41,236 nucleotides of DNA. Origin: an uncultured Saprospiraceae bacterium (GTDB lineage: Bacteria > Bacteroidota > Bacteroidia > Chitinophagales > Saprospiraceae). Within the stretch, counting starts at the first letter, position 1; each line of letters opens with the position of its first letter. Made by a program: the position numbers and the translations under genes. Shown one piece after another: positions 1 to 41,236 of this stretch. Location of the stretch: contig CALDSS010000093.1 of NCBI GenBank assembly GCA_937924495.1, positions 1-41,236 on the forward strand, given 5' to 3'. Below the pieces are notes generated by a model. It saw only the letters and a program-made list of their open reading frames with translations. It was not told where the DNA came from and made no database searches.

Positions 1-50
1 GACTTAGGAGAAAATAAAGACGGAAAAGCCCGCTCCTAATTTTTCTCCAA

Positions 51-77
51 AAAGCCCCTCTTTTTTGAGGGCTTTCT
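51..77 (+). terminator. Hairpin AAAGCCCCTC-TTTTTT-GAGGGCTTT, likely terminator of an upstream gene
   Basis: Inverted repeat with one bulged C, read directly. Confidence 0.5.
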
Positions 78-143
78 GGAAAAAAATATTGATTTTATAT
101 ATTATTTTTTAATAAGTGACACAGTTGTGTGAACCTAACCGTT

Positions 144-181
144 AAAAACGGTCAACAAATTCATTTTTGTTGGCCGTTTTT
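144..181 (+). terminator. Rho-independent-terminator-like hairpin
   Basis: AAAAACGGTCAACAAA / TTTGTTGGCCGTTTTT, 16-bp stem with one wobble, ending in a T-run. Confidence 0.75.
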
Positions 182-345
182 AGTATTCCATCAGCCAAGA
201 GGCCGTTATCGGTCATTCGCCTACCGTTTCTTTAAACATTAACGTAAATCCTAATACCTAAAAAGCAGATTTTTTACAAAAAGACCTATCTTTCCGCATC
301 GTTTTTCGAGGATAACGTATCATTCTAAAAACCATAAAAATTTAT

Positions 346-1386
346 ATGAGACTTAGAAACTTACTTGCCACTTTCATTTTCGTTATTGGAATTGGAAATT
401 ACATTCAGGCTCAAGACATTCACTTTACCACTTGGGATATGGCTCCTTTAACGGTCAACCCTGCTTTTTCAGGTTCCTATCTTGGTAGTTTTAGGGTGGG
501 CGGTGTTTACAGAGACCAATGGTTTGGGTTTGAAGGTAGCCAGGGTAATTTTACCACACCAACCGCTTTTATTGATGCTCCAATCATTCGTGGACTTAGG
601 AAAAATGATTGGGTTGGAATTGGATTGATGTTTTTTTCAGATAAGGCAGGTACGTTTGATTTGGGATACTCTGCTACAAAAATATCAGCCGCTTATCATT
701 TAGGTTTAAATAAAAAACAAACCTCAGTTCTTACTTTAGGTTTTCAATGGGGACAAGGTAGTTATGATTTTACAGTACAGAATCCTAGCGATGTGGTTGC
801 CCAAGATGTTACTGAATTCAATATGCTTGCTGATGCTGGAGATCCATTTCAAGATTATAAAGTCGGTGTGTTGTTCAAATCACTGCTTAATAAAAGAATG
901 AATGTTTCTTTAGGCGCCTCGGGTGGTTATTTATCTACTCCACGAGTTGAAGTTTTATCAGCATCTGGGACGTCTGGCGGCGGTGGTGGAGTTGGTGGGA
1001 TAGGCTTTGAAAATCCACTTCTTCTTCAATTACACGGTCAGTTTGGAATTGGAATGACAGAAAAATGGTCTTTAACTCCACAGTTCTTTTATCAAACAAA
1101 AGCTGGTGCAAGTGAAGTTTCATTGCAAGCTTACGGAGGATATAAATTTAATAAAGATTATACTTTACGACCTGGTATAGGTTACAGAATGACTAACAAC
1201 GATGCAGTTGAATTTTTATTAGGAGTTGACATTAGAGACAATTTAAGAACAACACTTGCGTATGATCTTACCGTTTCAGAGCTTGCTGGGAGTACAGGTG
1301 GGGCTTTAGAAATAGGGGTTTCTTATATTGGAAAAATATTCAAGAAACCAGACATCAAGCCAGCTATCCTTTGTCCAAGGCTGTAA
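346..1386 (+). CDS. PorP/SprF family type IX secretion system membrane protein
   Basis: Signal peptide; QDIHFTTWDMAPLTVNPAFSGSYLGSFRVGGVYRDQW is a typical PorP/SprF N-terminus; C-terminal YDLTVSELAGSTGGALEIGVSY. Confidence 0.85.
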   Translation: MRLRNLLATFIFVIGIGNYIQAQDIHFTTWDMAPLTVNPAFSGSYLGSFRVGGVYRDQWFGFEGSQGNFTTPTAFIDAPIIRGLRKNDWVGIGLMFFSDKAGTFDLGYSATKISAAYHLGLNKKQTSVLTLGFQWGQGSYDFTVQNPSDVVAQDVTEFNMLADAGDPFQDYKVGVLFKSLLNKRMNVSLGASGGYLSTPRVEVLSASGTSGGGGGVGGIGFENPLLLQLHGQFGIGMTEKWSLTPQFFYQTKAGASEVSLQAYGGYKFNKDYTLRPGIGYRMTNNDAVEFLLGVDIRDNLRTTLAYDLTVSELAGSTGGALEIGVSYIGKIFKKPDIKPAILCPRL

Positions 1387-1431
1387 AATTCAAAATCCCT
1401 TAAATCTTAGTTTTTAAATTAAAAAGAGTAC

Positions 1432-3543
1432 ATGAAACATATATTTTCAATCATTTTCTTTTTGGGTATTTGTGCGACTGCAATTGGCCAACCAATTTCT
1501 GCATCAACTTATGGAACGAAGTTAGATTTGGCAGGTGAAGCAGTGGCAAGTAATGATTATTATAATGCATTGAAATATTACAAAGAGGCTTATGATGAGC
1601 GAAAGGATAAAGCTTTGATTCCTGATATCGCCGACCAACATTATAAACTTCGTGATTATAAAAAGGCAGAATCGTATTATCAACGATTATATAGAAAACG
1701 TAGAGGTAAAGCCATCGAGGTAGCTCCTGAAACGAGTTTCAAATATGCTCGTGTTTTAAAAATAAATGGCAAGTACGATGAGGCGATTGCTAAACTTCAG
1801 GAAGTTATTTCTAAAACAACTGATCAAACTTTAAAAGAGTTGGCGGAGTACGAGTTGAATGGTGCTGAGTATGCAAAGATTGCCAGACCAGTTCCTCGTT
1901 TGGAAATAAAAACGGCTGGAACAAAAGTTAATACGTCTTTTTCGGAGTATTCTGCTATCATTCAAGATGATGGCAACACCATGTATTTTACAACTTTCGA
2001 TAGAAATGATGTAATAATTCTGGATGGAGAAGATCAGGACTATCACGCTAAAATTTTCAAATCAACCAAGAAGGATGATAAATGGGGGAAGCCTCAAGCA
2101 TTGGGTGAAAAAATCAATAGACCTGGTTTTCATACTGGGAATGTCACTTTTACGAAAGATGGACAACGGATGTATTTCACTCGTCAATTAATCACAGGCA
2201 ACGAAGTATCTGAAAGTAAAATATTTTATGCAGATGCCACTGGTGATGGAATGTTTGGCGCTGCAAATGAATTAGGAGGAGCCAATGGCCCATGGATTGC
2301 AAAGCATCCAGCAATAGGCGAACTTTTCAACAAAGAAGTTCTCTTTTTTGTTTCGGATATGGATGGCGGAGAAGGAGGTATGGATCTTTGGTATGCCACC
2401 CATAAAGGAAATGGAATCTACGGTGATCCTGTAAACATGGGCCCAAAAATCAATACCACAGCTGATGAAGTAACACCTTTTTATAGAGATGGTACTTTGT
2501 ACTTTTCTTCAACGGGTCACCCAGGTATTGGAGGTATGGATATCTTTAATACCGTCTGGAATGGATCAATATGGAGTGAGCCTAAAAATATGGGTGTTGG
2601 TTACAATTCTCGATGGGATGATACCTATTTTACGATTGACCAAGAAGGATATAATGGAACCATTCTAAGTAATCGGGAAGGGACAAAATCTACGCATGGC
2701 AAAACTTGTTGTGATGATATCTATGAGTTCGGAATAAGTAAAATTAATGTAGATGCTTTAGTTGGAACTTTTAACGGTGAGACCAAAGAGCCATTATTGG
2801 GAGCCAATGTTCAACTTTTTGAAAGAAAAGACGGCCAACTTGTTCCAGTTGATGAGCAATCAGATCCTTCCGGAAATGCTTACAATTTTCCATTATTATT
2901 GGAAAGGTCATATATCGTAATCGCGATGGCTAATGGATTTTATCCAGATACGTCTGAATATATTAATACGGTTGGATTGACTGAGTCTAAGAAGATAGAA
3001 AGGAGACTTCGATTGAAGCCGATGCCAAAAGAGCCAGAATATGAAACGGTAGAAATTTCATTGAACGAACCTATCCGAATGAATAATATCTATTATGATT
3101 ATGATGATGATAAAATTCTTCCGGATGCAGAAATTGATTTAAGCCAGATTTTTGAATGGATGACTCAATACCCTGATATGGTGGTTGAATTATCTTCCCA
3201 CACAGATTCACGCGGGCGAGATGCCTACAATATGGATTTATCTCAGCGACGTGCCGAATCTGCTAAAGCTTGGCTCGTTGCCAGAAACATCGTGGGCGAA
3301 AGAATTCAAGCTAGAGGATATGGTGAAACTCAAATTTTAAATAGATGTACCAACGCTATCAAATGCTCGGATGAAGAACATAGGTTTAACCGTCGTACTG
3401 AGTTTAAAATTATTTCTGGTCCTACTTCAATCGAAATTAAAAAGACTGAAAAGCGCTTGAAGGTGGAAGAACCAAAGGTGCAAGAAAAACCTGCTCCACA
3501 ACGGCCGAAGCGTAAAAAACGTAAACGTAGAAGAAGGAATTAA
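1432..3543 (+). CDS. PD40/WD40-like beta-propeller protein with C-terminal OmpA-family peptidoglycan-binding domain (T9SS-associated type)
   Basis: TPR-like N-terminus, PD40-like repeats (GTLYFSSTGHPGIGGMDIF), OmpA-like VVELSSHTDSRGRDAYNMDLSQRRAESAKAWLVARNI. Confidence 0.85.
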   Translation: MKHIFSIIFFLGICATAIGQPISASTYGTKLDLAGEAVASNDYYNALKYYKEAYDERKDKALIPDIADQHYKLRDYKKAESYYQRLYRKRRGKAIEVAPETSFKYARVLKINGKYDEAIAKLQEVISKTTDQTLKELAEYELNGAEYAKIARPVPRLEIKTAGTKVNTSFSEYSAIIQDDGNTMYFTTFDRNDVIILDGEDQDYHAKIFKSTKKDDKWGKPQALGEKINRPGFHTGNVTFTKDGQRMYFTRQLITGNEVSESKIFYADATGDGMFGAANELGGANGPWIAKHPAIGELFNKEVLFFVSDMDGGEGGMDLWYATHKGNGIYGDPVNMGPKINTTADEVTPFYRDGTLYFSSTGHPGIGGMDIFNTVWNGSIWSEPKNMGVGYNSRWDDTYFTIDQEGYNGTILSNREGTKSTHGKTCCDDIYEFGISKINVDALVGTFNGETKEPLLGANVQLFERKDGQLVPVDEQSDPSGNAYNFPLLLERSYIVIAMANGFYPDTSEYINTVGLTESKKIERRLRLKPMPKEPEYETVEISLNEPIRMNNIYYDYDDDKILPDAEIDLSQIFEWMTQYPDMVVELSSHTDSRGRDAYNMDLSQRRAESAKAWLVARNIVGERIQARGYGETQILNRCTNAIKCSDEEHRFNRRTEFKIISGPTSIEIKKTEKRLKVEEPKVQEKPAPQRPKRKKRKRRRRN

Positions 3544-3577
3544 TCATTTCAGAATAAACGCTTTCTTAATGATTTTC

Positions 3578-3614
3578 AAAATGCCATTTCGTTGAAAACA
3601 CGAAATGGCATTTT
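3578..3614 (+). terminator. Terminator-like hairpin
   Basis: AAAATGCCATTTCG / CGAAATGGCATTTT perfect 14-bp stem. Confidence 0.75.
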
Positions 3615-3659
3615 GCGTTTTTATGATTGCCCATTTTTTATGATTTAATTATATCAAGA

Positions 3660-4121
3660 ATGAAAAAATACTTATTCGTTATTGTCACTACTTTCTTACT
3701 TTCGGCTGGTTGTCATACTCAAAAAAAGATAACTGAGATTCATGAATATTCTTCCCTTCACGGGAAAAAGGAATTGAAAGGTGCGCCAATCATGCATTTT
3801 GAACAAAGAGAATTTGACCTCGGAACAGTGAAAAAAGGGGAGAAACGACAATTGGTTTTTCCATTTGTAAATAAAGGCGATGCCGATCTAAGTATTTCCA
3901 TTATCACTGCTTGCGAATGTACAACAACAAACCAAGATGACATCCGTGGAAAAATCTATAAACCAGGCGAGGGTGGGGTGCTAAAAGCAACTTTTGATAG
4001 TTCTGAAAAAGATTATGGCGAACTAATAGATATTGAAATTATCTTGGATCAAATAGAACCCGGAACAGATGATGTTCCAATTTTTGAAAAACTGTACTAT
4101 AAATTTGAAATAGAAAAGTAA
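3660..4121 (+). CDS. DUF1573-family lipoprotein
   Basis: MKKYLFVIVTTFLLSAGC lipobox; FEQREFDLGTVKKGEKRQLVFPFVNKGDADLSISIITACECTT is typical of DUF1573; ATG at 3660 preferred over the track start. Confidence 0.75.
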   Translation: MKKYLFVIVTTFLLSAGCHTQKKITEIHEYSSLHGKKELKGAPIMHFEQREFDLGTVKKGEKRQLVFPFVNKGDADLSISIITACECTTTNQDDIRGKIYKPGEGGVLKATFDSSEKDYGELIDIEIILDQIEPGTDDVPIFEKLYYKFEIEK

Positions 4122-4138
4122 AGTTGCTTTTCTATTTC
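4107..4138. terminator. Bidirectional terminator between convergent genes
   Basis: GAAATAGAAAAG / CTTTTCTATTTC perfect 12-bp stem; overlaps both gene ends. Confidence 0.6.
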
Positions 4139-4479
4139 TTATTAAAGTTATCGATAGTGTATTGGGCAACAGCCTCGATTTGCGCTTCCGTCAAAACGCC
4201 TTTGAATGGAGTCATTAGGTTCTTCCCATTGGTAATTATTGTTATCCTTTGTTCCAACGCCAAAACGGAAAGATTCAAGTCTTTGGCACCGTTTACTTCC
4301 ATGTCTCCATATAGGCCATGACAAGCAACACAGTAGGTTTTGAATATTTTTTTGCCATCTACTTTTTTTGAAGAAGATGAACTATTTGAAGAAGAAGAAG
4401 AGGAGTTGTTGGAAGTATCGTCGCCCCCACATGCCCAAATCATTCCTCCCATAAGGGCAATCATTATATATTTTTTCAT
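4132..4479 (-). CDS. Small c-type cytochrome lipoprotein with Ser-rich linker
   Basis: MKKYIMIALMGGMIWACGG lipobox, Asn/Ser-rich linker, YCVACHG haem motif; start at 4479 because a terminator hairpin lies upstream inside the longer ORF. Confidence 0.8.
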   Translation of the reverse strand: MKKYIMIALMGGMIWACGGDDTSNNSSSSSSNSSSSSKKVDGKKIFKTYCVACHGLYGDMEVNGAKDLNLSVLALEQRITIITNGKNLMTPFKGVLTEAQIEAVAQYTIDNFNKK

Positions 4480-4563
4480 AAGAATAGATTTTGAATTTAA
4501 GTTGCGGCAAAAGAAAAACATTAATTTCAAAACAGAAAAAATATAAGGAGGTTTAAAATAAAA

Positions 4564-4602
4564 ATGCCGAATCTTCAGAGAAGACTCGGCATTTTTATTT
4601 TG
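4564..4602 (-). terminator. Terminator-like hairpin downstream of the MORN/caspase gene
   Basis: ATGCCGA...TCGGCAT stem flanked by A and T runs. Confidence 0.65.
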
Positions 4603-4617
4603 GCGTTGGACCAAGTA

Positions 4618-6354
4618 TTATTTCAAAGTTACTGCAACCGTCATGGACGGGTCATAATCTCCCTTAATAATTGGTGTTTGCCGATTTCCAGTATATTCTT
4701 TAACGCCTTTATTAATAAAGTCAAAGAGTTCCTGAATAGATACAATACTATTGGTATTTGCATCAGCTTCCCCTTTCAACCCTCTAATCAAATAATGGCT
4801 AAATACACCTTGTCTCAATCCACTCGATTCAAGTGAAGTTTCGTCAGACTTAGAAGACATCAAAAGAGCAGTGCCTGCTTCTGCTTGCCCAAGGGTCTCA
4901 TAATACGTTTCTAAAGTTGCTAATTCAGAAGCACTTCTCGCAGCGAATAAACTTCCTGAGTGGCAGGCATCAGCAATACACAACTTGAATTTTGCATTAG
5001 ATTCAGCCATGATTTTGTTTATTTCATCATGGGGCAGTTTATTATTAAAACCATCATAGTTGATAGGTAAAAATGAACCTTTCAATCCATGACCGCTGAA
5101 GTAAAGCATTACTAAATCATTCGGCCCCGCTTTGCCAAATATTTCTTTCATTGTTCTGATGATATTACCTTTTGTTGCTTGCTCATCTATCAACAACCTA
5201 ATCTGATCATCTGGTAAAGCTCCGCCTGCTGGGCTTTTTAAGAACATACCCATTTCATAGGCATCATCTTTTGTATATCTTAATGCCGGCATGTGATTAT
5301 AAGAAGCAATTCCAACTACTACAGCATATACTTTGAAACCAGCTTTCTCGCGAATTGCTGCTTGAAGTTCGGAAGGGGATAATTCCTTCACGTGCTCTTC
5401 TACAATCTCTTCAATAATATCCTCTTCAGGTGCGCCTCCGGTTGAAGCTAAAATTTCATCAAAATCTCCAGGCTTATCCAAGCCCATATAATTTCCTTTA
5501 ATCCACCAGCCTTCAACTTGGGCACCATCCAATCTATACAAAGTTCCGTATCCGAAGAAACTATCATAAGCCCAAGAACCAGAGTATTTCTCTCCATTGG
5601 AGTAGTAAATAACCCCTTTTCCATGAGCCATATCATTTTTGAAAGAACCCACATATTTTGCTTCGCCACCTTCAAAAACATAAGTTCCGCTTCCGTTATC
5701 ACAATCACCTTCAACACATCCTTCACTACCAGATTGGATGACAGGGTTTCCTAAATATTCTCCTTTTTCCCAATCACCAGATACTTTTGTTCCATCAATA
5801 TTGAAAAAAGTGCCCTTTCCATGCGAATGGCCATTTTTGAAGCCTCCAACATATTTATCTCCGTTTACGAAAAAGAATGTTCCATATCCATCTATTTGGC
5901 CGCTGACAAATTGGCCTTCATATTTGCTTCCATCAGCATAAGCATATATTCCTTCTCCATTTTTACAATTGCCTTTTAAGCAACCAGATTGGATATTATC
6001 TTCCTCGATATCTACTTCTTTTCCAGGGAAAAGATTTTCGATAATTTCACCATATTTATCAATCGGATGGCCCCTTTTCCAACTCCCCGTCCACGTAGCT
6101 CCATCGGCAAATGTCATTGTTCCTCTACCTTCAGGGTACCTGTTTACCCATCCACCTTGGTATTTTTTACCATCGGTATAATAACAAGCACCTGTTCCAT
6201 GAATTTCTCCATTTTTGAATTGTCCAATGTATTTTGCACCACTTGGATAAATGTAAATACCAGTTCCATTTCTACAATCACCAGACTTGCATTGAGCTGA
6301 AAGTAAAGAGAACAAAAAGACTTGAAAAAAAACGAACAGAAATAGTTTTTTCAT
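4618..6354 (-). CDS. Secreted MORN-repeat protein with C-terminal caspase-like (peptidase C14) domain
   Basis: Signal peptide; repeated YxGxxxxGxxHGxG/Y MORN units; VMLYFSGHGLKG (His) and CIADACHSGS (Cys) motifs. Confidence 0.85.
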   Translation of the reverse strand: MKKLFLFVFFQVFLFSLLSAQCKSGDCRNGTGIYIYPSGAKYIGQFKNGEIHGTGACYYTDGKKYQGGWVNRYPEGRGTMTFADGATWTGSWKRGHPIDKYGEIIENLFPGKEVDIEEDNIQSGCLKGNCKNGEGIYAYADGSKYEGQFVSGQIDGYGTFFFVNGDKYVGGFKNGHSHGKGTFFNIDGTKVSGDWEKGEYLGNPVIQSGSEGCVEGDCDNGSGTYVFEGGEAKYVGSFKNDMAHGKGVIYYSNGEKYSGSWAYDSFFGYGTLYRLDGAQVEGWWIKGNYMGLDKPGDFDEILASTGGAPEEDIIEEIVEEHVKELSPSELQAAIREKAGFKVYAVVVGIASYNHMPALRYTKDDAYEMGMFLKSPAGGALPDDQIRLLIDEQATKGNIIRTMKEIFGKAGPNDLVMLYFSGHGLKGSFLPINYDGFNNKLPHDEINKIMAESNAKFKLCIADACHSGSLFAARSASELATLETYYETLGQAEAGTALLMSSKSDETSLESSGLRQGVFSHYLIRGLKGEADANTNSIVSIQELFDFINKGVKEYTGNRQTPIIKGDYDPSMTVAVTLK

Positions 6355-6481
6355 CTAATTGGTGGTTTGATAAACAAGTAAGAAATAATTAAACGGCATT
6401 AATAACCAGTTTCTTATACTTGGACGTAATTATTTGTTTTATGTTAGGTGGGATAAGAAAAAAACAGCAATTTTTAAGCCA

Positions 6482-7267
6482 CTACTTTCCAGTAAAATTT
6501 GCTTTTCTTTTTTCAATAAAAGCTGATGCACCTTCTTTAAAGTCTTTGGTATCAGCACAGGCACCAAACGCCTCGGTTTCATATTTAAAACCGTTCTTTC
6601 TTTTGTTAAAAAACATGTTGACAGCTTCTATTGTTTTGGCAATGGCTATTGGCCCTTTGGTAGCGATCTTTAGAAGGATTTCTTTTGCCTTTGCCACTTC
6701 TTCTCCAGCGGGCACTACATGGTTTGCTAATCCTAATTTATGAGCTTCTTCGGCTCCAATCATATCTCCAGTTAGCAACAATTCCATTGCTTTTCCTTTT
6801 CCAATTAATTGGACTAAGCGTTGAGAACCTCCATAACCTGGGATGATTCCTAAATTTACTTCTGGTTGGCCAAATTTGGCTTTTTCTCCTGCAATTCTAA
6901 TATGGCAAGCCATCGCCAGCTCACAACCGCCGCCTAAAGCAAATCCATTGACAGCAGCAATGACTGGTTTGTCAAAATTTTCGATTGCATCATAAGCAAC
7001 ATGACCTTGTTTTGAAAGTTTTTGAGCCTTTTTATTATCTAAACTCAAAAACGCCTTGATATCTGCCCCTGCCACAAAAGCTTTATCGCCAGCTCCAGTA
7101 ACAATGACCCCGCAAAGACCTTCTAATTTAGGAGCAGTTTTTTTGAAAAAATGGCCGATTTCACCCATCGTCTCAGCGTTTATGGCGTTGTAGGCCTTTG
7201 GCCGGTTGATAGTCAGTGTGCCAATTCCATTTTCGTCAATATCGTATAGAAGATTTTTATATTCCAT
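6482..7267 (-). CDS. Enoyl-CoA hydratase/isomerase family protein
   Basis: GLCGVIVTGAGDKAFVAGADIKAF, AVNGFALGGGCELAMACHIRIA, FGQPEVNLGIIPGYGGSQRL; start at MEYKNLLYD. Confidence 0.9.
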   Translation of the reverse strand: MEYKNLLYDIDENGIGTLTINRPKAYNAINAETMGEIGHFFKKTAPKLEGLCGVIVTGAGDKAFVAGADIKAFLSLDNKKAQKLSKQGHVAYDAIENFDKPVIAAVNGFALGGGCELAMACHIRIAGEKAKFGQPEVNLGIIPGYGGSQRLVQLIGKGKAMELLLTGDMIGAEEAHKLGLANHVVPAGEEVAKAKEILLKIATKGPIAIAKTIEAVNMFFNKRKNGFKYETEAFGACADTKDFKEGASAFIEKRKANFTGK

Positions 7268-7325
7268 TGTGTTAACTTCAAGATTAAGGATCAAGTGTAA
7301 TTTTAAATAACTAAACTATTGATTG

Positions 7326-8960
7326 TTAAGTTTGAATAGCCCCTACATTAAATTTTTCAACAGGAGCATTATTTGCCACTTCGATAGCCATACTAATCCA
7401 TTCTCGAGTTCGCATAGGGTCGATGATTGCATCTACCCAAAGTCGAGAAGCAGCGTAATAGGGTGTAGTTTGTTTGTCGTATCGTTCCGTTATCTTTTTG
7501 AGCAATTCTTCTTTATCTTTTTCAGAAAGGGTTTCGCCTTTTGCTTCCATGGTTTTGGTCTGTATTTGCACCAAAGTTTTTGCAGCTTGTGCTCCTCCCA
7601 TCACTGCCAATCGAGCAGTTGGCCAAGAGACAATAAATCTTGGATCGTATGCTTTCCCACACATTGCATAATTTCCTGCTCCATAGGAGTTGCCCATCAC
7701 AATGCTTATTTTCGGAACGGTAGAATTGCTAACTGCATTTACCATTTTTGCTCCATCCTTTATGATGCCTCCATGTTCGGATCTACTTCCAACCATAAAG
7801 CCTGATACATCATGTAAAAAGAGCAGGGGTATTTTCTTTTGGTTGCAAACCATAATAAACCTTGTCGCTTTATCTGCCGAATCAGAATAAATGACTCCTC
7901 CAAATTGCATTTCTCCTTTTGCGCTTTTCACCACTTTACGATGATTGGCTACAATTCCTACTGCCCAACCATCAATCCGAGCATAAGCACAAATAATGGA
8001 TTTTCCGTAACCAGCCTTATATTGAGTTATTTTAGAATCATCTACGAGTCTTTTTAAAATTTCAATTGTGTCATATTGAACCGCTCTTTCGACGGGAAAT
8101 AATTGCCACAATTCTTTAGGGTCAAATTTTGGAGGAGCTGGTTTTGCTCTATCAAATCCAGCTTTTTCAAAATCGCCGATTTTATCAACTAAATCCTTGA
8201 TGGTATCGAGGCAAGATTTATCGTCAGGCAACTTGTAATCACAAACACCTGAAATCTCAGATTGAGTGGTTGCTCCTCCTAAGGTTTCTTTATCGACTGA
8301 TTCGCCAATCGCGGCTTTGACCAAATAAGGGCCAGCTAAAAAGATGCTTCCAGTTCCTTCTACAATCAATGCTTCATCACTCATGATGGGTAAATAAGCA
8401 CCACCCGCAACACAACTCCCCATGATGGCTGCAATTTGAATAATGCCTTTGGAAGACATAATTGCATTGTTTCTAAAAATGCGACCAAAATGTTCCTTAT
8501 CAGGAAAAATTTCATCTTGCATTGGAAGAAAAACTCCTGCACTATCCACCAAATAGATGATTGGCAATCTGTTTTCCATCGCAATTTCCTGAGCTCTAAG
8601 ATTTTTCTTTCCTGTCATCGGAAACCATGCCCCGGCCTTTACGGTGGCATCGTTGGCGACTACCATACATTTTCTTCCTCTGATAGAGCCAATCATGATG
8701 ACAACTCCTGCAGCTGGGCAGCCACCGTGTTCTTCATACATTTCGTAGGCGGCGAAAGCACCGATTTCAAACTTTGGTTGATCTTCGTCTAAGAGATAGT
8801 CAATTCTTTCACGCGCGGTGAGTTTTCCTTTTTTGTGTTGTTTGGCAATTTTAGCTTCTCCACCACCTAAATAGATTTTTTCAAGCCGATGATTCATTTT
8901 AGAAATCATCAATTTGAATTCATCTTCATTTTTACTTTTTGCTAAATCTATCTTTGCCAT
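7326..8960 (-). CDS. Acyl-CoA carboxylase, carboxyltransferase (beta) subunit (propionyl-/methylcrotonyl-CoA carboxylase type)
   Basis: GKLTARERIDYLLDED, YLVDSAGVFLPMQDEIFPD, SYGAGNYAMCGKAYDPRFIVSWPTARLAVMGG. Confidence 0.9.
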   Translation of the reverse strand: MAKIDLAKSKNEDEFKLMISKMNHRLEKIYLGGGEAKIAKQHKKGKLTARERIDYLLDEDQPKFEIGAFAAYEMYEEHGGCPAAGVVIMIGSIRGRKCMVVANDATVKAGAWFPMTGKKNLRAQEIAMENRLPIIYLVDSAGVFLPMQDEIFPDKEHFGRIFRNNAIMSSKGIIQIAAIMGSCVAGGAYLPIMSDEALIVEGTGSIFLAGPYLVKAAIGESVDKETLGGATTQSEISGVCDYKLPDDKSCLDTIKDLVDKIGDFEKAGFDRAKPAPPKFDPKELWQLFPVERAVQYDTIEILKRLVDDSKITQYKAGYGKSIICAYARIDGWAVGIVANHRKVVKSAKGEMQFGGVIYSDSADKATRFIMVCNQKKIPLLFLHDVSGFMVGSRSEHGGIIKDGAKMVNAVSNSTVPKISIVMGNSYGAGNYAMCGKAYDPRFIVSWPTARLAVMGGAQAAKTLVQIQTKTMEAKGETLSEKDKEELLKKITERYDKQTTPYYAASRLWVDAIIDPMRTREWISMAIEVANNAPVEKFNVGAIQT

Positions 8961-9040
8961 TGGTAATTTTTAGAAAGGATTGCTCAAGATTTTAAGGAAA
9001 ACAAAAGTATGATAATTAGGGGAATAAAAGCAGCGGCATT

Positions 9041-9088
9041 AAATCAAAAAACCCATGCAAAAATTAATTTACATGGGTTCTTTGATTT
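9041..9088 (-). terminator. Terminator downstream of gldJ
   Basis: AAATCAAAAAACCCATG / CATGGGTTCTTTGATTT, 17-bp stem with one mismatch; T-run on the minus strand. Confidence 0.7.
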
Positions 9089-9102
9089 GAAGAGAATACG
9101 TA

Positions 9103-10605
9103 TTATTTAAAACGTCTCTTTACTTTCTTTCTTTTTACTTTGAAAGTATTACCAGCTGAATCTTCATTTCCAGTCGGGCCACCGGTTCGTGTCATTGCAC
9201 AACGGAAACCAACTGTACGAGAAGACTTATCTTCTTCCATGTATCGACGAGTACCTGGAGACATCCAGTAAGCTCTATCAGCCCAAGAACCTCCTTTTAC
9301 CACTCTTGATTTATCGGAAATCAACGTAGTAACACCAAACTCATAGAATACTTCAGATTCTCTATCACCATCAAGGTAATTGTGAACCTGACCTCTTTTA
9401 TAGTTATCTCTGGTTGCCGCCTCATCATCTTCAACATCACGGTATCTCAATCTACCTAAACTATCTTTTTCAACTGGCTTACCATCTTCATCCAAAACTA
9501 ACGTTTGGAATCTGTTACCACGATATGAGTTTAAATCATGAGAATCAACATCTCTCAAATCTTCAGAAGTTAATGGACGGTAGATATCACCAGTCCACTC
9601 ACTTACATTTCCACCCATTGCGTATAAACCAAAATCGTTAGGAACGAATTTTCTTACGTCAGAAGTAATGTGAGCGTTATCATTAAGCTTACCTGCCATA
9701 CCCATGTAATCACCACCACTTCTTTTGAAGTTAGCCAAAATCTGACCTTGGTAACGATTTCTTTTTTGGAAACGAACTGTGTTTCCATCCCACGGATAAA
9801 TTCTTCTATCTGTAATTCTTTCATCTTTTGAAGATGCCTGATTTCCTATTAAAGCTAAAGCAGCATATTCCCACTCTGCTTCTGATGGTAATCTATATTC
9901 AGGCAATAAAATACCATCTGCTGCTCTTACAGGTCTTTCACCACCTGTCTTCAAATCTTTAAGATTTTTACGAACATCACCCTGATATTGACCTGCGTAG
10001 TAGGCTTTAGTGTTGAAGTTGTCTTCATCCTTTTGCTCCGTATTCAGGTTTAAAATTCCTCTTTCTACAAGAATCATTTCATTAACCCTTTCAGATCTCC
10101 AAGCGGAATAATCATTTGCTTGAGTCCAGGTAACACCCACTACTGGATAATCATCATAAGCTGGGTGACGAAGATAAGTTTCAACAAACGGTTCGTTGAA
10201 AACTAATTCATCACGCCATACTAAGGTGTCTGGTGTAGCATTTTGTAGAACTTCTGGATAAGATTCACCAAAAACTCTATCCAACCAATATAGGTATTCG
10301 TTGTAATTGTGATTAGAGACTTCTGTTTCATCCATATAAAAAGACGAAACTGTAACTCTTCGAGGTAAGTTATTCCAGTCGTAAGTAACGTTTTGTTCGG
10401 TCATACCCATGGTAAAGGTACCCCCTTCAATCAAAACTAAATTAGGACCAGTCACTTGACCTTCATAATCTTTTTTCTCAAATCCACCCCATTTGGTGTC
10501 ATTAAATTGCCATCCTGTTGCACTTGATCTCTCGCTTGATTTACAAGCAGCGAAAAATGTAACAACTCCTAAAAGCAAAATACTGAATTGCAGCAGTTTT
10601 TTCAT
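9103..10605 (-). CDS. gldJ: Gliding motility / T9SS lipoprotein GldJ-like (SUMF1/FGE-sulfatase fold)
   Basis: Lipobox FFAACKSS; LVLIEGGTFTMGM, SFYMDETEVSNHNYNEYLYWL, YRLPSEAEWEYAA, GGNVSEWTGDIY, VVKGGSWADRAYW; adjacent to porU/porV. Confidence 0.8.
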   Translation of the reverse strand: MKKLLQFSILLLGVVTFFAACKSSERSSATGWQFNDTKWGGFEKKDYEGQVTGPNLVLIEGGTFTMGMTEQNVTYDWNNLPRRVTVSSFYMDETEVSNHNYNEYLYWLDRVFGESYPEVLQNATPDTLVWRDELVFNEPFVETYLRHPAYDDYPVVGVTWTQANDYSAWRSERVNEMILVERGILNLNTEQKDEDNFNTKAYYAGQYQGDVRKNLKDLKTGGERPVRAADGILLPEYRLPSEAEWEYAALALIGNQASSKDERITDRRIYPWDGNTVRFQKRNRYQGQILANFKRSGGDYMGMAGKLNDNAHITSDVRKFVPNDFGLYAMGGNVSEWTGDIYRPLTSEDLRDVDSHDLNSYRGNRFQTLVLDEDGKPVEKDSLGRLRYRDVEDDEAATRDNYKRGQVHNYLDGDRESEVFYEFGVTTLISDKSRVVKGGSWADRAYWMSPGTRRYMEEDKSSRTVGFRCAMTRTGGPTGNEDSAGNTFKVKRKKVKRRFK

Positions 10606-10853
10606 GCGTATTCTAAAAGTTTATTTTGAAATAAATTCGGACAAAGATAGTTAAAAATTGTAATCGCCAAATTGACGTAAGTTAAAACTTTTAAATTGTC
10701 CAGTTGGCAAAAAATTAACACAACATTCTTTAAAATGTCGAAATTAATTTTGGTAACAACTTAAATCACAAAAAAAAATGATTTTTTTGATTTAGTAAAG
10801 TTGAAATAATAAAGTTTCGAAATTGAGGGGAGCGGTTGTTTTTACAACTTTGC

Positions 10854-11879
10854 TTACCTAAACAATTTGAAACAATCGTTATACTGTGATTTTCTTCGTT
10901 TGTTTTTGATTCGGTCACTATTTTCAAAATTAATAATGAAAGCTAATTCATGAGCACCACCTGTTCCATTGGTTGCTAATTCTGAAATGGTAAGATCAAA
11001 GCTATATCCAATTTTGAAAATATCTTGCTGAACACCGACAGAAAAAATGGCTGCGTCTGGATTGGTTTTGGCATGTCGATACCAGGCACCAGCGAAAAAC
11101 ATTCCATATCCCAAATAAGCACCCACATCTAATTGTGCAAAATCACCTTGCCAAATATAGGTGGCATTGGGTGACAGGAAGATTGGCCATTGACGTCGAT
11201 TTCCTTCTTGAATATTTATTTGAGCACCTCCATGAATAGACCATCTCACAGGCAGCCCACTCTCTAAATTATTATTAAATCGGATAAAACTTTCATCAGG
11301 GGTATTCAAATGTTTGCCAGAAATACCTGCGTAAAAGTATGGATTATAAAATAGGAACCCTGCTCCCACGTCAAATGTCGTATTTGAGAGATCATCTGGT
11401 CTTATTTCGTCAGATATGAGTGGAATACCTCCTGGGCCACCCGGACCATCTATTTGATCAATCTGGTCTGCAAATATTAATCTGTTCCAATCAAGATTCA
11501 CTTGCCTTGCACCGATGTCGGTTCCAAATTTTGCGAAAAACCCCTCCCTGATGGTCAACCGATATGAATAGGCCAATTTCAAATCTGAAGTTTGATAGAT
11601 ACCTCCTCCTGAATCATCTACTTGGACTAAAACGCCTAATCCACTGTTTACTGCTTCAAACATTTGTTCATAAGATGCGGCATAGGTTACATAGGGACTG
11701 CCCAGGCTCGGCCACTGATGTCGATAGTTTAAGGCAATACGTGGTGCGTAGGTATTTCCAGCGAAAGCTGGGTTTAATTGAAGCGGTGCGGAATAGAATT
11801 GGCTAAATACTGGATCTTGGCTAAACGCACAGCATGAAATTAGACTCAAAAAAGTAATCGATAGTATTTGTCTGATCAT
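10854..11879 (-). CDS. PorP/SprF family T9SS membrane protein (second paralogue)
   Basis: SQDPVFSQFYSAPLQLNPAFAGNTYAPRIALNYRHQWPSL. Confidence 0.9.
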   Translation of the reverse strand: MIRQILSITFLSLISCCAFSQDPVFSQFYSAPLQLNPAFAGNTYAPRIALNYRHQWPSLGSPYVTYAASYEQMFEAVNSGLGVLVQVDDSGGGIYQTSDLKLAYSYRLTIREGFFAKFGTDIGARQVNLDWNRLIFADQIDQIDGPGGPGGIPLISDEIRPDDLSNTTFDVGAGFLFYNPYFYAGISGKHLNTPDESFIRFNNNLESGLPVRWSIHGGAQINIQEGNRRQWPIFLSPNATYIWQGDFAQLDVGAYLGYGMFFAGAWYRHAKTNPDAAIFSVGVQQDIFKIGYSFDLTISELATNGTGGAHELAFIINFENSDRIKNKRRKSQYNDCFKLFR

Positions 11880-12106
11880 TGACTAAGGAAGGTTGTTAAA
11901 TCAATAAAGAAAAGGGTTTGTTTTATGTTTATGTGTCATTATCAATGACATAATTAAATGTTATTCTCAAAAACTTGTTTAAATAACGGTATTTTTTTGG
12001 TTCATCTTATTAAAACCTGACTAAATGCCGTCCTTTTAACAAAGCAATAGTAAAACTTCAATATCGTTTTTCGAATAATATTGAAAAAACTCAAAGTTTA
12101 TCGATT

Positions 12107-15100
12107 ATGAGAACCCTTTATCTAATTTTGATTTTTTGTTTTATTTCTTCTTTTCTCACTGGGCAGATAAACCGTCAATCTGTTTTGGCTGACGGTGATA
12201 TTCTTAAAATTCCGATTTCAGAAACGGGAATTTATAAAATTGATTATACCTATCTCAAAAATGCTGAGGGAATAGATATTGACGCTTCCAATCCTCAAAA
12301 TATCAGTATTTATGGAAATGGTGGAGGAATGATGGAGGGATTAATTACTGCTAATTATAAGGCTCCAGAACAAGACTTGATTGAAAACCCGATCTTCATT
12401 TCTGGAGAGGGTGATGGTAAATTTGATGATGGTGATTTTATTCTTTTTTATGCCGAAGGGCCTTCAAAGTGGAAATACCAAAATGGAAAATTGACTCTAC
12501 CCACTAATTTATATGATTCTAAAAATTATTATTTCTTAAAAATAGGAGGTAGTGCTGGAAATAGAATCGAGTCTCAATCAAATCTTGATAATGCAAATGT
12601 TACAATCGATAAATTTGATGACGTAATCCGGCATGAGAGTGAAACCAAAAACCTTCTGGCTGATTGGGTTCAAGCTCAGGGTAGTGGAAGGTTATGGTAT
12701 GGCGAACAATTTAAAAATACCAGAGAAAGAGTTTTTGATAGCCAATTCCTTTTCGAAAATTTGATTTTGGAAGATAGTATTGATGTTGATGTAAGAATGG
12801 TTTCGAGAGCATTTGGGTCTAGTTCAAGATACTCAGTTGAAATCAATAATCAGAAGTTTACCAGTCCTACTTTTTCTTCAGTTGGTACAGGGAGTAGTAT
12901 CGTGCCTTATTGTTGGGCAAGAGTCATTGAGAAAAAGTTTAAACCTTCATCAAACAACATTGCTGTAAAAATAGACTACCCAAGATCAAGTTTTGAAACA
13001 GAGGCATGGTTAGATTACATTGAGATTTCTGGAAAAAGGAAATTGGAAATGGCGGGCGATCAAATGAGATTTAGAAATATCAGTACAATTGATTTTCAAG
13101 CCTCACAATTCAATTTATTGAATGCCAATTCTGATATTGAAATTTGGGACATTTCTGAGCCAACTGCTCCAACTCGACAAGAATTTGACTTAGATGGAAA
13201 TGCAATTTCTTTTATTGCTGAAACAAGGGGTCAGGTAAAGGAATTTATAGCTTTTAATAAAAACTCAGGATTCTTAACACCTGAAAAGTCTTCAGTAGTT
13301 GAAAATCAGAATGTTCATGGAATTGCGGATGCTGAATTGGTGATAGTTTATCATAGCGACTTCGAAGAAGCCGTTGAAAAATTAGCTGAATTTAGAAGAG
13401 AGCAGAATGGATTTGAAGTTTCAACAGTGAGAATTGATCATATTTTAAATGAGTTTTCCTCAGGAAGAATTGACCCAGTCGGAATACGTAATTTTTCCAA
13501 AATGCTACATGATCGAAATCCAGAGAAATATAAATGGCTATTATTATTTGGAGATGGTAGTTATGATTTTAGAGATATCAATGGGCATGGCAAAAATTTC
13601 ATTCCTGTTTATGAAACCTTAGAATCACACGATCCTGTCGATGCCTTTCCTGCAGATGATTATTTTGCTTTATTGACTGAAGGCGAAGGAGATGATCTCA
13701 GAGGAAAATTGGATATTGCTATCGGGAGGATTCCTGTCGAAACTTTAGACGAAGCTAATAACGTGGTAGATAAATTAATTAGCTACGACTCCCAACCTGA
13801 AAATTTGAGGGATTGGAGAAACAGATTGACATTGGTGAGTGATGATGACGATGATGATAGTCCTTGGACTCATGTCGATCCTTCCGAATATCATTACAAT
13901 GTGATAAAAGAGAAATACTCCAACTTTAATATTGACAAAATTTACTTAGACGCCTACACCCAAGTGGCTACCTCTGGCGGGCAAAAATACCCCGCCGTAA
14001 ATGAGGCAATTGATCAAACCTTATTTAAAGGGGTGCTTTTGATTAATTACTTCGGGCATGGTGGTCCAAAAGGATGGGCTCAGGAAAGAGTTCTGAAAGT
14101 TGAAAACATCTTATCATGGGATAATTCAGATAGGTTGCCTCTATTTATGACTGCAACCTGTACGTTTACGGGGTATGATGATCCTTCTTTCAAATCGGCC
14201 GGAGAAGAAGTTTTATTGAATCCAACCGGAGGAGCATTTATGCTACTTTCAACAACCAGAGCTGTTTATATTAATGGAAATGAAAAATTGGTCAAATCTG
14301 TCATGGAGCGAATATTTGAAAAAGTAGATGGCGAATATTTATCCTTAGGAGAAGTATTTTCTAATGGAAAAAATAGTTTAACTGCAGGTGATATTCGTAA
14401 TTCAAGAAAATTTGTACTCATTGGTGATCCTTCCATGAAATTAGCTTTGCCTAAGTATAAAGTTTCTACAACATTTATTAATGATCATGATGTTTTAGAT
14501 GGTGTGCCAGATACGCTTCGAGCACTTCAAGAAGTAACCATCGAAGGAATTGTTGAGAATGAGAATGGCGATATTATGCAAGATTTCTCTGGAGCCATTT
14601 ATCCTACCATTTACGATAAACCAGATACAATTTATACACTTGGCCAAGATGAAAGAAGTCCAGTGGCTCCTTTTGAATTACAGAAAAATGTTCTTTTTAA
14701 AGGAAAAGCAACTGTAGAAAATGGAAAGTTCAAATTCTCTTTTGTAATGCCGAAGGATATTAATTACGAGTTAGGAAATGGTAAAATAAGCTATTACGCA
14801 GAGAATGGGGTAGAACTTGATGCAACTGGAAATTACCAAAATATAATTATTGGCGGTACCAATCCTAATTTTGCAAATGATGATGAAGGGCCAGTTGTAG
14901 AAGTTTATATGAATGACGAGAATTTCAGATTCGGAGGAATCACAAATGAAAATCCGGTTTTGTTTGTGAAAGTGAGTGATGATAATGGCATCAACGTTGC
15001 AGGTAACAGTATCGGACATGATTTGACGGCTGTTTTAGATGGAAACAACCAAAATACTTTTGTCCTCAACGATTTTTATGAATCGAATCTTAATGATTAC

Positions 15101-15553
15101 ACTCAAGGAGAAGTAAGATACCCTCTTTTCAACCTTGAAGATGGATTACATAAAATTGAAGTTACGGCTTGGGATGTCGCTAATAATTTCGGTAGAGGAT
15201 TTACCGAATTTGTAGTCGCTTCATCCGAGCAAGCTGCCCTCCAGAATATTATAAATTATCCGAATCCTTTTATTGACCAAACTTGCGTTTCATTTGAGCA
15301 TAATCTTACTGGCCAAGATCTTTGGGCTCGAGTTGATATTTATGCAATGAATGGAAGTTTAGTGAAAACGATTATTCAAGAATTAAATGAGGAAAGTTCT
15401 AAGGAATGTATCCTATTTAATGGAACAAGTGATAACGGAGCTCGTTTGGCTAAAGGAATTTACGTTTACAACGTTAAAGTGATGGATAAAAATGGAGATT
15501 TAGGTAATTATTTAGGAGAAAGCGAGTTTGAAAAAATGGTTATCTTGAAATGA
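12107..15553 (+). CDS. porU: Type IX secretion system sortase PorU (gingipain-like C25 domain)
   Basis: Signal peptide; KWLLLFGDGSYDFRDI, LLINYFGHGGPKGWAQERVL, LFMTATCTFTGYDDP; C-terminal FlgD-like YPNPF...VDIYAMNGSLV; next to porV. Confidence 0.9.
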   Translation: MRTLYLILIFCFISSFLTGQINRQSVLADGDILKIPISETGIYKIDYTYLKNAEGIDIDASNPQNISIYGNGGGMMEGLITANYKAPEQDLIENPIFISGEGDGKFDDGDFILFYAEGPSKWKYQNGKLTLPTNLYDSKNYYFLKIGGSAGNRIESQSNLDNANVTIDKFDDVIRHESETKNLLADWVQAQGSGRLWYGEQFKNTRERVFDSQFLFENLILEDSIDVDVRMVSRAFGSSSRYSVEINNQKFTSPTFSSVGTGSSIVPYCWARVIEKKFKPSSNNIAVKIDYPRSSFETEAWLDYIEISGKRKLEMAGDQMRFRNISTIDFQASQFNLLNANSDIEIWDISEPTAPTRQEFDLDGNAISFIAETRGQVKEFIAFNKNSGFLTPEKSSVVENQNVHGIADAELVIVYHSDFEEAVEKLAEFRREQNGFEVSTVRIDHILNEFSSGRIDPVGIRNFSKMLHDRNPEKYKWLLLFGDGSYDFRDINGHGKNFIPVYETLESHDPVDAFPADDYFALLTEGEGDDLRGKLDIAIGRIPVETLDEANNVVDKLISYDSQPENLRDWRNRLTLVSDDDDDDSPWTHVDPSEYHYNVIKEKYSNFNIDKIYLDAYTQVATSGGQKYPAVNEAIDQTLFKGVLLINYFGHGGPKGWAQERVLKVENILSWDNSDRLPLFMTATCTFTGYDDPSFKSAGEEVLLNPTGGAFMLLSTTRAVYINGNEKLVKSVMERIFEKVDGEYLSLGEVFSNGKNSLTAGDIRNSRKFVLIGDPSMKLALPKYKVSTTFINDHDVLDGVPDTLRALQEVTIEGIVENENGDIMQDFSGAIYPTIYDKPDTIYTLGQDERSPVAPFELQKNVLFKGKATVENGKFKFSFVMPKDINYELGNGKISYYAENGVELDATGNYQNIIIGGTNPNFANDDEGPVVEVYMNDENFRFGGITNENPVLFVKVSDDNGINVAGNSIGHDLTAVLDGNNQNTFVLNDFYESNLNDYTQGEVRYPLFNLEDGLHKIEVTAWDVANNFGRGFTEFVVASSEQAALQNIINYPNPFIDQTCVSFEHNLTGQDLWARVDIYAMNGSLVKTIIQELNEESSKECILFNGTSDNGARLAKGIYVYNVKVMDKNGDLGNYLGESEFEKMVILK

Positions 15554-15554
15554 T

Positions 15555-15717
15555 GAAGTTTTTTAAAAATAGATTTTAAGTTGAAAATCCGATTTTAAAG
15601 AAACTGATTTTGCCAAATTTTAAATCCGTAGTATAAGACTATGAATTGAAAATTTGACATCTTCAGAACCTTTTAGCCTCGAATTTTCACAACTAAACTC
15701 CATTCTTAAACAACTTC
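15555..15717. repeat. Copy A of a ~160-bp imperfectly palindromic dispersed element
   Basis: Begins GAAGTTTTTTAAAAATAGATTT, ends CCATTCTTAAACAACTTC; reverse complement closely matches 27543-27702. Confidence 0.75.
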
Positions 15718-15900
15718 AATCAAACTTTTTTTAAAAAAAACATTTTTGCTAAAATACCATTCCATTATTACCGTTTATGGTTTGAAAATTTAAGAATGCT
15801 TTAACAAAACCCGCTTTGAAAAAATCGCTTAGTGGGCTACACATTTGGCAAAGCATATTTAATACATACTTTTGCGATTTTTAAAAATACTTTCAATCTC

Positions 15901-17082
15901 ATGAGAAGAGAATTTATTTTACTATTCATTATTTGCTTTTCTTTTGCTGGTACCACATTCGGGCAGCAATGCACTGATGCAGATAGCAGACATCCAATTA
16001 CTGGTGAATTTTGCCTAAGATCTATATCAACCGCAGTTCCTTTTTTAAGGATTGTTCCTTCTTCAAGAGGTGCTGCTATGGGAGATGTAGGTATTGCACT
16101 TTCTCCAGATGCCAATTCTTTACACTTTAATGCTTCTACTTTGGCTTTCGCCGAAAAAGATATGAGTATGGCGCTGACTTTCACACCTTGGTTAAGAGCT
16201 TTAGGTTTAAATGATGTTTACTTGGCTTACCTAAGTGGTTATAGAAAGCTAAATGATCTACAAACAGTTGGTTTGAGTTTAAGATATTTCTCTCTGGGAA
16301 GTATTCAGTTTACGGATAATGATGGAAACCTTTTAAGTCAAGGAAGACCTTATGAATTTGAACTTGCTGGTGCCTTTGCCAGAAAGTTGACTGAAAAGTT
16401 CTCTGCTTCTATCACAGGTAAATTTATTTATTCAGATTTGGCATCTGGACAACAAGTACCTGGACAAGGTCAGACGATTGAGGCAGGAGTAGCTGGAGCT
16501 GCAGATGTAGGCTTTACGTATGAGTCTCCATTGAATGTAGGTGATTTAGATTCTGATTTAAGACTTGGATTAGCCTTTACGAATATCGGTTCTAAAATTA
16601 CTTATACCAACTCAATCAACAGAGATTTTCTTCCTGCAAACATTGGATTGGGTGCGGCTTGGAAAGTAAATATGGATAAGTATAATACAATTACTGCTGC
16701 CATCGATTTTAATAAATTAATGGTTCCGACGCCTGTTGCAAGTGGTGCGCATTTAGACCAGTCCGTTATTTCTGGCTTGTTGAGTTCTTTTGGTGATGCT
16801 CCTTCAGGTGGCGGTGAAGAATTGAGAGAGGTGATGTATTCTATCGGTGCTGAATATTGGTATGACAATCAATTTGCAGTAAGAGCAGGATACTTTAATG
16901 AGCACCAATCAAAAGGAAATAGAAAATATATGACTGTTGGATTAGGTTTGAAATACAACGTATTTGGGTTGGATTTATCTTACCTCGTACCTACTACAAG
17001 CCAACAAAATCCTTTGGATAATACTTTACGATTTACATTGACTTTCGACTTCGGTGAGGTTGGTGTGATTGCTGATGAATAA
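15901..17082 (+). CDS. porV: Type IX secretion outer-membrane protein PorV (LptO)
   Basis: Signal peptide; FLRIVPSSRGAAMGDVGIALSPDANSLHFNASTLAFAEKDMSMALTFTPWLRALGLNDVYLAYLSGYRK is typical PorV; ATG at 15901. Confidence 0.9.
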   Translation: MRREFILLFIICFSFAGTTFGQQCTDADSRHPITGEFCLRSISTAVPFLRIVPSSRGAAMGDVGIALSPDANSLHFNASTLAFAEKDMSMALTFTPWLRALGLNDVYLAYLSGYRKLNDLQTVGLSLRYFSLGSIQFTDNDGNLLSQGRPYEFELAGAFARKLTEKFSASITGKFIYSDLASGQQVPGQGQTIEAGVAGAADVGFTYESPLNVGDLDSDLRLGLAFTNIGSKITYTNSINRDFLPANIGLGAAWKVNMDKYNTITAAIDFNKLMVPTPVASGAHLDQSVISGLLSSFGDAPSGGGEELREVMYSIGAEYWYDNQFAVRAGYFNEHQSKGNRKYMTVGLGLKYNVFGLDLSYLVPTTSQQNPLDNTLRFTLTFDFGEVGVIADE

Positions 17083-17095
17083 TTTAAATTTTTAC

Positions 17096-17139
17096 AAAAA
17101 AAAAGCCTGATTGATGCATTTCAATCAGGCTTTTTTTTT
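17096..17139. terminator. Bidirectional terminator
   Basis: AAAAAAAAAGCCTGATTGA / TCAATCAGGCTTTTTTTTT perfect 19-bp stem between convergent genes. Confidence 0.9.
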
Positions 17140-17145
17140 GAGCTA

Positions 17146-18159
17146 TTATTTCAAGCCATGTAGATTTTGATTGATAAATTCCTTTGGAAATTCCTCAACT
17201 CCTGGAAAACCAAGTTGAATGTCTCGACCATCATTTGGAATATAGGCAGTTCCAAAAAGATAATCCCAAATCGCTAGAGTGAGGCCGAAATTAACCCCTG
17301 TATGCCGTTCTTTTGGTAAATGATAGGAATGGTGCCAAATGTGCATTTCAGGGCTGTTGAATAATTTTTTCATGATTGGCCCAAGTGCAAAAACACCCAA
17401 AACGGTAGTACTTGCGAAAACAAGAATTTTCCCCGTAAGGGAATAATGCTCAAAAATAGATATTTCTAAAAGTCCATTTGACAAAATAATTCCTACTAAA
17501 ACCCCTAAAATGCCGCCCGTAACTTTGCCATCAACAGATAAGTTGGAATGATTGAAATGTCCCCACGCAAGCGTGAAAATGTGGATTACAAAAAAGTCAT
17601 ATAAGCCAATCCCAAGCATTGCAAGCGGAATATATTCTAAGGTTCGATAAACTACATTTTCCATCCAATGAAAGCGCAGATGCGCTGCAAACCCCATTTC
17701 CTCGACAGAGTGATGCACTTTGTGAAACTCCCATAGCCTTTCGGACTTATGAAGTAACCGATGTATCCACCATTGTATAAAGTCTCTTACAATAAATCCT
17801 ATCAACAAAACAGACCAATAGGGAAATGAATTGAGCGGATTCATTGATTGTAAATCGAAGCCAAAGAGGGATTTTACGCCATCATTGAAAAAATTGACGA
17901 CCACATCTGATGCAGCATTGTAAATGATGAGAGAAAAAAGGAAGAAATTGAAAAACATATAAAACCCATCCATCCAAAAGTCTTTTCGCTGGATTGGTTG
18001 TTTTTTTCGCCAAGGAATTATTATTTCTAATAAAAAGAAGAACAAAGAGACCAAGATTAACCAATAGAAATATGAATTCCAGCTTGGATTGATGATGTCA
18101 TTCCATAAATAATTGGCGTAACCTTTATAACCGTTGATGAAAATGTCAAAATATTTCAA
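17146..18159 (-). CDS. Sterol desaturase / fatty acid hydroxylase family membrane protein
   Basis: His-box motifs HRLLH, HKVHH, HIWHHSYH; several TM segments. Confidence 0.85.
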   Translation of the reverse strand: MKYFDIFINGYKGYANYLWNDIINPSWNSYFYWLILVSLFFFLLEIIIPWRKKQPIQRKDFWMDGFYMFFNFFLFSLIIYNAASDVVVNFFNDGVKSLFGFDLQSMNPLNSFPYWSVLLIGFIVRDFIQWWIHRLLHKSERLWEFHKVHHSVEEMGFAAHLRFHWMENVVYRTLEYIPLAMLGIGLYDFFVIHIFTLAWGHFNHSNLSVDGKVTGGILGVLVGIILSNGLLEISIFEHYSLTGKILVFASTTVLGVFALGPIMKKLFNSPEMHIWHHSYHLPKERHTGVNFGLTLAIWDYLFGTAYIPNDGRDIQLGFPGVEEFPKEFINQNLHGLK

Positions 18160-18231
18160 AGTCTATTTTTTTTGATATTAACCCTTAATCTGTCGAGTGG
18201 TTTACTTGAGAAAGCTGAAAATAAAAGAATT

Positions 18232-19938
18232 TTAATAGCCAGCAACGTCATCTTCTTCCAATCTCGGATCTCCCACACCATGCAATTTACCATCTGGCCT
18301 CACTAGGATGGCCTTGACTTTAGCCATCCTTTTTTTAAATTCAATGTCATGGCCTTTTTCTTTTAAATCTTCAATCACTTCAGGAGCAAATTTTCCTTCT
18401 TCCATCATCAATTTGTCAGGAAGCCATTGGTGATGAAATCTTGGAGCGGCCACTGCTTCATTCAAATCCATTCCAAATTCTAATACATTTATAATAACCT
18501 GAAAAACTGCAGTGATGATAGTCGAGCCCCCCGGAGAACCTAAAACCAGCTTTACTTTTCCGTCTTTTTCTACAATGGTTGGTGTCATTGAACTTAGCAT
18601 ACGTTTGCCAGGGGCAATGGCATTGGCCTCGGCACCAACTAAGCCATAAAAATTGGGCACTCCGGGCTTAGCGCTAAAGTCATCCATCTCGTTATTAAGA
18701 AAGAAACCTGCGCCTTTTACAACTAATTTACTACCATAATTGGTGTTCAAAGTTGTGGTAACAGAAACGGCATTTCCATCTTTATCAATAATTGAAGTAT
18801 GCGTGGTTTCAAAACTTTCAATTAATAAATCAAAATTACCAGCTAGCACTGAATCACTTTTTGAAGCCATTTTGAGGTCAAAATCTGCAATTTTTTCTAC
18901 CAAATAGTTAGAGTCCAAAAGCATTTCGAAAGGCACATCATAATGATCGCTATCTCCGAGGTGCTCTGCTCTATCGGCAAATGCCCTTCTCATAACTTCT
19001 GCCATGGTGTGGATAGAAGTTGATTGATGAAAACCAGCTTCTTTAACGGGTAGCCCTTCTATCATTTCAAACATTTGCGAAATAGCAATTCCGCCGCTGG
19101 AGGCTGGAGGCATGGAAATGATTTTATGACCTTTATAATTTCCGATAATAGGATCTCGCCATGCTGCTTGATAGTTTTCAAGATCTGCATGAGAAATTAG
19201 ACCATTACCCGCTTTCATTTCCTCCACAAATAAATCAGCCGTTTTGCCTTTGTAAAATCCATCACGACCATTATCTCTAATTCGCTCTAAGGTGTTTGCT
19301 AAGTCTGGCTGTTTAAGAATATCTCCCTGATCCCATCCCCAAAATTTGACAAAAGGGGTTTTGAATCGATTGATTCCTTTTATGTCTTTCTTTTTTTCTT
19401 CAAAGCGTTCAGCCTCCGAACCCATGATAGGGAAACCTTCTCTTGCAATATCAATTGCAGGTTGTAATAGGGTTGCCCAAGGCAATTTTCCATATTTTTT
19501 GTGAACTGCATCCATTCCTGCAACTGTACCGGGTACACCCACTGCCAACGCTCCGTAAGTACTAACACCAGGTATGACATCTTTTTTATCATCCAGATAC
19601 ATATCTCTGCTTGCCAGAGCAGGTGCTTTTTCTCGATAATCAAGTGCAGCCGTTTCACCGTTTGCCATTCTCACTATCATGAATCCACCTCCACCAATAT
19701 TGCCAGCTCTCGGGTAAACGACAGCAAGTGCAAATTGAGTTGCAATAGCGGCATCTATTGCATTTCCACCTTTTAATAAAATAGTTTTTCCTACTTCTGA
19801 GCTTAATGGGTGAGCGGTCACCACCATAGCTGAGTCCGTAACTGCTTGTTGGTCAACAGAATAGGGGAGTTTTACCAGATTTTTTTTACATGAAAAAAAG
19901 CAAATTGTGACAAGGCAAAATAATATTTTTTTTATCAT
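18232..19938 (-). CDS. ggt: Gamma-glutamyltransferase (lipoprotein-type signal)
   Basis: GGNAIDAAIATQFALAVVYPRAGNIGGGGFMIV; ETTHTSIIDKDGNAVSVTTTLN nucleophile region; MLSSMTPTIV; LGSPGGSTIITAV. Confidence 0.92.
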   Translation of the reverse strand: MIKKILFCLVTICFFSCKKNLVKLPYSVDQQAVTDSAMVVTAHPLSSEVGKTILLKGGNAIDAAIATQFALAVVYPRAGNIGGGGFMIVRMANGETAALDYREKAPALASRDMYLDDKKDVIPGVSTYGALAVGVPGTVAGMDAVHKKYGKLPWATLLQPAIDIAREGFPIMGSEAERFEEKKKDIKGINRFKTPFVKFWGWDQGDILKQPDLANTLERIRDNGRDGFYKGKTADLFVEEMKAGNGLISHADLENYQAAWRDPIIGNYKGHKIISMPPASSGGIAISQMFEMIEGLPVKEAGFHQSTSIHTMAEVMRRAFADRAEHLGDSDHYDVPFEMLLDSNYLVEKIADFDLKMASKSDSVLAGNFDLLIESFETTHTSIIDKDGNAVSVTTTLNTNYGSKLVVKGAGFFLNNEMDDFSAKPGVPNFYGLVGAEANAIAPGKRMLSSMTPTIVEKDGKVKLVLGSPGGSTIITAVFQVIINVLEFGMDLNEAVAAPRFHHQWLPDKLMMEEGKFAPEVIEDLKEKGHDIEFKKRMAKVKAILVRPDGKLHGVGDPRLEEDDVAGY

Positions 19939-19998
19939 AATAATAATCTTACAAGTTAATTGGTATAGTGTTTGACTTCACACTTGAAAAAAACGAAT

Positions 19999-20700
19999 AT
20001 GTTTAATCCCTCAATTATTATTGCCAAAAAACACAATCCATTTTCCAAAGTCCTTTTTTTTACGGTTTTACAGCTGTTATTTATGGTAAATGGTTTGGCA
20101 CAGTGTGAGTATCAAAGCGCAATTGAAGTGAATGAACTTCAAATCGGAAATATGATAACTTGGGTAACTGTGAAGGAATTCAACAATGACAAATTTATCA
20201 TTCAAAAGTCAATTGATGGTATAATTTTCAAAATTGTTGGAGAAGTAGAGGGAGCCAAACACTCTGAGGAGGAAAAAAAATATAGGTATCTCGACACTTC
20301 CTTAGGGCACACCAAAGCATATTACCGACTTATTCAAATTGATAACGAAGGCGGAGAGCACTATTCTCCAACGGTAATTATTAATAGAGTTATTGATAAC
20401 AATTTTTTGTTAACTGGAATGAGTTCACCATTTACTGATGCTGAATTTTCATGTTCCTTAAGGTCAAATTTAGAAGGTGATATGTTATTGAATATTAGAA
20501 ATACAAATACTTCTGAAATCATTGACACCAAGCAATGGCCGATTGTAAAAGGATTGAACGTGGTGACCTTAGATTTTATGAAATATCCATTAGCCACTTA
20601 TGAAATTGATTTTGTGCTCGTAGGAGAAAAGGAAACAATAGTGGTAAATAAAGTTGATTCTGACAAAGTCCCAAATATAGATTATGTCGTAAAGGAGTAA
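19999..20700 (+). CDS. Secreted protein with FN3-like domain, function unknown
   Basis: Signal-like N-terminus; FIIQKSIDGIIFKIVGEVEG...YRYLDTSLGHTKAYYRLIQIDNEGGEHYSPTVII resembles Bacteroidetes extracellular modules; the track start is TTG, ATG is at 19999. Confidence 0.6.
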   Translation: MFNPSIIIAKKHNPFSKVLFFTVLQLLFMVNGLAQCEYQSAIEVNELQIGNMITWVTVKEFNNDKFIIQKSIDGIIFKIVGEVEGAKHSEEEKKYRYLDTSLGHTKAYYRLIQIDNEGGEHYSPTVIINRVIDNNFLLTGMSSPFTDAEFSCSLRSNLEGDMLLNIRNTNTSEIIDTKQWPIVKGLNVVTLDFMKYPLATYEIDFVLVGEKETIVVNKVDSDKVPNIDYVVKE

Positions 20701-20760
20701 ATATTTAACCCCTCAATATTTATTGATTTTAGGTTATTTATTTTCATGGTTATGTTATTG

Positions 20761-20791
20761 TGCCATTCTCTCCAGAGAATGGCATTTTTTT
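20761..20791 (+). terminator. Terminator
   Basis: TGCCATTCTC-TCCA-GAGAATGGCA followed by T-run. Confidence 0.85.
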
Positions 20792-20925
20792 GTTTATAAT
20801 TTCAAAACGTTTCTAAATTTTTTTGAATTATTTTATTTATAAATATCTTTCTTAGTGTTATTTTTACACCTAAATAAGCTATATACCTAACCTGCTTATT
20901 TGCAAATGTTTATAAATATATTTTT

Positions 20926-21765
20926 ATGGAAATTGTTTGTGATAGCGGTTCTACTAAAGCAGATTGGATAGTTTATAAAGGTAAGAATGAAATATTCACC
21001 TCTTCTACTCGAGGAATCAACCCTGTTTTTCATGGAAAAGAATTCATTCAGAAAGAATTAAACAAAGAGCTTATCAAGGAAGTTACTTGCAGTGAAATTG
21101 AAAAGATTTATTTTTATGGAGCTGGATGCTGGGACACTAGATTAAAATCTGTGATCTCAGGAGCACTTTCTGAAATTTTTCCAAATACAGAAATTGATGT
21201 GCATCATGATTTATTGGGAGCTGCTCGGGCAGCTTGTGGTAAAGAACCTGGTATTGCATGCATTTTAGGAACGGGTTCTAATTCATGCCTGTATGATGGC
21301 AAGGAAGTAATTGACAATGTGAAAAACTTAGGATATTTGGTTGGAGATGAGGGGAGTGGCTCATACTTAGGAAAAGACCTTTTGCGCTGTTATTTTTATA
21401 GAGAATTGCCAAAAGACTTAATTGAGTCTTTCCGTGATTTAATCCCAGGCGGAAAAAGTGAAGTTTTAGAAAAAATCTATCAACAAGAAAATCCTAACGT
21501 TTATTTAGCTTCTTTTGCAAAATTTCTATCAGACCACAAAAAACACTTTTTCGTTCAGGAGTTGGTGTATGATGCTTTTGTGGAGTTTTTAAACCGTCAT
21601 GTTTGTAAATATAAGGGGCATTTAGAATTGCCAGTTAGTTTTATTGGTTCAATTGCCTATCATTTTTCGGATATTCTTAAAATTGCGTTAGAAAGAAAGC
21701 ACATGACTCTTGGGAAAATTGTAAGAAAACCCATAAACGAGTTAGTTCGTTTTCACATGAATTGA
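20926..21765 (+). CDS. BadF/BadG/BcrA/BcrD-type ATPase, N-acetylglucosamine-kinase-like
   Basis: CDSGSTKADWIVY phosphate-1 motif; GIACILGTGSNSCLYDG; GYLVGDEGSGSYLGKDLL. Confidence 0.85.
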   Translation: MEIVCDSGSTKADWIVYKGKNEIFTSSTRGINPVFHGKEFIQKELNKELIKEVTCSEIEKIYFYGAGCWDTRLKSVISGALSEIFPNTEIDVHHDLLGAARAACGKEPGIACILGTGSNSCLYDGKEVIDNVKNLGYLVGDEGSGSYLGKDLLRCYFYRELPKDLIESFRDLIPGGKSEVLEKIYQQENPNVYLASFAKFLSDHKKHFFVQELVYDAFVEFLNRHVCKYKGHLELPVSFIGSIAYHFSDILKIALERKHMTLGKIVRKPINELVRFHMN

Positions 21766-21784
21766 ATCTCACTTATCAAAATCT

Positions 21785-22768
21785 ATGAGCACCAATATTA
21801 AACGAGTTGCCGTTTTTACCTCAGGTGGAGACGCACCAGGCATGAATGCAGCCATCAGAGCTGTTGTTAGAACTGCATCTTACCACGATTTACATACCTA
21901 CGGAATCACCGGAGGGTATGAAGGCATGATCAATGGAAAATTGTCACGTCTCGAACCAAGAAATGTAGGAAACATTATTCATAGAGGAGGCACTGTTTTG
22001 AAAACAAGCCGTTCAGAAAAATTCAGAACTAAAGAAGGCAGACTCCAAGCATTCGAGTCCCTACAAGCACATGACATTGATGGATTAATAGCCATTGGAG
22101 GAAATGGAACTTTTACGGGTGCCAATATTTTTTCCAAGGAATTTAATATCCCAGTAATTGGAATACCAGGTACTATCGACAATGATTTATACGGTACTGA
22201 TTTTACAATCGGTTATGATACTGCTATTAACACAGCCGTAGAAGCTGTTGATAAAATCAGAGATACAGCGGACTCTCATAACCGAGTGTTTTTTGTGGAG
22301 GTAATGGGAAGGAACGCAGGTTTTATTGCTTTGGATACAGGAATTGGATCGGGTTCTTCTGGGTTACTAATTCCAGAAAATGGTAAAACACCTGAATCAT
22401 TAATTGATACGCTCAAGAAAAATATAAAGAGACAAAAGTTATTTAGTCTAATCATTGTGGCCGAAGGTAATCCTTGGGGAGGGGCAAATGTTGTGGCAGA
22501 AATGATCCAGAATAAGCTGCCTGAAATGGATGTTCGAGTAGCAATAATAGGTCATTTACAAAGAGGCGGATCTCCTACGGCGTTTGATAGGGTTTTGGCG
22601 AGTAGATTAGGTTATGAAGCCGTTGAAGGATTACTTGCTGGTAAAAAGAACTGTGCCGTTGGTTTTGTCAATAAAAAAGCAGTTTTCACTCCATTCAAAA
22701 AAGCGATTTCCGCCACAAAAGGTGTAGATGAAACCTTGGTAAAGATGGCTGAAATTCTTGCCATATAA
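21785..22768 (+). CDS. pfkA: ATP-dependent 6-phosphofructokinase
   Basis: VAVFTSGGDAPGMNAAIRAVVR, IAIGGNGTFTGA, IPGTIDNDLYGTDFTIGYDTAINTAVEAVDKIRDTADSHNRVFFVEVMGRNAGFIAL. Confidence 0.95.
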   Translation: MSTNIKRVAVFTSGGDAPGMNAAIRAVVRTASYHDLHTYGITGGYEGMINGKLSRLEPRNVGNIIHRGGTVLKTSRSEKFRTKEGRLQAFESLQAHDIDGLIAIGGNGTFTGANIFSKEFNIPVIGIPGTIDNDLYGTDFTIGYDTAINTAVEAVDKIRDTADSHNRVFFVEVMGRNAGFIALDTGIGSGSSGLLIPENGKTPESLIDTLKKNIKRQKLFSLIIVAEGNPWGGANVVAEMIQNKLPEMDVRVAIIGHLQRGGSPTAFDRVLASRLGYEAVEGLLAGKKNCAVGFVNKKAVFTPFKKAISATKGVDETLVKMAEILAI

Positions 22769-22914
22769 CTTGTATAATTTCATTATTGAAAATACTCATT
22801 TGTAATATATACTACACAGAAAGGTTTTGTGAGTTAAATCAAGATGTTTTTTAAGATAAGAACAATTTAATTTTTAATTTGCCAAGCGAATTCTCATTTC
22901 CAAACTGTGTATGT

Positions 22915-25761
22915 ATGATCAAACGTTTACGAATAACCTACTTCTTAATACTCTTTTTCCTTTACGCGATAACTACTTTTTCACAGACCACGATTAAAGG
23001 AATAATATTAGATGCATCCAATAATGACCCTATTATTGGTGGCACATTGGTCATTCAAGGAACAGGCGATGGTACTGCCTCCGATTGGGATGGTACTTTT
23101 GAATTTTCTACCGAGCAAGCGTTACCCTTTATGCTTGAATTTTCTTACACAGGTTATGAAACAAAAGTAGTTGAAGTAAATTCAACTAAACGTTTGGAAG
23201 TCTTTCTATCGGAAGGTGTTGTAACAATTGATGCCGTAACTGTCAAAGGAAGTAGAATCTCCGATAAGCAAAAGGAATCGCCACTTACTGTGGAATCGAT
23301 GGATATCTTGGCTATAAAAGAAACTCCTGCTGCAAATTTTTATGATGGATTAGGTGCCCTGAAGGGAGTGGATTTAACGGCTGCCAGTTTAGGCTTTAAA
23401 GTCATTAACATGCGTGGCTTTAATAGTACGAGCCCAGTTCGTTCTCTCCAAATCATTGATGGAGTTGATAACCAAGCACCGGGTTTGAATTTTTCTCTTG
23501 GTAACTTTTTGGGTTCCTCAGAATTGGACGTGAATAAAGTAGAAATAGTGGTTGGTGCAAGTTCTGCCTTTTATGGCCCGAATGCTTTCAATGGAGTGAT
23601 TAGTATGGAAACCAAAGATCCTTTTTTTCATGATGGCCTTTCGGCAAATGTGAAATTAGGAGAAAGAAATATGTTAGATGCTGCAGTGAGATGGGCGGAT
23701 AAGTTTCAAAATAAGGATGGTAAAGATTATTTTGCCTACAAAGTGAATTTGAGTTATTTACGAGCAGACGATTGGGTTGCTGATAATTATGATCCAGTGG
23801 ATCATTCCAGAGTTCCTGCTAATAACCCAGGAGGGTTCGATGCTGTAAATATTTATGGGGATGAATATGTTTCAGGAGGTGATTTAACAGATTTAGCACT
23901 TAGCGAGCCAAATTCGACTATAGGTATTTTCTATAGAACAGGGTATCGTGAAATTGATCTGGTAGATTATGATACTCGAAATTATAAAGCAAATGCGGCT
24001 CTACATTTTCGACTTAAACCTGATGAAGAAGAACAATCTCCTGAAATAATTTTGTCTGGAAATTTTGGGTCTGGAACAACAGTTTATCAAGGTGACAATC
24101 GCTTTAGCTTAAAAGGCATCACATTCTTACAAAATAGACTTGAACTTCGTAAACGTAACAAGTATTTCGTAAGAGCCTATACTACAAGAACTGGTGCTGG
24201 AGATTCCTATGATCCTTATTTTACAGCACTTCAGTTGCAAGAATCATCCAAAGGACAAGTCGAATGGTTTTCCAATGATTATGGTGATTATTGGCTAAAT
24301 GTCGTGGTTCCCCAGATTGTGGATTCAGATTATCCAAAGTTAGAGTTTTTGAGAGACCCAGAAACAGGGCAAATAATAATTGACCCAGAAACAGGGCAAA
24401 TTGCAACGGATTTCGATATCGATGCAGCGAGAAAATGGTTGTTGGATAATCGAGAACAATTGACTCAATGGCATTCAGAAGCCGCTGAGATAGCGAATGG
24501 ACCAGGGAGACGTCAATCAACTTCGGTATCGTTTTTTGAACCAGGCACTCAAAGGTTTCAAGAGGAATTTGATAGAATTACTGGCTCACTAAGAAGTGAA
24601 GGTGGGACTAAGTTCTTTGATAATTCAGCACTTTATCATGCTCATGGTGAATATATATTTACTCCAACTTGGGTTGATAAAATTACGGTAGGAACCAATG
24701 CGCGATTATATGCACCTGTTTCAAAAGGAACAGTTTTTATTGATTCTGCGGATATAAAAATTACAAATCGGGAGGTTGGCTTTTATGGAGGAGCAGAAAA
24801 GTCTTTTTATGATAATAAAATGAAAGCTACGATAGCAGCAAGAGCAGATAAAAATGAAAATTTTGATTGGTTGTTTTCTCCTGCAGCAAGCTTAGTTTAT
24901 ACTCCTTCAAGAAATAATTATTTTAGAATCTCTTACTCTTCAGCTATTCGAAATCCAACTTTAAGTGATCAATATTTAGGATTAGATGTTGGACGTGCAA
25001 CCTTAGCTGGAAACCTTAAAGGGGTACAAAACTTAGTTACCATTGAATCACTGATAGATTTTTTGAACACACAGCAATCTATTTTATTAGATAGTTTTAA
25101 TATTAATGCAATAGCACCTGAAGAAGTGCAAACTTTTGAGGCAGGGGTCAGGACTACCTTGTTTGAAAAACTTTACGTTGATGCAGGATATTACTATAGT
25201 ATTTATAATAATTTCATTGGCTTTAGGGTTGGGGCAGATATTAAATTTGATGCTCTTGATAATGTTGAAAGGGTAAATGTTTTTAGATATGCTGCAAATT
25301 CTGAAAACCAAGTAGAAACTCAAGGATTTTCGATTGGTTTGAATTATTTCCTTCCTAATAATTTGGCTTTGAACGGAAATTACTCATGGAATAAATTGGT
25401 CAAAACAGTAGAGGATGATCCAATCATCCCCGCTTTTAATACACCTGAACATAAGTTTAATATTGGATTAAGTGGAAGAAATTTATCCATGAATTTCGGA
25501 GAGTCTCAATTGAAGAATTTTGGATTTAATGTGAATTATAAATGGATAGAAGGATTCATCTTTGAAGGTTCACCACAATTCACTGGTTTTATTCCAACTT
25601 ATGATATGCTTGATGCCCAAATAAATTTTGGAATCAAAAAGATAGATACAACCTTGAAAATAGGGGCGTCTAATGTGTTGAACAATAGAGCTTTCCAAAC
25701 ATACGGGGGGCCGAGGATTGGTAGATTAGCTTATGTGACTTTACTGTATGAACCTAAATAG
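22915..25761 (+). CDS. TonB-dependent receptor with carboxypeptidase-regulatory-like N-terminal domain
   Basis: TTIKGIILDASNNDPIIGGTLVIQGTGDGTASDWDG; plug region VINMRGFNSTSPVRSLQIIDGVDNQAPGLNF; ATG at 22915 gives MIKRLRITYFLILFFL signal. Confidence 0.9.
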   Translation: MIKRLRITYFLILFFLYAITTFSQTTIKGIILDASNNDPIIGGTLVIQGTGDGTASDWDGTFEFSTEQALPFMLEFSYTGYETKVVEVNSTKRLEVFLSEGVVTIDAVTVKGSRISDKQKESPLTVESMDILAIKETPAANFYDGLGALKGVDLTAASLGFKVINMRGFNSTSPVRSLQIIDGVDNQAPGLNFSLGNFLGSSELDVNKVEIVVGASSAFYGPNAFNGVISMETKDPFFHDGLSANVKLGERNMLDAAVRWADKFQNKDGKDYFAYKVNLSYLRADDWVADNYDPVDHSRVPANNPGGFDAVNIYGDEYVSGGDLTDLALSEPNSTIGIFYRTGYREIDLVDYDTRNYKANAALHFRLKPDEEEQSPEIILSGNFGSGTTVYQGDNRFSLKGITFLQNRLELRKRNKYFVRAYTTRTGAGDSYDPYFTALQLQESSKGQVEWFSNDYGDYWLNVVVPQIVDSDYPKLEFLRDPETGQIIIDPETGQIATDFDIDAARKWLLDNREQLTQWHSEAAEIANGPGRRQSTSVSFFEPGTQRFQEEFDRITGSLRSEGGTKFFDNSALYHAHGEYIFTPTWVDKITVGTNARLYAPVSKGTVFIDSADIKITNREVGFYGGAEKSFYDNKMKATIAARADKNENFDWLFSPAASLVYTPSRNNYFRISYSSAIRNPTLSDQYLGLDVGRATLAGNLKGVQNLVTIESLIDFLNTQQSILLDSFNINAIAPEEVQTFEAGVRTTLFEKLYVDAGYYYSIYNNFIGFRVGADIKFDALDNVERVNVFRYAANSENQVETQGFSIGLNYFLPNNLALNGNYSWNKLVKTVEDDPIIPAFNTPEHKFNIGLSGRNLSMNFGESQLKNFGFNVNYKWIEGFIFEGSPQFTGFIPTYDMLDAQINFGIKKIDTTLKIGASNVLNNRAFQTYGGPRIGRLAYVTLLYEPK

Positions 25762-25815
25762 CAATTAACCTAAATTTAATAAAACGAACTTAAATCATTC
25801 ACCAAATTAATTTTT

Positions 25816-27477
25816 ATGAAGAAGATTTTTACATTTTTTATGTTTGTACTCGTGCTAAATGCGAGTTATGCACAACGATATTTAGAGCCTGTTTTTGATA
25901 ATGTAACCGTTGTTCCAGATCAGCCATATGCTTTAAATTCCACGATGTTGCTTTTTGCCAACCTCGGTGCTACAGCAAAGGTTCCTTTATGGACGGACAT
26001 ATATATGCCTGAAGGTGATACTGAAACTGATAGACCTTTAGTTTTAGTTTTTCATACTGGTAACTTCCTTCCTCCAATCCTTAACCAGCAAATTGCTGGT
26101 CATAGAAAGGATTCCTCTGTGGTACATGTTTGTACTGAATTGGCAAAAAGAGGGTATGTAGCTGCTGCTGTTTCTTACAGAAGAGGCTGGAACCCTGCGG
26201 CTCAAGATCAGCCAACCAGAGCACTTGGATTGATTCAAGCGGCTTATAGGGGAGTTCAAGATGGTAGAACTGCTATTCGTTACTTCAAAGCTACAGCGCT
26301 TGCTGGTGGCAATCCTTATGGAATTGATCCAGAAAAAATTGCTGTTTGGGGTAATGGAACTGGTGGTTATTTGACCCTTGGTTTGGTTGGACTTTCCGAT
26401 TACAACGAAATTATAACTACGACTAATGGTACAGGTAAATTTCTTTTAGATACTGACGGAGATGGAGTAGTTGAAACTCCAATGGTGGTTCCGGCATATC
26501 ATGGAGATATTGAAGGAAAAGATACTACAATAGCTCCAAATGCAGCTTTTTTAATCCCTCAAGGAGATACGAGTAATTTTGGCTTTCATACTCAGTTTAG
26601 CTCTGATTTCCAATTAGGAATTAACATCGGTGGAGCATTGGGTGATATTTCATGGTTAAACGATAATACGACTCCCACTATCTCTGTTCAGTCAGCTTTT
26701 GATCAATTTGCACCTTACAACGATGCTGTTTTGATTGTTCCTACAACAGGTGATCCAATTGTGCAAGTACAAGGAGCACAACAAATTGGTGCTTCTCAAG
26801 AAGCCGCAGGAAATAACCAACCTTGGAAAGACTTTGGCTTTACAGATGATGTAACTGAATTGGCTCGGAAAAATTCAGCAATTGCAGGTCACCCATATTA
26901 CGAAGGTGTTTTGCCATGGGTACATGCAAGAAACAGCCTTGGAATTGATGAAGGTGTTGTAATTAACTGGTGGAACCCAGATGATGCTGCTATCGGTCTT
27001 GGAATTCCAGGTGTAGGTGTTCCTCATGAAGGAGCTCCATTAAATGCGATTCCTCATCCATCAGATTCTACTTTGACTTACCATACTCAAGGACTTATTC
27101 TTAATGAGGGTATGAGTGCGGCAAAAGCAAAAGCGAACTTGGATACGATTTTCCAATATGTTCTTCCAAGAACTTGTTTGGCACTTGGTTTAGATTGTGA
27201 TTTAGCTGGTTTTTCAAGCATTAAACACTTGGATGCTTCTGAATTAGGGTTGGTAATATCTCCAAATCCAACGCAAGATGTTACTTACATCAGAACTGAA
27301 AACGAAAACTTTAATGAAGTTAGAGTTTTTGATTTGCAGGGAAGATTGGTAGCAGGAGAAGATGGTTTAAATACTAGCTTCTATGCTTTAAAAAGAAATT
27401 CATTACCTGATGGAATGTATGCTGTTCAAATCAAATTTGATGATGGCGTCATCACTCAGAAGTTGATGTTTAACTAA
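25816..27477 (+). CDS. T9SS-secreted alpha/beta-hydrolase (carboxylesterase-like) protein with C-terminal sorting domain
   Basis: Signal peptide; VLVFHTGNFLPP, YRGVQDGRTAIRYFK, EKIAVWGNGTGGYLTLG; C-terminal ISPNPTQDVTYIRTENENFNEVRVFDLQGRLV. Confidence 0.75.
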   Translation: MKKIFTFFMFVLVLNASYAQRYLEPVFDNVTVVPDQPYALNSTMLLFANLGATAKVPLWTDIYMPEGDTETDRPLVLVFHTGNFLPPILNQQIAGHRKDSSVVHVCTELAKRGYVAAAVSYRRGWNPAAQDQPTRALGLIQAAYRGVQDGRTAIRYFKATALAGGNPYGIDPEKIAVWGNGTGGYLTLGLVGLSDYNEIITTTNGTGKFLLDTDGDGVVETPMVVPAYHGDIEGKDTTIAPNAAFLIPQGDTSNFGFHTQFSSDFQLGINIGGALGDISWLNDNTTPTISVQSAFDQFAPYNDAVLIVPTTGDPIVQVQGAQQIGASQEAAGNNQPWKDFGFTDDVTELARKNSAIAGHPYYEGVLPWVHARNSLGIDEGVVINWWNPDDAAIGLGIPGVGVPHEGAPLNAIPHPSDSTLTYHTQGLILNEGMSAAKAKANLDTIFQYVLPRTCLALGLDCDLAGFSSIKHLDASELGLVISPNPTQDVTYIRTENENFNEVRVFDLQGRLVAGEDGLNTSFYALKRNSLPDGMYAVQIKFDDGVITQKLMFN

Positions 27478-27502
27478 TTGATTTACAATTAGTTATAGGA
27501 TT

Positions 27503-27538
27503 AAAAATGCCACTCAGGGAAACCTGAGTGGCATTTTT
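27503..27538 (+). terminator. Terminator with GAAA tetraloop
   Basis: AAAAATGCCACTCAGG-GAAA-CCTGAGTGGCATTTTT perfect 16-bp stem. Confidence 0.92.
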
Positions 27539-27542
27539 TGTA

Positions 27543-27702
27543 GAAGTTGTTTAAGAATGGAGTTCAGAAGCGAAAATTTGAAGATAAAGGTTCTGAGGAA
27601 GGAAAATATATTAGGCATAGCATCGCTACGGCTTATATATTTTACAAAATCAGGTTCTTTAGATTCGAATTTGTAGTTTGAAATCTATTCTTAAATAACT
27701 TC
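27543..27702. repeat. Copy B of a ~160-bp imperfectly palindromic dispersed element
   Basis: GAAGTTGTTTAAGAATGGAGTTC...GAAATCTATTCTTAAATAACTTC; matches reverse complement of copy A. Confidence 0.75.
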
Positions 27703-28717
27703 AAAAAGTAGTTAGAAATTTTAGAGCATCATTCTTTCCTTGAAAATCACTAAATTCAGGATGATTTGATTTTCCGAAAGAAGTTATTTTATATGATAGA
27801 ATGCCTTCTTTTCCAACGATGTTTTCAATAGCACCTTTATTTTTTTCTATATCAACTTTGACTTCATTTAGGTCTTTGTAAAACTCATAATTGAGTGCAC
27901 CAACTCTTGAGCTGATTTCTTTCTTTTCAACCAAAATTATACACCCATTAATATTGAAAGGAATCTGATTGAGTGCGTATAATGAAAAGTTATAGTCAAA
28001 ATTGTTTTTGTATTTGTTGTTTAGAACTAGGCTTTTAAACTCGTGTAAAACTTCAAGTAGGTGTTTTAAATCATAACCAGCAGGCAGGTAAACCTTGGAC
28101 ACATTTTTTGAAGTTCTTCCAAAATGCATGAAAATATCATCCCCTAATTTTAGCAAATCAGCATTAGACTCAGACCCATCTAAAATTGCAATTGAATTTT
28201 TTTTCTTTCGGAAAAGGTGTGGTTTTTTGCCAAAATAGGTTGAGAAGGTTTTTTCTGATTTATCATCTGTTTCAGCAATAACCCCATCAAAACCATCCAA
28301 TTTTAAAACAGCCTGAAAGTATTCCTCCGTTTTTGGATTGATTTCTTTTAAGAATTTTATCAAACATGGGAAGAGGTATAATTCTTCTTTTGAAAGTTTT
28401 ACCAATGAAATATTACCAGAAACAAAAACAGAAATGATGTCATAAATCAAGGATAAAGGCTGATAATCGGCTGGAATCAAAGCGATTTTTTGCTTTTCAC
28501 CTATTTCAGATATTTTATAATTTTTTACCCAGCTTACTAATTTTTCTCTATCGAGAAAATTTTCTGCAATAATTTTTATTCTTCGTTGCTGGTTTTCTTT
28601 CGAGAACCATTTATTGTTGAAATTAGTGCGATGAATGACAGCATCTAAATATTCATCACCAGCCAATAATCGATCTCCTAATTTTCCTAAAACTTCAATT
28701 CTTTCTTTTAAATCCAT
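27701..28717 (-). CDS. Acyl-CoA reductase (LuxC-like) family protein
   Basis: RRIKIIAENFLDREKLVSWVKNY, FVSGNISLVKLSKEELYLFPCLIKFL, HFGRTSKNVSKVYLPAGYD resemble the family; family assignment from memory. Confidence 0.65.
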   Translation of the reverse strand: MDLKERIEVLGKLGDRLLAGDEYLDAVIHRTNFNNKWFSKENQQRRIKIIAENFLDREKLVSWVKNYKISEIGEKQKIALIPADYQPLSLIYDIISVFVSGNISLVKLSKEELYLFPCLIKFLKEINPKTEEYFQAVLKLDGFDGVIAETDDKSEKTFSTYFGKKPHLFRKKKNSIAILDGSESNADLLKLGDDIFMHFGRTSKNVSKVYLPAGYDLKHLLEVLHEFKSLVLNNKYKNNFDYNFSLYALNQIPFNINGCIILVEKKEISSRVGALNYEFYKDLNEVKVDIEKNKGAIENIVGKEGILSYKITSFGKSNHPEFSDFQGKNDALKFLTTF

Positions 28718-28747
28718 ACCCTTTATCTGATTAGGGTGCGAAATTAG

Positions 28748-29560
28748 TTAAACCAATTGTTTCTGACCTAATTCGATAGCTCTATTTAAAGCAGCCTTTG
28801 CTCCTTTCTTAATAGAGTTTTCCAAATCTATATCTGACCAAGTGCTTAGAGCAGCCTCTGTCGTTCCGCCACGAGAAGCGACTTTTTGAATCCATTCTTC
28901 GCAATTGTTATTTCCTTTTTGAAAAAGGTCAACCGTGCCCTTAAATGTCTGAGAAACAAGGAGTTCGGCTTCACTTTGGTTGAACCCAACCTCTTGAGCA
29001 GCTTCCATCATAGCCTTCATAAAATAGAAAACATAAGCAGGTCCACTTCCAGAAATTGCAGTGGCCGCATCAATTGCTTCCTCTTTTTCCACATAAACCG
29101 TTTTTCCTGTTGTATTCAAAAGATTTTGAACCATAACCAATTCAATTCGAGTCACATCATCCGTTGAGGTAAAAGCAGTCATGCCCATTCCGATTTGAGC
29201 TGGCAAATTGGGCATAGCACGAATTACTTTTTTTGCATTCAAACCTTCTTGAATGGTTTTAATTTTCACGCCCGCCATGATGCTCAAAAATACCTGTTGA
29301 GGGTCGATGTGTTCACTCAACGATTTGAAGAGGGAAGGGGAGTCCTGAGGTTTTACCGCTAAAACGACTAAATCAGCCTGCTTCAGGCAGTCTTCAGGAT
29401 TGCCACATACTGTTCCGATATCTTTGGTAGCGAGGATTTTTGCTTTCTCCGGAGATTTTTCAAGAATCAACAAATCTTCCTTTTGGGCTATTCGGGAACG
29501 AAGGATACTTTGAGCATAGGTCAAACCCATGTTACCTCCTCCTATGATTAGGATTTTCAT
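28748..29560 (-). CDS. proC: Pyrroline-5-carboxylate reductase
   Basis: MKILIIGGGNMGLTYAQSIL; VLAVKPQD; RAMPNLPAQIGMGMTAF; AISGSGPAYVFYFMKAMMEAA; start at 29560. Confidence 0.93.
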   Translation of the reverse strand: MKILIIGGGNMGLTYAQSILRSRIAQKEDLLILEKSPEKAKILATKDIGTVCGNPEDCLKQADLVVLAVKPQDSPSLFKSLSEHIDPQQVFLSIMAGVKIKTIQEGLNAKKVIRAMPNLPAQIGMGMTAFTSTDDVTRIELVMVQNLLNTTGKTVYVEKEEAIDAATAISGSGPAYVFYFMKAMMEAAQEVGFNQSEAELLVSQTFKGTVDLFQKGNNNCEEWIQKVASRGGTTEAALSTWSDIDLENSIKKGAKAALNRAIELGQKQLV

Positions 29561-29642
29561 TTTAAATTTTTTGTTTAGAGAGTTGCAGTATGGCTGCGAA
29601 AAATCTTGCCATATTTGCAAAATAATTAATATAACGATAGGA

Positions 29643-30593
29643 ATGCCAAAAAAGATTTTGATCATTGATGATATACATCCTCTTTTAAGGAAAAAATTGC
29701 AGAAAATAGGATTTGATTGTGAAGTAGATTTAGATTCTTCAGAGGATGAATTTTTAAATAAAATTGGAAACTATTTTGGATTGATTTGTAGAAGTAGATT
29801 TTCAATAAAAAAGGCTGTAATAAAGAAAGGAAAAAAGTTGAAATTCATTGCAAGGGCGGGGGTAGGGTTGGAGCATATTGATGTAAAATATGCAGAAAAA
29901 AAAGGAATAAAAGTTTTCTCATCACCGGAAGGAAGTTCAGACACAGTAGGGGAGCATACACTCGCACTTTTGCTAAATCTTACCAATAATATTTCAAAAT
30001 CCAACAATCAGGTTAAAAATGGAAAATGGATTCGAAAATCTAATTCAGCAAATGAATTAAAAGGAAAAACAATTGGCATTTTGGGGTATGGAAATATGGG
30101 GAAATCATTTGCCAAAAGAGTATCTGGCTTTGGTGCAAAAGTGATTACCTATGACAAGTATAAATCGAATTATGGAGATAAGTATGCCGAGCAAGTTTCA
30201 TTAAAAAAACTACAAAAAGAAGCGGATATTTTATCTGTTCATATTTTTTATGAACCTGATAACCATTATTTTATAAATAAAAATTTTATAAATAATATTG
30301 ATAAGAATATTTATTTAATTAATACATCAAGAGGCTTAGTTCTGAAAACCAAAGCTTTAGTAGCTGCTTTAAAAAGTGGAAAAATATTGGGTGCAGGCTT
30401 AGATGTTATTGAATACGAAGAGACCTCTTTTAATCAATTTTCGTTTAATGATTTGCCAATAGAATTTGAGTATTTAGTAAAAGCTGAAAATGTAATTTTA
30501 ACTCCTCATGTTGCGGGTCTTTCTAAAGAAAGCTACAAAGGTCACGCTGAAGTTTTGGCAAAGAAAATTTCTAAATGGATGAAGACTATTTGA
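29643..30593 (+). CDS. D-isomer-specific 2-hydroxyacid dehydrogenase (phosphoglycerate-dehydrogenase-like)
   Basis: FIARAGVGLEHIDVKYAEKKGIKVFSSPEGSSDTVGEHTLALLL; KGKTIGILGYGNMGKSFAKR; LINTSRGLVLKTKALVAALKSGKILGAGLDVIEYE; LTPHVAGLS. Confidence 0.9.
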   Translation: MPKKILIIDDIHPLLRKKLQKIGFDCEVDLDSSEDEFLNKIGNYFGLICRSRFSIKKAVIKKGKKLKFIARAGVGLEHIDVKYAEKKGIKVFSSPEGSSDTVGEHTLALLLNLTNNISKSNNQVKNGKWIRKSNSANELKGKTIGILGYGNMGKSFAKRVSGFGAKVITYDKYKSNYGDKYAEQVSLKKLQKEADILSVHIFYEPDNHYFINKNFINNIDKNIYLINTSRGLVLKTKALVAALKSGKILGAGLDVIEYEETSFNQFSFNDLPIEFEYLVKAENVILTPHVAGLSKESYKGHAEVLAKKISKWMKTI

Positions 30594-32022
30594 GTTCTTC
30601 GATTTTTTCGGATAACCACTTAGCACCAACCAAACCTTGTTGTTTTTCTTTGGCTAAATCGTTTTCAATTTTTGTAATTGCTTTTTCATCTCCAGGAATA
30701 ATTTTAGTCAATTTTTTTATCATGCTCAAAAACCGAAGATAGCGTTGCTGTCTGGCGTCGTTTAATTCTTTGCTTTTTCGTTTTCGGCCTAGGTAGACCC
30801 TGAAACTTTCGATGTAGAAATCTAAGAGATCATATTTGTCAGTTTCGAAATAGGTGATTGTCGTAAAGGTTTTTGCATTTAAACTTGCTAAAAGATCTTC
30901 ATATTCGAGTTCCATTAGTAGGTCGAGAACTTTATCGTATTCTTTTAAATGGAAATAGTATTGTCCCCAATTGAATTTTAAGGAGTTTTCCTTGTATTGC
31001 TCAGGTAGTTTCGGCCCCAGTTCAAGGATATACTCTTTTGTCCAATCAAATTTTTTCATAAAAAGTCCAATACCCACACCATTTTTGAAATCCCAAGGAG
31101 AAATTTCACCTGATTCAGTTAGAAGTATTTCTTTTGTTCTCATTTCATCATACAGGTGGAATAGCTCATCAGAAAATTGATAATCTCCTTTATTATTTCT
31201 TCTTATACAATAATTTGCAACAAAATAATAGAGCGATAGTGCTTCACTTTTGGGAAAATCAGAACCATTTTCAGTAAGAAGCTCTTTTAATTTGTAATAG
31301 TGTTTTAGATTGTCACTCTCTTTAACTGTTAACAAGCAGTAATAATAAATGGAGATGGCTGGTACCTTTAATAAATCTGATTTCCCAACTAAATCAATAA
31401 GTTCATCGGCAAATTGGATATCATATTTATCCTTAATATAGGTTTGTTGAGATAGGGCAGCAGAGTAGAATCTTAATTTTTCGCTGAAGTAAAAATTGTC
31501 GAGGTTATTTGAAATGGATTCTATATTACTTCTGTTCAATCTCTTTAATTCACTGTCCGTTAATTCGTATAAAGTTTTTTCAACGATGTATCTATTCAAA
31601 TGAGCATTTGCAGATTCATCTTGATTTTCTGCAGCCAATTTTCTTGAATTTCTGATATACGAACTATAGAGATGTTCTATTTTTCGTTTTCGAATAGCTT
31701 CAAGCGTAATATTAGTTTTGGCGATCTTATCATTAGATACATGCTCAAAGGCTAAAAATGATTCTACATTTTTCAATAGATCTGAACAGTACTTTCTGAA
31801 TCGAACATCATTATAAGATTCTTTAGGAATTAGTTTCCTCCAGATATCCTCTTTCAGAAACTCTTTTTTACTTGTTCCGTTGATTCTTTTGGCCATAATA
31901 TCAAACAGATCAATAATCTTTTGATCTGAGTTAAAGTAAGGAGATCTGAGAAATTTCCTTAACCGATTCTGTTCATATTTGTTAAAGTTTTGAAGGACAT
32001 TATATATTTTGGTATTTTTCAT
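30586..32022 (-). CDS. Hypothetical protein, predominantly alpha-helical
   Basis: Long ORF with MKNTKIYNVLQNFNKYEQNRLRKFLRSPYFNSDQK start at 32022; family not recognised. Confidence 0.75.
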   Translation of the reverse strand: MKNTKIYNVLQNFNKYEQNRLRKFLRSPYFNSDQKIIDLFDIMAKRINGTSKKEFLKEDIWRKLIPKESYNDVRFRKYCSDLLKNVESFLAFEHVSNDKIAKTNITLEAIRKRKIEHLYSSYIRNSRKLAAENQDESANAHLNRYIVEKTLYELTDSELKRLNRSNIESISNNLDNFYFSEKLRFYSAALSQQTYIKDKYDIQFADELIDLVGKSDLLKVPAISIYYYCLLTVKESDNLKHYYKLKELLTENGSDFPKSEALSLYYFVANYCIRRNNKGDYQFSDELFHLYDEMRTKEILLTESGEISPWDFKNGVGIGLFMKKFDWTKEYILELGPKLPEQYKENSLKFNWGQYYFHLKEYDKVLDLLMELEYEDLLASLNAKTFTTITYFETDKYDLLDFYIESFRVYLGRKRKSKELNDARQQRYLRFLSMIKKLTKIIPGDEKAITKIENDLAKEKQQGLVGAKWLSEKIEELK

Positions 32023-32171
32023 GTGTAATATGCTGAAAACAAATAGATTGGGATGATTTTTGTGTAAAGTTAAGAACCTGAAATAAAATAAAAAACAATG
32101 GCATTTTAATTGCACCAAATATAATTTTTAAATATATTTGCAAAGTCAAGCAATGATTTAAATTCTCAACC

Positions 32172-34688
32172 ATGAATGTACATTTACGAAACACTAAATT
32201 TTGGTCTGTCATAGGCATTCTGCTCTTCGCAGTTTGTGGTGTGATTGGTCAAAATTACAAAATTGACCCACCTGAGGAGTACGAGGTCGTTCAGGGTCAA
32301 ACTTATGACTATGTTTACAGTCACTACGGCCCACAACAGTTTACTCGAATTGTAAACAATTTAACGAGTAACTATCACGGAATCTATAACAACTCCTCAA
32401 ACCCTCGTCCTCAAAGAATTGGGGCTACCTCTTACAAAATTTCTTACAATACTAATGTTGGAACGATTGGGTTAGATACACTAACAATTGAATATTTCGC
32501 TTCAGGTTTTACCTTTCAGCGAAGAATCGTTTTTAATGTAGTGCCATCTATAGTAAGGGCTGAGGATGATTTTATATGTATTCCTTTGGGAGCTTCCGTC
32601 GGAATTCCGATTGAAAATAATGATTACAGCAATAGAAGTGTTTTGAATATCACGGATATTTCTGTTGAAAATAACGGATCTGTTTCCGTTGCTAATAACA
32701 TTGCTACATTCACGCCTTCTAATAATTTTGAAGGATTAGCAAATTTCAATTATGTTATCTGTGATGATATTGGGACCTGCGACAAAGCAACAGTACATGT
32801 GTGTGTTGGAGATCCGAATGGGTATGCCAACAGTACAATCGATTTGATCACCAAAAAGAATAAAAATCTCCCTGTATTTACTCCATTAGACGACTACTCA
32901 AACACTCAAAATCCATCTAATGGTACCCTAACAAGCATGAATGGAATCCTTTACTATTCTCCAAATGCGGGATATCACGGGGCTGATGAGTTTAAATACA
33001 CCCACAATATTACTGGCATTGTGAAAACTATTGCAGTTGATGTTTTAGATATTGAGGCTAACAATGAATATGTAAAGGATGATTTAGGTTATACATTCAT
33101 TGATGATTCCTACATTATTAATGTAACGGAAAATGATGAATTTGGAATTAGTCTCTTCAATGTAGGTATTGTAAATGGGCCAAATAACGGAAGCGTTGTT
33201 CAGGTTCCAGGACTGAAAGGGATTTATATTTACACTCCTAATCCTGGATTTACAGGAATTGACGAGTTTACCTATTCTGCTTCTCCAGCTTCCAATGGCT
33301 CAAATCCAGAAGAAGGGATTGTTTCTATTATTGTTAATGATTTGAACCCTGCTTTTCCAACCTTTGACCTAAGGACGCCCGTAAATACGCCATTAGTAAT
33401 CGATTATAATATAGAACCAACTTCCTTTATTTTTAATATTACTAGTAATCCAACAAAAGGGAATGTAATTTTTCTACCTGGGATTGTAGATACTACAATT
33501 AGCAACCAAGTAATTAAAGGAAATAACATAGTTGTCTATACTCCTAATTTGAATGCTACAGGGCACGACGAATTTGAGTTGGAATACTGTGCCGGAATTG
33601 GAACTAATTGCCCAACAGTCAAGGTAAACGTTGATGTTCAAAATATTATGTCTAGCAATATTTGTTTTGGAACAGACTGCGTTTGGCCTGGAGATGCAAA
33701 TGATGATGGAATTGTGAACTTGAAAGATATGTTGCCAACGGCTTGGTGTATCGGTGATGTCGGAACCTCAAGATATAGTGCCACCATAAATCCTTGGCAC
33801 GGACAAAGTAGTACTAACTGGGGAATTGTTTTTCCTCATACAGATGTTGATTTGAAGCATTTGGATTCAAATGGAGATAGTTTAATCAACATTTCTGATA
33901 CAACTGCTATTGGTCAACATTATCAGAAAAACCATAGTCTTTCTCCTACACCTATTAGCTTTCCAGCAAATATTCCTTTGTTTTTGGGCACACCTGATAC
34001 CATTCATGTAGTAGGACCTGGAGATACTATCCGAATTCCAATTATCCTTGGAGATCCAAGTTATCCTGCAAAAAATATGTATGGCTTAACTTTTAATATT
34101 GATTATGACCCAACTGTGGTCAATCCTTCTGGAACGAATATTCACTTTGATAAAGAAAGTTGGGCTAATTATACTTCCCCTGTAATGAACATGGTAAAAT
34201 CTCCCTTTATAGGAAGATTAGATGCGGCATATTCTCGAACCAACGGTGTAACAACTGATGGGTATGGAAGAGTAGGCTATGTTGATTTCGTCATTATTGA
34301 AGATTTAGAGTTTCAAAAACTTCCAGAAAAATTCTTCGCCAGAATCAATGGTAGTTTCTTTGACGGTAATGGAGGTTACACTGATTTCGATGAGTCATTC
34401 GTTACCTTTAAATTCAGAGACCAAGAAGATGTTAAGCGTGGTAATGATGTTCAATTATTTCCTAACCCTACTTCTGATTATATAAATTATCAGGCAGTGG
34501 ATGGAAATGAAAATATTAATGAAATTGAAGTATTCGACATTGCAGGAAAAGCTGTTCTAAGAGCTTCTCATCAACAATTAAATGGTAGAGTAAATACTTC
34601 AGATTACCACTCTGGCGTTTATGTAATACGTTTAAATACAACTACTGGAGTTGTAACTAAGAAGTTTAGAGTAATATCTGGTAGATAA
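32172..34688 (+). CDS. T9SS-secreted multidomain protein: cadherin/Ig-like repeats, dockerin-like Ca-binding pair, cohesin-like module, T9SS C-terminal domain
   Basis: Repeated YTPNxGFTGxDEFTY units; DANDDGIVNLKDMLP and DSNGDSLINISDTTAI; IRIPIILGDPSYPAKNMYGLTFNIDYDPTVV; LFPNPTSDYINYQAV...VFDIAGKAVL. Confidence 0.8.
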   Translation: MNVHLRNTKFWSVIGILLFAVCGVIGQNYKIDPPEEYEVVQGQTYDYVYSHYGPQQFTRIVNNLTSNYHGIYNNSSNPRPQRIGATSYKISYNTNVGTIGLDTLTIEYFASGFTFQRRIVFNVVPSIVRAEDDFICIPLGASVGIPIENNDYSNRSVLNITDISVENNGSVSVANNIATFTPSNNFEGLANFNYVICDDIGTCDKATVHVCVGDPNGYANSTIDLITKKNKNLPVFTPLDDYSNTQNPSNGTLTSMNGILYYSPNAGYHGADEFKYTHNITGIVKTIAVDVLDIEANNEYVKDDLGYTFIDDSYIINVTENDEFGISLFNVGIVNGPNNGSVVQVPGLKGIYIYTPNPGFTGIDEFTYSASPASNGSNPEEGIVSIIVNDLNPAFPTFDLRTPVNTPLVIDYNIEPTSFIFNITSNPTKGNVIFLPGIVDTTISNQVIKGNNIVVYTPNLNATGHDEFELEYCAGIGTNCPTVKVNVDVQNIMSSNICFGTDCVWPGDANDDGIVNLKDMLPTAWCIGDVGTSRYSATINPWHGQSSTNWGIVFPHTDVDLKHLDSNGDSLINISDTTAIGQHYQKNHSLSPTPISFPANIPLFLGTPDTIHVVGPGDTIRIPIILGDPSYPAKNMYGLTFNIDYDPTVVNPSGTNIHFDKESWANYTSPVMNMVKSPFIGRLDAAYSRTNGVTTDGYGRVGYVDFVIIEDLEFQKLPEKFFARINGSFFDGNGGYTDFDESFVTFKFRDQEDVKRGNDVQLFPNPTSDYINYQAVDGNENINEIEVFDIAGKAVLRASHQQLNGRVNTSDYHSGVYVIRLNTTTGVVTKKFRVISGR

Positions 34689-34755
34689 AGATATAAAGAG
34701 TCCGAATGAACTCTTTTCAATCCAAATCATTCATAGAATTTTATCATTGCAAGTG

Positions 34756-34789
34756 AGTCGTATATCGTTTTGATGTACGACTTTTTTTT
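34756..34789 (+). terminator. Terminator of the preceding T9SS-protein gene
   Basis: AGTCGTATATC-GTTTT-GATGTACGACT, 11-bp stem with one wobble, then 8 T. Confidence 0.9.
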
Positions 34790-34813
34790 GCTTTCAATTA
34801 AATAAGATTCCAG

Positions 34814-34830
34814 AAGGGCTTTTAGCCCTT
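34814..34830. other. Hairpin AAGGGCT-TTT-AGCCCTT
   Basis: Perfect 7-bp inverted repeat. Confidence 0.5.
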
Positions 34831-34973
34831 TATTGCGGTAATTTTGAGCTATTTGAACTCCTACTTTTGATTTATTTTTTATTTTTTCTGACTTTTTTAG
34901 GCTTGAAAACACTTTTTTTTAAAAAAAATAAAGAAAAAATAAGCTAACATTTTATTGATTTTCTTCACAAACT

Positions 34974-35027
34974 GTTTTTATAAAAACCTGATAATCAGTT
35001 ATTTATAAAAATTTTACAAATAAATAA
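34974..35027. other. Cluster of three consecutive palindromes
   Basis: GTTTTTATAAAAAC (34974-34987), CTGATAATCAG, TTATTTAT(34999-35006)/ATAAATAA(35020-35027). Confidence 0.5.
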
Positions 35028-35130
35028 GGCTGAATTTTATTCACAAATACATGCAGATGTACTATAAAACAGGGTTGATATGCTGCATATTTGTATCGTG
35101 AAGTTGAATAAAGAGGTAGAAAGAAGCAAT

Positions 35131-35152
35131 GACACTTTAAAAGTTTAGTGTC
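35131..35152. other. Hairpin GACACT-TTAAAAGTTT-AGTGTC just upstream of repeat unit 1
   Basis: Inverted repeat read directly. Confidence 0.5.
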
Positions 35153-35159
35153 CACAAAA

Positions 35160-35255
35160 TGTAGATTATGTTCATGGGATTATAATTTGTTGGTAGCAAG
35201 TCGTCCTACCCTCATGGCCGGCTTGCTATTTTTAACAAACCCATCAAAATCTACA
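35160..35255 (+). ncRNA. Candidate structured RNA unit U1 of the GTTCATGGGATTA family
   Basis: TGTAGATT(35160-35167)/AATCTACA(35248-35255) outer stem; motif 35170-35182; TAGCAAGTCGTCC/GGCCGGCTTGCTA hairpin, then TTTTT. Confidence 0.5.
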
Positions 35256-35264
35256 CATTGAAAG

Positions 35265-35360
35265 TTTTATGTTCATGGGATTATAATTTGTTAGTAGTGA
35301 GTCGTCCCTTCACCCTCTTGAAGGGACACTTACTATTTTTAAATTACAACCCTGATAAAA
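35265..35360 (+). ncRNA. Candidate structured RNA unit U2 of the same family
   Basis: TTTTAT(35265-35270)/ATAAAA(35355-35360) outer stem; motif 35271-35283; 17-bp hairpin with bulged C at 35295-35335, then TTTTT. Confidence 0.5.
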
Positions 35361-35368
35361 ATACAAAA

Positions 35369-35390
35369 CTCAATCGGTGGGACGATTGAG
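35369..35390. other. Hairpin with GTGGGA loop (X1)
   Basis: CTCAATCG-GTGGGA-CGATTGAG, perfect 8-bp stem. Confidence 0.7.
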
Positions 35391-35420
35391 TAGCATTTTT
35401 CCCCAAAGGGAATAAAAAAA

Positions 35421-35442
35421 GTCAGACAGTGGGATGTCTGAC
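35421..35442. other. Hairpin with GTGGGA loop (X2)
   Basis: GTCAGACA-GTGGGA-TGTCTGAC, perfect 8-bp stem. Confidence 0.7.
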
Positions 35443-35449
35443 CTTCAAG

Positions 35450-35518
35450 TTCGCGTTCATGGGATTAACCTGTTAATAGCAGTACATGGGAAATTTAACT
35501 GTGTTAATCTGACGCAAA
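35450..35518 (+). ncRNA. Candidate structured RNA unit U3 of the GTTCATGGGATTA family
   Basis: GCGT(35453-35456)/ACGC(35512-35515) outer stem with neighbouring pairs; motif 35455-35467; inner hairpins TTAAC-CT-GTTAA and TTAAC-TGT-GTTAA. Confidence 0.4.
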
Positions 35519-35532
35519 TATAAAGGGATTTT

Positions 35533-35556
35533 ACATTTAAACAAAAGTTTAAATGT
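35533..35556. other. Hairpin ACATTTAAAC-AAAA-GTTTAAATGT
   Basis: Perfect 10-bp inverted repeat. Confidence 0.6.
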
Positions 35557-35586
35557 TAATTTCTTTAATTTAATAGGCAATTATTG

Positions 35587-35647
35587 TTTTTGGATATGTT
35601 CATGGGATTACCCTTTTAATGGGTAAAGGCTAAAAAAGCCACAAAAA
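35587..35647 (+). ncRNA. Candidate structured RNA unit U4 of the GTTCATGGGATTA family
   Basis: TTTTTG/CAAAAA possible outer stem; motif 35598-35610; TTACCC-TTTTAAT-GGGTAA and GGCT-AAAAA-AGCC hairpins. Confidence 0.4.
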
Positions 35648-35650
35648 TTC

Positions 35651-35679
35651 AAAGCCACATCGTCAGATGTGGCTTTTTT
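35651..35679. terminator. Terminator at the end of the repeat region and/or of the convergent response-regulator gene
   Basis: AAAGCCACAT-CGTCAG-ATGTGGCTTT followed by T-run. Confidence 0.88.
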
Positions 35680-35729
35680 ATTTTGCGATTAACCTTAATT
35701 GGTTACCAATAATTTTGTTTGGAAAATAT

Positions 35730-36446
35730 CTAAATTCTATTCTTATTGACCACCTCGTAAATTCTATCTCGATAGTTTTTTCCGATTGGAAGGTGTTTCG
35801 GGCTACCTTTTTCAATCACTTCTACCATATTTCCTATCACTGCCTTTATTTTTTGTGTATTGACAATATAGGAACGATGGATTCTTTGGAAGTTGTTAGT
35901 CGGTAGTTTTGCTTCAAGAGCCTTCATTGTTTGGAGGGTAATTACTCTTCCCGTTTCCATTTTTATGATGACGTAGTCCTTTAAACCTTCTATGTATATA
36001 ATATCCGAATAATTGACTTTGATTAGTTTCTTATCTGCCTTTACAAAGAAGTAATCCAAATCAGATTGAATGGAAGTTGTTCCTCCTTTTTGCAAATCTA
36101 ATTGCTCTTTTGCCTTATTTACTGCCTTTAGAAATCTATCCAAAGAAATTGGCTTAAGCAAATAATCAATCGCATTGAGCTCAAATCCTTCTAAAGCGAA
36201 ATTTGGGTAAGCGGTAGTGAAGATTACCAAAGGAGGATTTTTCAGCGTTTTCAAAAACTCAGTCCCAGTTATTTGTGGCATTTCAATATCCAAGAGCATT
36301 AAATCAACATCCTCCTCTTGAAGAGCAGTCATTGCTTCCATAGCATTATTACACTTCCTAACCAGTTTTAAATCTGATAATTGACTTATATAGGTTTCTA
36401 AAACATCTTGAGCAAGGGGTTCATCATCTACAATAAGTACATTCAT
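35730..36446 (-). CDS. LytTR-family response regulator
   Basis: VLIVDDEPLAQDVLETYI, DLMLLDIEMPQITGTEFL, LKPISLDRFLKAVNKA; LytTR IIYIEGLKDYVIIKMETGRVITLQTMKALEAKLPTNNFQRIHRSYIVN. Confidence 0.95.
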   Translation of the reverse strand: MNVLIVDDEPLAQDVLETYISQLSDLKLVRKCNNAMEAMTALQEEDVDLMLLDIEMPQITGTEFLKTLKNPPLVIFTTAYPNFALEGFELNAIDYLLKPISLDRFLKAVNKAKEQLDLQKGGTTSIQSDLDYFFVKADKKLIKVNYSDIIYIEGLKDYVIIKMETGRVITLQTMKALEAKLPTNNFQRIHRSYIVNTQKIKAVIGNMVEVIEKGSPKHLPIGKNYRDRIYEVVNKNRI

Positions 36447-36467
36447 AATTGAGTATGTTTTGGTGAT

Positions 36468-37517
36468 TTATTGTGTATTTAATTTAAGTCTGACGGTGTA
36501 GACATCTGGGGCATCTTCGATTTCTAAATCATGTTTATTCGCATAAAGTAAATTCAATCTCCTTTTTACATTTACTAATCCTATACCTCCAGCACGTTTG
36601 TGCTCTTGATAGGGTAGGGAATTCGGTTTGCTATTTCTTACTTCAAAATTCAATTCTTTATCAATTACTTTGATGTTTAATTCAACAAAGCCTTTTTCCA
36701 AACTATTTTTAATACCATGTTTGAAACAATTTTCAATGAAGGTAATCAATAACAAAGGAGCTATTTTTTGATGCCCAACACTACCTTCTAAATTAAAGGA
36801 AATTTCTACATTATGCTGTTGTCTTATTCTTTCAAGATCAAGATAGTTCTTAATATAGTTTAGTTCTTTGCTCAATAACACTTTCGGTTCGTTGCATTCA
36901 TACAACATATAACGCATCATTTCAGATAGCTTAATTACAATCTCAGGAGCTTGATCTGATTTTTTTAAGGTGAGCGCGTATAGATTGTTTAACGTATTAA
37001 AAAGGAAATGCGGATTAATCTGAGAGCGCAAAAACTTTAATTCAGACTGCATATTCTGTGTCTCCAAGTCTTGTTTTTCTTGAATCTGGGCAGCCCATTC
37101 CGTAACTATATTATATATGGTAGAAAAACCGCCAACGAAAAAATTAGAAAGTAGAATTAATCCTTGGTTATGTATTAGTTGATTGATACCGGCTGGTTCA
37201 TTATGCAAGTTCAGATATAAGGCAAAGGTCTTTATTGGAGAAAGGATAAGAATGAACAGGCCAAGAAATAAAAAGTATTGACTAAACTTATTTTTCTTTA
37301 AATATCGTGGGATGAAGTAAAATAGGTTGGAATAAACGATTAGCGCATAAAACGATATGTTGATTAATTCATAGGATAAAGTATTCCAAAAGCCAATATG
37401 AATCCCTTCAACAATAATTAGAAGACAAAGAAAGGTCAGCCAAAATATCAAATGGTGAATCCATTTGATATTAGTTGATTTAATTTTGGTCGATATGTTG
37501 GTTCCTATGGAAGTCAT
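36468..37517 (-). CDS. LytS-like sensor histidine kinase (His_kinase family)
   Basis: N-terminal TM helices; LKFLRSQINPHFLFNTLNNLYALTLKKSD; PLLLITFIENCFKHGIK; GGIGLVNVKRRLNLLY. Confidence 0.95.
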   Translation of the reverse strand: MTSIGTNISTKIKSTNIKWIHHLIFWLTFLCLLIIVEGIHIGFWNTLSYELINISFYALIVYSNLFYFIPRYLKKNKFSQYFLFLGLFILILSPIKTFALYLNLHNEPAGINQLIHNQGLILLSNFFVGGFSTIYNIVTEWAAQIQEKQDLETQNMQSELKFLRSQINPHFLFNTLNNLYALTLKKSDQAPEIVIKLSEMMRYMLYECNEPKVLLSKELNYIKNYLDLERIRQQHNVEISFNLEGSVGHQKIAPLLLITFIENCFKHGIKNSLEKGFVELNIKVIDKELNFEVRNSKPNSLPYQEHKRAGGIGLVNVKRRLNLLYANKHDLEIEDAPDVYTVRLKLNTQ

Positions 37518-37694
37518 TTATTCTATGACAAAGCAAGTCAAAATTCATATAATCCACAGCCAATTTTAGATGAAATTGCGAAATATATTGATGAATAACA
37601 AGATAACACTTTCGTAACCTCAATTTCCTTGTCATGGACTAAAAATTTAAAAAGTAGAAATTACCTTTGCGGCCAATTTTTAAATTCAATCTAA

Positions 37695-38273
37695 ATGGCA
37701 AAAAAGAAAGCTGCGTGGGAAAAAATGCTCAAAAATTATAAATCTATAATTGGCGAGACTGGGGAGGATGTTAAACGAGAAGGATTATTGAAAACTCCTG
37801 AACGAGCAGCAAAAGCAATGGAGTTTTTGACACATGGGTACAATCTGGATCCTGAATCTATTTTAAAGAAAGCACTTTTTACGGAAGATTATAGTGAGAT
37901 GGTGATTGTGAAAGATATTGAGATGTATAGCCTTTGCGAGCATCACATGCTTCCTTTTTTTGGGAAAGCTCATGTAGCTTATATTCCTGATGGAAAAATT
38001 GTAGGGTTGAGTAAAATTCCAAGAATTGTGGACGTTTATGCTCGTCGATTACAAGTACAAGAACGACTAACGGATCAGATTCTACATTGTATAAATAACA
38101 CCTTGAAACCAAGAGGCGTGGGAGTGGTCATTGAGGCTTGTCACATGTGCATGATGATGCGGGGAGTGCAAAAACAAAATTCAGTAACAACGACCTCTGC
38201 CTTCCGAGGCCAATTTATGAAACAAGAAACTCGATCAGAATTTTTAACCTTAATAGGCACTAATTTGCATTAA
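37695..38273 (+). CDS. folE: GTP cyclohydrolase I
   Basis: [78 protein letters not shown]. Confidence 0.95.
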
Positions 38274-38282
38274 TCAAATTTT

Positions 38283-39164
38283 ATGAAGAAAGCATACATT
38301 TTCCCTGGACAGGGAGCACAGTTTGAAGGAATGGGAAGGTCGCTTTACGACTCAGGCGAAAAGGCGAAATCTATTTTTCATGCTGCAAATGACCTTTTGG
38401 GTTATGATATAACTGAAGTGATGTTGAATGGCTCTGCTGCTGATCTGAAGGAAACAAAAATCACTCAACCAGCCGTATTTTTACATTCTTACATAAGTTC
38501 TCAGATTCAGGAGCAACCTATAGCGCCAACGATGGTTGCGGGTCATAGTTTGGGAGAATTTTCTGCCTTAGTTGCTGCAGGTGCTTTGCAATTTGAAGAT
38601 GCTCTTTTGCTGGTAAAACAAAGAGCGATGGCCATGCAAAAAGCATGTGAAAAGGAAAAAGGAACCATGGCTGCTATTTTGGGTTTGGAGGATGAAGTCG
38701 TTGAGGAAATTTGCCGAGCTGCAGAGGGCGTTGTGGTGGCTGCCAATTATAATTGCCCAGGCCAATTAGTAATTTCAGGCAGCATCAAAGGAATAGAAAA
38801 TGCCGTAAAATTATGTAACGAGGCTGGTGCCAAAAAAGCGATCGTACTTCAAGTTGGAGGTGCCTTCCACAGCCCTTTAATGCAGCCAGCGATGGAGGAA
38901 TTGAAAGAGGCATTAGTTGCTACCGATTTTCAAAAGCCAAGCTGTCCTATTTATCAAAATGTAAACGCAAAACCTCAAACAGATCCAGGAGTGATTCGTC
39001 AAAATTTAATAGACCAATTGACGGGGCCTGTAAAATGGACGCAGACCATGAAAAACATGATGGCTGGAGGTGCCGAAGAGTTTGTAGAAGTAGGAGGAAC
39101 CGGTAAGACTTTGAGAGGATTTGTGATGCGGGTTGAAAGACGTTTTCCTACTTCGACCATTTAA
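38283..39164 (+). CDS. fabD: Malonyl CoA-acyl carrier protein transacylase
   Basis: AYIFPGQGAQFEGMG, VAGHSLGEFSALVAAGAL, GGAFHSPLMQPAMEEL, FVEVGGTGKTLRGFV. Confidence 0.95.
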   Translation: MKKAYIFPGQGAQFEGMGRSLYDSGEKAKSIFHAANDLLGYDITEVMLNGSAADLKETKITQPAVFLHSYISSQIQEQPIAPTMVAGHSLGEFSALVAAGALQFEDALLLVKQRAMAMQKACEKEKGTMAAILGLEDEVVEEICRAAEGVVVAANYNCPGQLVISGSIKGIENAVKLCNEAGAKKAIVLQVGGAFHSPLMQPAMEELKEALVATDFQKPSCPIYQNVNAKPQTDPGVIRQNLIDQLTGPVKWTQTMKNMMAGGAEEFVEVGGTGKTLRGFVMRVERRFPTSTI

Positions 39165-39266
39165 TCGTAAAGCAATTTAGCTATCCATAATTCGTAACCA
39201 AAGTTAATAAGCTCGCAACTTAAAGCTGCTTTTTTGAGTTTATAAATAATACATTCTAAAAACCGC

Positions 39267-39824
39267 ATGAATAAAATTTCTTTGAAAGGAAAAGTACTGG
39301 TGGCAGAACCTTTTTTGGATGATCCGAACTTTAGAAGAACAGCGGTAGTGATTTGTGATCACTCAAAAGAGGAAGGAACAGTCGGCTTTATCTTGAATCG
39401 TCCAATTGAGATGAGGATCGATGAAGTTGTTGAAGATTTTCCTGAATTTGAAGCAGAAGTTTATTTTGGCGGGCCAGTCAAAACAGATACCATTCATTAT
39501 TTACATCGGGTTGGAAATCTCCTTGAAGGAAGTACTAAGATTGTAGAGGGAGTATATTGGGGAGGAGACTTCGACAAATTAAAATTTTTAATAGAACAGG
39601 AATTGGTAAAGCCTGATGATATTCAATTTTTTGTGGGGTATTCTGGTTGGGCGGATGGTCAATTGGAAGATGAGCTTAATTTGAAGACATGGCTCATCGA
39701 AGATATGTTTTCGAATTATCTTTTCAAAACTGATCCATTTGCTTTATGGTCAAAGATTCTAATTCATAAAGGCGACAACTACTCTGTTATTGCACAAATG
39801 CCCGATACAGCTTTACTAAACTAA
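39267..39824 (+). CDS. YqgE/AlgH family protein
   Basis: LKGKVLVAEPFLDDPNFRRTAVVICDHSKEEGTVGFILNRP; VYFGGPVKTDTIHYLHRVG; FFVGYSGWADGQLEDEL. Confidence 0.9.
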   Translation: MNKISLKGKVLVAEPFLDDPNFRRTAVVICDHSKEEGTVGFILNRPIEMRIDEVVEDFPEFEAEVYFGGPVKTDTIHYLHRVGNLLEGSTKIVEGVYWGGDFDKLKFLIEQELVKPDDIQFFVGYSGWADGQLEDELNLKTWLIEDMFSNYLFKTDPFALWSKILIHKGDNYSVIAQMPDTALLN

Positions 39825-39923
39825 TTTTTTGTTATGAAAAACCCAATGGTAAGCCCCTGACTAAAAAAATGAGAACACCTTTCTAACTTTGTTTTCTTGC
39901 TTTCCTAAAGAGATAAAAAAAAT

Positions 39924-39956
39924 CCCCTAAGATATTCATTCAGAAAATCTTAGGGG
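39924..39956 (-). terminator. Hairpin with A-tract on its 5' side, i.e. minus-strand terminator-like
   Basis: CCCCTAAGAT / ATCTTAGGGG perfect 10-bp stem; minus-strand read-out ends GGGGATTTTTTTT. Confidence 0.6.
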
Positions 39957-39980
39957 CCCATAATCGCAGTTTTTAGCAAA

Positions 39981-40020
39981 TGTGTCACCCTGAGAAATAT
40001 TTAAGGTGAGACATATTTTT
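39981..40020 (+). terminator. Plus-strand terminator-like hairpin
   Basis: TGTGTCACC / GGTGAGACA (one mismatch) then TATTTTT. Confidence 0.5.
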
Positions 40021-40067
40021 AATTGCAAAACACATGCCAATTTTTTATAATATATAAATTTAGGTTC

Positions 40068-41236
40068 ATGAGAATTGTTGCTCTACTCATCTTTTCATTT
40101 TCTACTCTCTTTCTTTTCGCACAAACACCGATTGAAGGTGTCATTAATGAATATGCTCGGGTCGATTTTATTGATTATTGTGATGGAAAAATTGCAGTAC
40201 CTGATGCTGCTCAATTTGAAGCAGGTGATCAGATTATTGTTATTCAAATGCAAGGTGCCATTATCAATGAAAACAATGGAGTCAATTTTGGAAATATAAA
40301 TAATGTTCGCTCGGCAGGCCTTTATGAGGTTGCAACAATTGATAGGAAAATCGGAGATACCGTTATTGTTCAAAACTATTTGGTCAACGAATATGACTTG
40401 GATGGATCGGTTCAAATAGTTTCCTACCCAAAATATAACAATGCCATAATTACCAATGAGTTGACAGCCAAATCTTGGGATGGAGAAACAGGTGGAGTAT
40501 TGGCTTTTTCAGTAGAGAATGATTTAACTTTTGACGCAAATATCAATGTGGATGGAAAAGGATTCAGAGGTGGTAATTCAGCCTCCTTAGCCAACGATTG
40601 TTCTGGCGCACTTAATAATGCAAGTCTTTATTTTTATCCGGAAGATAATTGGAGAGGTGCCCAGAAAGGTGAAGGGATAGCTAAAAAAATTATCAATAAA
40701 GAAAACGGAAGAGGTGCTCAAGCAACTGGTGGTGGTGGCGGAAATGATCACAACGCTGGCGGTGGTGGTGGTGCAAATATTAGTAGAGGGGGTAGAGGAG
40801 GAGATAGAATTACAAATTTCTTAACAGGTGACTGCAAAGGCGATAATCCTGGTATTGGCGGTAAAGCAGCAACGAATGTTAATGAAAGAATTTTCATGGG
40901 CGGTGGTGGTGGTGCAGGCCATTCCAACAATGATTTAGGATCTGATGGAGGCAATGGAGGTGGAATTGTTATTATGGAAGTTGCGACTGCTACTATGCAA
41001 AATTTCTCCATTTTTGCCAGAGGTGAAACTGTTGATAGGATCGCAGCTGGGGATGGTGCAGGAGGTGGCGGTGCAGGTGGCTCCGTAGTTTTAAAACTAA
41101 ATTCAACTGCTCCGTTGGCAGGCTCAATTAATTTACAAGGCGGCAACGGTGGCGCTGCTAATAATGATTTTTCAAGTACTTGTTTCGGCCCAGGTGGGGG
41201 CGGTAGTGGAGGGCACTATATTTCAAACTCTTCTGG
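40068..41236 (+). CDS. Partial: large secreted Gly-rich protein, truncated by the window edge
   Basis: ATG at 40068: MRIVALLIFSFSTLFLFAQTPIEGVINEYARVDFIDYCDGKIAVPDAAQFEAGDQIIVIQMQGA...; no in-frame stop to 41236; missing from the ORF track because it is open-ended. Confidence 0.8.
   Translation, partial: MRIVALLIFSFSTLFLFAQTPIEGVINEYARVDFIDYCDGKIAVPDAAQFEAGDQIIVIQMQGAIINENNGVNFGNINNVRSAGLYEVATIDRKIGDTVIVQNYLVNEYDLDGSVQIVSYPKYNNAIITNELTAKSWDGETGGVLAFSVENDLTFDANINVDGKGFRGGNSASLANDCSGALNNASLYFYPEDNWRGAQKGEGIAKKIINKENGRGAQATGGGGGNDHNAGGGGGANISRGGRGGDRITNFLTGDCKGDNPGIGGKAATNVNERIFMGGGGGAGHSNNDLGSDGGNGGGIVIMEVATATMQNFSIFARGETVDRIAAGDGAGGGGAGGSVVLKLNSTAPLAGSINLQGGNGGAANNDFSSTCFGPGGGGSGGHYISNSS

Follow-up and report, generated by a model that had tools for sequence, protein, structure and literature searches.

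Two putative convergent small-RNA genes, one built of tandem units, in a gene-free interval of a Saprospiraceae genome

The window analyzed here is a stretch of 41,236 nucleotides (contig CALDSS010000093.1, assembly GCA_937924495.1) from an uncultured member of the Saprospiraceae, a family abundant in the seas and in activated sludge. Between positions 34688 and 35730 it contains no open reading frame (ORF) of at least 80 amino acids and no tRNA was found, in agreement with the original prediction of a gene-free interval. A T9SS gene lies upstream; downstream, genes for a LytTR response regulator and a histidine kinase (35730-37517, minus strand) are convergent with the array described below, and this pair also adjoins the array in some other members of the genus. 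Exact copies of GTTCATGGGATTA are located at positions 35170, 35271, 35455, and 35598, all four on the plus strand and all at the places where they had been reported. There are no exact copies elsewhere in the window, in which 1.5 matches with up to two mismatches are expected by chance, and another contig of the same genome (C107) carries two more copies of the motif. The pentamer TGGGA, whose excess had also been noticed earlier, occurs on the plus strand at 35175, 35276, 35378, 35430, 35460, 35487, and 35603 (seven copies between 35131 and 35685, where its density in the window would predict 0.43). Terminator-like sites are likewise frequent in the interval (seven versus 0.4 in shuffles), and one of them, at 35651-35676 on the plus strand, is consistent with the earlier proposal that a plus-strand RNA ends in a terminator at 35651-35679. 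Neither the interval nor its related loci match any Rfam family at the gathering score, as anticipated for an RNA outside the known families; the sub-gathering matches to MicC, BTnc231, RsaE, and mir-627 were dismissed as chance. The features of the locus are listed in Table 1, in which S denotes the plus-strand (sense) RNA and A the minus-strand (antisense) RNA.

Table 1. Features in and beside the gene-free interval, with positions in the window
Feature	Positions	Strand	Basis or content
Upstream T9SS gene	32172-34688		
Degenerate S-like element TTCATAGAATTTTATCATTGCAAGTGAGTCG with intrinsic terminator	34728-34788	+	Directly after the upstream T9SS gene
Putative S promoter, CACAA ... CATATTTGTATCGTGA	35042-35101	+	Shared by many arrays ahead of the first unit
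5' leader hairpin GACACTTTAAAAGTTTAGTGTC	35131-35152	+	Window sequence
Sense unit U1	35160-35255	+	Outer stem, S motif, variable hairpin, T-run
U1 outer stem	35160-35167 / 35248-35255	+	Partner-swap duplex energies
U1 S motif ATGTTCATGGGATTATAATTTGTT	35168-35191	+	Unit alignment
Sense unit U2	35269-35340	+	S motif 35269-35292, hairpin 35304-35327, T-run
Hairpin with GTGGGA loop (plus) or TCCCAC loop and T-run (minus)	35368-35391	.	Terminator scan
Putative A sRNA gene (~95 nt) that includes U3	35414-35510	-	Predicted RNA ends
Putative A terminator AGGTCAGACATCCCACTGTCTGACTTTTTTT	35414-35444 (plus-strand numbering)	-	Terminator scan
Putative A target-mimic segment CTATTAACAGGTTAATCCCATGAACGCG	35452-35479 (plus-strand numbering)	-	Exact complement of the motif
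Putative A promoter, TTG-N19-TATATTTG	35515-35544	-	Bacteroidota -33/-7 consensus
Sense unit U4	35596-35679	+	Shortened S motif TTTTTGGATATGTTCATGGGATTA and strong terminator 35651-35679

The motif is not confined to this genome. With the array as a DNA query, relatives were detected in 21 of 41 genomes, all of the same family. A 19-mer core of the motif, TTCATGGGATTATAATTTG, is conserved in most Saprospiraceae genomes: among assemblies that are mostly MAGs, and in statistics that (as elsewhere in this analysis) ignore phylogeny, it was found with at most one mismatch in 63 Saprospiraceae genomes and in 1 of ~212 genomes of the order's other families, with no matches in reversed-pattern controls. 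We therefore regard the motif as a conserved trait of the family. An exact scan of GTDB species genomes with a 23-mer returned at least 120 matches; among those listed, the titles are nearly all Saprospiraceae, Saprospirales, or broader Bacteroidetes/Chitinophagales bins, and they include the cultured members Phaeodactylibacter luteus and Flavilitoribacter nigricans, which both have arrays; one bin is labelled Thermoanaerobaculia. A genome typically carries a handful of copies. The motif is also present in five IMG/VR contigs, in one of which (L039, 6654-6672) it is accompanied by a terminator-like hairpin and belongs to a phage tail operon, where it lies downstream of a tail sheath gene and is flanked by a tail-tube-like gene and the tape-measure gene; the motif was not found in GenBank phages or in PLSDB plasmids.

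Alignment of 246 units, which are arranged in arrays of 1 to 6 (mostly 2 or 3), revealed a linear conserved segment, approximately TTTGGATATGTTCATGGGATTATAATTTGTTA, followed by a hairpin, whose sequence varies, and a T-run. The motif is conserved in its primary sequence over ~22 to 26 nt, as a pairing seed or a binding site would be; the earlier proposal, in which the conserved feature is a stem that closes around the motif, is not supported. The variable closing stem itself is supported for U1 but not for the other units: in the first units of multi-unit arrays, none of 200 shuffles with swapped partners paired as well (duplex energy of -5.84 versus -5.17 kcal/mol), as opposed to 118 of 200 for inner units and 154 of 200 for last units. 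The U1 stem also displays a compensatory change (TGTAGATT/AATCTACA in the window versus GGTTGATT/AATCAACC in L019), and in the leader hairpin the stem sequence varies while pairing persists (L016, L018, and L019). In the window, the U4 seed is without its TAATTTG half. When folded, the motif has its GGG in weak pairs, and we assume that the seed acts as a single-stranded segment. Upstream of the first unit, at a distance of ~75 to 85 nt, a promoter-like block (CACAAT ... TTTTTGTCYTTGT ... GCATATTTGTATCGTGA) is common to many arrays, and as a genome-wide pattern it matches almost exclusively arrays (reversed-pattern control, 0).

Several simpler accounts of the motif were discarded. A tiny ORF within it (ATG-TTC-ATG-GGA-TTA-TAA, encoding MFMGL) was rejected because conservation is at the nucleotide level, with the stop and the frame lost in U4, U3, and other variants. 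The internal TATAAT does not make the motif its own promoter, as there is one sigma-70-like match (U2, 35258-35287), fewer than in shuffles, and the spacing is not kept elsewhere. Of the genes downstream of arrays, 61 lie on the opposite strand and 53 on the same strand; since this orientation is about random, the arrays appear to be stand-alone genes rather than cis attenuators or riboswitches of the downstream gene. The genes on both sides are also too varied for a common function of the neighbors. With homologues in many Saprospiraceae genomes, the plus-strand RNA apparently represents an undescribed multi-copy noncoding RNA family repeated in tandem, much as originally predicted, and comparative evidence makes the existence of such an RNA well supported. 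Our literature search found no paper on this RNA family, nor any on base-pairing sRNAs of Saprospiraceae.

The exception to this anatomy is U3, which had been taken for a plus-strand unit. Read on the minus strand from 35544 to 35414, the sequence presents a putative promoter, the segment CTATTAACAGGTTAATCCCATGAACGCG, and then a terminator, and we therefore interpret U3 as the antisense strand of a second, convergent sRNA gene. This gene and the correspondence of the motif's complement to a start-codon region were both overlooked in the earlier anatomy. Among 133 arrays, 33 contain an intrinsic terminator on the minus strand, most of them arrays with at least three units (terminators, like the classes given below, were assigned by simple scripts). 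About half of these 33 also have a promoter of the form TTG-N18..20-TAnnTT(T/C)G, an arrangement that recurs in other genera; a predicted RNA ending in AATCCCATGAAC and the terminator follows. As many arrays are without an internal A gene, a decoy of this kind would not be universal. S and A are complementary, and this is well supported: for 30 of the 33 loci, the predicted duplex energy lies between approximately -20 and -44 kcal/mol, versus approximately -13 kcal/mol for shuffles. Moreover, 23 of 27 internal substitutions in the A core are A>G or C>T and retain G.U pairing to an invariant S, and core positions with no possible wobble are unchanged. This asymmetry, in which A drifts and S does not, favors pairing between RNAs over a DNA site. 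The minus-strand RNA looks like a target-mimic decoy for S.

RNAs of the A type are also predicted to be encoded in trans. These stand-alone RNAs have a similar promoter, one to three anti-motif segments, a hairpin, the segment GGTATGTAGATAGCCTCTCAAAGCTCTTTT, and a strong terminator, and they did not match Rfam. GGTATGTAGATAGCCTCTCAAAGCTCTTTT is found in 25 of 120 genomes of the family, in up to eight copies each, with no matches in controls; RNAs ending in it are located at L198, L199, L204, L218, L230, and L238-L249. Trans-encoded A RNAs occur in 11 of 33 S-positive and in none of 13 S-negative genomes (P = 0.015, uncorrected for phylogeny). They are apparently a second undescribed multi-copy family. 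In almost every copy its 23-mer is without a single change, and this 23-mer may act as an independent seed.

The complement of the motif, CUAUUAACAAAUUAUAAUCUCAUGAA, which is also present in this second family, contains AUG and, in related genomes, occurs at the start codons of lipoproteins and of secreted proteins of the T9SS/HYR/CHU_C type. We searched 248 genomes of the family for the anti-S pattern TATAATCYCATGAAD, from which standard S units are left out by design, and obtained ~165 matches; the reversed pattern gave ~12, and a control of matched composition, TATAACTYCATGAAD, gave 17. The 136 matches examined comprise 58 of S type (with GAGA or variant seeds), 12 of A type, 21 that start ORFs of at least 80 amino acids, and 45 unclassified, several of which are A- or S-like by eye. 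Fourteen of the 136, all of them among these 21 ORF starts, are gene starts whose N termini carry a signal peptide (judged by eye), a lipobox, or a membrane anchor, versus about one in the control; HYR, CHU_C (T9SS), and dockerin proteins are among them, as is one protein of at least 1,500 amino acids. Because four pairs among the 14 are homologues, there are ~10 independent cases. Pairing at the 14 sites extends upstream beyond the searched pattern (79 paired positions versus 58.8 ± 5.4 in shuffles, 0/500), which it does not at control sites (59 versus 60.9). At L328, the best case, ~29 pairs follow one another without a break (-35 kcal/mol). The genome of the window itself has one weak candidate, a lipoprotein gene (L195, TTAAATCCC-ATG-AAG), and no ortholog of the target L310 from the same genus was found there. 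We predict that the S seed base-pairs with target mRNAs around their start codons.

These observations point to an interval that probably encodes two overlapping, convergent small-RNA genes, one for a multi-unit sRNA that acts at start codons like FopS of Bacteroides and one for a target-mimic decoy. S would be transcribed from the promoter-like block, starting ~10 nt past ATATTTGTA, and each of its tandem units would combine the linear seed AUGUUCAUGGGAUUAUAAUUUGUUA with a terminator-like hairpin, so that transcripts may end at U1, at U2, or at the strong terminator after U4; processing of such transcripts is also conceivable. The seed is predicted to pair across the start codon with 5'-CUAUUAACAAAUUAUAAUCUC-AUG-AA-3' of target mRNAs, and by analogy with FopS, translation of secreted and surface proteins would most likely be repressed. 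A, by copying the start-codon region, would pair with S and neutralize it by titration.

The roles of the two RNAs might also be reversed, with the A RNAs as the regulators, the S arrays as sponges, and the start-codon matches reflecting merely the descent of what A imitates. We consider this unlikely. The S sites are multi-copy and arrayed, as is typical of sponges, and the A RNAs carry an additional conserved segment, GGTATGTAGATAGCCTCTCAAAG, that could be a seed of their own; against this, A is the partner that drifts while keeping its wobble pairs and S the one that stays invariant, and the enrichment at start codons belongs to the complement of S, not to that of A. S units are moreover present in genomes with no detected A, and the phage S stands alone.

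A still less probable alternative is an RNA of the CsrB/RsmZ type, whose UGGGA sites in loops or single strands would titrate CsrA or an RRM protein. S resembles these RNAs in that it has, in the span from promoter to terminator, numerous GGGA motifs, some of which lie in hairpin loops. The seven copies of UGGGA, some of them in the loops of hairpins with varying stems, would fit such a role, as would the RRM protein encoded in the genome. However, CsrA was detected in 1 of 21 genomes searched, with no matches in the window's own genome (85.9% complete), so a CsrB-like sponge of CsrA was rejected. The conserved segment of ~22 to 26 nt extends well beyond a GGA site, which makes the S motif far longer than that of CsrB/RsmZ, and S has a complementary partner RNA. 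For the UGGGA hairpins of the array, a reading as terminators of the minus strand, with UCCCA in the loop, fits better.

S-like elements are not restricted to arrays. They precede the terminators of chromosomal mRNAs; L192, in the same genome, is an example from a thioredoxin-like gene. A degenerate element, TTCRTGGAATTWTAATCATTG, stands before the terminator of the T9SS gene that precedes the array, in the window as well as in L020 and L207 (there TTCGTGGAATTATAATCATTG). This frequent placement in 3' UTRs, needless for a purely trans-acting sRNA, is a counterpoint to the two-gene reading. The motif might accordingly be thought an element, of DNA or RNA, that simply labels intrinsic terminators of either strand or makes them stronger, given its position directly before terminators in arrays, 3' UTRs, and the phage tail operon, but most terminators lack it, a genome has a handful of copies, and neither the strand-asymmetric wobble substitutions nor the start-codon matches would be expected, so that we give this idea very little weight. 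In addition, tandem CAAATTATAATCTCATGAA segments, partly of S type with GAGA seeds, are spaced ~100 to 400 nt apart at L193 (minus strand), L250, L252, and L282. At L210 (G020:C53:1497-1556), a promoter of the array type precedes a homologue of the T9SS gene that is found before the array in several genomes, which suggests that the array and this homologue share transcriptional control.

Returning to the reading of two convergent sRNA genes, we suggest that related genomes combine the same pieces differently, as arrays of 1 to 6 units, S elements before the terminators of mRNA 3' UTRs, phage copies, and stand-alone multi-copy A RNAs. More tentatively, we conjecture that these form a family-wide circuit, in which tandem start-codon sRNAs and antisense or separate decoys under a similar promoter control a regulon of secreted T9SS adhesin-like proteins and copies of the sRNA unit in the structural operons of phages tap the circuit of the host. 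Phages might benefit from their S copies, and the RRM protein could have a part in the circuit. If this is true, the whole family would possess a FopS-like post-transcriptional layer over its surface proteins, and multi-copy start-codon sRNAs would be more general in Bacteroidota. A compact arrangement would be added as well, with a decoy nested antisense in an sRNA array, in which base changes test the relation between sRNA and decoy directly.

In Bacteroides, FopS comprises 14 paralogous sRNAs, in which the conserved 5' seed is single-stranded and a Rho-independent terminator is present, and a phage carries a copy; these sRNAs pair near the start codons of susC mRNAs and are countered by the RRM protein RbpB (PMC11697453). 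S shares with FopS/GibS the conserved 5' segment followed by a Rho-independent terminator, the several paralogous copies per genome, the pairing (in silico) with the start-codon region of target mRNAs, and the phage copy, and an RRM protein is encoded in the window's genome. S differs in being found in Saprospiraceae, not Bacteroidaceae, with no detected sequence relation; on homology to the R1 seed of FopS/GibS, the Rfam search of the window and the related loci gave matches at chance level only, all below the gathering score, from an Rfam copy that may lack the FopS model. The S units are also in tandem within one locus, which has an internal convergent decoy RNA alongside a second multi-copy decoy-like family, and the predicted targets are secreted proteins of the T9SS/HYR/CHU_C type, not SusC. 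We conclude that S probably works like FopS; the evidence does not imply common descent. Sponges or target mimics of sRNAs are known as well, among them SroC for GcvB and the chbBC leader for ChiX. Like them, A carries a copy of the target site that is complementary to the sRNA seed, but its gene lies inside the sRNA gene and antisense to it, and RNAs of this type also make up a separate multi-copy family.
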